From contig JAHRHY010000014.1 in NCBI GenBank assembly GCA_019671135.1, positions 618,001 to 682,000 on the forward strand: a DNA stretch of 64,000 nucleotides. The letters are read 5' to 3'. The notes beneath the pieces were generated by a model. The model searched no databases. It saw only the letters and a program-made list of their open reading frames with translations, and was not told where the DNA came from. Position numbers and translations under genes: made by a program. Numbering within the stretch: position 1 is the stretch's first letter; the number at the start of each line of letters is the position of its first letter. This stretch comes from Linnemannia hyalina (lineage: Eukaryota; Mortierellomycota; Mortierellomycetes; Mortierellales; Mortierellaceae). Of the stretch, positions 1-64,000 are shown piece by piece.

Positions 1-801
1 AAGGACTTTGTCGACAATTTTAAATCTACTTTCGCCGATCGCAAGATCCACCCTTCTTATTTGTTTACCTGTTTTGAACAATCCCTTCCGGGACTGAAAC
101 AGACCACGATCGCCATACACCGTCCTTTTGACAGCAAATCGTTCGACGAGGCTGTTTCTATTCTTTTAGGGCCTCTCTACCTTGATCGCGACACCCTCCG
201 CGATCGACAACGAGAACTGTTTAATCCTCTTTCCCAGAAAATCTCCCAGTCCTTTATTGATTATTACAATGCATTCACAAACGAGGCAAAGTTACACCCT
301 TCCATCCCCCCACCTGATCTTCTTCATTTATTCTTTTTCTTTCTCAACGACCAACACAAAGCACACCTGGACTGCTTGTACGCCACCTTTTTAATCCATA
401 AGAAACCTGCCTCATCATTTTACGATATTGCTTTCAAATTCATCCGCACCCATCCTGTTCCCCCTCCTACTTTGCCTTCCATCTCCATTCCAGATCGCCA
501 ACCATCTACCGCCCCTGACGACAACCCCTTACCTTCTGTTTCTTTTTTACGTTTGGCTCCTTCGCATTCTTTCCCCTCCGATGTTGTGCTTATAAGAGAC
601 GAAGAGCACCTTATTGAGGAGCAACAGCGCGATCGTTTTTGTGCCACCACCCTTCTTGATCTGGCCAATCGCCCCTCCTATCAACTCATCGACAACATCC
701 TCCACCGTGTTACCTTCCCCCCTCACAACCCCCATCGTATTCAGCCTCAAGTAGTTCTTCCCACCCTTACGCCCTTTTTCTTTCACACGATATCCCTTTG
801 A
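1..801 (+). pseudogene. gag-like region fused by deletion to pre-integrase linker
   Basis: The frame is open from the first base. Up to about base 450 it resembles a retrotransposon gag helical domain, including a run of Phe-rich sequence before NDQHKAHLDC and a downstream FKFIRTH. A proline-rich linker follows. From about base 590 (motifs LIEEQQRDRFC, LIDNILHRV) it matches the stretch that normally sits between RNase H and the integrase H2C2 finger of Ty3/gypsy Pol. Several hundred residues of protease, RT and RNase H are therefore absent. A frame change near base 795 separates it from the integrase. The gag assignment is by pattern only; the pre-integrase assignment is firmer. Confidence 0.6.
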
Positions 802-1954
802 GTGGACATTTGGGTTCAGCTTGGACAAAGCATCGCCTGTTGAGACAATTTTGGTGGCCAACCCTCGACGCCGATGTCAAGGCCTATGCGCGCACTTGCG
901 AAAAGTGTCAAGAGTTCAAGTCGGGGCAAAAGCACATCAATCCCCCTCTGCACCCTCGCCTTACTCTCTCCTCTGCCCCGTTCGTCTGTATCGCCCTTGA
1001 TTTTTTTGGTCCCCTCCCTCTTTCAACATCTGGGTTCAAGTACATCCTCGTGGCCCAAGACATGTTCACCCGTCTTGTTACTCTCATCCCCCTCAAGTCC
1101 ACCAAGGCCGACGACTTCATCGAGGCTATGAGCACCCACTTCTTCCCCGTGCACGGCATCCCTGTCGAATTTGTATCAGGCAAAGGCCTCCTTTTGATTC
1201 TTCCTTGGCCCAAAATTTCGCTTCAACCCTTGGTATCGGCTTTCGTTATGCCCCCGCTTACCACCCTCAGTCAAATGGCCTCGTTAAACGATTCATGGCA
1301 ACACTCCGCAACATGATCAGTTCCTACCTCGATCTACCAGCAACCAGTAGTACCGTCGAATCCACTGCTCAGTCGCGTAAGTTGCTCAAATATCTTCCTC
1401 ATTTCGTCTTTGCATACAACACAGCAAACCATCCCTCTCTCCTCGACACTCCCTTCTACTTTACCCATGGTCGTGATCCTCGCCAGTCACTCCACATAAC
1501 TTCTCCCTGCGACCTATCCTCCGCTATCTCCACCACTACTCTTTCTCTTGCTTTTCGCCACCAATTCTTCTCTGGTTTGATCAACACATAACAGGCAACT
1601 GCGCTCACCCAAGAATTGTCGTCACCTCCTTCAATCGAGCCCACTGACTGGCCTGTCGGTATGACAGTCTGGCTGTACACCCCTCCCCGGACCACCGGTG
1701 ACATCGTGTCCAAGTTCCGCAAGTGCTGGATCGGCCCTTGTCGCATCGCCGCGATCAGATCCATCGACATCCGCGATCTCATCGACCCTCAACAGTGCAG
1801 ACAGCTTTGGATCCACGTCAGCCGCCTCAAGCCATTCTACGACCGCCAAAGCACCACCCCTGAGCCCTCAGTCGTCCCTGCCGTCGACCCCGCGTCTGTT
1901 CCCTTGCCCGAGCCTATCAGGATCAACCCTGTAATCACCTCTCGTTGTTTGTGA
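798..1954 (+). pseudogene. Broken Ty3/gypsy integrase
   Basis: The start carries an H2C2-type zinc finger (SGHLGSAWTKHRLLRQFWWP, then CEKCQ), followed by the integrase core with the first catalytic Asp in LDFFGPLP. The second Asp, normally in a V-S-D-x-G context, is replaced (EFVSGKG). The catalytic Glu after YHPQSNG is replaced by Lys (LVKRF). The frame shifts near base 1195, and TAA interrupts the second half at 1589-1591. The tail from 1640 (DWPVGMTVWLY, then HVSRLKPFYD) is the usual C-terminal integrase segment before a chromodomain or the end of Pol. Catalysis is impossible as encoded. Confidence 0.85.
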
Positions 1955-2111
1955 TCTTGCTGTCTTTCCTTTATTCTTTTTATTATTGTTTTCTTTTTTT
2001 TTTTTTTTTTTTCTTTCCCATTGATGAAATAAAGGGTTAGTTTTATCCCTTCGTCCGTCATTAGTCATTGACAGACTAGGATAAATAAACTATAGTTTCA
2101 ATCTATAGAGG
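1955..2111 (-). other. 3' flank of the nuclease-Fanzor gene with small inverted repeats
   Basis: The tract lies between the two mobile genes and carries a long T run (1990-2010). Read on the minus strand just after the Fanzor stop, it holds the palindrome AAACTATAGTTT (2087-2098). It also holds a short stem, AAGGG/CCCTT, with a ten-base loop (about 2032-2050). The 3' side of TnpB and Fanzor genes is where guide (omega) RNAs are encoded in characterised systems, so this is a candidate place for one. Nothing here proves transcription. Confidence 0.3.
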
Positions 2112-5100
2112 TTATGAGCTTTGCGGCGACGGTCTTGCAAGGGAAGGGGGGCGTCCGAGATGCTTAAGGTAATGCTTGCCGATGATAGCAATGTTGTGCG
2201 CACCCACCAAGTCTCGGTGAATCCACCGCCTGCATTTCACACACGCACAGGTTCTCATCGAGGGCTTAGCAAGTCTTGTCGTCTCACCCATGGAAACGCA
2301 GGTTGGGCACATTGTAGATGTAAGATATTCATCCACTAACGCTACCTTGTACCCAAGGGCCAAGCTCTATCAATTTTAAAAAGGACAAATGAATTAATAT
2401 ACTTGTGTATCCAGATCGCCATGGTATTGAAGGGACATACGATACTAGTAGATACGACCACCCGCACATCTTCTTTCTACTCTCTCCATTCTCATTATTA
2501 CCTTCTGCTGTAGTCTGCGCAAGAACGTCGTGTGGACCGATGTAAGGTTGAACCCTGTCCGAAAAGTCGCGTTTCCCAACGCGAAGAGGACCCTACGCCC
2601 TCCCATTGGGTTACTCTTCAATGCTTCTTTCACAAGTCGGAGCACGCCTGCCACCGCCATGTCCATCTCTGACAACTTTGCCATTCTATGTTGGTATACG
2701 GCCTTCTTCCAGTCCGACGATGAGTAGAATCCATGAATGATCGGCTCCAACTCGAAATACTGCCGTTGCGCGGATTTGAGGGCGTCCTCTGAGTCGTATT
2801 TTGTTGAATGGAGCGCATTCTCAAGATCATGCATCGAAGGTAGAAAAGTTGCCCTGTTCTTGTCATCCGTCTTCCTCGTCCAAAGGCTCGCGTCGACATT
2901 ATCTGCGGGACCGGCTGCTGGGTGTTGTCGCCTCCATTCCTGTTCCCATGCTCTGAAGGCGAGTGTTGGCTGATACAGTGATGCGCGCTTTACCAACAAG
3001 TTGACCACAGTTTTGTCATCGAGACGCACACAGAACGCACCGCTCACGACTTCGCCTGGATCGATGCCAATCACCGCCACCGACTCCAAGTCTTGACCGA
3101 ATGCTTCAATTATCGACTGTCGGGTTGGGTACTGGTTCTCGATACGTCGTAGAAACTCCTTACGACCCGGCGCCTGCCGACTCTTGGTGAGGTCATAGGC
3201 CAAAAGTTGCAGCTGATGGCCGTCCGTGCGGATGAAATTGTTCAATGCATACCGAAAGGAAGACTGTGCGCCTTGGATGTGAGGAGGGGTCGGCAATAGT
3301 GGGGGGTTGGAAGGCGGCGGCACTGCAGATGCTGAGGACGACGACGACGATCCGGCCGAGATGGATGCATTGTGTCGGGTTCGGTAATAGTTAATTCGAT
3401 CTGTCAGGTGTCGTGCAAGTGGTCCTTGGTCATAGATGGTGGGGTGGGCAGCCTTGAGTTCACTCATTGTAGCACTTCGTTTCCCGTATGTTGTTTGTTG
3501 TTTGTTTGCGAGCCGAACCGTATTTCGATCTCCAATGAAAAGCATCTTGATGAGGTTCCCGAATGACGTATTGACTTGTAGGTTGGCCCAGTCGTGGCTA
3601 TGAGGGCTGCCGCTCCAAATCAATCCGACTTGACCTGCATCTCTTCCCCAAAGGATACGCATCAGTCCCTCCTCCCTAATGTCGATAAAGCTGTCTGTCA
3701 TCTTGGACTGGGTACAGAAACGTGGTCGGTTTGCCGCTGGAAGTGCCATGAGATAGTTCCAGCATGATCGGATGTGTCCAGGCTGATAGACAATTTTTTT
3801 CGACTTTTTCCTGGGGTTCTCGTCATCGGCATCATCGTCTAGAATAGTACCGTCATCGTCTAGAGTAGTGCCGTCATCACCAGGTTTGTCTTCATCCTCC
3901 TGTTCGACTTTTGGAAGTAGGGCGGGATCGAACTCCAGCTTCTCCATCTATTTTATTGCAAAAAGAAAAAAAGACACAATATTAGAATATGCAATACACT
4001 CTCTCCAATTATCAATGGCGCTTCATCAACGAATTGGGCGATTAGTACCTTTGTGCGTATAGTCTGTGGGAGCTTCTTGTAATGCAACTTCATAGCCAAA
4101 CAGATCTTGGGCGCCAGATCATCGATGACAACACCGAGGGGTATGCTGGATGGGTTAACAGCCTTGAATCCCGGATGGAACCCCTTGAAGGCCGCAAAAA
4201 TCGACACTGCCTCCGCCTGTGCTTCCTTCGACTTTGGCTTGTTGGCTGTAGGTCCTAGTGCTTTTGTCGAATCTCGGAGAACAAACGACAACAGATTCCC
4301 AATAACAATCTCTGCCCAGTCTGAATCCAGAATATCCTCCAGAAAGGACGTCGGCGGCGAACTAGAGAGTAGCTCTCCAAGGATCCGCATTTCGAGCATC
4401 TTGTAGACAAAATGCTTGGCAGTATTGACGATAGACACAGCCATATCAAGTCTCTGAGCAACCATGTCGACGTTCGCCGGGGTGAGATCGGTAGCTCGTT
4501 TCAGGCACCCCTTGACTGATCCAGTGGTAAGTGTGACAGTGGCGAAAACAGACTTGAATGACTTCTTCAGAGCAGCATAACCAGGCCTGTCCTGGTGATA
4601 GTCAAGATGCTTCTTCTTCTTCTTTTTCTTGGCTACAGGGGCAGTGGCAGCTTGTTCGTTGGTGGTAGCGGGATCCTTTGGCTTGTATGGTCGAGGGGTT
4701 GATGGTTTCAGACCAGACAATTCTACGTCCTCGACGGGGCTGGCGTTCTCAAGGTTGACCGTTTGGGGTACGTATCGATCTGCTTGATCCGTCCGGGATC
4801 GGAATCTAGAAATAAACGCGCCAATGTTATGAAGAATAATATTAGTACAGAAGCAATAGAAGTCAATACAAGTGGCTGGATATAACTGAAGATGACGCTA
4901 AAAAGTACTTACTTTGTCCTCTGCCATTTCTGCCTTCTCCTTGACCGGGCGCGTGAGCCATGGCGCATTTCTTGTTTTCTACTCTTTTTGTAGAGTGGAG
5001 GTGCTTGGTCGATAATAGGTGTGGGCGCTGATGGTCCTGTATGTGATGTTTGGCTCCTTGAGAAACGCTCCCAGTTGGTCTTCGCCTTTTTCATCTCAAC

Positions 5101-6604
5101 TTCCTGAATGATAGTCGTGACAAGGCTGTGGATATCGGGTGTGCTGGAAGTCGTTTCGGTCCCACCCATAGGTAAAGGATGCTCGGTGCACATCACGAAC
5201 GCCTGAAGGGCATGATCGAACTGGCTGTCTTTTACGTTCTTCTGGTACTGAGTTATCCCGACCCTGTTCAAGGACCTTTTAGCGTGTTTCTTATACAGTT
5301 GCCTGTGTTTCCCATATTGGAGGTAGGACTCCTCTGCGATCTCCTGGAGCTTGTGGGCGCTGTCGTATACAATCTTCAAGTACTGAATGACGTGGTGTTT
5401 GAATTGTCCAAGTCGCTCCTGGTCGCTCAATCCGTCGAGTCCGTCCAATGTAAACGTCCGAACAATGTCAGCGTTCGACACCAAGCCATAGTAAGGAACG
5501 CCGTCGGTATAGTCGTTTGTTGTTAATATACCAAGAAGAAGAAGGTGGGCTGGAGTGGGGAGCTGGTGTCGATCCATAAGGTCCTGCTTCTGGAATGTTT
5601 TCCACTGACTGCCGACAGGAATAGTGATCGATGTAGAGGCCTCATAGACCAACAAGTCAGAGTCTTTGGTGATGATTCGTACATCCTCCGGCTTGACGGC
5701 ATTATTGAGACAACGGGCAATACAGCAGTCGGCTTGGTGGGGGCAGCGACATATTGTCCACCCCAGATTCTGAAGAGCATCCAGCACTTGTCTCGCGGCA
5801 TCGGGTGGTGCCCGATAAACAGACTTTAGGCGCCGGTATAGCCGTTTCGTCCCTTTGATCTTGTCTTCGTCGTAGTCCTCCATGAGTTTTCTCATCCGCG
5901 TTGTTAGATCACGGTCCCGTTTCTGATGGGCGTGCTCTTTCTCGACCGAACGGGGACCGTCGGCATGGATTGTTGTGCGCCCCTGTGAGACTTTTTTCGT
6001 GAGGATGTCGTGAATAACCTGGCCTATGTGGCCATAGTCCTATTGAAAACACAAAGCAATGAGATAGTATTAGGTATATTTCTTACAGCAGCTTTGTCTT
6101 TGCCGGTTGTATTTGAAAATCGAATGTACTTACAATGCCTTTGTTTTCGGTACGTGTTGTTGTGAGAGTACCATTGCTGTCGAGAAAGATCTGAGCTGGT
6201 CCTCCTTGCAGTAGGTGTTGGACCTGTGTCATAAGGGTTGTCGGAACCGAGCCAGGAGGGATCGCAACAAACACAGGACCGGTCGATGTACTTGTGCCTG
6301 AGGGAGCTCCCAATGTGAGGCGAGCATGTTTGATGGATGGACTCCCCGACTCGGTCCCCTCAGACCCAGATGGCGAATGTGGATGTTTTTGTTCGCCTGG
6401 TACGTTGGTAGCGACAGTTGTTTTTAGTGAGTAGTGCAGTCGGGCCTGCCTGGCTTCGATGCTGACGGTTCCGTAAAATGCACGCGAGTTCAACAGGGCG
6501 AAAAACATCGCCGGAAAGTCCACATGGCATGTTTTTTGGGTGAGATCTTCCTCGATTCCGTCGGAGGCCTCCTTGATCCATGAAGGAAGGACACTGATTC
6601 CCAT
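2112..6604 (-). CDS. FEN1/XPG-like nuclease fused to a Fanzor (TnpB-like) nuclease
   Basis: Five exons: 6604-6135 plus 6134, 6039-4913, 4805-4049, 3947-2502 and 2366-2112. They join in frame (4056 nt, 1351 residues). The N-terminus MGISVLPSWIKEAS and CHVDFPAM (Asp29) match the XPG-N domain. A low-complexity insert follows, then HADGPRS (Asp184), an XPG-I-like stretch (HQADCCIA at about 258-265, TKDSDLLVY with Asp283 and Asp285) and an H3TH-like NDYTDGVP (Asp333). A basic linker with a Lys run (592-598) leads to a Fanzor part: helical N-terminal region, RuvC-I VIGIDPGEV (Asp1081), a RuvC-II-like strand VLFALGNATF, zinc ribbon C1287-x2-C1290 and C1309-x2-C1312, and HRDLVGAHNI (Asp1319). Fanzors are RNA-guided DNA nucleases carried by eukaryotic transposons; XPG/FEN1 enzymes cut flap DNA. 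The Fanzor part has no ATG of its own before its first domain, which argues for fusion. The joint action of the two nucleases is unknown. Confidence 0.85.
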
Positions 6605-7730
6605 TCTTGAACTATGTTAAGAAAAGTGTGAGAGCTAGTGTGAGTCTTCTTGCTTGATAAGTTGTGAAAGGGTATAATGAGTACTGTTCGCAATCACATC
6701 CAGCATCGGCCTTACAGAATGGCTGTTGTGGGTTGCTTCGAAAGGGTGTGGCGAAGATATATGTAAAGTAGTATGTAGGTGGATGTGGAGGAATAGGTGG
6801 ATGTGGAGGAGAGTGTGAGATGTGAGGTGTGCTGAGGAGAGTGTGGTTAGAGAGGAAGAAAGAAAGAGGGAAGAAGGAAAATGGAAGCGGGATTTTATAG
6901 GAAAAGTGGGCAGTGGAAAGGATAAAGGCTTACATGTCGAGACCACTATCACTCAATCATCACACACAAGCGATATAATCTATACCATTCAGGAACAAAT
7001 CGCCAAAACAAAAGCCCAAAAATAACCTGACATTTCCACGATAACTTGCTTCATGCATACCGTGGATGATGGTCACCATCACAAACACCTTTTGTCTCTT
7101 TCATATCTCCTTCATGTCTCTTTCATGTCTCTTTTTGGTTCTCTCATTGTCCCTCTCTTTTTTCTTTTTGCCTCTCTCTCTCCCTCTTTGTTTCCATATC
7201 ATACAGCAAGAAACCATTTCCACAATAACCTGCTTCATGTATACCGTGGATGATGGTCACCATCACAAACACCTTTTGTTCTCTCATTGTCCCTTTCTTT
7301 TTTCCTTTTGCCTCTCTCTCTCTCTCTTTGTTTCCACACCATGCAGCATGAAGTCACCAAAACAATAACCCAAGAGTTTATTGTGGAAATGGCAGGGCTA
7401 TGGTTTTGCTTCAAAAAAAAACAAAAAATAAGGCCTGTTTTATTCGCACCTTGGGTGGTGGTCAACATCGCAAACCATATTCTCTTCTTTTCTTCTCTTT
7501 TTGGTACTCTCTTTGTCTCATTCCTTTCTCTTTTTGGTTCTTTCTTTATCTCTTTCATGTCTCGTTTTGCCTCTCTCATTGTACCTCTGCTTCTCTTGTT
7601 GGCCCTTTGAGCCCCTATTATCTCTCGCCCATATACAAAAGCACACACAGTAAACTAATAACGAACCTTAAGTCAACCACACATTTGCACACTCATCACT
7701 CTACACTCTCCTGGAACAATAGCGTCAACC
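6605..7730. other. Non-coding flank upstream of the nuclease-Fanzor gene
   Basis: No coding region that I can support. It must contain the minus-strand promoter of the nuclease-Fanzor gene in its left part. Its right part is made of the degenerate ~182-bp tandem repeat listed separately. Pyrimidine runs on the plus strand create long Phe/Leu/Ser-rich open frames that do not look like genes. Confidence 0.6.
7024..7600 (+). repeat. Degenerate tandem repeat, about 182-bp unit, 2.5-3 copies
   Basis: The block CCGTGGATGATGGTCACCAT followed by CACAAACACC occurs at 7061 and again at 7243. Both times it is preceded by a variant of CATTTCCAC-ATAAC-TGCTTCATG and followed by CT-rich sequence with TTGCCTCTCTCTC. 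A third, more diverged copy (TTGGGTGGTGGTCAACATCGC, about 7451) continues into the same CT-rich tract. The copies differ by substitutions and small indels, so the duplication is not recent. Confidence 0.7.
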
Positions 7731-8100
7731 ATGTCCGCCTTTATCAAGCTGACTGAACTCGTCACGACGCCAATCTAGGCCAAGTCTGCAACGTCCGCAA
7801 ATTTCTTTGAGCTCGAAACACTCCCCAACATCAACATCCACCATCAAGATGTCACCATCACCTCCCGATGTCAGCCCCCAATCAACAGACGGATCATTGA
7901 CCAGATTGTGCTGCTCAAACGTGATGGGCGCACTGAGCGGGCGTATTCTGCCCGCCCTAGTCATTACTAACCATCCTTCGTCCCGCGACGCCAAGTATGC
8001 AACCTCTATCCGAACCCAAGGAGCGCGCCTAAAAAACTATCGCAGACCTCGAGGACACTTATGGTCATCGAGCTTGCGAGAGCAATCTTTGGTTCGTAAG
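7731..8100 (+). pseudogene. Short broken ORF of unknown family
   Basis: From the ATG at 7731, one frame reads MSAFIKLTELVTTPI and then a TAG at 7776. It continues in the same frame for about 70 codons of protein-like composition (SANFFELETLPNINIHHQD, then INRRIIDQIVLLKRDGRTER) before a second stop (about 7968), and goes on again. Two stops in one otherwise coding-like frame suggest a decayed gene or gene fragment. I do not recognise the family. Confidence 0.4.
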
Positions 8101-8151
8101 TATCCCTTCCTCCGTCAGACTTTTTCAACTTTTTTCATTTATGAAGGGTAA

Positions 8152-9660
8152 CCCTTGAACCGCTTTTTTCCAATTTTTTTGGTGTTGCGTCTTAAACGCA
8201 AAAGAGAGGGAAGAGAATACGGAACATGCCCATCCACTTTTTTTTGGGATACGACATCATTGTCATTGTCTAATGCTTCAATGACTGGGAGGCCTCAGAA
8301 CTAATTGAGTTTTTTTCATTGCAGCATTCACTTAATGCGAATGATGAGGGAAGGGAAAAAAGGTGGATGCTGATGAGGGTCTCGGTGAAGTCTCTCATTT
8401 TTGCTTAAGAATAGGGGGGGTGAGCATTAGTGTTTTTTTTTGCAAATAAGGAATTGAGGGTATCCTCCCGCTATTTCGTGTATAAATTGTGGCCGATTTC
8501 GGCCCAAAAACGAAGGAAGGGATAAGAATTCTCTATGAATTAGTGTGCTCAATAAACGGGTCAACGGCCACTTTCTTTCTCGTCTATCTTCTCTCACTCC
8601 ATGACTCCCTTCCTCTGGTCCTTTTCGTTTTCTTTTTTTTCCTTCTCACTTTCCTCTTCACACGCTCCCACGTTTCTTTCCTCGCCTCCCCATCTCCAAA
8701 TACACTTACTCTAAAAAAAAACATACGAAGTTGTTAAAGGGATGCGCTACCCTCTCCTGTTCCCTCTCAGCCGCCTAGCAACCTTTCCTTTTACCCCTGT
8801 CACGCTCAATCCATCATAGCGACCTCTCCAAGTGCAAAGGATATCAAAAAGCGTATAAAAAATATCCAAAGCCCAAGGAAAGCACTGTAGACTTACATGG
8901 CTGATATCCTATCCAAAGTCTGCATGAGAACTTTAGGGCGAGATAGGCAACAGACAGCACAAGATTTTTTAAAATGTAATCCCTCCTATTTCTCAGCAAA
9001 GAGTAAATGGACACATTCAAGAGATTGGGGTTTTGCGAAAAATAAAAGGAATTTTTGTGTTTAGTAGGATATACGCGAGGAATGTTACAGTGGTTATTTT
9101 ACATGGTTGATGTCGTACACTCTCTTGTAATGGTCGCGGTGGATATCAACGATATCAGCAAGATCTGCAGAGATGTAACAAAACACCATATTATAGTTTG
9201 GAGTTGAAAGCCCCCTTAGCTTGCTCAACGAACCGCTGCATACAACTACTGAAGGGAATTCATAGCGACTATTGTCAATTGAAATATAGAAAAGTGAAGG
9301 ACGCGTTTCTCGTCGGCTACCGTGTTGATGGGATGAGGTTTGGACTAGTTTTCTGACGCAATTGGATGAGTTCCTTATCCTGTTGTTGTTCTTTGTACCT
9401 TTCAGGGCAGGGGTCGAATCGCATCCTTTTGTGCTTGCTTACCCTCTCAGATTAGTGACTGAGCGCATAGTTACATGATGTCATAGTAGGTGTAATCATT
9501 TGCGAAATGCATTGCTAGCTCAGGGACCAATCGAACCTTTTGGTATGGGTACCAGGGATCATGTCTATTGCATCATTGTACCCACCAAGCACTCGATCCG
9601 TACCGAGGCTGCTATCAAGAGCAACAAGAAAGAGAGAAAGTGAATGTTCGGCTGAAAACC
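8152..9660. other. Intergenic, no gene seen
   Basis: About 1.5 kb of AT-rich sequence with many homopolymer T and A runs. I see no open frame with protein-like composition, no convincing tRNA and no repeat array. A CCAAT pentamer lies at 9519 in front of the CsbD-like gene. Confidence 0.5.
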
Positions 9661-9668
9661 GGCACTAA

Positions 9669-9674
9669 TATAAA
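9669..9674 (+). promoter_or_regulatory. TATA-like box of the CsbD-like gene
   Basis: TATAAA lies 120 bases upstream of the ATG at 9794, in the context CACTAATATAAAGGCT. The spacing fits a fungal TATA box with a leader of roughly 80-90 bases. Confidence 0.45.
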
Positions 9675-9793
9675 GGCTGCTACTCTCATCCCAAATTTCT
9701 CACCAACAACTACAACTTCAAACAACTCCAACCAGCCAAGTAAACCAATCAACACACCCTCCTCCCCCTCCAACCCAACTACTCCAACACACA

Positions 9794-10078
9794 ATGACAG
9801 ACAGACTCCAAAACACCGCCAACCAGGTCATCGGAGGCGCCAAGCAGACCATCGGACAGGCCATCGGCAACCCTACCCTCGCCGGCGAAGGTGCCGCCCA
9901 GAAGACCCGGGGCGAGATTACCCAGAAGGCCGCCGATGCCAAGACCCATACCGAGGGTATCGGTCACTCCATCCAGGGCAACATCCAGTCCACCTTCGGA
10001 TCTGCCGTCGGAAACCCTACCCTCCAGGCCAAGGGAGCTGCCAACCAGGCCCTCGGCAATGTCGAGCGCAACGTGTAG
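9794..10078 (+). CDS. CsbD-like stress-response protein
   Basis: An uninterrupted 94-residue protein starting MTDRLQNTANQVIGGAKQT. It contains two copies of the CsbD-family pattern: GQAIGNPTLAGEGAAQKTRG and GSAVGNPTLQAKGAANQALG. CsbD-like proteins are small, hydrophilic and general-stress induced in bacteria and fungi; no biochemical activity is established. The length is typical of fungal two-motif members. There is no signal peptide or membrane helix, so it is probably cytosolic. The start is fixed by a TATA-like box and CA-rich leader ending ACACACA just before the ATG. The high G+C and codon bias suggest strong expression. Confidence 0.9.
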   Translation: MTDRLQNTANQVIGGAKQTIGQAIGNPTLAGEGAAQKTRGEITQKAADAKTHTEGIGHSIQGNIQSTFGSAVGNPTLQAKGAANQALGNVERNV

Positions 10079-10928
10079 AGATGTATATCTTTGAACTTTG
10101 AAGTCAGGCAGGCCCTCTTGGGATTAAAATAAATCACTCTCTAAACAAACGTAACTCGAAGGCACAGTTGGGTCACTCATACTTGAACAAGCATCGTCAA
10201 TCAAATTGGACGGGTGAGAAGAGAGAACGAGAATTAAGCGCTTTGCCCTCATTCATATTCAAAAATCGGTTGTTGTTGCGGTTCAGGCACGGTGGCGTAG
10301 CTTCTTTGATGAAAAGAAATAGAAGGCGATAGACAAGAGGGCACTTGATGACAAAGGAAGGCTGGGAGACCCATCGAGGATGAGTTATCAGCAAAGTGGT
10401 CTCTTCTGTTGGTAGTGTATCTAACAAGGCTGCAGTTTCCTCCTTGTCGGTCGTGGGCGCGGTTCTTATCTTGGATGTGGATCCAAACCATTAGACCCAC
10501 GAATGTGGCTTGTGTTCCCAGGGTGAGTGGCAAAGCAGGTCCCTCTTGTCGTCAAGTCCTTTTCTCTTTGATACCCATCACCTCTTCTTATTTTAAGCTC
10601 TTCTTCTTCATTCATTCTTCCTCCTCGCACACGCTTCCTTCCATCCCCACCCTTTGCACAAGAACACCCACTCACATACATACATCAACACATAGCAACA
10701 TGTCAGGTAACAAAAAAGAAAAAAAAAATAACAATATCGACCGCTCCCACCCTTCGACCTCTACCCCCGTCGCACCGTCCACCCACTTGATCATTTCAAT
10801 GAATGTCCGAGAACGAATCCACTCTTTCCTTCCATCGCCAACAACAACTCCTCGCTGACCCCCCCAAAAAACGGAATCCATCCCAAACCCCATTCCCTCT
10901 CCCTCACATCCCTTTGTCTCCAATCCTT
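10079..10928. other. Intergenic between the CsbD-like gene and DBP5
   Basis: It holds the CsbD-like 3' end (AAAATAAATC at about 10125) and the DBP5 promoter and leader. Open frames here (for example the one from 10409) are low-complexity and not convincing as genes. Confidence 0.5.
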
Positions 10929-13261
10929 ATGTCACAACAAGAAGTCGACCAGTCCACCGAACAAAGTATGTAAACTTCTTGATCAGGTTAATGTCATTGT
11001 TGTTTGAATGCGCTTCATGCGAAAAAGAAACCTCCTTGTCTGGCGTGCTGACATTCTGTACTTGGTGTCTTCTTTTGTTCACTCCTTCCCTCCTGCACTT
11101 TTGTGTCCGTAGTCGCCAATGACCTCAAGAACTTGAGCACCGGCCCCGTTGAAGATGCCGTCGAAGATGCCGTCGAAGATGCCGTCGAAGGTAAATACAT
11201 TTTCAGTCCAGTCCACTCTTTGGAAGGGTTGACAATGCAACCGTCTGACCATCAAAAGAAAAAAGTGTGGTACCTTTTCTTTCCCAAGAAACCCCCTCGC
11301 TCTTTTGAACCGACTTTTATCCATAACAAACGATTAACTCTATTACGACATTTTCGTCATATTAGAGGTCCTAACTGCTGAGGAGCGCGCCACTGACTTG
11401 CTCGAGTCCTCGTACAGCGTCGTCGTCAAGCTGGCCGACCAGCAGGCCGATGCCAACTCTCCTCTTTACTCTGCAAAGTCCTTTGAGGATCTTGGCCTGT
11501 AAGTTAACTCAAGGAACCCTTGTTGTTGAGCACCAGTTTTGTTTGTTATTATTCACACGCATTCCGCACTTTGGAAGCTAACTATCATGCCCGCTCTCCC
11601 TGAATAATAATACAGCCACGAGGACTTGCTCAAGGGTATCTACAACATGAAGTTCGCCAAGCCCTCCAAGATCCAGGAGCGCGCCCTGCCCCTGCTTCTG
11701 CAGAACCCGTACGTAGATGTGCACCCAATCTTACTTGATCAGAAGGACCAACTGCCCTGAACTTTACTCCTCGCCTGTGCTTTGCTAACATGGTCACTTC
11801 TTCTTCCTTGATGATGTCGTCATAATCGAACATCAGTCCCAGGAACATGATTGCTCAGTCCCAGTCCGGAACCGGAAAGACAGCCGCCTTTGCTCTTACC
11901 ATCTTGAGCCGCATCAACTACGACCTCCATGCCCCTCAGGTAACAATCGCTCCGCTACTCAGGGGAAAGGCAACTGACGTAACGCATTAAGTGCCACCAA
12001 AAGTTATGACTGAGAAACTAATCTTTATTCAATCTACTCTTCCTTGCAGGCTTTGGTTTTGTCGCCTTCGCGTGAGTTGGCTCGTCAGACCATGGAGGTC
12101 ATTCAGGAGATGGGTAAATTCACCCAGGTGACCACTGCCCAGGCCATCAAGGATGAGAACTTGCCTCCCAAGGTCAACTCGCACATCATTGTCGGTACCC
12201 CTGGTACCGTTTCTGACCTGATCAAGCGTCGTGTGATTGACGCCAAGAACATCCGCCTCTACGTTTTGGACGAAGCCGATAATATGTTGGACATGCAGGG
12301 TCTCGGCGATCAGAGCCGCAACTTGAAGAAGTAACAAACAATCACGAAATTTGATCGCTAATTAATCGTTTTGACTGTATTATGCCCTGTATGAGGAATG
12401 TTTGTAGTAACAGGTTATTTCCTTTGTGCGTGTAGACTTTTGCCCCGCGACTGCCAGATTGTTCTCTTCTCGGCTACCTGGGCTGACCGTGTCCGTCAAT
12501 TCGCCCACGAGATTGCCCCCAAAGCCAACGAAATCACTCTCAAGCCCGAGGAACTCTCTGTTGACGGTATCAAGCAGTTCTACGTCGACTGCCGTAGTCA
12601 GTCCAAGGAGAACAAGACCCAGAAGTACGACATTCTCGTCGGTCTCTACTCCCTCCTCACCGTCTCCCAGTCCATCATCTTCGTCAAGGTAAAAAACTCT
12701 TTTAGTTTTGCTACTTAGTTGCTCAGAAGAAGGGAAATGGATCGCGGAGTAAGGATTTCATCATGGTTGAAAGTCAATTACCGCCATTTTCATCAATTAT
12801 TTGTTATTGTCAACCCTACCCTCGAATAGAAACGTGAGACTGCGGATGAGATTGCGCAAAAGATGTCAGAGAAGCACCACGCCGTCGTCTCGCTGCATGG
12901 AAAGTTGGAAGCCGCCCAGCGTGACGAAGTCATTGACTCGTTCCGTGCCGGAAAGTCCAAGGTCCTGATCACAACTAACGTCATTGCCCGTGGTATCGAT
13001 ATCGCCAACGTCAACATGGTCGTCAACTACGACATGCCCACAGACCAGTATGGCCGCCCCGACCCCGAGACTTACCTCCACCGTATCGGTCGTACGGGTC
13101 GTTTTGGCCGCACTGGAGTGTCGGTCAACTTTGTCCATGACAACAAGTCGATGCAGGTCATGAACGATATTGAGGCCCATTTCGATCGGAAGATGGTTGC
13201 CCTCCCCGATGACCTTGACGAGGCTGAGGAGATCATCAAGAAGGCCATGAAGTCTACTTAA
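10929..13261 (+). CDS. DBP5: DEAD-box ATP-dependent RNA helicase Dbp5
   Basis: Eight exons: 10929-10965, 11113-11190, 11366-11498, 11616-11708, 11837-11939, 12050-12330, 12436-12688 and 12830-13261. They join to 469 residues, close to the usual Dbp5/DDX19 length. Helicase motifs appear in order: Q-motif region FAKPSKIQ, motif I SQSGTGKT, Ia PSRELARQ, Ib [33 protein letters not shown] and [12 protein letters not shown]. The Dbp5-type lead-in [15 protein letters not shown] precedes the Q motif. Dbp5 acts at the cytoplasmic face of the nuclear pore to strip export factors from mRNA, with Gle1 and inositol hexakisphosphate. The N-terminal arm has an unusual triple VEDA repeat. It converges with RAD6 downstream. 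Confidence 0.95.
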
Positions 13262-13710
13262 AGAGTCTTTTTTTTGCCTTTCTCATATCACCCACCACAC
13301 AATCAAAAGACTTTTTGGTCATATCACCAATAAAAAACTGTTATGTTTGATCGACGAGTTGTTGAAGAAAGGACTTTGCTCGTGGATTCGCGAAGAAGAA
13401 AAATAAAAAAAAGAGTGGGCCACCTTTATTGAAAGCTATTGCTCCACATGTAATAATGCTATAAAAAAAAAAGGTCCTGTCGCTTCATGTCTGTTCGTCT
13501 CAATACTCCGTTTCGTCCTCCCGCCCGGTTTTTTTTGGGGGGTTCTTGCAAATTTCAATCGATCCGATCCGGGGGTAGCAAGACACAGGGAGCCACGATG
13601 AGGGGGTACAGGGTTAAGACGAGGGCTTTTACTCCTGTTTTGTTGATTGTTGGCTGTTTGTTGGTGGTTGTGGATGTAGAGGTCGCTGTTGTAGTCCTCG
13701 TATCCTGTTT
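13262..13710. other. Convergent 3' region between DBP5 and RAD6
   Basis: It contains AATAAAAAAC at 13329 for DBP5 and the 3' end of the minus-strand RAD6 transcript. I see no gene. Confidence 0.6.
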
Positions 13711-15260
13711 TTACGACTCCCATGAGGTTTCTACGATCTCACGGACACGACGCGTGTACTCCTTGCGGTTCTCCCGGTAGAGGTTGGCCGCCTCAGCATT
13801 GGCGGGCGAATTGGGATTGGGGTCGTGGAGGAGGGACTGGATCGAGGTCAGGATCGCTGCCACATCGTAGGTGGGCGACCATCGGTTCTGCAGGATATCC
13901 AGACACAGCTCTCCATTCGCATAGACATTCGGGTGGAACATTTTCGACACAAACTTGACAGTTGGTGGTTTGTTTGGGTACGTTTCGTCAAACTGGAGGA
14001 GCAACTTGAACGTTCCGTCCTCAAATGGAGTATCGCCTAAAAAAATTGGAAGAAAATAGAACAAGATGGATGGTCAATGACAGGCTGCTTTTAGTAAGCA
14101 AACAGAAGCAACCATGTTGCTTAGCAACTCTGTAGAACCCATGTACGCAATGTGAACAAAACCACAAACAACGCGATGATGAAAAAAGGGAGAAAAAGAG
14201 CGGCGGAGGAGGCGGGATAGATCCAAAGAACAAAGGAGCAAAAAAGGGTCGGTGGCGATAGGGGATACATGGAGAATGGAGGAGGTAAGCGGAGATGATT
14301 CGATCTGGTCCTCTTTCTTTTTTTTTGCTCTGCATATTTGGTGCACCATTGCTTAGGTGTTTTCTTTCTTCTGCATTTTATCTCCAATGTCATTTGCGCT
14401 TTGTCGTACGGTTGTCTCTCCTCTCCCTTCTTCTGTCTCACTATCCTCTTTCTATCTCCTGATCCAAAATGCGCTGCTGCAATGTGTTATCCTGGGCTGG
14501 GCACAAGACGAAGAAAAAGGGAGAGAGGACTAGATCAATCTCCTTTTTTTTTGGTTGTTCTTGAACTCTGTTTCCCGCCTTGCGTTGACAGTTTCCCTGC
14601 CCTTATGAGGTTGTGTTCACTCCTCCTGCCCTGCCATTTGCTCTGCCCTCTCCGCGCCAGTCCATGCATAACCCACACTTGTCTGATTTCCCTCTCCAGT
14701 TTGCATAAGCGCAATAGTAATAAAAAAGATGAGTCCTAGGGTCCAAAATAACACTAACACAAGTTACTACCCAAGTTGGAGGCGGGGGAGTGTCAAGTGC
14801 TTTTTGTTTTGTTGAACACAGCCCGCTGCGGTTCGATTTTTTTTTTCTTTTCATATTCCACTTTTGTTCGCTGGTCGAAGATAAGGGAGACTGAACAACC
14901 ACACACCACACCACCACAACAAGGACCTCTTATCGATGATATCCTTTTGAACTTGGTGTACAATAAGAAGAGACAAATGTTGGGTGGCCGAACAATAAGG
15001 AAAAGGGATTCAGGATCCCTTAGGCCATTTGTTTCCTCAACCACCGCAACCAACTGGAAATAAATGAAAAAGTCTCTTCCCTTCCATTCCTTTGCGCACA
15101 GTATAGGAGACAGTTAGGGTTGAGGTTTACCTGGTCCAAAGATGACGGCGTTCCAGAGCATGATGTTGTCGGAGCATGGTGCGCCCGAGATGCCGCCTGG
15201 AGGATCGCTCTGCAGACGCTTAAAGTCTTTCATCAAACGGCGGCGAGAAGGTGTCGACAT
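13711..15260 (-). CDS. RAD6: Ubiquitin-conjugating enzyme E2, Rad6/UBE2A type
   Basis: Two exons, 15260-15131 and 14036-13711, give 151 residues, as in animal UBE2A. The N-terminus [20 protein letters not shown] and the block [20 protein letters not shown] with active-site Cys88 are characteristic of Rad6. The HPN motif and the C-terminal helix ([13 protein letters not shown]) are intact. Rad6 works with Rad18 in PCNA ubiquitination and with Bre1 in histone H2B ubiquitination. The acidic tail of budding-yeast Rad6 is absent, as in most other eukaryotes. The single intron is 1094 nt, far longer than every other coding intron in the window. Confidence 0.96.
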
Positions 15261-15669
15261 GGCTGTTGGTTGTGTGTGTGTTGTTGTCCTGGGGTTGGGT
15301 GTGTTGCGGGTAAGAGAGTAATAGAGAAGAGAAGAATAGAAAAGAAAAGAAGAGAAGAAATAGGGTTGTGTTGTTGCGCGTTCAAGGACGGCTATTTGTA
15401 TGAATTTGTCGGACGTTGGAGCAAAAGGCGGACTATGAAGACGAGAAAAGAGGAGACGAATGAATTGACAAAGTGCTCGTTTGCTTGTTTGAGTAGGTGG
15501 ATGGGGTGAGTGGGGTGGGAAGTGGTGGAGTGGAGTGGAAGGAGAGGGAGGATTGGATGAAGGAAAAGGAAGAAATGGAAAAAAATAAAAACGAATCGAC
15601 CAGCAAGCAGCTGGTCGCTTTTCTATTGCGTCCAGTCACCTGACATCTACGTTGTCTATTCTTTTGCAG
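15261..15669. other. RAD6 promoter region and 3' end of the Dsc3-like gene
   Basis: Purine-rich on the plus strand. It sits between the RAD6 start and the Dsc3-like stop, both on the minus strand. No separate gene is seen. Confidence 0.5.
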
Positions 15670-16883
15670 CTAGTAGTAAAGGTGGAGCACGCCGAAGCCA
15701 AGGTTGATCATCATGCCCGCAATGATTCCTATCCGAGGGTAATCGAGAGAAGATGACAGTGGAGGAGACGTCGGTTAGCTCAGTTTGGTTCAGTATCCAA
15801 TGACAAATACCCATCAAGGAAGACAAAAAATAAAGGCAAACTAACCCATTTGCTGCCGCCGTGAAAAGGCTGCCTCCTTGAACCAGAACAGGACTATTAG
15901 GCCCATAAAGAAGCCAAGCATCAGACCCCAAACCATCTCGCCATAACTACCCTCCACTATTGTTTGAAATGATTCATTAGAAAAAAAAAAGTTCATTTTT
16001 AATATCATTCGATCATGCACACATGCCCTTGATCCACAAAAACCATATCGCACCTCTCCTCCAAACATGTGCGCACACGCCACATTACCACATTATAAGA
16101 ATAGGAATGAACAAACAACAACAACTTACGTCCTTCAGGAAGCGTCTCGGCGCCATGTTGGTCAATCCACTCTTCCTCAATCCGCCTCGCCCTTGCGTTT
16201 GCATCCTCGTCTTGATCCAGTCCCACCGCAATACCGTTCTCACCCACTGTGGACATGACAGTCCCTCGACTCGCATGAAACTGTCGTCGGATCGACCGGA
16301 TCTCGTCCTCACTGAACCCAGCCTCCCGTAGCCGATCAAATCCTGTGGCCTGCGGAGTCATAATAGGCGAAAGTTCCTCCTCCTCTTCCTCCTCATCGTC
16401 GGTCCCATCTTGTGTTTCATCCTCATCGTCCTCGCTTGCTAATCCGTCCTCACGACGGTGTCGAGACCCTTGCCGTCTACTACTACTTCCCGGGAGTGAC
16501 AATGGACTCGATGCACCAACTCGTACTGCTGCTGCTGCCGCTGCTGAACTAGTTGACTGTGACGGTATGTGGGATGCGTTCAAACCACGACTCCTGGACG
16601 GCCGATTTGATCCATCTCTCCTCAGTCTTCCGCTGGTATTGCTATTACTGCTGCTTCCTGTCCCGGTTGCCACAGCCTTGCCCTTTTTCACCGCCGTTAG
16701 GCCTGCTGGCTGTGCAGATGGGAAGTCCGAAAGCGAGCACAAGAAATAAATGGGTCCTGTTTGGACGGGTATACTGATGGTCGAAGTCGAGCTCGGGTTC
16801 TTGTTGTTGGCGTGACTCGAAGTATCAGAAGGTATATCGATTATCGTATGCCCGCCGCCGCCAGACGAAAGCAGATGTGTGGC

Positions 16884-16920
<37 letters not shown>

Positions 16921-17804
16921 GCTGTTGATGATGGTGTTGGTGGCAGTGTTGAGGCTGTATTTGGTGTTGTTGTCGTGGTGGAGACATGAGTTGGTAAGAT
17001 AGATCCCAAAGAAGTATGTGTCCTGATAGTCGGCGGTGTCGACTTTTCTCCGCTCGTCCTGGAAGCAATTCCTGCAAGGATGTTGTTAGCTGCAGCTTCG
17101 ACAGCCTCGACGGATGATGAAAGCCGCGACTGGTGGTGTTGGTGAGGTACCTCGACTTGAGTGAAGAGCGACTTTGGCAATGACTCGATCAAGGTCTTGT
17201 TGTCGACCAAGATTTTGCCAGAGTGGATCAATCGCAAATACTTGTTTCCAATCGACGGCCGCGCCTCTTTGATCTAGCAACAAGGAAGGAAAAAAAAAAA
17301 CGTGTAAGTGTCCCATTCGATTATAAAATTTGACAAATCGTTCATCGAGCATTGCCCAGCCAGACTTACTTCGTCCTTGACTTGCGCAATGGTATCAGTC
17401 CTCGGGACTCGCAGACTCAAGTCCTGTCCCTCTCCGAACCGAATGTTGATCTCCAAGTCAGCATTCTCCTCCGTCCTGGACCTTTGTACCACTTGATCCT
17501 GACTCTGCCGTCGACTTTGACCCGGTTGTTCATGTGGTTGTTCGTCTTCTTGGCGCCGCTCAACGACTCCTGCACCAACCGGTCCCTGTATAGGAGATTC
17601 TCCTCCATCGTCGTCGTCTTCGTCCAAGCGACTGTATCCTTGGCGGTTACTATTGCTTCCTCTCGTCAAGGCTGCCAGTGTAGCGGCTGCAACAGAACCA
17701 GCCCTCCGAGTGCGTGGAGGTGGAAGTGACGAGTGGATGGCAGTGGATGGTGAGGATGTCTCATCCTCGCTGTCGCTTGCGTCATTCACTCTGGCATAGC
17801 TCAT
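15670..17804 (-). CDS. dsc3: DSC E3 ubiquitin ligase complex subunit 3-like protein
   Basis: Four exons: 17804-17370, 17273-16130, 15956-15846 and 15728-15670, giving 582 residues. After an acidic low-complexity N-terminus, a ubiquitin-like fold spans about 120-170 (LEINIRFGEGQDLSLRVP, then RLIHSGKILVDN). A long Ser/Thr-rich region follows, then the DUF2407-type C-terminal part: FDRLREAGFSEDEIRSIRRQF, and two membrane helices (WGLMLGFFMGLIVLFWF, MMINLGFGVLHLYY). In fission yeast and Aspergillus, Dsc3 is a Golgi/endosome ubiquitin-like-domain subunit of the Dsc ligase that activates SREBP and degrades orphan membrane proteins. The middle region is much longer than usual and carries a poly-Thr run. 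The start at 17804 is chosen over an upstream in-frame ATG because family proteins begin near the acidic stretch. Confidence 0.85.
16883..16921 (-). repeat. (ACA)n coding microsatellite, poly-Thr in the Dsc3-like protein
   Basis: An uninterrupted trinucleotide run encodes a Thr tract in the disordered middle of the protein. Length variation between strains is expected because it is in frame. Confidence 0.85.
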
Positions 17805-18138
17805 TGAAGTTTCCTTGTCCTTGTCCTTGCGCCGCAGTGTTATTGAGCTTGATGTGAAGTTGTGAGCGTGTGTCGAATGGGTTGATGCGAAGGATGAAAT
17901 AAAGAAAGAGTGCCAACTCCACACTCCCTTCCTTCATCACTCCACGTACTTTGGCACAAAAAAAATGTGACCGTAGGATTGCCCCAGCAAAAATGGTATT
18001 TTTTGGTGGCGATGTTTTTCAGGCACGCAGTAAGTTCACGCTCAAACAACCATCGTTGCTTTTTGTTTATTAAAATTACAAAGAGTGTGATTAGGATATC
18101 AAGATTAAGAGTAGGAGTAGGCGTTGTAGGTTTGTGAA
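17805..18138. other. Dsc3-like promoter region and DHHC gene 3' end
   Basis: It includes the presumed leader of the Dsc3-like gene and the 3' flank of the palmitoyltransferase gene. No gene is seen. Confidence 0.5.
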
Positions 18139-20941
18139 TTAAGAAACGGTGTAGTCGCGACGCCGGATGTAGCTATGAATATCGACAAAAAAAAATGACA
18201 ATAGAGTAAGCAACCACTTCATAGGTAATTAATGCACAGGGAGCAATAGCGAAAAACCACGCGCATATTGCAATTACCTTCGTGTAGGCGGCCTGCAAAG
18301 AACCGACGCACAGTTTCCAAATATGCTGCCACGGTCGAATGGATTGTCCACAACCATGGGTCTCATCATAGATGCGCTCCACTAATCCATTGAACAAATT
18401 AGCAATACGAATATGTTAGATTCAGCTTCGATGCACCAATCATTCAATATCCAACGATTTGAAAGGCTACAAATGACAGTTCTTACCTGTTCATGGGTTG
18501 TGCGGTTCACGGTTGCCAACCAGAAATGATAGGTTGCCAGGGCACCAACTGCGAGACCCATGATAAAGGCAAAGACCATGACAAGTGCTGATATAGGGGC
18601 CTTGGCCAGAACGTCGCTTTGGAAGGAGGGCACTCCTGAAGGGTCATTCTTTCGATCTCGGTACAACAGTAGCAAATGAGTCAAGCACAGGGCCGATGTG
18701 TAGAAAGCGTAAATGGATGCTATTGATACAAAGATCAAAAAGTAGCGGTAATTCCTTCGTCCGATGCAGTTGTTGAGCCATATGCAGTGGTGGTCCTCGT
18801 CCTCTATTACCAACCAGAATTTGTACGAGTGTCAATACCAGCTTCTCTTTATGCCATAAGCGCGCAAAAACGATAATAACCGCCTCAAAACTTACCAACG
18901 CAATTGTCGCATTGACGGCAATGACTGCAACGGGGCGGGCGATAGATTCTACAAGTCTCGCAGTACTTGAGACGGACAGTGTACATTCCAACTTGGACCT
19001 CTTTCAGGCGTGGCAGACTCTGAGGGGGATAGAATGAGGCCGAAGTACTGTCCATTTCCCTGAGTGGGTCTAGTGGTGGGTCTCCATCGATTCCTCGAGG
19101 AATAACTCCTGGGTCCGTCCAAGATGTCTTGAGCATCGAAGAGAACGCCACGATAAAGAGGTACGCCTGCACAATTGGCGCAGCTGGACTGACTCTGTGC
19201 CATAAAAACGAAGACCTATTGCCAATTCAAGTCGAGTCAAGACAGATAGGTTATGAAAAAAGTCATGAGCATTGTGAGCCGGGTGTGAATCTGCAGGGAA
19301 ACGATGTCAGTTACAAGCCCAACTTTTTTTTTATCTTCTGCTCACTTACGTGAATCCATGAAACAACCCTGTTGGGACTGTCAACAGCAAGACCGCAACG
19401 AGGAACGCTGGAAAGTCGCGACTGGTCATAATCCGTCCTCCACAGAAAAAGAGATTACGTCCTGGAAACAATTTGTAATTCCTGACGGGTTTGCCTTGGT
19501 GCAAAAAGTCGTCCTCGCCATGATCGGTTTCTGTTCCAAGGACGCCGCTGTCAGCACTCGGAAGCTGGTTTTCGTTGCGGTGGGTAGAGCCGATGGGCGC
19601 CGGACCCTCGACACTGGACATCCGCGAGTGGCCATCGAACTTAGTGTCCTTGTGAGGCGGGGTATATTGCTGAAATCCTGAAAACTGCCCTGAAGCACTC
19701 GTGATGGGGATTCGTCCTGTTTGGTTGGAGATGGCCAATGTTGGTGGCGGTGGTATTGAAGGCGGGCTGTACTGGAGATATCCTGAATGTGGCCCTGTCA
19801 GGTAGCGACCTCCTGGGCTGCTGTTCAAAGGAAAGACATCCTTGGGGTCCTCTGCAAGAAACTCTGAGAGCGGGAGCATCTCGGCCGCATTTGTGGCCCT
19901 TGTTCGTACGACAGGTGGCGTTCGGATGGATTGCGAGCTAAGTCGTGAAGGCGATTGCTGACCGCTCTCTGTGTGATGACTCTCGGTTCTAGGATGGTCC
20001 TGCGAGGTTGAAGCGTGATTTCCGCCAGCAGCGATTGACCACTGGCTGGTGCTGAAGTCGGCTGAATACCCCCTGGACACACGGCTTCGCCCCTTGAGCC
20101 GATAATCTAGGCATTCCTCCTCCATCTCTTCGCGACTTGTGCCTGGTATATATCCCGCCACTGAGAGGATAGTGTCGATGGAGGAAGGATCGCTGTTGGG
20201 AGAGCCAACATGTGCTGGTGTCGATGAGGATATCGAATTGTTGTTGCCGTCGACCACAACAGTCTCGCTGCCTCTGCTGGTGTCTGGCGCAAGTGGGGGG
20301 TAGGTGGGTCCTGGAAACTTGTTGCTGCTGGTGCTGTTGCTGTTGTTGCCAGTTCTCGTTGACATGTGCTGTGCAGTGTGATACGTAGGTTCGAGTGTTG
20401 GCGACTCCTCAACGGCCACAGTATGGCTGCCAATGGTGGCTGAGGCGACGGCAGAATTGGCCATCAGCATCTGCTCAAAGCTCATGCCTCGTTCTGCGGA
20501 TGATGAAGGAAGGGAGAAGAAGGACTGGAAGGAAGGGTAGGGTTCGGACTCTGGTTCGAGTACTGCGCGGCTGCTGAGAACAGAGTAGAGAGAGTGGGCG
20601 GGTGTAGACGTAGGCGTAGGGGTGGTGGGCTGGATGTGATCGTAGATGCTGTTGATAGGCCAGGAAGCAATTAAGACTGGGGTGATAGAGTTGTCACTGA
20701 TGGCTAGTGGAGAGGTAGCTTCTGTATGAGTTACTTGGTGACCAGGGATACTTTGAGAGTCTAGGGTGGTGGTTGTGGTGACGGTCTCGTGTGCCTTCTG
20801 TTCAGGGCGGGCTAGTTGGTTGACGGGGGCAGGTGCAGCAGCCAGGTTGGAGGATTGTTGTTGTTGCAGCAGTAAGGTGTCGTTGTCGGTGTCCTTGTCC
20901 TTGTCCAGTGCGGGGACCTGGGCAGGGTCGAGTGTCGGCAT
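18139..20941 (-). CDS. DHHC-type protein palmitoyltransferase
   Basis: Five exons: 20941-19350, 19215-18896, 18803-18487, 18381-18278 and 18172-18139, giving 788 residues. The first ~480 residues are Ser/Pro/Thr-rich and probably disordered. Then come TM1 and TM2 (FLVAVLLLTVPTGLF, AYLFIVAFSS), the DPG motif (TDPGVIP) and the cysteine-rich domain (CETCRIYRPPRCSHCRQC). The catalytic DHHC is at 641-644. TM3 and TM4 and a TTxE motif (TTHE) follow, and then NPFDRGSIFGN. DHHC enzymes attach palmitate to cysteines of membrane proteins at ER, Golgi or plasma membrane. The domain order fits Erf2-like enzymes, but the long N-terminus is unusual. The short last exon ends SYIRRRDYTVS. Several family proteins encoded downstream have juxtamembrane cysteines that could be substrates. 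Confidence 0.9.
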
Positions 20942-22247
20942 TGCGACGGACAGGGGAGGATGCGAGTGTGCGAGGTTGATCTTAAAGAGTAGAAGGAGGG
21001 GGTAATAAAAGGGATGGACAGGACGGGGAGGATGGGACTAAGGAGAGAGATAGAGAGTAGGGAGAGTGAGGAGGAAGGAATTTGTGTCTGTTGGTGTGCT
21101 CTGTGTTGCGAAGGGAGAGATGGGTGAAAGAAGGGATGGTACCATCAGCTCACTCACTCCATACAGCTTTGTGAATGGAAAAAAAAAAAAAAAAAAAAAA
21201 AAAGAGAGAGAGAGAGAGAAGGGTTGAGGCAAGTCACGTGTAAAGCAATTGTGTGAATGGTTACTGTTTCCCGCCCTTTGCCGATAATAATGTGTACGTT
21301 CAAAAACAACAAGTCAGTCTCGAACGATCACTCCCTCCAATCAATCATCATTTTGGGGGAGGGGAAGGGATCAAAGCGTTGAACTAAACCCCTATCAGTT
21401 CATCAATTATGAACATGGCCATCACTCCTCTCTCTTGTGTGCTGGTAAACAATCAGACAGATAGTGAGACTCCCTGCTCATACGGTCGTCTGCATCCTAT
21501 GGCCTGTCTGCCGATCAGTGAAGCGAGCGACAACAACAGTTGTCATGGTTCCTCTTTATCCTATCAACAAGAATAATCTTCTTTGAAAACCAGGCAACCT
21601 TCTTCCACTCTTTTCACACTTTTTCCTCTCAAGAACTCTCCGTCCCTCGACTTTTTTTTTCTTTCTCAGCCGTGATGTTATTGTCTACTACAGAGCAGAA
21701 TAAATGAAATGACACCAGCTAATAAAGAGCCGAACTGGCCTTCAATGGCTTCTCGAACAGTTGTACCGTCTTGTCCCGCACCCCAAAAGTCCAACTCAAT
21801 TGAGCCATGCTGTCTATGTATTATTGATAAAATATGAGCGGCCATGAAATCAGAAATTCAGGTACTGTATCAGTGCAGATGCACACACTCAAGGCACAAG
21901 GCACAGGACACAGGACACAAAGAAGTAAAAAAAAAAAAAGACGCTGCTGGTTCAGTGTCGACTTCTCTCCCTACCCTCTCTCCACTGCTTATCATCTTCC
22001 TCGTCATCACCTACATACCGCAAACCCAACCTTAACATCACCTACCACCCTCTGCATCACCATCCTTTCCTCTCCTTGTTTCATTCCACATCGACAAGGA
22101 GTAGATCATTCCTCCCTACCGTCCGTCTGTCTGCTCAATGTCAGCATTCTAGCTGGACACAACTCAACAGTTCTCCTTCACTTTTTTTTTGTTGCTCCTC
22201 ATTCACCCCGAGTTTTTGTTTCGCCCTCTCTCTTCACAGAAAAACTC
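20942..22247. other. Divergent intergenic region between the DHHC gene and the tandem family
   Basis: It must hold the minus-strand DHHC promoter and the plus-strand promoter and leader of family copy 1. A poly-A plus GA microsatellite is at 21179-21220. No further gene is seen. Confidence 0.5.
21179..21220 (+). repeat. Poly-A and (GA)n microsatellite
   Basis: About 25 A followed by a GA dinucleotide run, within 300 bases of the DHHC start, read as CT/poly-T on the DHHC strand. Confidence 0.9.
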
Positions 22248-23925
22248 ATGAGCGTCCCGCTTCCGGTGCTATCCAACCCATGTATCGCCGCTGCGTCCAG
22301 CACGTCCGTCTACCTCATTGGGATCCCAGGTGCTATGGGAGGACACCTACAAGTATTCTCGATCGCTCTAGACGCAACACTCGACTCCCCAATTGCTGTC
22401 CCTATAGGCAAGGAGCAAGTCACCAACACATGGGAGGTACAAGCCAAGATGGCATGTTTCTCGTACGGGGCCATTACATCCCCGCATGACACCGTCCTCC
22501 TTGTGCAGGTCGGGGCAACGAGGACAGACGTCGCCAACCTCCGCAGCAGTGGTGTCTTTGATTACCCGGTGCAAATCCCAGACTCGACTCTCAAATCGAC
22601 CAAGCTGTTGACTCAGGTGGGCTCTTATTCGACGTTTGCCTGGTTCACGGGGTTTACTACCACCAATGCAGCGTCCGCCTGGAAAGGAATGCGTTTTTTA
22701 TCAACCAACGTGTCAGCCTATATCAGCGAGTAAGTGAACTGGCCAGCGATGTGGATAACTACTGTTCCTTCTCCTCACTCCTCTCGTATTAATTTTTCAT
22801 GCCTCCTTTGTGTAACTGATAGTGAGCAAATCACACAGGCACCGACAAAAACGCCGTTCATGACTGTGGGCACTTATGATATCAGCTCCAAATCGTCGTC
22901 AACACAAGGATACTCAATCGTCTTTGATTCAGTAAGCAGTGGAGTCGTGTATCCTGCAACGGGCAACGCAGAGTCCCTCACCGGAGCCGTCTCCCTCTCG
23001 ACGCCCTTCGCGCTCGACATGCAGGGCATCACCCTCACCAACAAAAGCATTCCAGTCACTATGGGCAACGTCGCCTACATCCTCGACGAGGTAAACATAC
23101 AAAGATATGTTTTTAGTAGAAACCTATTATTATCTTTTCGGTCACCAACTAACATCCGACATGCTAATGAATGTCATATAGGCAGCGGACAGTTCCATCG
23201 TCGCATACACCATCATCCCCAGTACAACAAACAAACTGAGCACAATATCAATAACAGGAAGGGCACCCTCGTTCCTCACGGTCCAATCCGCCACGTCCCT
23301 TAACAACAAAATCGTCGTCTATTCTGTCAACAACTCATCCGTCCCATCCTTGAACGTCTTTGATTCCGTCGCCAGGACATGGAGCGGACCAGGACTGATC
23401 GGATCCGGTACCTCGAAACCGATATCCAGCACAACCGGCGCAACAACAATGCCCAACAACGGGAATGACAACGAGAGCAGGTTCCCGGTTGCACCTGTTG
23501 TAGGCGGTGTCTTAGCGTTGGTGATAGTAGCGTGCACCGTGTTCTGGATTACCCGGAATCGTCGACGACGTCGGAGGGAACAAGGAGATGACGCCAACAA
23601 TACGGATGAGAATGAGTCTTCTACGCAGAAGCTGGAGATGGATCCACGGCAACAGAAACAATCAGTCCTCACCTTGCAAGAAGAAACAGGAACAACCTCA
23701 TCACAACAGCAGCAACATGCAGCATATCCAGCGGCACATTACCCATCAGCACATGCAACACTCAATATCCATCCACACTCTGCACCTCGTGTTCCTAATC
23801 CTGCGCCTCCTCCAAGGAATGATTATATGTCGCAACCCCAGCCGCCATACAACCCCCAATATATCCAAAATACACCTTCCAACCCGCAACACAAGGCGGA
23901 AGAAGAGCCACTCGGATGGAAATAG
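22248..23925 (+). CDS. Tandem membrane-protein family, copy 1
   Basis: Three exons, 22248-22729, 22823-23090 and 23182-23925, giving 497 residues. The N-terminus (NPCIAAASSTSVYLIGIPG) and MACFSYG carry the family Cys pair. The middle exon ends with the conserved PVTMGNVAYILDE. The kelch-like FDSVARTWSGPGLI precedes a TM helix at about 351-375 and an Arg-rich stop-transfer. The tail is Gln/His/Pro-rich. No classical signal peptide is present, so an N-out single-pass topology is inferred. This is the most divergent and first copy of the array; its tail lacks the PQYVP-type motif of most others. Function unknown. Start chosen at the conserved MS(x)PLPV-type N-terminus rather than the upstream in-frame ATG. 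Confidence 0.85.
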
Positions 23926-25047
23926 TCGTCCCCCTGCCTGCCCAACTTCTACTCCACATCGCATCGCGGTATAACGGGCTTGCAGACCTCCTATTCTATC
24001 CTTGCCTGTGTGAGGAAACGACGTCTCCATGACAAAAAAAAACACCCCTCCTCGGTCAAATCGTCTAATTGTACCAGCCTAGTCCCACCTCACCTCTTCC
24101 TTTAAGCCCTAACAACCATAACAGATACCCCTGATCTTTTGACTATGCATGTATGTCTGCATCTCTTCAAACTCTATTTTTCTTCTACGCGCGGAAAACC
24201 ATGCCACTTGTTGTTCGGTACGAAATCTAAAATGGATAGTGTGCTGGAGAGAAAAAATGAGGGGTCTAGAATACGCAGCCCGCGGAGGAATGGCGGTGTG
24301 AAAATCTGGATGGGATGGACCCGCACGGATCATATTCGTTGTTGTGAGTTACCGTAGTACGACTCATCCCCATCCGCTGCCCGCTGCCTACTTTCGTACT
24401 GAGCCAGACCATAAGCAGAAAAAAATGGGCACAGGTGCTTTGTCGCCCCACCAATGAATCGGTTGTTTCATATGGCTTCACTCCATACGCATACCATGTC
24501 ATGTCCCTGTCCTCAAGCAGTGCATGGACTGACGAACTAACCAAACAAAGCGACAGTGCCTCCTCGGCTTCTTGTATATTTAGCCACACTTGTGCGTCTG
24601 GACTCAATTCCATCGCTTAAAGAGGGATGAGAAAAAAAGGATGCCCAGTCCTCTCTCCCTCTGTCTGACTGTGGCCATGCATCCAACCATTCGTCGTTGC
24701 CCTTCGATCTTTGCCTTGCATGATTATGTGGCCAGCATTTACTCTTTTAAAATATCCATGCTTGGCTATCCCCTGCCTCATCTCTCTCTCTTTCTTTTTT
24801 CTCTCTCTCTTCTTCTTTCCTTCTTCATACTCTTCTTCAGATATACGCAACCCATCCTCATCTCCATTTGACTTCTCCTCCCCACTCATTGCCTTGTCGT
24901 CAATACAATTTACCAGCCCTGCCTCTCTCCCACTTCTTCCTCCCTGTTTCTATTTCGCGTATACCCTCCCTCTATCCAACCAGCCCTTTCATCCACCCTT
25001 CAGCTCCTCTTTCCATAAAGTACATTGCCCAAAACCCACAACATAAA
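23926..25047. other. Intergenic, copy 1 to copy 2
   Basis: No gene seen. The last 300 bases before copy 2 are strongly C/T-rich on the plus strand, as in front of every copy of the array. Confidence 0.5.
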
Positions 25048-27124
25048 ATGAGCAACCCAGTACCAGTCTACCCACAGCCATGCATGGCCGCCGACGAGGA
25101 CAACAACGCCCTCTACCTCCTCGGCGTCTCCACCACAGGTGTCGGAACAATTGAAGCCTCTTACATCAGTCTTGCCAACATCAACTCGCCCTCTATTAAA
25201 CCCCTCGGTTCCCAGACAGACATTAATTCCTGGGCCGCATACGCACCCAAGGCCTGCTTCATTTACCCCGCCGATGTGCACCCAAACAGTCCGGTTATGC
25301 TAGTCCAGTATGGAGAGTATAAGTCTTTCATGTCGATGATGACTGCCAATGGAGAGTTTACGCAGGCCAGCGTGTTTCTTGGAACTGCTTTTTTGAGTCC
25401 GAGACAGTTTTCGATGGTGGGGGAGAGTGGCGATTATGCGTGGTTTGTTGCTCAGACGAACGATACTAATTCGGTGACAAATTCAAAATGGCTTGGTGTG
25501 AGACTCAACTTCACTGCTGGAATCGGCAGTTACATCGAGTAAGTTACTTTTCATCGTAAGCATTGTTGGACTGACAAACTGAATGCTTCCTTTTCAACTG
25601 TGATATTGACGTCTTTAATCGCTTTTTTCCCAACACCTCTTTCTTTATTGACCTCAACAAGCCCTAATCTCGGTTTTTATCCTACAAACACACCACTGGT
25701 TTCCGTGGGCACCTACGGCACCACCCCAACGACAATGTGGCATGGAGACAACGTTGTCTTTGACACTCAAGGTGGAGGATACATCTACCCTACCGTGGGT
25801 GCCCTCAACTTGGTGAGCCATGTCATCACCCAGTCGGCGCCAACGTCGGTCGCCATGAGCGGCATCATATTGGGTGCTAATAGTGTTCCTGTTACCATGG
25901 ATGGGACCGGATACATCCTTGACAAGGTAAGAACTAAAAACACGAAGAAACTAGTCGTAGTACGTAGTGACTTAGACCAATAGGGCTGCCAGGAATTAGG
26001 AACTCTGTCTCACAAACAAACAAACAAACAAACAAACACGCATAACTCGTTTTTAAACCGTTCTAGGCTGCCGATGGTTCCACAGTCCTGTACTCTATCA
26101 CTCCATCTCGATCATCCACCCTCCAACGTGTCACTCGAACGGGCGGCGCTCCTCCCTTCAACCCCTCCATGGTCGCCGGTAAATATTTTTTGCTTTTGTT
26201 TTTGTTTACTCACTCTCTTTCCGTTGAACAAAAAAAAAAAAAAAACAGCGTTGTAACAGCGTAGAACATGAACTCTTCTACGTATAGTACTCACTCTATT
26301 TATTTTTCAAATGTTTACTTTGTTTACCCAACACAGTGGCGTGCAATTCGCTGATCGTGACATACTCGATGGTCAACACCACGACCGCATACCTCAACAC
26401 CTTCAACACCACCACCAACACATGGGCCGGCCCCGGTCTCGTCGGCGTCCCTGACTCTGGCTCTGGCAGTGGCAATTCCAGCATTCCCATTGGCGCAATC
26501 ATTGGTGGTGTTGTCGGTGGTCTCGTCTTGATTGCCCTTGTCGCATTCTTGTGCATCCGTTACAAGCGCAAGAAGACAGCGGACAAGAGGGATGTCGACG
26601 GACATGGTGCCAGGAGCGTTAAGGCCGAGGACCAACAGACGCCCCAAGTCTACACCTACGTCCCTGAAACCTTCCCTGCACCCATTGTCCAACAACCCAT
26701 CTTCTTTGACCCCAATCAGCAGCGGGCTACCTACTATGACCCCAACGCGGTCGCTTACAACCAAAACGCAGCAGCGGGACTAAACGTCTACGACCCCAAT
26801 GCAAACATCTACGACCAGAACATAAATATGTATGATCAAGGACTCAACACCTACGAGATCCCCAGTGCAAGCGCATACCCGCCTCCACCCGCCGGCACCC
26901 TTTACTCACCAGTCCCACCAAGCCCATACCAAGACCCAGCCACAAGCCCTAGTTATTCCTCCCAAGTGACCAAAACCGGTTCTCCTACCCCTGCCAACCC
27001 TCAGTTTGTTGATCCGGAGGCCTATGGTAGTCATAAGGGTATTGGTTCTCCTCAGTATGTTGAGGCTAGGGAATATAAGGCCGAGACCAAGCCTTCCAAT
27101 GAGCCCGAGTACTACCGTCCGTAA
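25048..27124 (+). CDS. Tandem membrane-protein family, copy 2
   Basis: Four exons, 25048-25538, 25662-25926, 26067-26178 and 26337-27124, giving 551 residues. Family landmarks: QPCMAADEDNNALYLLGV, KACFIYP, NSVPVTMDGTGYILDK, FNTTTNTWAGPGLV. A Gly-rich TM helix spans about 340-362 (PIGAIIGGVVGGLVLIALV), followed by IRYKRKK. The tail holds a YDPNA/YDQN degenerate repeat (about 445-475) and a late SPQYVEARE. The intron at 26179-26336, inside what is one exon in all other copies, is unique to this copy. Predicted single-pass membrane protein with an extracytoplasmic N-terminal domain; role unknown. Confidence 0.87.
26012..26037 (+). repeat. (AAAC)n microsatellite in an intron of copy 2
   Basis: About six CAAA units lie in the intron before the exon starting at 26067. 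Confidence 0.85.
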
Positions 27125-27224
27125 GGCTATCTAAATCTTTTTTCCTTGTCCTCCTTTAATCCTTTTCAACTACACGCCTACCTTGATTATTTTTATATCT
27201 TTGCCTCAAATAAAAAATAATATC

Positions 27225-28036
27225 CGTAGCCAGACACCACATCCCCGTTAAGCACCACAACGCGAGGATACTCGATCGTCTTTGACACCACAGGACAGGG
27301 ACATGCGTATCCGGCTCTAGAAAAGGCAGCCCCTGTGCTAGGACCTCAGGACCATATTCTGTCACCGGGTTCGCCGTACAGTATCAACTTAAATGGTGCT
27401 ACTTTGACCATGGATGCGGTACCTGCTGCCATGGCCAATACTCTGTATATGCTAGACAAGGCGAGCAGTCAGTCGTTGATTTATATTTCACGATATTAGG
27501 AGACATGTGTGATCATAACGCGAAGAATGTCAACTAAATGCGTCTTGTTTTACTTATTACTGATCACAGAGATCAGTATGGATCAAACGGTGGTGTATTC
27601 GATAACCCCCCCCCCCCAACCAATCTTCAATTCCCCACCGCGTTTCCATCGCCGGCGGTCCGCCTTTTCTCCCCCCTCGTGGCCGCAACAGCGCTCAACA
27701 AGTAGATCGTCACCTACTCTTTCAACAACTCCCCCCCTCGGCTCCATGACTGGACCCGTCCTCAACATATTCGACACCGTCACCGGAACATGGTCATGAC
27801 CTGAACTCATGGAAGGCTTTTCATCCCCAGCACCAAGCGCAGGAGGCTATCCTGGATACAAGCGACCTCCACAACAACAAGAAGTCCTTATTGGTACAAT
27901 TGTCGGAGGCGCGATTAGTGGATTGATGGTGTTGACATTTTCGTTCTTTTTTGTACTTCAGTATCCAATACCGCGTGGGGGGGGGGGGCACTACAGGCGG
28001 CGAGTGGTAGGTCTGGAGGCGGATGGACGAGTATGA
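27225..28036 (+). pseudogene. Truncated remnant of a family copy
   Basis: The sequence TTTRGYSIVFDTTGQGHAYP and LNGATLTMDAVP, then MLDK (about 27252-27461), matches the second domain of the family. After a disrupted splice region, TALNKQIVTYSFNN-like and LNIFDTVTGTWS follow, in shifted frames (about 27560-27800). Then a TM-like stretch IGTIVGGAISGLMVLTFSF (27891-27950) appears. The whole first domain is missing. Frameshifts, a stop after TWS and poly-C and poly-G runs break the frame. It lies directly behind copy 2 and is probably the decayed remains of a separate tandem copy. Confidence 0.75.
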
Positions 28037-28979
28037 AGTCGCATAGGTCGGGTGTTAATTCTGTGACGAGGAGCCAAGTTGATTGGAAGACTGATCGGAA
28101 ATCTGGGTTCTGAACACTTATCGCTCTCAACGGGATTTTTTATTTCCTTCCTCCTCCGTTATTATTTTTGTTAAACCCTTAATATTTTTTCTTCCTTTCC
28201 TGTCTCTTATTTGTTCAATTGAGAAATGGTCAACAACCAACCAACGATGTTACGCACGATGCCAGAATAAAGCATCCCTCCCTGTTTCTGGCGCACCCGC
28301 CCTTCACCTGTTATCAAAGCCACCTCAAAGTGACCGAGAAAAATGGCAAGGCAACATTCCAACTTTCGATCAGTTCCCACAAGTAAACCCCATCTCAAGA
28401 AACACAGATGTCTTTTGGAAATAAAGTTCTTTCTTTTTTGCAGTGTTTGCTCACAAGAGTATGCCATTTAATCCTCTGCACAGCCTTTACTTGTATGGCG
28501 TCAAGTTAGTTGAGCAATTAATCGCCTTTTTTCATTGTCGACACAGCCACAGGGTCGTAAAAAAGGCGATGCAATTTTGCTCTTTCTTGATCGCACTCTA
28601 AAAAAAGACGCCTGTCTCCTCGATTTGACAATTGCCAGCATGTACTTTGTGCTTACCAGAAAAAAGAGTCGCCCAGTGATGTATCCCGGCGTAGAAATGG
28701 GAGGTTCCCTACATTCTATTTTCATGCAGTATCTTTCTGTTTCGATAACCTCGTCTGCTCACATGACAGTCTTCGCCTGGCAACTGATTCCTTTAAAACA
28801 AGCATCCTTTTCCTTTTTTTTACTTCTTTTATCTATAATAAAAGAACTTACTCTACCTCTCACCTCTCCTCTCCTCCCCAACTTGCACCTGCAAAACTCC
28901 TTCGCCTTTCCAATTGGGTCTCACATCACAGCACCCGTTTCCTCGCCACACCCCCATATACAAAAGAAGAAAAAAAAGA
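28037..28979. other. Intergenic, remnant to copy 3
   Basis: No gene seen. The block around 28461-28510 resembles the block around 31401-31450 upstream of copy 4, which suggests that intergenic DNA was duplicated with the genes. Confidence 0.5.
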
Positions 28980-31022
28980 ATGTCATCGAGTAATCGCCCA
29001 ATCCCTGTCTACAACCAAGCATGCATCGCCGCAGACAGTTCTCGTACCCAAACCTCGTTCTACCTTGCGGGATCCTCACAACCAGGACATCTGACCGTCG
29101 ATTATTTCAACAACTTCCAATCACCTCCGGCGCCCAATCCGGTTGCTGACCAGACGGATCAACAAGCTTGGGATACTAATGCTAAAAAGTTGTGTTTTAC
29201 GCGGCCTAACCAACAGCTTACCAATCCGTAAGTGTGGAGACGAGATGAGAAGAGAGATGAAGAAGCGAAATGAAAAGGGAGAGAAAGAAAGGAAAGAGAA
29301 GGGAGTGAAGTGAAAGAGAGGGAGAGATGAAAGAGAAAGAGAGAAGAAAGAGAGGAGTGAAAAAAGCGAGAGTGCGGATAGAATATAAACTGGAACGAAA
29401 TGGTCTTGCGTAAAGTACCTTCCTTTCGAGTCTGTTGCTAACACGAACCATTTTTTTCCTACTCTACTTTCCTCTCAAAGTGGTATTTATGTTATTCAAT
29501 TCGGGTTGGGGTCTACGTTCATGGCCCTCGCACAAACCAACAACATCGTCTCGGGCACAATCGCCTTTCAAGGTCTGAGTCTCCCGTACCCCAAACTCTT
29601 TGCCTGGACCGGGAAGCATGAAGAACATGACATGTTCGTTGCTGCGACAAACGTCACGTTCAACTCGCAACCCAATGCGTGGGGGGGCATGCGCGTGGAT
29701 TTCACTAATACTACGATGAACTTGATAAGGTAGAAAAAAAGCGTGCCGATAGGGAACATCTATGGCAGCATGTAATTTGAATAGTTCAATGTCTACAAAT
29801 GCATGATGTACCAGTGACTATTTTCAACCTCAATGACTGACGGACTGTTTGTGATGGGTATGTGCTACAAAAGCTTGCGCGTAACGAGCAATCCTATCGA
29901 TAGCAACCAGGCCCTGCTTGCAGTTGGAACATATGGACCTTTCAATGCCACCGCAACGCAAGGTTACACCACAGTTTTCGACAAAAGCGGAGGAGGACAG
30001 ATCCAATCTGCTGCTGGCAATCTTCCGACAGCTCCAGGAAGCAATGTGCCACCAGTTTCACTTGATCCACCTATGGCTGTCAGCATGAACGGAATCAAGC
30101 TAACCTCAGACGCAATACCCGTCACCATGGAGTCTTTTGGTTACATCCTCGACAAGGTAAGTAAAGTCTTTCCTCTGTGCTACACAATAAAGTGTTGGGA
30201 GTTAGAACAAAAGCTGACATTCCTTGTCTTCCTGTTTCCTCTCATCACTAGGCAGCCAATGGCTCTACTATTATCTATTCCATTAACCCAAGCCAGTCGA
30301 GCACATTGAATACCGTCTACGTTTCAGGACCCTCACTTCCGTTCTCAAACATCCTGGCCGCCTCGAGCCTCAACAGTGGAATCCTTACATACTCATCCAA
30401 TGGCACCATGGCGTCCTTCAACGTCTTTGATGTCAATAGTAGCACTTGGTCCGGAAATGGTCTGGTCTCGGCAGCTGTAGTGGATCCTAACTCGACATCC
30501 TCGACACCTCTTGGGGCCATCATCGGAGGCATTGTTGGAGGTCTCCTTGTCATTGCCCTCACAATCTTCTTCCTCGTCCGACGCCGCCGCCAGGGTGCTC
30601 AGAAATCAGCTAACAGCGCCGAACTTGCCTGTTTGAACTCTGGCGAGGCCAAGGCAGCTGGCTTTGACCAAGGATACGTTCAGTACGACCACGGATATGT
30701 CCAGTACAACGAAGGATACATCCAATACGACCAAGGATATCAGCAGACACCCACCTTTTTTCCTCCTCCACCAACGCCCATCAGCCAAGGCGCAGACGAC
30801 TCGTACAAGGCGGATGCTCCAGCTAGCTCGACCAATCCCTACGTCAGCCCAACCTCATATAGAGAATCTGCTTCTCACCCAGTAGAAAGTCCTGAAAGTC
30901 TTTTTTCCAGGCCCGTAAAATTGTCAGTCAGTCATGGCCCTCAGTACGTTCCAAACAGCTCTGTTGCGGCGTCCGATACTCGATCCCCTCAACTCGTCTC
31001 CAGTGCAACTGACAGTACATAG
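28980..31022 (+). CDS. Tandem membrane-protein family, copy 3
   Basis: Four exons, 28980-29227, 29481-29729, 29874-30156 and 30252-31022, giving 516 residues. The N-terminus IPVYNQACIAADSS and KLCFTRP carry the Cys pair. The first intron (after ANP-like TNP) is purine-rich and 253 nt long. The second exon ends on a weak donor (GTAGAA). FDVNSSTWSGNGLV precedes the TM helix at about 348-369 (LGAIIGGIVGGLLVIALTIF) and VRRRRQ. The tail repeats GYVQYDHGYVQYNEGYIQYD and ends near GPQYVPNSS. Several N-x-S/T sites in the first domain would fit a lumenal or extracellular position. Function unknown. Confidence 0.85.
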
Positions 31023-31047
31023 TGTCTTGTATTGTGCTGTTTCCGCT

Positions 31048-31073
31048 TATACCCTTTTCTATGCGCAAATAAA
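31048..31073 (+). terminator. Copy 3 3'-end signals: TATACCC and AATAAA
   Basis: TATACCC at 31048-31054 and AATAAA at 31068-31073, starting 26 bases after the stop. The same heptamer follows the stops of copies 4, 5, 7 and 9. Confidence 0.6.
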
Positions 31074-32314
31074 AAAAGACTTTTTCACAAATTTTGCGTA
31101 GTGAGAAAAAATACAAGGTGAACAAAAAGCACGATCCTTCCCAACACTTCTCTGTGCTGTTATATTTTGTTTCCTAGGATTCGTCTTCGCTTGCCCGCCA
31201 AAAAGAAAGAGAGGGACCGGCAGCAAGAGCCTTTTATTACCTACTACTACATTATGTGTTGGTCATTCGCCGTTGAATGCGTCCCCTCATGCAATCCTGA
31301 CAAGTGTTGAGCACAGCCCACTTCCATTGTTTGTTTCTTTGTTCAACAGGAAATAATGTTCCACTGTGCTTTGTTTTCTCTTGCCATACCATGCTAGCGT
31401 TTGCCATTGAACCCTTGAATAGCCTTTGTTAGTATGACTCAAGAACAAGGGTGCACCATAACAAGTTTTATTTTTTCGTTATTATTACAGCCAAGGGCAT
31501 GAAAAAGAACCACGCCATCTGTTTGAAGCTGAAAAAGCATACGAGAAAGAATGGTACAGTGGGATGTTCTGTTTTGTTTTGGTCTTACCCATTATTTTTT
31601 CACGGCTGTGACTCGGTGAAAAGCTTAACCCTCGCCCTCATTTCTATTTTTTTGGCGGTATTGTTCCTTTTTTCAGAATCGATATTCTGCGTCTACCATT
31701 ATCTTCGGCCTGGAAATGTCACTTCAGGAGGAGCTTTTCTAAGCTTGGGGGGAAATGGCTGCCCTCCCCCTTTTTTTTGTCTGAGCACAGCCCAAGCTGG
31801 TGAACGAGAGAGCAGCAGCAGTGCCTGCCGTATGCTTTTGTATGCTAAAAAAAGATAAAGTTGCCCGAGGACTTTGCTTTGATCATCTTCGCCCTCCCCT
31901 TTTTCTCTCTTGCTTCAACAATGCCCATATCCATTGCTGTGTCTACCGGTGAGAGATTGGCGTACTGTCACCCCATTGCGTGACCGAGGGCCGAGCGGCT
32001 GTGGACCTTTTTCCTTGCATTTTTTTCTTCTCTGGCGTGCCACTTTTTATTTATAAAGCCAAGGCGTACCGTCTTGCCTCGAGGGTTTTTATTTGTTACT
32101 TCTGTTTCTGCTTGTTCAATCGTGCAGCATTTTTTATGATCCATCGACCACTAACTTTTATCACATCCAACATATACCACTCCACCTCCATTCTACATTC
32201 TCCAATTCATTCTCACCTTCTTTCTAACCTTTACCCTGGCATCTCCCTCGTCTTCCCCTACCCAATTACAGTTTGCATTCCAGCCACACCAACGTTTACG
32301 CGTCCCCCACGACA
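31074..32314. other. Intergenic, copy 3 to copy 4
   Basis: About 1.2 kb with no supported gene. It holds T-rich tracts and two similar GAGCACAGCCCA words (31308, 31784). Confidence 0.5.
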
Positions 32315-32662
32315 ATGTCTTCAGACATCCCCGTCTACAACCAGGCATGCCTCGCCACCGACAGCTCAAGCACTGCACCATCCTTCTACCTCGTCGGTTC
32401 TAACTTACCAGGATCACTGGAAGTCAATTACATCAACAACCCCGACGCGACGACTTATACCCAAGTCGCGAGTAAGAGCGATCAATCTTCTTGGACCCCC
32501 ACCGCCGCAAAATTGTGTTTTATACACCCGTTCGCGGGGGCTGCTAATCCGTAAGTGTTGGAGAAAAAAGGGTATGCTTTATTGTTGACACGATGAAAGA
32601 AAATAAGTGTGACGAAGTTTTTGCTACAAACGTAACGATTATCTTTGTACTAACACCCTTTT

Positions 32663-32701
<39 letters not shown>

Positions 32702-34323
32702 CTCTCTCCTGCAGAGGAATCAAGATTGTTCAATTCGGTTCGGACACTACGTACATGGCCCTTGCCCAAACCAGCAACATAGTCTCTAGCGCGAACTCAT
32801 TCCGTGATTCAGGTTTCATATCCCCTAAGCTGTTCAGTTGGAGCGGGAAGGCCCAGGATTTCGATATGTTCACGGTGGTGACGAATGACACAGTAGCCAA
32901 TGCCCCAAAGCCAGGGATGTGGGGGAATGTCATGATGAACTTCCAGGTCGCCGGTACCAGTCTGCTAAGGTAATAGCAAAAGTAAAACAGGTGTTTTAGT
33001 TGCTCCTCTGTCTTGTCACCCTTGAGAGTGACTAGCGACTTAGCATATTTTTCCTTTATTAATAGCTACGACATGACGCACAACCCTGTCGCCGTTGATA
33101 ATGCCTTGCTGGCAGTCGGAACATACGGAGACTCGTTTGGCAGCATATCTCATGGATACACCATCGTTTTCGATAAGGTCGGCAAAGGACAGATCTTTGC
33201 TGCCACAGGCAATCTCCTGGCGACTGTGACTAACAATATCTCTGCTCTTACGCTTGGAATTCCGGAGAGTGTCAACATGAACGGGATTTCGCTCACTGTG
33301 GACGCCATTCCTATCACTATGGGCACCACAGCGTACATCCTTGACAAGGTAACACAAGGTCTATGTTTCCCTCATTGATGTGCTGATGTTACCTTCCATG
33401 CGTCTGACATGCAACTGTTTTTCTCATTATTTTTTTAGGCAGACAATGGCACTACAGTCGTCTACTCCATCAACCCAACCACTTCAACGACCTTGAACCG
33501 CTTGTACAACACAGGCGACTCCCTCCAATTCACCAACAATATGGCAGCAGCAGCACTTAACAATCAACTCCTCACCTACTCCGTCAACAAGAATGTCGCA
33601 TCATTCAACGTCTTTGATGTGACTACATCATCTTGGTCAGGAGCCGGCTTAGTCCCGGCGCCCGTGTCTGGACCCACATCTAATCCAACCTCTTCAACAT
33701 CTTCACCAACATCTATGGGCGCCATTGTTGGAGGTGCTGTTAGTGGACTTTTTCTGATTGCCATTGTTGTGCTTTTCTTTGTACGAAACCGACGACGGCG
33801 CCAACGTAAGAATCGCCAAAAAATTATGGAGGGGACCAACTTTGCACATCTGCAAGGTCCTGAGGCGAACATGTATAATGGGGGCGCCACTCCTCAGCGA
33901 CATGCTCAGTACGACATCCAAGGATACATCCAGTACGAACAAGGTTACGTCCCCTACGACCAACAAGAATACCAGCACCAGCCCCAGAACCAGCATCCAT
34001 CATCTCCTTTTATACCCCCTCCGCCTTTCAACCAAGGAGGTGTGGATGACCTATCGTCGTACAAGGTGCCACAACCGATCTCAGCAGAGCCCTCGTCAGT
34101 TGATTCACCGCTCGTGCGTGATTCCTCGTACATCAGTCCTACCTCGTACAGGGAGTCGTTTTCCTTTGAACCGAAGAGTATTGATTCCGTCCTTGCCATC
34201 TCTAAGTCTGAGGAGAGGTCGTCGTTTGGTCAGAGTCCGCAATATGTTCCCAGTGCTGTGGGTGGTGCGGGATCTGAGGTTCGGTCCCCTCAGATGGTCC
34301 CTAGTACTTCTAACGGTCATTAG
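32315..34323 (+). CDS. Tandem membrane-protein family, copy 4
   Basis: Four exons, 32315-32550, 32715-32969, 33066-33348 and 33439-34323, giving 552 residues. Landmarks: IPVYNQACLATDSSSTAPSF, KLCFIHP, AIPITMGTTAYILDK, FDVTTSSWSGAGLV. The TM helix is at about 353-373 and is followed by RNRRRRQRK. The tail carries IQYEQGYVPYDQQEYQHQ-type repeats, Ser-rich YISPTSYRES and a late SPQYVPSAVG. It is close to copy 5 in sequence. The polypyrimidine tract of intron 1 is a pure CT microsatellite. Function unknown. Confidence 0.88.
32667..32708 (+). repeat. (CT)n microsatellite at a splice acceptor of copy 4
   Basis: The dinucleotide run forms the polypyrimidine tract just before the CAG at 32712-32714. 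Its length could influence splicing of exon 2. Confidence 0.85.
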
Positions 34324-34335
34324 ATTTCTCTTCTC

Positions 34336-34358
34336 TATACCCAACGCGCGTCAATAAA
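34336..34358 (+). terminator. Copy 4 3'-end signals: TATACCC and AATAAA
   Basis: TATACCC at 34336-34342 and AATAAA at 34353-34358, 13 bases after the stop. Confidence 0.6.
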
Positions 34359-35225
34359 GTGGAGACAAAGAAGAGAGAATGCATGAAGGTAAAAAAGACA
34401 ATTAATCGATTGTACCTTACTGAAATAAATAAGGTTGGTGCTGATCACAGATTTTTTTTTGTCTCGTCACCATCACTTGTTCAACAAAAAAAGTGCTCCA
34501 TACTTGCCTATTGAGAGACTTTGCTGCAATGGAGATCGCTTTCTAAGACGTGGACCAATATAGTTACAAGAACACATACTCCGAGGATCCATGAACATCC
34601 AGGTCACGTTTCATAATAATATGATGACCGAGAATCGCTGTTAGTTTGTCTGTCTGTCCGTCATGGCGGTGCTTTATTTGTGACACAACCCTGGGCGGTG
34701 CGTATTTGCTTAAATCCCCTTTCAATTTTCTTGTTCCGCTGAAAAAAGGTCCGCCCAATGGCATGCCTTCTGGCTGGTGCTTTGGCCTTCTGTTGTCTTT
34801 TTCGATTTGTGTGGCCAGACCCTTCTTTTTTTTCCTTCCTCCTGTCCAACAGAAACACTCGCCTTTTTTCTTTTCTTTCCTCGGTCTCTGTTTCTTCCCT
34901 CGTTTGCTTGTACAATTCACCTGTTCATGCCCCCTTCCCCCAAAGAAATCGTTGCATAGGCGTCGCTGTTTTTTTATGTCCTTCTTGATCTCTGTCGAAC
35001 CAGATGGGCCTACCTTATGCAGTTTTTGCAAGCATATTAAGGTAGTGAGGTCGTATTCCCTCCTCCTCTCATCTTTCCTTTCCATTCCCCCCCTACTCCT
35101 CTCTTACCTCTTTCCTCGTCCTCTTACTCACGCCCGCACACCGATATCAACTACCAACTATAGCTTCTCTTAATTCTCCACTGTACATACTCCACCAACC
35201 TCCAAAAGACAGACAGTTCTCTTTA
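34359..35225. other. Intergenic, copy 4 to copy 5
   Basis: No gene supported. Long open frames on both strands (34564-35173) are Phe/Ser/Leu-rich or their Lys/Arg-rich antisense, which is what a C/T-rich leader produces. Confidence 0.5.
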
Positions 35226-37113
35226 ATGTCGTCCGGCAGTGTCCCAATCCCAGTCTACAATCAAGCATGTCTAGCAACAGATAGCACCTCGACCTCCCTT
35301 TCCTTCTTCCTCGTCGGCTCCTCCGCCCCCGGATCTCTCGAAGTCAATTACGTCAACAACGCCGATGCCGCAACCGTTAACCGCATCGCTACTCAAAACG
35401 ACCAATCAGCCTGGACCCCCAACGCTGCTAAACTCTGTTACATCTACCCCTTTACCACTTCGGCCAACCCTGGGATAAAGATTGTTCAGTTTGGGTCCGG
35501 GTCGACTTTTATTGCACTTGCTCAGACGAATAATGTTATCTCTGGGCCGAATTTTTTTAACATGACGGGGTTCACGAGTTCGAGGTTGTTCGGGTGGAGT
35601 GGGCGGTTTCAGGACTATGATATGTTTACGGTGGTGACAAACGATACGAATTCGCGGACGCATCAGGTGGGGATGTGGGCTGCGTTCAGGATGAATTTCC
35701 AACAGGGTGGAGAAAGTTTGCTCACGTTAGTATTGACTGCACAAACAAAAAATAGTGGTTGGCACTGCCAAAACAAATCGTGCACAAGACCCCTTATTGA
35801 ACTAACGTGTGATTGCTATGCTGTGGTACTGATAGATACGGCATGGTCAACCAACCAGTTGACACGGACGACGCTATGCTCGTGGTCGGGACATATGGAT
35901 CGTACTCTGGCAACACATCCCAAGGATACACCATCGTCTTTGACAAAAGCAGCAGAGGACAGATCTTCTCTGCCACAGGCAACCTCCTGGCGAACCTGAC
36001 TAACTTTGTCCCGGCTCTCGCGCTTGGTATGCCCACGGTGGTCAACATGGACGGGATTACATTGTCACCGAACGCTATCCCTATTACTATGGGAAGCGTC
36101 GCTTATATCCTTGACATGGTAAAAACATACAATTATCGGTCAACAACAACTGATGGTGCTGAGGTATACCAAACATCTGACTAACATGTGTTTGGTGCCT
36201 CTTGACTTTTCCCCTTGTCTGCCATTGACAGGAAGCAAATGGTACCACGGCAATCTACAAAATTAACCCAAGCGCATCATCAACACTAGCACGTGTCTAC
36301 AAAACAGGAGACTCACTCCCCTTCAGTAACAACATGGCTGCCGCAGCCCTCAACAACCAACTCCTCACCTACTCTGTCAACAAAACTGGAGCCAACATCA
36401 ACACCTTTGACTTGACGACTAAAACATGGTCCGGAAGCGGACTTATCAAGGCTGCGACTGACCCCAACCCAAAGACATCGGTACCACTTGGAGCAATCAT
36501 TGGCGGTGCTGTTGGAGGTCTCTTGGTCATTGTTCTGGCAATCGTCTTGTGTATTCGATGCCGACGACGTCCACATCCGAGTGTTGAGAAAGCCGCAGCT
36601 GGTGCGGGACTCACCACGTTGTGCCCTGAAATGACCAAGGTGTATGACGGCAACCAGGGACTCGGCTATCAACAACAACAGCAAGTCCAGTACATACCTT
36701 ACGATCAAGGTCAAGTACAATACGTTCAAGTACAAACACCGTACGACCAAGGACAAGGACAAGGACAAGTGTACTACGACTCAGCATACGGACGCCCCTC
36801 TCCCTTCATCCCACCTCTACCTCCACCACAACATCCTACCAGCAGCCAGTCTCCAGTTGCAGCTTACATGACCTACCAACCCATCATGGAGGAAGCAGGC
36901 GGTTCATCAGTAGCAAGCACGACAGTCCACAGCTCCTCGTATGCTAGTCCCGCCTCGTACAGGAACAGTGCTGCCCTGCTACAGGGGAGCCCGGAATCGA
37001 CCTATGTCAATTTTCAGAGGATGTCAGTTACTCAGCATGGGCCGCAGTTTATTCCTGAGGGGTATTTTGCAGGCGCTGAGACCCGATCCCCCCAAGACCG
37101 ATTCATCTCTTAG
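35226..37113 (+). CDS. Tandem membrane-protein family, copy 5
   Basis: Three exons, 35226-35725, 35836-36118 and 36232-37113, giving 554 residues. Closely related to copy 4 (IPVYNQACLATDSTSTSLSF, KLCYIYP), but the first intron is absent and ANPGIKIVQFG is read straight through. FDLTTKTWSGSGLI precedes the TM helix at about 348-369 (GAIIGGAVGGLLVIVLAIV) and CIRCRRR, with two cysteines at the membrane face. The tail has a Gln-rich YDQGQVQYVQVQ repeat and a late GPQFIPEGY. The donor of intron 1 is GTTAGT rather than GTAAGT. Function unknown. Confidence 0.87.
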
Positions 37114-37141
37114 CCAACAATGCTTTTTTCTATTTTATTTC

Positions 37142-37148
37142 TATACCC
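37142..37148 (+). terminator. Copy 5 3' UTR TATACCC element
   Basis: The heptamer lies 29 bases after the stop, in the same setting as in copies 3, 4, 7 and 9. Confidence 0.45.
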
Positions 37149-38270
37149 TCGTATTATTCATAACATCACCAACCCATAAACAAAATTATATTTACAAAAC
37201 ATCGATGTAAGTGTGTTAGCTTCGTTTAACTTGGCCTGCGCTCACTACTAAAGAACTAGCCAAGTTTGTTCTGATGACTTCTAAACCTTCAGAAACGTTC
37301 ACATTTCGTCAAATAGGACGAGAGATAGATGGGCGAAGGCGAACTAGTTTGATCCGTATATTTTATTCTAACCAAATTTGGCGTATTGGACGCATGTTCT
37401 GTTGCGCAGTTTAACCTGTTTGTTCTTCGGCTCGTCGACGGGACAACAAGCATCATAAAATCATGACCTCCCCTCCTCTCTTCATGCACGCCACGACGTC
37501 CCATAATGGAATTGGTTCACTTCGTCCTTCAGAAACAAACAAACAGGTAGAAGTCCACCCCGGTAAATACGATTGCAGTGTGCATGGCTTGGTCCCCTCG
37601 CCACTTTTTTTTTTTGGCTCCTTTGGGCGTGGTCTAGATCGATCGCTTTTCCGTAAGAAATCAGGAATGGACTTCTATGGCCTGCAAGAAAGAAGGAAGG
37701 CATTTGAGAAAATTTTCTATTCTCGATGGTGGTACAATCCTAGAACAAAGCAAAAAGAAATCGACCCATCGTCACTCGCCTCCTCATCCTTGCCACTCTT
37801 GCACATTCATTTTCACGGGTGCCCACCATCGCCTCATCTCATTACTGTCCTCAGTGCCCAAATCCTTATTTTCTTTTGAGATTAGGCGCAAATATGTGAG
37901 CCCGTCCTCGTGCCTGTTTTCCCCTTAACCACTCGCTGTCTATTCTTCTCCTCTTCCCCTTTCCCCGGGTTAGGAGAAGAGGGGAGAAAGAAGGGGGCGT
38001 TGGTAAGGAACGTAAGGGGAGTCATCTACATAATTTATGTTCGTTTCTCATCCTTTTCTTTCCGACCGAGAAAAACTAACTATCCCTCTTTTGATTCTGT
38101 TTTCTTTTCGTTCCTTCTCCCTTCTCCCCTTTTCCCCTTTTCCCCTTTTCCCCTTTTCCCCTTTTCCCCTTTTCACATCGGCCCCTCCTAGCCCTCTGCC
38201 CAGTTTCCCTAGTAATCCTATCACTATCAAGCTTCTTTTTCCTCCTCCTCACTCTTCCCCCAAGGCAACT
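37149..38270. other. Intergenic, copy 5 to copy 6
   Basis: No gene supported. It ends in a CT-rich leader with the octanucleotide repeat listed next. Confidence 0.5.
38126..38172 (+). repeat. (CCCCTTTT)n tandem repeat in the leader of copy 6
   Basis: Nearly six perfect octamer units end about 100 bases before the ATG at 38271. Confidence 0.9.
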
Positions 38271-40481
38271 ATGAGCACCCTACCCGCGTTCAAGGAGGCA
38301 TGTCTTGCCTCCGATATAACCAGAAAATCAGTGTCTCTTGTAGGATCCGTCAACGGAGGAGAACTTGAAGTCTATTCCATCAGCCTCGGCGACCTCTCCG
38401 CGGCCACTTCGACTTTCAAGGTAAAGGACGTCACCCCCTTGATTGCCTGGAGCCCCAGTCTCCCCAAGTACTGTTTTGCTTCGCCCTCCGATATGAGTAC
38501 CATCTTCTCATCTGTCGATGTGACCGTCGTCCAGTTTGGAGAGACTGAGACCTTCATGGGTTCTTTTGGAACTGGAGATCGGTCGAGTGTTCCTGTATCC
38601 GTCCCTGCGCTTGCGGGTGGGTCCCCGAAGCTGTTTGCGCTCAGTGCGGCCTCCTCGAAGAAGGAGATTTTCAATGCCTACGTCAAAGGTGATCCAGGAC
38701 CCGGCAAGGCATGGAGAGGGTTGCTTGTGGACCTTGAGCAGCCGATCGCGTCTAAACAAATACGGTAAGTGTTCTTTGAGAGTGGGTGCGTTTGACTGTG
38801 TGTGAAAGTGAGAGTTAGTGATGTGGAGAGAGAGTATTCTTAAAGGGAGAACGACATGCATTAAAACAAACATAAAGTGACATGTAACTCTTAAAAGTCT
38901 TTGTTTTGATGGCACGATGTTACCCCTAGCCTATTCACTGACGCCCTAATACCCTAACATCATATACGCACACTTATTATCTTATTATTCTTTTCTTTAA
39001 TTATCAGTAATGCTGGGAACGCAACAACAAAATCGTCTGCACTGCTTGCTGTTGGGATACTCCAAAACAGTTATAGTGCGGATAAAGGTACTGGATACTC
39101 TGTTATCATTGACGGAGGTGGAACCTCAGGAACCACCTTCCCTGCCAACGGTGACACCTCCATCTCTGCAACCAGTGATAGTCCTTTTCTTACTTTTGGT
39201 TCATCGGTCCCTGTGTTGATGAACGGCAACGTACTTTCCGATAAAGCCGTGCCTGTTTCTATGACAGGAATCTCGTACATCTTGGATCAGGTAAACATCA
39301 GTCCTTTTGAACTCCAAGGCTATTCTACATGTGTTCACCCACTGGTTGTGATGATTTGGGATACGATGAAGCTAATAATTGTATATGCACACTTTTTACT
39401 CTTTCTGTTCACGCAGGACACTTCTACCCGAACCGTAGTTATCTATTCCATCAAATCATTAGATACCTACGGCCTAGGAGGAGTCCACGACTTCGCCGCG
39501 AATCTCACCAAGATCATTCCTAGTTCTGGCTATACCCCTTTGTACTCCGGATCCCTGGTGGCGACATATCTCGGTAAAACAATCGTCACTTATTCCCTCG
39601 GTAGTGACAACAAACCCAGCATGAACTCCTTTGACATCGCCACATCGAAATGGACCGAGGTGAACTTTACGGCTGGGTCATCTTCGGGAGGAGGAGGAGG
39701 AGGACTCAGCACTGCGTTGTCGGTAGTCGTCTATGTGGCCTCGTTTCTAGTGATTCTTTGCCTCATCAGGTGCTTCTGGGGCACTATCAAGGGGTTGTTC
39801 TTTTGTATCACGGGCAAACCAAAGAACGATGAAGTGTATGTGGTCCAAGAAGTGCCCGATCAGAGCATTGCCCTTGAGAAGATCAACGACTATCCTCAGC
39901 GACCACAGCCGATTGTCTACATCGACAACAGTGTCAACACCACCATTGACAATAACAGTTCTAACAACAATAACGTCAACACCAACAACAGCGTCAACAA
40001 CAGCGTCAACAACAACAGCGTCAACACTAACAACAGTGTGAACCATAACAACAGTGCGAACAACAACAGTGTCAACAACAACAGCGTCAACAACAATAGC
40101 GTCAACAATCACAGTGTCAACAACAGTGGCAACGTAATGGGAATCCAACCAGCACCAGGAGCAGCAACACCTTCAACCGTTTTCGGTACTCCTGCACCTC
40201 AATATCCTTCCTCCCCCTATTCCCAGCCGCCTTACTCCCCATCTCCTCAATACCACGCCGACCCTTACTCGTACTCTGCCCCCTCCTCTCATTTCCAATC
40301 CGCTGGGTCTCCTCCAACACCGATGGCTACTACTCCTCAGCAGTTTTACGCTGCTCCTCCTCCTCAGAATTATGCTGCGCCGGCTTTCCCTCAGCATCAA
40401 GCTGCCTCTCCTCCTCCCCAGGTCTATGACACTTCTTATGGATCACAGCAGCACCAGCAGCACCAGCAGCCCAACTGGTAG
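38271..40481 (+). CDS. Tandem membrane-protein family, copy 6 (Asn-rich subfamily)
   Basis: Three exons, 38271-38764, 39008-39290 and 39417-40481, giving 613 residues, the longest copy. The N-terminus has FKEACLASD and KYCFASP, and the second domain ends AVPVSMTGISYILDQ. After FDIATSKWTEVNF and a Gly run, the TM helix (about 357-378) is unlike the GAIIGG type. It is followed by CLIRCFWGTIKGLFFC, three cysteines that could be palmitoylated. The tail contains a long VNNNS-type Asn repeat, then a Pro/Gln/Tyr-rich end. The 126-nt second intron is a multiple of three and has no stop in frame, so retention would insert 42 residues. Function unknown. Confidence 0.85.
39947..40137 (+). repeat. Coding tandem repeat, (Ser-Val-Asn-Asn-Asn)n in copy 6
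   Basis: Imperfect 12-18 nt units (AACAACAGCGTC and variants) encode about 64 Asn/Ser/Val-rich residues. It resembles a prion-like low-complexity tract. Confidence 0.9.
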
Positions 40482-41338
40482 TACAACTAAGAAGATCGAA
40501 CAGTGAAGTACTAGATAAAATAATAAAAAAACCACCAACCATTCTTTTAGAGTGGGGACAGCGTCCTTTTATGAGAAGAAATAAAGTTATCTGATGTGGC
40601 GACTTGGCTTTTGTTTTACCCCTTTAACCTACACCCGATCGGGTGTACTTGATCGTAGACTCCCTTTTAGAGTCCTTACAAGAGCAACGCCACTCTGCCT
40701 TCGGACGCAGGAACAACGACCCTTCTAGACCTTCGTTGTTTATTGATTTATGTACACAGCCACCCGTCGCCCTTCCAACCCTTCTTTTTTTCGCGCTAAA
40801 AATGTCATTGTCAGGACATGCTCTGACTTTTTTTTAGCACTTTGTTGCCTGGGCCTTCCTTTCCAACATTAAACCCTGGGCGGTGTATCTCCCTCCCTCC
40901 TTCGCATCTCATCACCTCTCCATCTATCCCGTTGTGAAATTTTCAACCCGCTTGCTGCCCTCATTTGTTTATTTTGCATTTTTATCCCCTATCGCCTTGA
41001 AAGTCGTTTATCGAGTGGCATTTTTTTTTGGTACCTCGTCAGACGAACCAAATCCAGGTACCACTCTTTTTTTTCTTTTCTTTCCTTTCCTTTCCTTTCC
41101 TTTCCTTCTTTTCTTTTCCTCCTTCCAACTCCTTTCCTCCACTTCCATCTCTCCACTTCCCCTATCCCCTTCGTCTCCTTCTATCCTCCCTGTTCTTCGT
41201 TACCCACCCCTGACAGATATCTGTCCTACCTTCCTCGCTCCTCACCCCCATCGCTCACACACCTCCTTATCTTCCTCCTCCTCCTTGTCATACCATCCAC
41301 GACCAACACATCCTTTACACACCACTACCTTATATCGA
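40482..41338. other. Intergenic, copy 6 to copy 7
   Basis: AATAAA at 40580-40585 ends copy 6. A CT-rich leader with a (TTTCC)n run (41081-41105) precedes copy 7. No gene seen. Confidence 0.55.
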
Positions 41339-43419
41339 ATGGCGGCTAAGAACATCACCATACCTAGATACACAGCTGCCTGTCTCGCAGCCGACGAAGG
41401 CAATGGCGTCTACCTCGTTGGCTCTCCCTCCCCAGGATTGATCGAGTTAAACTTTATCTCTGACTTTTCGGCAAAGACCCTGGATCGAGTGGGATCCAAT
41501 CTTGACTCTACTGTGTGGGCTACCGGTGCCGGTAAGGCATGCTTTACGTACCCCTACCCGAAGACTGCAAACAGGTATGTATGATTGTTGTTGTTTTCCA
41601 CAGAATGAGCACGCAAGCAATCTCTGACCACAATAAGAGAAAAAATGATTCCAATTCAAATTGAAAAAAAAAATTGAGCCCGATTGTGTGTGTCTGACCT
41701 GGGACTGACTCCCGTCCCTCATTTACCATGCACGCATACCATATTTTTGTAGAGCGATTCAGATTCTGCAGTTCGGGAGCTACTCGACGTATTTCAGTAT
41801 CGCATACCCTGATGGCACGATAGGATCCTCGAGTTTCTTCCGTGAGAGGGCTTTTGCCTCGCCTCGTCTTTTCGCTTGGTCGGGTAGTTTAGGCGACTAC
41901 GACATGTTTTCGCTCGTCACCAACTATACCGTTCCTGGATACTCCAACTGGGCTGGTCTGCGACTGTCGTTCTTGTCAAACTCCGGCAACACCACCGCTA
42001 ACACCGGGTCCTTGTTCGGGTAAGAATTCCCATTCTTCAGATAACGACATATTTTTTATTTCATTTTTTTGAACCAGTTGAGCATTGTTGGACTGAACCC
42101 TTACGTTTTGCCCTTCTTGTAACTGTAACTGTTAGGTACGGATTGACGACTTTTCCCCCGGCCGACCCATTGCTGGCAGTTGGAACCTATACCGCATCGA
42201 CAGGAGTCCTTTCGTCGGGTTATACAATTGTGTTTGACAAGGCGAACCAGGGCAAGGCGTATTTGACGTCGGGAAGCACTACTGCATTTCAAGGATCTAC
42301 AGAGTCGGTGATGACTCTTGCGCCGTATGTTACAGTTAACATGAACAACATTGTCCTCTCTGCGGACGCTTTGGGCGTTACTATGGCAGGAACAGCGTAC
42401 GTCTTGGACAAGGTACATACTTGGAATATTTCAAGGACATGAGAGATGTATCTGACGTGCAAGACAGTGAAGCAAAGACTGACACTCGATTTATTGGAAT
42501 GTAATAGGTTGATGGTGGCAACTACACCGTCATCTATTCGATTACCCCGGGCTCAACCTTCGAGCTCAAACAAGTCACAGCCAAGGGCGGCGCACCTCTG
42601 TTCTTGCCGTCCATGGCAGGAGCGGCGTACGGAAAGCAGATTGTCACCTACTCTGTGCCTCCTACTGGTGGCGACGCATACTTCAACATCTTCGATACCG
42701 CATCAGGAACATGGAGCGGCAGTGGCTTGATCATGCTTCCTGGGGACTCGACGACTGACGGAAAGTCCTCAACCCCCATTGGAGCCATTATTGGAGGCGT
42801 GGTAGGGGGACTGCTTGTCATCGCTCTTGTGGTCTTCTTCTTTGTCCGTCGCCGTCGTCAGAGCGCTGAGAAATACACCCCTGCAGTCCAGCCAGTCCAG
42901 CAAACCTCAGAAGTCAACAAGTTTGACGGAGCGAACCATGGACACATTCCACCACCAGTTCACCAAATCCAGCACGACCAGCCCCCTGTCCAGTACACCC
43001 AATACGAGCAGCCACAATCACCCTTCGCCCAAGCGTACCAGGTCCCATATGATCCAAACCAAGGACAGCAAGTTCAGTACAACTTCGCACACGCCCAACC
43101 CGACCAAGGATACGCTACCTACAACAACCAAGGAGGATACCAACCACCCACCTTTGTCCTTCCACCTGGCCAACAAAGCTCAGAGACACCCATGTCAACA
43201 CCGTACAAGCTGTTCCAGCCAGCTGTTGTTGCTGCCAGCGACTCGGTCGGCTCGCCTATGAGCACGACTGCGTACAGCTCTCCTTCTCCGTATGTCACTC
43301 CTTCTTCTCACAGGGACTCGACCTACCCTCCAGGAACGCCCGAGTTTTCCAATGCCAAGCCGGACAAGACGTCTCTCCCTCAGAGCCCACAGTACATTCC
43401 ACCTGCTGGCGAGTCCTAG
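41339..43419 (+). CDS. Tandem membrane-protein family, copy 7
   Basis: Four exons, 41339-41574, 41753-42019, 42136-42412 and 42508-43419, giving 563 residues. Landmarks: YTAACLAADEGNGVYLVGSP, KACFTYP, ALGVTMAGTAYVLDK, FDTASGTWSGSGLI. The TM helix is at about 352-373 (GAIIGGVVGGLLVIALVVFF), followed by VRRRRQ. The tail is Gln/Pro/Tyr-rich (VQYTQYEQPQ, YDPNQGQQVQYN) and ends SPQYIPPAGES, the cleanest example of the terminal motif. N-x-T sites lie in the first domain (NYTVPG, NTTANTG). Function unknown. Confidence 0.88.
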
Positions 43420-43494
43420 GTGTCTGAAAGCTAACTTAGACCTTCTCAGCTGCGCCGCCCGTCAGTCACTCATCCCTACTACCTCGCGTTTCAT

Positions 43495-43530
43495 TATACC
43501 CGCTTAGTGGATTACAGACGGTTTAATAAA
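43495..43530 (+). terminator. Copy 7 3'-end signals: TATACCC and AATAAA
   Basis: TATACCC at 43495-43501 and AATAAA at 43525-43530. Confidence 0.6.
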
Positions 43531-44705
43531 TCCTTTTCCTGGACGTTCTTGATTCCGGTCTGCACTCCATGATGCTGAAGTGCCCATCCGTCCATCCCTT
43601 CATCGTGTCCCTTGCATACCTTTTATCTTCCTTCCTTCCTTCCTTCCTTCCAGTAATGTAAAAATAAATAAATGGTTATGATGCTGACGTCTGTTCTACC
43701 CATGTCGCATGGCGCCAACATGTGTCGCCTCTTTTGTCCCCATTGGCGCACACAAGATGGGCTGTCGCTTCTGTGTGTTCTCAATTGGTCCTGCATCACA
43801 TCCTCGACCTTATTTTTCTGCTCACAAATGATTTTTTTAATGTTCGCGTTTTTTTTTTCGACACATGGAATGGTTTAGAACGTCTCTCCCAATCATTTCT
43901 GAGGGGAGGCCAATTGCTCGTAAATTACCTGGCTTTCCTGGTCAACATCTTCCACAGCACAACCGTTCAGTTGATATGATTGGATCATTGGTGAGAGAGA
44001 AGGAAGCAAAACGGCAGTAGAAAACGAATGAAGAACAAAACAAACAAAACAAAGCAAACAAAACAAAACAAAACAAAACAAAATAAACAAATAACAAAGG
44101 GGAATGGTGGCAATGAGCATACATCATGCCTCTTTTATTTTTAAAGAAGTCAACATTACACCTCCATTCTGCCCAAGAGAAAATGAAATTACATTTCCCT
44201 TTAATGGTTGCACATGGCCAAGAAAAACAGCACACACAACATACACCGTTGATGTGCAATGGTGGCTCTTTTTCCGCGGCGTTCTTCTCTCTCTGTTGTC
44301 TTTCTCTCTCTCTTCTCTGGTCTGTTGTTTACCATGCCTTGAAATAAATTAGAAGTGTGTGGTGTGGATGTGTTGGGAGCCCATCTTAGTGCGTTTGTGT
44401 TTGTTTTGTACTAGTTTGTTTACTTGTTCATTTCTCATTGTCGTCTTTCTCTCGTCTTCGATCTCTCGTTGCACCTTCTTCCCCTTTGCCATGGTCAGCC
44501 CCTCGTCTCCTCGCCATCCTGGGATTGAGAAAATTATTTGTTTATTCTTAACGCTCCACCCGTGGAACATCTCTCCTCTTTTAATCTCTTTCATTCTTTT
44601 CCTCCTCACCTCTCTCTATCCCAATCCCAACCCTCTCTTTTCAATTCAAGAACCCTATCGCCATCAAACTTCCCCTTTAACGCCCCTCCTTCAGCCCACG
44701 TCACT
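43531..44705. other. Intergenic, copy 7 to copy 8
   Basis: No gene supported. It contains a (TTCC)n run at 43627-43650 and an (AAACA)n run at about 44036-44090. Confidence 0.5.
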
Positions 44706-46606
44706 ATGTCTGGTTTAGAACCTTACGAGCAAGCATGTCTCGCCCCAGATCCCTCACAAAATAGGGTGTTCCTGGCTGGCACTATAAAGGCATTAGACGG
44801 TCAGTTGCAAGTTAGCTCCGTCGCTTTGTACAATATGGAATACCCTGCCGTCAACTTCTTCAATTATGAGCTCCAAGCCAACAAATGGAGAACTTTCTTG
44901 CCCAAGTATTGCTTTCCCTTTCCTGCCGAGGCGAACCTCCCCAGCAGTGGAGGGAACATCACGGTCATACAACTCGGAGACAAGGAATCGCTCATGGCTC
45001 CATTTGAAGCTAGAGATAATGGTGGCTCTTCCGGTCCCGTACCCTTTAAATATCGCCTTGTTTCTCCAAAACTTGTCGCTCTGAACGGGTTATATGCGAA
45101 CACAGGTCTGTTCACCGTCTACACAAACATTACTGGAACCAGTCAATGGGTGGGAATTCGCATGGACCTAACAAATTCTACCGGGTATACATCCAGGTAA
45201 GTTGGAAACAGAAGGGGAGGAGACAGGAGACAGTACCTTGCATTTGGCAACAAGAGGTCTGTTCTTGAGAACTTTATTTTGAATTGAGCCACCTAAATGA
45301 CACCTTCGCCTCCCTTTTTTGTCTTCTCGATAGTGAATTGCAACTCCCACCACCACCGGCACCACTATCAGTTGGCAACCCGATGGTTGCTCTGGGAATA
45401 TACAATACTACATCCTCACCCACCACCATTGGATACTCCGTCATTTTTACCGACCAAGGCAAAGGATTGCTTTATCGCGCAACGGGCGACGTTTACACCG
45501 GTAATCTGACCTTCGAGATACCCACAGAAGTGAAGACGGGTGGAGTCAATCTCACAACGTACGCCGTGCCCGTATCGATGAAGGACACTGGATACTTCTT
45601 GGACAAGGTACGCACTCATTTCTGCGTTCTCTATTACATGCCATTACTGTAAAGGTGTAGAGGTTAGGAGACCTACTAACACATACCCTTCTTCTAGTCA
45701 TTCAACGATACCATAATTATCTACTCCATCACTCCATCCAAGGGCTCCTTCATAAACCAGGTCACCGTCTCCAACCAAGCCCCACCCTTCACAGGAACCC
45801 TACTGACAGCGACGGCGGTGAAGAACTCAATCATCACCTACTCTGTCTCCAAAGACAACAAAGCTTATATACATGCTTTCGACACTACAACAGGCACATG
45901 GAGTGGCGCGGGGATTCCCTCTCCAGAAGGAAAAGGATGGAAGATCCTCAACACGGTCCTCGCTGTCATCGCGTCCATCATCCTTATTGGGATCGGTTTC
46001 TGTATCCTCAGGTGCTTTGGTAGTTGGGTGGGGACCTGCAATAGATGTTTGGGCCGGTTGCGAAAGAAGAACGTTCCTCAGGTAGTGCCTCAACAGCCAA
46101 TATTTCTACCACCGCTGCCGTACAACTTCAACAGCAACAGCGACAACGACAGCAACAATAACGCAGGCAATAACATTAACAATAACACCGGCAATAACAG
46201 TAACAATAACACCGGCAATAACAGCAACAATAACACCGGCAATAGCAGCAACAATATCACCGGCAACAACAACACCTACAATACCTACAATACCTACAAC
46301 ACCTACAGCGACGAAGGTCAAAACAACAACTCCAGCAACCACCATTCCCCCAAATCCAACAGTTCCGACAGCACCAATAACACCCTATTCCCGATGGGAG
46401 CAGGAGGAAAGAAAGGGAGCGAATCGACGGCATCCTTGGTCAATTCAGGACACTCTGACGACGACGACCATGAGGACAAGAACGTGTCACCACCCAGTCC
46501 TACATTTCAACCACAGCCTATTCCTCCATCGCAGTACGGCTCCCCACGCGCACCTCAGTTGGTCCCGCCACAACGCCACCCCCACGCAAACCGGCCGGAG
46601 TGGTAA
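44706..46606 (+). CDS. Tandem membrane-protein family, copy 8 (Asn-rich subfamily)
   Basis: Three exons, 44706-45196, 45334-45607 and 45698-46606, giving 557 residues. Landmarks: LEPYEQACLAPDPSQN, KYCFPFP, VPVSMKDTGYFLDK, FDTTTGTWSGAGI. The TM helix (about 338-360) lacks the GAIIGG pattern and runs into FCILRCFGSWVGTCNRC, a four-cysteine juxtamembrane cluster like that of copy 6. The tail holds an Asn-rich TGNNSNNN repeat and a YNTYNTYNTY stretch, then an acidic SDDDDHED segment. With copy 6 it defines a second subfamily. Function unknown. Confidence 0.85.
46125..46309 (+). repeat. Coding tandem repeat, Asn-rich TGNNSNNN units in copy 8
   Basis: Imperfect 24-nt units (ACCGGCAATAACAGTAACAA and variants) followed by three YNT units. 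Same general design as in copy 6 but with a different unit. Confidence 0.9.
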
Positions 46607-47366
46607 GCAGGTAGAACTTAAAATAAAAATGAGCAGGTACGGAGCGCCAGCCCTGTCTGACCAAATGCGAACATGTTGTCAATCATGTATGTCTTTGTCG
46701 GTAAATAGGGGTGGTCAATTCTATTTCCAAAGGCAAAGAGGTAGTAAGGACACCACCCACGTTGTCTATTCCTCACGGCCGAGAAAATAAGGCGAATGCT
46801 GAATGGCTACAACAGCAAAAAAGGAGGGAGAGGAGACCCACACGAACAACCTTAGTCCTGCACAGCCAGAGAGAGCGGGAAGAGAGAAAAAGCAAAAAAT
46901 AATAATTGTGGCAGTGCACACACCGACAGACACGAAGGACTAAAAACAGTTCTTATGCATGCTGTCGCCTACCCCTTTCCTCTCATATGCCCTCTCCTAT
47001 GCTCTCTTGCCTTTTCATCCCTGCCCAGACATACCCTCGCTACCCTCTTGATCCCTTTACAACCTGATGTATGTGTCCTGACTGGGTGGATGCATCAACA
47101 ACGCAACCTTGGTTGGCCCTTGGCCCTGAAATCAAAAAAAGCAAGAGGGTAGCTAGGAGGAGGGCAGGCGGGCAATGGTTCCTTTAAAAGACGCACATTT
47201 CACTTCCTTTTCCTCTCAGCATCCTTCGTCCACTTCTTGTTACCCTTTTTTTTTTTTTTTTTTTTTTGGTTATTTTGGTTAGTTTGTGCCTTTGACACCA
47301 CATCACAATATTCTCTTTCTTGCTACACGACCTCGCCATCCTTCCTCTCAACCATTTCTAATCACA
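46607..47366. other. Intergenic, copy 8 to copy 9
   Basis: AAAATAAAAAT at about 46620 is a likely copy 8 3' signal. A long T run (47247-47269) lies in the leader of copy 9. No gene seen. Confidence 0.5.
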
Positions 47367-49325
47367 ATGGCGACAACACCGCAAAAGATTCCAATACCCA
47401 ACTATCAACAGGCCTGCCTTGCAGCAGACCAAAGCAGCCAGTCGTTCTACCTCGTCGGCTCCTCGACTGTCGGGAACCTGGACGTCTACTTCGTGACAGA
47501 TGCCTTTGCCACGCAGGTCAACTATGTCGCGACACAGAACAATATCTACGCTTGGAACTATGACGCACGCAAGGCCTGTTTCAGATCTCCCACCTCTAAG
47601 ATGACCAATGGTGCGTGTTCACCCCTCGTATTCCTTGCCCGACAAGTAAAAACACAACACCAATTTTCGACGTGATTTTTCTCACAACCTTCACCTCCAT
47701 TTCTTCTTCCCAGGCCCGATAAAGATCACACAGTTCGGACTGGCAAATACCTTCCATACCATGGCTTACCCCAGTGGGACAGTAGCTCAACCTGAGTTCT
47801 ACGATACACAACCTACTACGTTCGTATCCCCGAAGCTGTTCGCCTGGTCAGGCCAAATGGCAAACTACGACCTGTTCACTGTCTTCACCAATTACATCTC
47901 TCCCGGTTATTCACAATGGGCTAGTAACCTCCAGCCCTTCGAGGGAACCAACTCTAGCAGCATCAACCGGTAACTGCCCTGACCACAATGCAAAGTTGAA
48001 AGATGCATACATGGCCTCCAATTCGCCCCCTCCCTATTCCCTCTCTTTTCTTGTCCATCGAATACTTGGGACTGAACAAATGCTCCTGCCTTGCCCTGCC
48101 CTTTTTTTCCTGTCTGTGTAGGTTTGATCTATCGCACTACCCTGCCCCTGATCCATTACTCGCTCTCGGAACCTACACACCTTCAACCGGCACCAACTCA
48201 ACGGGATATACTATTGTCTTTGACAAACTGGGTGAGGCACTTGCTTATATCACCACAGGTACCTCCGCCACAAGTCTGACTAATACTATCCCGCCCATGA
48301 CTCTTTCTCCGAGCATACGGGTGAATATGAGCAACATTACGCTTACTGAGAACGCGATCCCTGTTACTATGACAACCACTGGATATATTCTGGACAGGGT
48401 AAGGTTATTATTTCACGCAAGGAATATGTGTGACATGTAAGTTGATAAGAAACAAACCAGGTAGTAACACTTGTCTGATTTTACCCAACAGGCAAAGGAC
48501 GGTCTCTCAACAGTCATCTACTCCATCACACCTGGCAAATCATACACCCTCCAAGTAGTCACCAACACTGGTCCCTCACCCCCATTCGTCAACAACATGG
48601 CCGCCGCAGCGTCGAGTCAAAGTATTATCACATACACATCACCACATGGAGCAAACGCGTACTTCAATAGCTTTGACACAGTCACAGGGACTTGGAGTGG
48701 TCAAAACCTTGTTACCTCAGGGAAGAGTAGCAGTAGTGGTGCACCAATCGGTGCCATTATTGGAGGTGTTCTGGGAGGACTGATCCTCATCGCAATGTTT
48801 ATCATCTTTTTCATCCGACGTCGACGCCAAAACGCCCGCGAATCTGTCTTCCCTAAACCAGAAATCGGAAATACGATTTCAACCACCAACGCAGACGACA
48901 TTAACGGATCTGGGCTCGGATATGTCCAGTACGCACCAGGATACCCTCTCCCACCATCTTTCATCTCGCCACCATCAGCATTTAACAGCATCAACGATAC
49001 CAGTCTCAAGGATTACAGCCCCACCAATCATCATGTATACGGTTTAATGTCTGCAGAATCCGACCTGACAGTGCTGGACCCAACAAATCCGTATAGCTCC
49101 TCGTATGTCAGTCCGTACTCTTACCGAGACACCCAGATGACGAATACGAGCCAGATGGTACCCAACAGCCCTGAGATGCATCAAGTCGAGCAGCGGAAAT
49201 CAAACAGTAGCCTGCGGACGCAAGGACCACAGTACATTCCTGGCGCCCCTATTCAGGAGGGGTCGGTTGGGCGGCCACCGCAGGCTATTGGTGGTACACT
49301 TTCTGATTGTCCTGAGAGCCCATGA
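47367..49325 (+). CDS. Tandem membrane-protein family, copy 9
   Basis: Four exons, 47367-47610, 47714-47969, 48122-48398 and 48492-49325, giving 536 residues. Landmarks: IPNYQQACLAADQSSQSFYL, KACFRSP, AIPVTMTTTGYILDR, FDTVTGTWSGQNLV. The first donor is GTGCGT and the intron phase differs by one from copies 3, 4 and 7. The TM helix is at about 345-367 (IGAIIGGVLGGLILIAMF), followed by IRRRRQ. The tail has LGYVQYAPGYP, YVSPYSYRD and a late GPQYIPGAP. Function unknown. Confidence 0.86.
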
Positions 49326-49344
49326 TCACACCCTTTGGTTCGAT

Positions 49345-49374
49345 TATACCCTTATCTTACAGCGATTTAATAAA
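49345..49374 (+). terminator. Copy 9 3'-end signals: TATACCC and AATAAA
   Basis: TATACCC at 49345-49351 and AATAAA at 49369-49374, 20 bases after the stop. Confidence 0.6.
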
Positions 49375-50460
49375 GACCAACACTTTGTTCCCGGTACCGA
49401 ATGTCGGTAAAGAATCATAGCTCTTCATATACCCAGGGGGGTTTTCAGTTCTCGTGCGAATACAAATACAAATACGAGTAATCCATTTTTTGACTGTTTT
49501 TCATTGCAAAAGTCGCACGTACAACTTTTGCCTTGATTGGCTCGTTTGCATGCTAAAAATATATACATGAAATTTGACGTATTTTTTCTCACAGGCCACT
49601 CCTATAGTGCCCTTTGGCTCCACAACGACCATTCATTATATACAACGAGAGATCCTCTCGTTTGCTTCACACTTCTTCTTCCTCATCACCATACCCAACA
49701 AGCCCCAAATAACCTTACCTAGTTGCAAGGCCCTCGTAGATGCCGCTCCTGCTACTCCCCAATCTCGATCACGCCGGCGATCTCAGACCTCGACACTCGA
49801 CGACAATGAAGAGGAACCACTCGTACGCAAAAGATTGCATCGCTCCTACCAGCAAACCTCTCCATCGTCTGGGGATGATCACCGTAACAATGATGACGAT
49901 CGGCAAAAGGAGTTATCGTTTCTAGCCGCCACATTGCCATCAGCTCCGACCTCTCGCGATGCGTTTACAGCGAACGATGATTGTGCCAAAAAAATACCAC
50001 CAGTGCAAAAATGACGTACTCAAAACTGCATTCAGAACTGAAAACGGCCCAGGTGTTGGGAAAGTGAAGGAACACTACAGAAGTCGTCGCCTGACATCTC
50101 GTCAAAAGAACGGATGAACAAAAAGTCCAGCCCTGCACAACCTCCTAGACATTTAACGTGTGCGCTAGCCCATTTCTTTTTCGTAAGGATACAAATTACT
50201 TATCGACCTTACCGAGAAAAAGATTCGTCCGCTCGCTCGTTACACCCTCCTTCGCCCTTGCCCATTTTTTTTTGGCTTGAGCGTATTCTTTCTCGCATGG
50301 GTTTTCCTTTCGTTCCTTTCTCCCCCTTATACCTCTTTACTTCACTCCCTTCATCTACTCCTCTCGCCCAGGTCGCACTCTCTCCTCTCTCCCTATTCAG
50401 TCACATACCCTCCATTGTTCATCCATATAGCCTTCTCCCCTTTGGTCCTCGTCAAAAACA
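49375..50460. other. Intergenic, copy 9 to copy 10, with an orphan open frame
   Basis: A frame open over 49574-50014 has a second half of charged, hydrophilic composition (SRSRRRSQTSTLDDNEEEP, SSGDDHRNNDDD) that looks more like protein than noise. There is no recognisable domain, and its first half is pyrimidine-derived. It could be a gene fragment. I do not call it a gene. Confidence 0.3.
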
Positions 50461-52508
50461 ATGAGCACAACTATACCCAGCTACCCAAACCCCTACCTTG
50501 CAGCCGATGAGGCTAACAATGCCGTCTATCTCATTGGCGCTTCATCAGCAATACAAGGTCGCCTCGAAGTAAACAATGTCAGCATGATCGATGTCAATGC
50601 CCCGACCTCATCACCCGTTGGGTCCCAAATCAACACTAACCAGTGGTTCAGTGGTGCACCAAAGGCCTGCTTCATTCATCCAGCAACGACCTATGCTAAC
50701 CGTGTACTATCCACCACTCTCCTCTGATATATTTTGGACTACATCGTTCTCGCAAGCCCAATGTAAACCCAACAAAAAGTAATGCAACCCAGCGGTTTGC
50801 AGATCAGCAAACTGAAGATGCTTCTACTTCTCCCCTTTTTTTGTTCTCCTATAGCCTCTCTCTGTGACCCAGTTCGGCGACAATGTCTCCTATAGCACAC
50901 TCATTACTCCCAGTGGCACTATTCTCGGGGGCGACAGCTTTGTTAACACCTCGTTTGTTTCTCCCAAGCTCTTCGTGTTGATGGGCAGAGCTGCGCCATT
51001 CGACTGGTTTGTTGTCTTGACAACAGATGCAGCCTCGCCCTGAGCTGCTGTTCGACTCAACTTTACCAACCCGAACTACGATCTCCTGGAGTAAGTTTTC
51101 CTTACCCTATACATAGTCTGTCTTTTTTTTTTTTGTTCCTTGCTTGGAACAGAAATTCGTTCGCGCAAACAGCGAGAGCCACTCCTTTTTTTCCTAACCG
51201 TACTTCTTTTTTTGCTGTTGCTCTCTACCTTGGTTTCGACAGCTACAGCGAGCAAAGAATACTTTGTTGTGTTTAACAGGTTGGGTCAAGGTCAGATCTT
51301 TGCTTCGACGGGCAATGATACTGCCATCCAAACCAACAATGAGAATATTATTGTCTTGATTGCGCCAACGAACGTTCACATGAACTCGATCAAACTGACG
51401 GGGAAGCTGTGCCTGTTACCATGACCACCACAGGGTATATCCTCGACAAGGTAATAGGTGCAACCGTTTGCCTTTTTACTATTCAGTTATTCATGACAAT
51501 ACGGGCACTCTGCTAATTCGCAATTTTTTCTTTTTGATTCAGGCACCGGACAATTCAACGGTGATATACGCCATTACCCCTGGAAGATCATCTTCCCTCC
51601 AGCGGGTCGATATCAAAGGCGGTTCACCTCCTTTCTCGAAATCATATGCCGCAACAGCCCTGAACAAGCAGATCATTACCTACACCCCCTCCGTTTCTGA
51701 CAACCCTGCATTCAACAGTTTCGACACTACCGCACAGGCCTGGGGCGGACCTGGGCTGATGAGCAATGACGGTGGCGGCGGGGGAGACAACCCTACTACC
51801 CCTGAGTCTTCAGGAACTCCTATTGGTGCAATAGTTGGTGGTGCAATAGGAGGCCTCGTGGTCTTTGCTTTGGTCATCTTTTTTCGGCGTCCGTCACCGA
51901 CGCAAGAACCGACGACAACAACAGAAACCAACGGCACCAGCAACAACAGTGAACCCCGAGTCGGGTCGTAATGAGGGGCCGAGGACGGCGAATGTCGGTG
52001 GCGCCAGCGGTGATTTTGGAATGCAGAAGGGCCAACTACAGGAAATGCCCCAGATGCAGCAGATTCATTACTACCAACCACAAACCCACGAACAAGGACA
52101 AGTGCACTATCCTCCATCCCCCGCGACATTCTTCATTCCTCCTCCACCACCCAATAACCCAAACGCAGTAACACCCTTCGAAGCCTACCTCCCCACGTCC
52201 ATCGATGAAGCCCCAGCGAGTTGAACTCCACCCCCTACGGCTCACCCTACATCAACCCCCGCCCCGACGCGTACAGAGCCTCGGCCGTCTCTGCAAATAC
52301 GACCCCGTTGTATCCGCATCAGCGGCGGCAACGGTTGCAACAGCTAACAGCCCCGAGTGTAGCTATGCGAAATCCCGAGTGTCGTCCTATGGCGGCAGTG
52401 GGTACTCCGTTGAGTCCTCAGTTGTACCCGGAGGATGAGGAGGGTCATGCTCGCTCTCCTCACACTTTTGCGAGTTTGTCATCGAATGTCCAGAATTCTT
52501 CTCCTTGA
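50461..52508 (+). pseudogene. Tandem membrane-protein family, copy 10 (pseudogene)
   Basis: The first exon (50461 to about 50701) is intact but has Tyr instead of the first conserved Cys (NPYLAADEANNAVYLIGA). The second segment (from about 50855) is interrupted by TGA at 51041-51043. The start of the next exon is missing the usual DPLLAVGTY part and resumes at FVVFNRLGQGQIF. A frameshift near 51395 precedes VPVTMTTTGYILDK. The TM segment IGAIVGGAIGGLVVFALVIFF (about 51820-51885) runs into another frameshift. The tail (about 51890-52225, then 52221-52508) needs a third frame change. Several independent lesions mark it as non-functional at the protein level. Confidence 0.85.
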
Positions 52509-53660
52509 AGTTGGGTTTGTTCGCCTTGGGTGATAAAGAACATTGTCATTCTGTGTACACCAACCATGCTACTCTTTCCTTGCATATACCTTGTTTTTAA
52601 TACATAAAATATGTTTACTCTTATTCTCCGTGTACCTTTCGTCGTTTACTGCAACAAGGGGTACATATAAGCACATACAGCTCGAAACAAAGAAATTGTG
52701 TGTCAACCCTAGAAAGAGAGCATGACCCTCCCTCTCTTTGCGCATCATGTCTCCTTCAGCGCTGCCTTCATATTGCTTTTGTTATTTCCTAGCAGGTTGA
52801 TTGTGTCGTCGGCTGTTTTTTATTTGTTTGTTTTGTTTGTTGTCATGCAAAACCTTGAATTGGTTCACCCCATTGAACCGAATTCAGGAGAGAACCAATT
52901 GGCTTTTTTTTCCGAAGGTTAAGTGTTTGTGGTTTTGAAGAGAGCAAGAATGGGCACTGCCCTGGTAAAACATGCAAGAGCGGACTGACAATTTCGATAT
53001 ACAAAAAAGTCAACGGACAGATAGGCAGAAAGACGCTGTGATATTCGAGGCAGGAGGTAAACAATCGAAATAAAATAAACAAGCGCCTCGCCTTCACTCT
53101 CGGACTGGGGGATGAAGCGGTTGAGGGCATGTTTGCCATGGGTGCATGAGTGCGCCTTTGCCATATTCGATGCGTTCTCGTACGTTATGTTCTCTCTTGA
53201 GCTCGTCTTGTTCACCCCATCCGCTCGCCCATTCATATCTCATGCCTACTTTATCCTTTTCAAGCCAACAGGCCCACCCTCACCCTGGTGATCAGTGTGG
53301 TGATGATCAATTGATCAAGGTCTTTGTTTCTTCTGGTGGGCCGTCGATTGACCTCGCCCTGATAACCAGTCGACAACTTGTGTCTTTACTTAATGTTTTT
53401 GTTCTGTTGAACGCACCGTTTTTTTGTCGTTTCCAAACCTACTTTCTCTTTTTCCCTTTTCATTTTCTCTTCGAGTTACCCACTTCCTCGTTTGCCTCCG
53501 CCTCCGCCTCCGCCACCACCACCACACTACTCTCCTTTTTCATTTCCTCACTGCACATTCTTGCCACTTCAACATCCCCCGGTGACGACATAACAACATA
53601 CCCCCTACCTCCTTATATTCTCGCCCTCTCTTTATCCTCCTCCTATCGCCCACCAAAAAG
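52509..53660. other. Intergenic, copy 10 to copy 11
   Basis: No gene supported. AATTGGTTC (52858-52866) and GAACCAATT (52892-52900) are perfect inverted repeats, with a further GAACCGAATT between them. Confidence 0.5.
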
Positions 53661-55602
53661 ATGTCGACAGGAGCAGGTATCCCCAGCTACCAGCAAGCCT
53701 GCCTGGCCCCTGACAACTACAACCCCGCCGTCTACCTAGTTGGCGTCGCCAGTTCCAACGCCGGCATGCTTGAAGTCAACTACATCTCCCTCACCAACGT
53801 CAACGCCCCCACTTCCCGGCCCTTCGGCAGCAACACCAACACCCCCAAATGGTCCGCAGGAGCTCCCAAAGCCTGCTTCGCCGCCCCTTCCTCCAACCAA
53901 GCCAATTCCGTCATCAAGGTCGTCCAGTTTGGACGAGGGACTACCTATATGAGCTATATCTCACCCGAGGGAGTTGTTGCTGACCCGACATCGTTTGCGG
54001 ATCTAGAGTGTCAGAGTCCAAAGCTGTTTGGGTGGGTGGGGAGTTTTACGACGTCGAATTACAATGTGTTTCATATATATGCGGTCACGGGGGGTACTTC
54101 GACGGCTGAGAGGTCCCATTGGATTAGTCTGATGTTGAGTTTCCTCTCTTCGACTGCAGGTCTGTATGAGTAAGTGCCTCGTTTTGTTTTTACTGAGCCG
54201 CTCTAGGGGAAGGGAAGTTGAGAAATGAGTCGGTTCTAACGTTTAGAGCGTAATCAAAAAAATGAGTCTTCTACTGACCCTTCATTTTCCTTTTGATATT
54301 TGTCTACTCTCCTTCTCTGCCTGTTACTGACAGCGACGATACGAGTTTGTTCCCGTCGGCGGTCGATCCTCTGCTCTCGGTCGGGACCTTCACCCCAACC
54401 AGCACGGGTAATTCCCGGGGATACTCTGTCATCTTTGACAAGCAAGGCAAAGGGCAGGTGTTCTCTGCAACGGGAAGTGACCAGGCGACTGTCAACAACA
54501 CCATCTCCGTGCTCGTCTTGTCCAACCCAGGAAGTGTCAACATGAACGGGATTGTGCTCTCTTCCGATGCCGTGAGTGTCACCATGGGCGAGACTGGTTA
54601 TATCTTGGATAAGGTAAGACAAATATATGTATGTTGTAATGTGGCACAATGAAATGAATTATAGTAACTGACAAGGCAACGCATTGCGAACTAATACATA
54701 CCTAGGCCAAGGATACCAACGCGACTGTCCTCTACTCAATCACCCCCAGCATATCCTCAACCCTACAAAAAGTCACTAACAGCGGCGGCGCTCCAGCCTT
54801 CTTCCCATCCATCGCAGTAACAGCCCTCAACAAACAGATCGTCGTCTACTCTGCTCCTCCCGGCGGAACCCCATACTTCAACAGCTTCGACACCACCACA
54901 GGGACCTGGGGCGGACTCAATCTCATCACCGCACCCGGACCAACTCCATCAGGGCCACCCATAGGCGCGATCGTTGGAGGCGTCATTGGAGGTCTGCTTG
55001 TGATTGCCCTCCTCATCTTCTTGTTTATCCGTCGCCGTAACGACCACAGGCGTAAAGCAGGCGCTGCAACTATCGCCAACGCAAACGTCGATAAATATGC
55101 ACCAGCGCCATCTACCAGAGGCATAACTCAGATCCATAACGGAGGAGTGGTTGTGCCCGTTCAAGGACAGATCTTCCAGGGTCAACATCAACAACAACAA
55201 CAACAACAACAACAAGCTGGATTCAACTACCAACCTCCTATGGCCGACCCATACGCTCAGGTCCAGAAACCCGATAAGCCTTTGCATGTACCCTACCAGC
55301 CTCCAACAAAGTTCTTTGACCCATACGGAGGTAAGCAGGGTAACGGCGTGCCTGTGAACTATGATACGACTGGGTCGCAGTCCAACCCTACTGTCTATTC
55401 CGCGTCGCCTATTGCCAGCACCCTGCCCTTCCGTACAGAGTCAACACCAGAGCACCAACAGCAACAACACTACCTCCCAATTCAACAGCAGCAACAGCAC
55501 CAGCAATGGCAACATTTTTTGCCAGAGGAACCTCCTGCGGCAATTGGTGTGCCTATCAGCGCTGCCTCCAAGAACCCTCAATTCATTCCCGAGTCCCCAT
55601 GA
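53661..55602 (+). CDS. Tandem membrane-protein family, copy 11
   Basis: Three exons, 53661-54169, 54334-54613 and 54706-55602, giving 561 residues. Landmarks: IPSYQQACLAPDNYNPAVYL, KACFAAP, AVSVTMGETGYILDK, FDTTTGTWGGLNLI. The TM helix is at about 347-370 (IGAIVGGVIGGLLVIALLIF), followed by IRRRNDHRRK. The tail carries a pure Gln run (CAA/CAG repeat at about 55184-55215), more Gln-rich sequence and ends NPQFIPESP. This is the last copy before the conserved MCM3 gene, so it marks the right edge of the array. Function unknown. Confidence 0.88.
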
Positions 55603-55894
55603 TCACCTTACATACTTGAACATATCTCATGAGATAATACCTCGACTCTTTGTAGTTGCTTGATAAACACCAACGTCATGACGATTCCTACCCGTTGTCC
55701 TTACGCGCGTTGGAGTGGGGCTGCCGTGGTGGTCGCGACGAACTGTGAAAAAGTAAAATGGTCACATTAAGGGGATGTAAACAAAAGATAAATTAAAACG
55801 CGTCCCTGCGTCTTGTCTGACTTGCCACCTGTTTTTTGTTGTTTTTTGTTTTTCCCCCTGTTCTCTTCATCCCCTTCATCCACATAAAGACGCA

Positions 55895-59238
<3,344 letters not shown>

Positions 59239-59503
59239 GCTTGGATTGACGGTGGTAGAAAGTAGTAGAAGGGGCAGGAGGAGAGGACGATGTCTTTTTT
59301 TGTTGCTAGACGCCTGAGTACACGAGAGGAGTAATTGTAAAAAACAACATATCACGAATAATAATTAAATAGTTTTTCATTCTTTACAGTACGAGAAAAG
59401 ATGTGAATGTTGGTGCTTCATTAGTATTTTAATGCCTCGTGTCTATTTGCTTCTTAGGAGAGATAGAAGCTTCTATGTGTTTTGATAGAAAGATCCAATT
59501 GCC

Positions 59504-60909
59504 CTATTGAAAGCGTTGGATGACCTTCTTGGGCAAGAAACGACCCCACATACGAAGAACAACCTTCTTGAAATAAGGACGACGTCCAGCGACGGTGGCG
59601 ACGGTCAAGAGGACACAGGAATAGAGGGGGAGGGTTGTGCAGAGGTATGCGAATCGGAAGGACCAGGGACCTTCTTTCATTGAGCCATCTAATTGGAACA
59701 CTTTTTTTTTTTTGTTTTGCATTAGAGTTGGGAAAAAGGTGGGTGGTTGGTTAGTTTTCTGGGGTGAAGCTGAGAATGATTTGTATTTTTGTAAGTGAGA
59801 AGAAATGAAGAGAATGAAGTGGATGAGATGAAGTATGGTTTTTACCTTCTTTGAGGATGGGCTTGACGACCATGACGGTTGAACTTCCAGTGACAGCAAA
59901 GACGCCCTGTTTTTTTTTTTTTTTTTTTTTTGTGGAGTTGGGAGATAAGAGATGATCAGTGTGGTTAGATATAAAGTATGAAGAGTGTGGATAGATGGGG
60001 TTTATGCGTGTGACAATGTACTGTTGAATCCAGGGGCATATCAGATGGAGTTTGGATATTTGAAAGAGAAAGGGGAGATGAGGCCATCTGAGCTGATCTA
60101 CTCCTTTCTTCTACTTTTTCCCCTTTTTGAGAAAATCATCCAATCGTGGAATCCTTCTCCATGTGAACGAGGCGATCGAGCCAGGTACACCTCTCTCTCT
60201 TTCTCACACACATACACACGCACAATCAGGTATCACTAACAACGAACAAACAAACAACCACGCAACACAATCACAAATTGTTTTCTCGATTGTAGAGCCT
60301 GAATCCCTCTCGCACCTCCTGGTTGCGTGTTAAACGTGAGGCAAGTAAAGAAGAGAGACTTACCATGACGATGGTCCACTCCTTCCACCAATTGAAGCTG
60401 AATCGGACCTTGGTCATTTCCTCATGAAACGACAACGGCGCCGCCCTTCCTGCTGTTGCTACTGTTGCCGTTGCTGAAACTACTCTTGATGCGGCTGAAG
60501 AGGATTCCTCGGCCAGGACTCGGGCCGCTGTTGCTGTTGCTGTTGCTGAAGAGGATGAACTGGGAGGAGAGGGCAGGGAGGTGTATGACCGTGAAAGAAC
60601 TGAAGTCTTGGACTGTTTTGCGGATAGTGATGATGAAGAAAAGAAGGAGGCGGAGGGGGCCGATCCGTTGTTGGAGGTAGCTGCGGGTCGGGTGGAGGAG
60701 GTGAAGAGGGACCTGGTGGAGGATCGGTTGAGGAGGTATGATTGAAGTGGGGCTGTTGTTGTGAAGGTGGAGAGAGGCCTTGAGGATTGGGCTACGGATT
60801 GGAAGGGTCGGCTCAGGAGGTAGTGTGCAGAGCAAGAAGAGGAGGAGAAGGAGACAGTTCCTTGGGCGAGTCGTCTGGTGGAAGCCGAGAGGGCTGTACG
60901 AGGGAACAT
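59504..60909 (-). CDS. Predicted mitochondrial small membrane protein, unknown function
   Basis: Three exons, 60909-60364, 59906-59846 and 59688-59504, giving 263 residues. The first ~150 residues are Ser/Arg/Ala-rich with almost no acidic residues (MFPRTALSASTRRLAQGTVS), as in a mitochondrial targeting sequence. The conserved-looking part starts at FNWWKEWTIVM and runs through VFAVTGSSTVMVVKPILK, SFRFAYLCTTLPLYSCVLLT and a basic end (RMWGRFLPKKV). The pattern ITGS-x-KP with two membrane helices recalls the small membrane family DUF6787 known from bacteria; I am not certain of that link. Mitochondrial inner membrane is the likely location by inference. Confidence 0.75.
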
Positions 60910-61309
60910 TGTTGAGAGGAAGTAGAATTAGGAATTGAGGTGAGATGAATGAATGTGAGTGAGGAAGGAAACAAGAAAGAGATGAGGCTGATGAAAGAAA
61001 GAGGAAGAAAGAAGAACGAAAAAGAAAGAAGGTTGATGTGTGATGGGAGTTGCACAAGAGGAATGTCAGGGACCCTGAACAAGGTTGTCGTTCTTGTGGA
61101 CCGTTGACTTGTGAAAGTGGAGGAGGTGTTTTGAACGAGTCTTACTTTCTGTGATAAAAAGCCACCCAGGGGAACCCACGTTTGTGACGGCTGAAGACGA
61201 AGGGAGAGTCAGCCGAGCCAGCAAGAAAGAACATGAACGCGTGTACTTTCGCTTTCTTTTTCTGCTTCTTCTTCACACCCAACGACGAAACCTCAAGGCA
61301 TCTCAAACA
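60910..61309. other. Divergent promoter region
   Basis: About 400 bases between the start of the mitochondrial-type gene (minus strand) and the start of the REX1B-like gene (plus strand). No gene seen. It probably contains both promoters. Confidence 0.55.
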
Positions 61310-62436
61310 ATGGTTAACGCAACAGCAACAGCAAACGGAATCCACCTCGACCAAGAGACTCGCAGCAAGGAAATTGTCGCCAGCCTCAGAGGATTCCTCA
61401 AACATCAAACGTGAGTTATTTTCTGTCTTCTTCAACGCACTCATGTCCATCACTTTAGAAGTGGGTGTGAAGGGACAAAGTGCTCATTTCCTTTTACTTT
61501 CGTCGTCACTATCAATAGCGAGCGTGTCTCTTTATACAAGGAATTCAACGAGTAAGTCGCAGGTCAGGATGCATCTTTTCAACAATTAAAGGAAACTGGC
61601 TTCATATGCCACCCCAAGATGCTGACCGCAACTTCACTTTGCAACACAATAGTGCATTCAAGGAGTATGTGGCAAAGCGGATGACACAAGAGGAGTACGC
61701 CACCATCTGCAGGATCGTCACCGAGGGATTCGTAGAATTGTCAATTGAGATTCTGGCACTGGAGTCACACCTCGGCGGACATGCTCACGCAAGCACTATC
61801 AACGTCTTGGCACCTCCCACGACCGCAACAGCAACAAATGACCCTTCAGCATCATCAGGGCAATCATCAACCAATACCAGCAGCAGACGGAACTATTCAT
61901 TGGATTCACCAGAACATGCACAGCTGATTCGTGAGGTTCAGTTGCTTGAGAAACAGAAGCTGGCTCTGACAGTCCAAGGACAAAAGTGGGTTCTGGAAAA
62001 GGAGGCCCAGGTGGCTCAGGATATCAGGGACCAGGAAGCTGAGCTGCAGGCAGATCGGGTTGTTGGAAGCGACGAGGAGAATGGTGAGGGGGCAGAGCAG
62101 ATTGAATCAGAGGTTCAGGCAACTGCTGTTCATGATGCCGAGGGCCGGACGCCGCCACAAGGTGCCTCTGCTGCAGTTGCTAATGGAGGTGTTAAGTTGA
62201 CGGTTGAGGAGTGGCAAGCCAAGGTGGACGAAAACCGTAACAGGTATGTAATCATTTGAAGGCGTAGTTATTGACGTGTGCTGCAAGTTACGTATTTTTG
62301 GATACCGAAGCCGTACAGGTATCTGATCACTGACTTTTGTTTTTTGCTTTGCTTGTGTAGCTTGAACGGGATCGTAGAAGAGATCAATGACAAGTTGGCC
62401 GATATCCAAGAGGCAATTGCCGTTCTTGTTCTGTAG
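61310..62436 (+). CDS. REX1B-like DNA-repair protein
   Basis: Four exons, 61310-61410, 61519-61551, 61653-62243 and 62361-62436, giving 266 residues. The joined N-terminal part reads through ERVSLYKEFND and AFKEYVAKRMTQEEYATIC, then VELSIEILALESHL. A second helical block (LIREVQLLEKQKLALTVQGQ) follows a Ser/Thr-rich spacer, and a last helix EEINDKLADIQEAIAVLVL ends the protein. This order fits the REX1 DNA repair family (required for excision 1-B). In Chlamydomonas, REX1 is needed for repair of UV damage, and the human homologue is REX1BD. The mechanism is unknown. All-alpha, probably coiled-coil, with an acidic insert. The 33-nt second exon is very short but keeps the frame. Confidence 0.75.
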
Positions 62437-63692
62437 AATTACCGTATTACCGTTCGCTTTCAGGAATAAAAGGTTCAGAAAATACACGAGGTATTACCAA
62501 ATCGCTGGCTATGCGAGTTGTATGTGTGGAGCTGAGGTGTGGAGAGATATTATTATGACAGGCGACTTGAGCCGTGCGATTACTGCCAGGTCAGGATCGG
62601 GATCTGTTGCGAACCAATTCAATCAATTGAGCACCATAAGCAGTCTACAGAAAATGTCTTTTCTTGGGAGATCTCAAGTTGGTCTCCCCTTCCTTTTGAT
62701 GTCGACTGACCTGCTTCCGGTCGCACCATTCCCTCATTCACGCGGTATGATTGGCCGCATGCTGTGCAAGATAACAGTTGTCGTGTTGCTGCTGTATGAA
62801 GTTGACAGTGGCTATCAGATTCTTGTCGCGTCGTCGTTGTCGGCTTTCTTATGTGCCAAAAGGGCGAAACAAAACGCGACCTCCTCATTTCAGTCGTCTT
62901 TCATCACGTAATTGAATCCTAAAAAAAAAGAGTGCCTTTTCTCTGGTGAAAGGCAAGGGGGTATCTCAGAATTTCTGGGCGTTCCATGATCCCTTTTCGC
63001 GTTGGAAGGAATAGTAACAGTAGTGTAGAGCGCGAGACCCCGTTTTTAGCTGGGAGCAGTCCTCTCTCTCCCCTTGATGAGTCTTGCAGAAAGATGGGTA
63101 GACCAAGACACAGGAGGAAAGAGTGTGCGGATATGCGCGTGTGAAATGTGCTTATCACCATCTAGCGACGGTGAGTACGTCTCTTAACTGCACTTGACGC
63201 TATGTCTAGTCCATGCAGCTCCTTGGACTTCGTTCCTCACTGAGTCCCTCTCACTCTGAGATGTTATCTCATCGTCGTCTTCTCTCTTTGCCTGTCACTG
63301 AACCCCGAAATCAGCTGGACTAACGAAAGCCAGCAGCACCTTTCTTACTCAGTCTTCCCGCATGGGTCATCCAGCTTTCTTTTTCCCTTCGCGTACTTTA
63401 AACAAACCCAAAGCATCTTTCTTCTGCCGCGTTTTTCTTTTTTATCCTCTCTTTCTTTCTTCGCTATTGTTTATCTTTTTCGCTTTCCACTCCTCAGGCA
63501 CTACTACTCTTCCCAATTCTCACCGTGAAATACGCTACTCACCTTTGCTACCAGCCTTCGTTTTCATCCACCTGCACCTCTTCTCCTCTTCCTGATTCAT
63601 TCTTCATCTTCTTTTTACCTCTCTCTCTCTCCTCCTTTTCGTCTTCCTGTCTCTTTCTTCACCTCTCAAACCATCACTCTAACATACAATCT
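62437..63692. other. Intergenic, REX1B-like gene to last partial gene
   Basis: No gene supported. AGGAATAAAAGG at 62461 is a likely 3' signal of the REX1B-like gene. The open frame over 62387-62911 has no recognisable feature. The last 250 bases are a CT-rich leader. Confidence 0.5.
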
Positions 63693-64000
63693 ATGGCTCT
63701 CTTCAGCAAGTTCTTTGGCCTTGTCGCTTCCCCGACTGGTGCCCCCATCCTCGGTCTCGTCTATGCAACCATCGGCCTTGTCTTTGCAATTCTCTGCTTT
63801 GGTCGCTGTACGTTACACAACCCTTTAATTGCTCAATTACATTATTTAAACCTACACCCCATTCCAACTGTGCAGTGACCGGTATCCTTCGTTTGCCTTC
63901 CACACCCATTTCATACGACACTTTATCGTTGTCAGACCATGCTCTCCCTCACCCTCGTCCTTCTTCTCCTCTCCCCCTTGCACCACAAAATCACAGCCCC
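63693..64000 (+). CDS. Small membrane protein, partial (cut by window end)
   Basis: First exon 63693-63807 (MALFSKFFGLVASPTGAPIL, then GLVYATIGLVFAILCFGR) encodes a hydrophobic N-terminus with one or two membrane-spanning stretches. After an intron (63808-63875, GTACGT to GCAG), the second exon reads LTGILRLPSTPISYDT and continues beyond the window in frame. I do not recognise the family. Confidence 0.55.

Follow-up and report, generated by a model that had tools for sequence, protein, structure and literature searches.

A transposon-borne gene of Linnemannia hyalina with a predicted Rad2/XPG-Fanzor fusion product

Fanzors are eukaryotic relatives of CRISPR nucleases, and DNA cutting by TnpB and Fanzor proteins has been proposed to help the elements that carry them keep or regain their sites; in TnpB systems, the RNA structure ends at the element terminus. 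Enzymes of the Rad2/XPG family (EXO1, FEN1, XPG/Rad2) cut bubbles and flaps, and inactive members of the family exist as well. PMC10711439 lists as Fanzor criteria a DPG at RuvC-I, an alternative glutamate before the zinc ribbon and an RD motif, and PMC3627910 gives the Fanzor motif as D-X(125,275)-[TS][TS]XX-zinc finger. According to PMC10432273, the omegaRNA of SpuFz1 lies between the stop codon and the element end and comprises a 75-nt scaffold with 14-15 nt of flank. The original prediction from which this work started knew of no XPG-Fanzor fusion, and a literature search likewise found none described, with most subscription papers outside its reach, so that absence is not proof; the same search found no description of a Fanzor in Mortierella and, for TnpB together with XPG in eukaryotes, met only a Cas12a paper. 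In PMC12719977, a paper about gene integration, the terms Fanzor, flap endonuclease and FEN1 each occur a single time.

We analysed a 64,000-nucleotide stretch (C6:618001-682000, hereafter the window, from whose first letter positions are counted) of the 51.5-Mb Linnemannia hyalina genome, and describe here a minus-strand gene at 6604-2112 whose product, judged from sequence, is probably a transposon-borne Fanzor1-type RNA-guided nuclease fused at its N terminus to a Rad2/XPG-family domain within one protein. This best explanation rests on how the gene is built and how often it recurs, on the homology that each half shows, on the mobile element around it and on a candidate structured RNA. According to PMC11423790, Fanzor1 proteins are mostly 600-700 aa long, whereas the window protein has 1351 aa and an extra N-terminal nuclease-family domain; PpFz1 instead features an insertion of ~100 aa inside its RuvC domain. 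The five exons join into 1351 codons plus a stop without internal stop, and all introns are GT-AG, which bears out the five-exon, one-frame model first proposed, including its 4913/4805 junction. Exon 1 (6134-6604) holds the start of the XPG domain (MGIS..., D29), and exon 2 (4913-6039) its remainder (D184, Q259/D261, D283/D285, D333), a helical part and a basic tail, with a family profile that matches RAD2/FEN1/EXO1. Past the joining intron (4806-4912, GTAAGT...CTAG, phase 2), exon 3 (4049-4805) encodes a linker and the start of the Fanzor core, with a WED-type strand TVTLTTG at residue 622; by motif, this exon corresponds to the place in the public relative P0009 from which SpuFz residue 18 onward aligns. 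Exon 4 (2502-3947) carries the recognition region, RuvC-I (D1081, GIDPG) and the RuvC part after it, and exon 5 (2112-2366) the alternative glutamate E1280, the C4 zinc ribbon (PF07282), D1319 and the stop codon. Of the 11 copies of the gene, 10 (the window and L013-L021) have kept both the reading frame and the splice sites; the eleventh, L022, matches only from window position 6402 on, has a stop inside the RuvC exon and was left out of the ten-copy comparison of frame, splice sites and polymorphism. The public model P0001, from a near-identical copy in the same genome, matches 85% of the query at 99% identity; it begins inside exon 1 (MTQVQH...) and runs into the last intron, so that neither the start of the XPG domain nor the exon with the zinc ribbon is part of it.

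The central claim of the original prediction, that an XPG-type domain and a Fanzor are fused in one gene, is supported by the co-occurrence of the halves, a phase-conserved joining intron, a single-exon relative, public models with both halves and fold matches to both families. Genome-wide, where we counted 86 XPG matches (pooled) and 91 zinc-ribbon matches, 62 of the 91 zinc-ribbon loci have an upstream XPG match on the same strand within 7 kb, at distances of 1985-4492 bp (median 3451.5); the corresponding counts are 3 downstream on the same strand and 2 on the opposite strand, and chance neighbourhood was rejected on these numbers. No XPG match lies within 7 kb at 29 of the 91 zinc-ribbon loci and no downstream zinc ribbon at 24 of the 86 XPG matches. 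Each half may therefore also exist by itself or survive as a remnant; these unpaired loci may represent fragments, lone halves or sequences too diverged.

We consider it very unlikely that two adjacent genes of one element, for an XPG-like protein and a Fanzor, have been merged by gene prediction. The gene models are indeed predictions, P0001 differs from the five-exon model at both ends, and the XPG frame stops at the first codons of the joining intron if that intron is retained; against this, the related locus L041 runs from its MG start through XPG and RuvC in one exon of 1328 codons, followed by a single intron before the zinc ribbon, and the public model P0047 is identical to it over 1413 aa. 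A pure splicing artefact was rejected on account of the same exon. The joining intron is, moreover, in phase 2 at codon 532.67 of the window gene, as it is at codon 336.67 of L036, which represents a deep family, and the two introns after it are in phase 0 in both, matching in motif context (positions were matched by that context and phases computed). In-frame GT-AG joins are possible at the corresponding place in L039 and L040, and L037 has no consensus donor there. The original prediction had named a start codon of its own for the Fanzor half as a sign against fusion; this was looked for in the window and not found: no ATG lies in frame between the preceding stop and the first WED strand, TVTL beginning at residue 120 of the open stretch and the first methionine standing at residue 145. 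An independent Fanzor start was accordingly rejected for the window; in the deep families, by contrast, Met codons precede the WED strand.

Joined halves also recur in public models from several genera, as the original prediction had proposed to check. Among the matches listed, the XPG-I motif is present in 31 of 48 proteins, with RuvC-I at least 350 aa after it in 25 of these 31, and XPG-I, RuvC-I and the Glu-zinc-ribbon occur together in 16 of 48; the 17 proteins in which XPG-I is absent are partial models or have lost the motif. These counts use the stricter RuvC-I pattern, the looser one (26/31 and 17/48) having mismatched in P0019, and come from searches in which the best 8000, 7996 and 7992 candidates by shared words were scored. 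The relatives are named as Linnemannia, Entomortierella, Podila, Dissophora, Haplosporangium, Mortierella, Benniella and Actinomortierella, and are entered as hypothetical proteins, some of them named by one half (XPG-I domain-containing, Cas12f1-like TNB domain-containing). Distances computed for the two halves correlate (Spearman 0.87, computed on those 201 of 406 pairs that overlapped sufficiently; Mantel 0/1000 with 13 of 29 members), as expected from joint inheritance.

In the Fanzor half, the three features originally reported, namely RuvC-I GIDPG, a cysteine ribbon and an HRD motif, are all present. The zinc ribbon scores 41.4 bits against PF07282 (Pfam cut-off 26.3), and the RuvC D-E-D triad is complete with D1081 (GIDPG), E1280 (DEYLTSTMCPTC) and D1319 (HRD). 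The DPG at RuvC-I and the arrangement E1280-YLTSTM-CPTC ... HRD, with six residues between the glutamate and the first cysteine, agree with the Fanzor1 description in PMC10711439, and the 201 residues of the spacing motif with that in PMC3627910; most deep-family models have D-L/G/A-G in place of DPG, and L041 has DPG. When a profile of 29 relatives was compared with PDB chains, its C-terminal half matched the TnpB-like L79 at 3.2e-6 and SpuFz only at 0.57, and the Pfam TNB family matches 19 of the 29 members (E 0.01). The relative whose structure was modelled aligns with 49% of the query at 51% identity and lacks the RuvC end and zinc ribbon; its one model shows fold matches to the XPG and the Fanzor (WED-REC part) families, with a mean pLDDT of 64.7 and values below 50 around RuvC-I. 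The window protein resembles SpuFz1, GtFz1 and PpFz1 in the DPG of RuvC-I and in the alternative glutamate by a C4 zinc ribbon, and may share with them the WED-REC part of the fold, which the modelled relative matches. With prokaryotic TnpB it shares RuvC and the zinc ribbon, as well as a candidate RNA structure that ends at the element terminus, but differs in its eukaryotic Fanzor-type active site, its introns and its XPG domain.

The N-terminal half features an MG start and D29, D184, Q259/D261, D283/D285 and D333; we take D29, D184, D261, D283, D285 and D333, by motif and FEN1 numbering, to be the FEN1 metal-binding acids. By itself the window protein stays below the Pfam cut-off (XPG_I_2, E 0.097) and matches an XPG chain of the PDB weakly (E 0.076), and the Rad2/XPG core fold and profile are recognised at family level: the N-terminal half of the 29-relative profile finds RAD2 at 6.8e-12, FEN-1 (1a76) at 2.6e-9 and EXO1 at 3.4e-7, and a profile built from the N-terminal half of eight sequences finds RAD2 at 4.4e-9. 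Of the 29 family members, 9 match Pfam XPG_I (E 0.01), and genome-wide 9 of 13 XPG_I matches lie above the cut-off, 4 of which belong to loci where a zinc ribbon is also present. The originally reported XPG-N and XPG-I motifs stand, except that XPG-I reads HQAD, with a glutamine in place of its first glutamate; six of the seven metal-binding acids are found, with Q259 at the first XPG-I position. This position is Gln in all 10 window-type models that bear the motif and Glu in the other 21 of 31, and the second is Asp in 31 of 31; both differ from EXO1, FEN1 and XPG/Rad2, as does the fusion of the XPG domain to a predicted RNA-guided nuclease. In the deep-family sequences (A3, n=8) the acids are kept with one N for D, all seven being present in seven of the eight with Asp for the second Glu, and the start is MG in seven and MS in the eighth; L041 likewise has all seven, with Asp at the second Glu. 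Since the glutamate is kept there and replaced by Q259 here, XPG nuclease activity appears plausible in the deep families, whereas for the window family it is doubtful. Because of Q259, we assign the window copy a homologous domain and do not claim membership among active nucleases. That the XPG half is a catalytically dead or weak module binding branched DNA or the guide RNA, leaving only one nuclease, is a possibility of some weight, if clearly short of even: Q259, the window XPG region under the Pfam cut-off and the existence of inactive Rad2-family members agree with it, and it is opposed by the glutamate of the deep families and L041 (21 of 31 motif-bearing models) and by the acids that the eight A3 sequences retain.

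The gene lies in a mobile element at 2044-8524 with TA at both ends and the terminal inverted sequence TATCCCTTC...GAAGGGATA. Its left end at 2044 is common to 11 copies (the window and L013-L022) with different flanks, a mobile-element context as for Fanzor1. The right end near 8524 is common to the window, L014 and L015, and six copies (L013, L016, L018-L021) extend to ~9.5-9.8 kb; for L017 and L022 the far end was left unplaced in this comparison. An end piece of 424 bp (8101-8524) with its own ends, TATCCCTTCC...GGAAGGGATA, stands where other copies have a longer right part. All eight copies read with an intact gene-upstream end, the window included, have an A directly after GGGATA, and the base just beyond the opposite end is variable; this may reflect a target-side motif. 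By eye, no transposase was recognised among the ORFs of at least 90 aa in the right part of the full-length copy L013.

The 68 nt between the stop codon and the element end (2044-2111, minus strand) form a candidate omegaRNA scaffold, placed as is the SpuFz1 omegaRNA in PMC10432273. They are predicted to fold into two hairpins at -20.2 kcal/mol (z -3.71; equalled by 1 of 200 shuffles), the last of them closed by the element terminus TATCC/GGGATA, and weaker two-hairpin ends of like kind occur in L038 (z -1.77) and L035 (z -2.84), as scored with simple shuffles. A search of window positions 1900-8600 with Rfam gave no match at E 1. The window-type end has 11 genome sites, which are the 11 copies. 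Deep families end in a different hairpin, with z from -3.05 to -6.45 in six single folds and 16 predicted pairs, 6 of which have a kept double change (raw counts over 10 rows, several near-identical or partial). Its motif has 52 genome sites, with 0 and 0 for the reversed control; 19 of the 52 lie 0.1-1 kb downstream of a same-strand zinc ribbon, and the 33 elsewhere resemble ghost elements. Two of these 33, both on C1 (239135 and 240569), are 1.4 kb apart on opposite strands.

Near-identity of the window-type copies (~98-99.9% over the gene) and the many gene fragments in the genome would fit an unselected transposon relic, in which the fusion persists only through the youth of its copies. 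We regard this as improbable, as the XPG-Fanzor architecture and its motifs recur across families at ~25-59% identity. Among the ten intact copies, third codon positions (22 polymorphic sites) and introns (11/437) furthermore vary more than first and second positions (15 and 11; 1352 sites for each codon position), although these numbers are small, and L041 has a relative in Mortierella sp. GBA39 that is 89% identical over 61%. L041 itself (C23:1073817-1078179) is an XPG-Fanzor with a single intron for which no other close copy was found in the genome, and could be a domesticated copy. Its protein search returned only two proteins among the matches listed, and its frame gave no match in the PDB (phmmer) and no Pfam family at E 1.

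By analogy with SpuFz1 and with TnpB and Fanzor systems in general, it seems reasonably likely that the Fanzor half of the fusion would load an RNA made of the last 68 nt and adjacent flank and cut matching DNA, helping the element to keep or regain its sites. For the XPG half, we infer, at not quite even confidence, an action on the bubble or flap arising from the Fanzor R-loop, where it would trim or nick the displaced strand or process the ends; such a role at the R-loop or the cut ends is favoured over an unrelated one because Rad2/XPG enzymes cut bubbles and flaps. In the window family, with glutamine for one metal-binding glutamate, it may mainly bind that structure. More tentatively still, XPG-Fanzors might constitute a widespread Mortierellaceae-type class with two active sites, in which RuvC cuts the guide-matched site and XPG recognises and cuts or trims the R-loop bubble or flap, leaving end structures beyond the reach of a lone Fanzor and directing repair so that the element is kept or re-inserted. 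If true, this would be a natural RNA-guided nuclease with its own branched-DNA nuclease domain. It makes testable why transposons keep eukaryotic TnpB relatives and how their breaks get processed, and could offer a template for editors with a fused structure-specific nuclease that shapes the ends of the break.

Some models and neighbouring sequences were noted besides. In P0005 and P0006 (KI688_003228, KI688_007005), a piggyBac-type domain (PF13843) stands ahead of XPG and Fanzor, as a fusion or a merged model, and the gene model P0043 (KI688_006789) has PF20147 with the Fanzor zinc ribbon. By eye, the full-length L013 and its right flank L025 hold a minus-strand ORF of 163 aa, host-derived in look, and a stretch similar to exon 1 of a different XPG-Fanzor family. 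Beside the element, window positions 1-1954 resemble, again by eye, a retroelement remnant with integrase-like stretches in broken frames. An ORF at 57101-58138 resembles, by the same inspection, an MCM-type helicase, and the element therefore lies among host genes.
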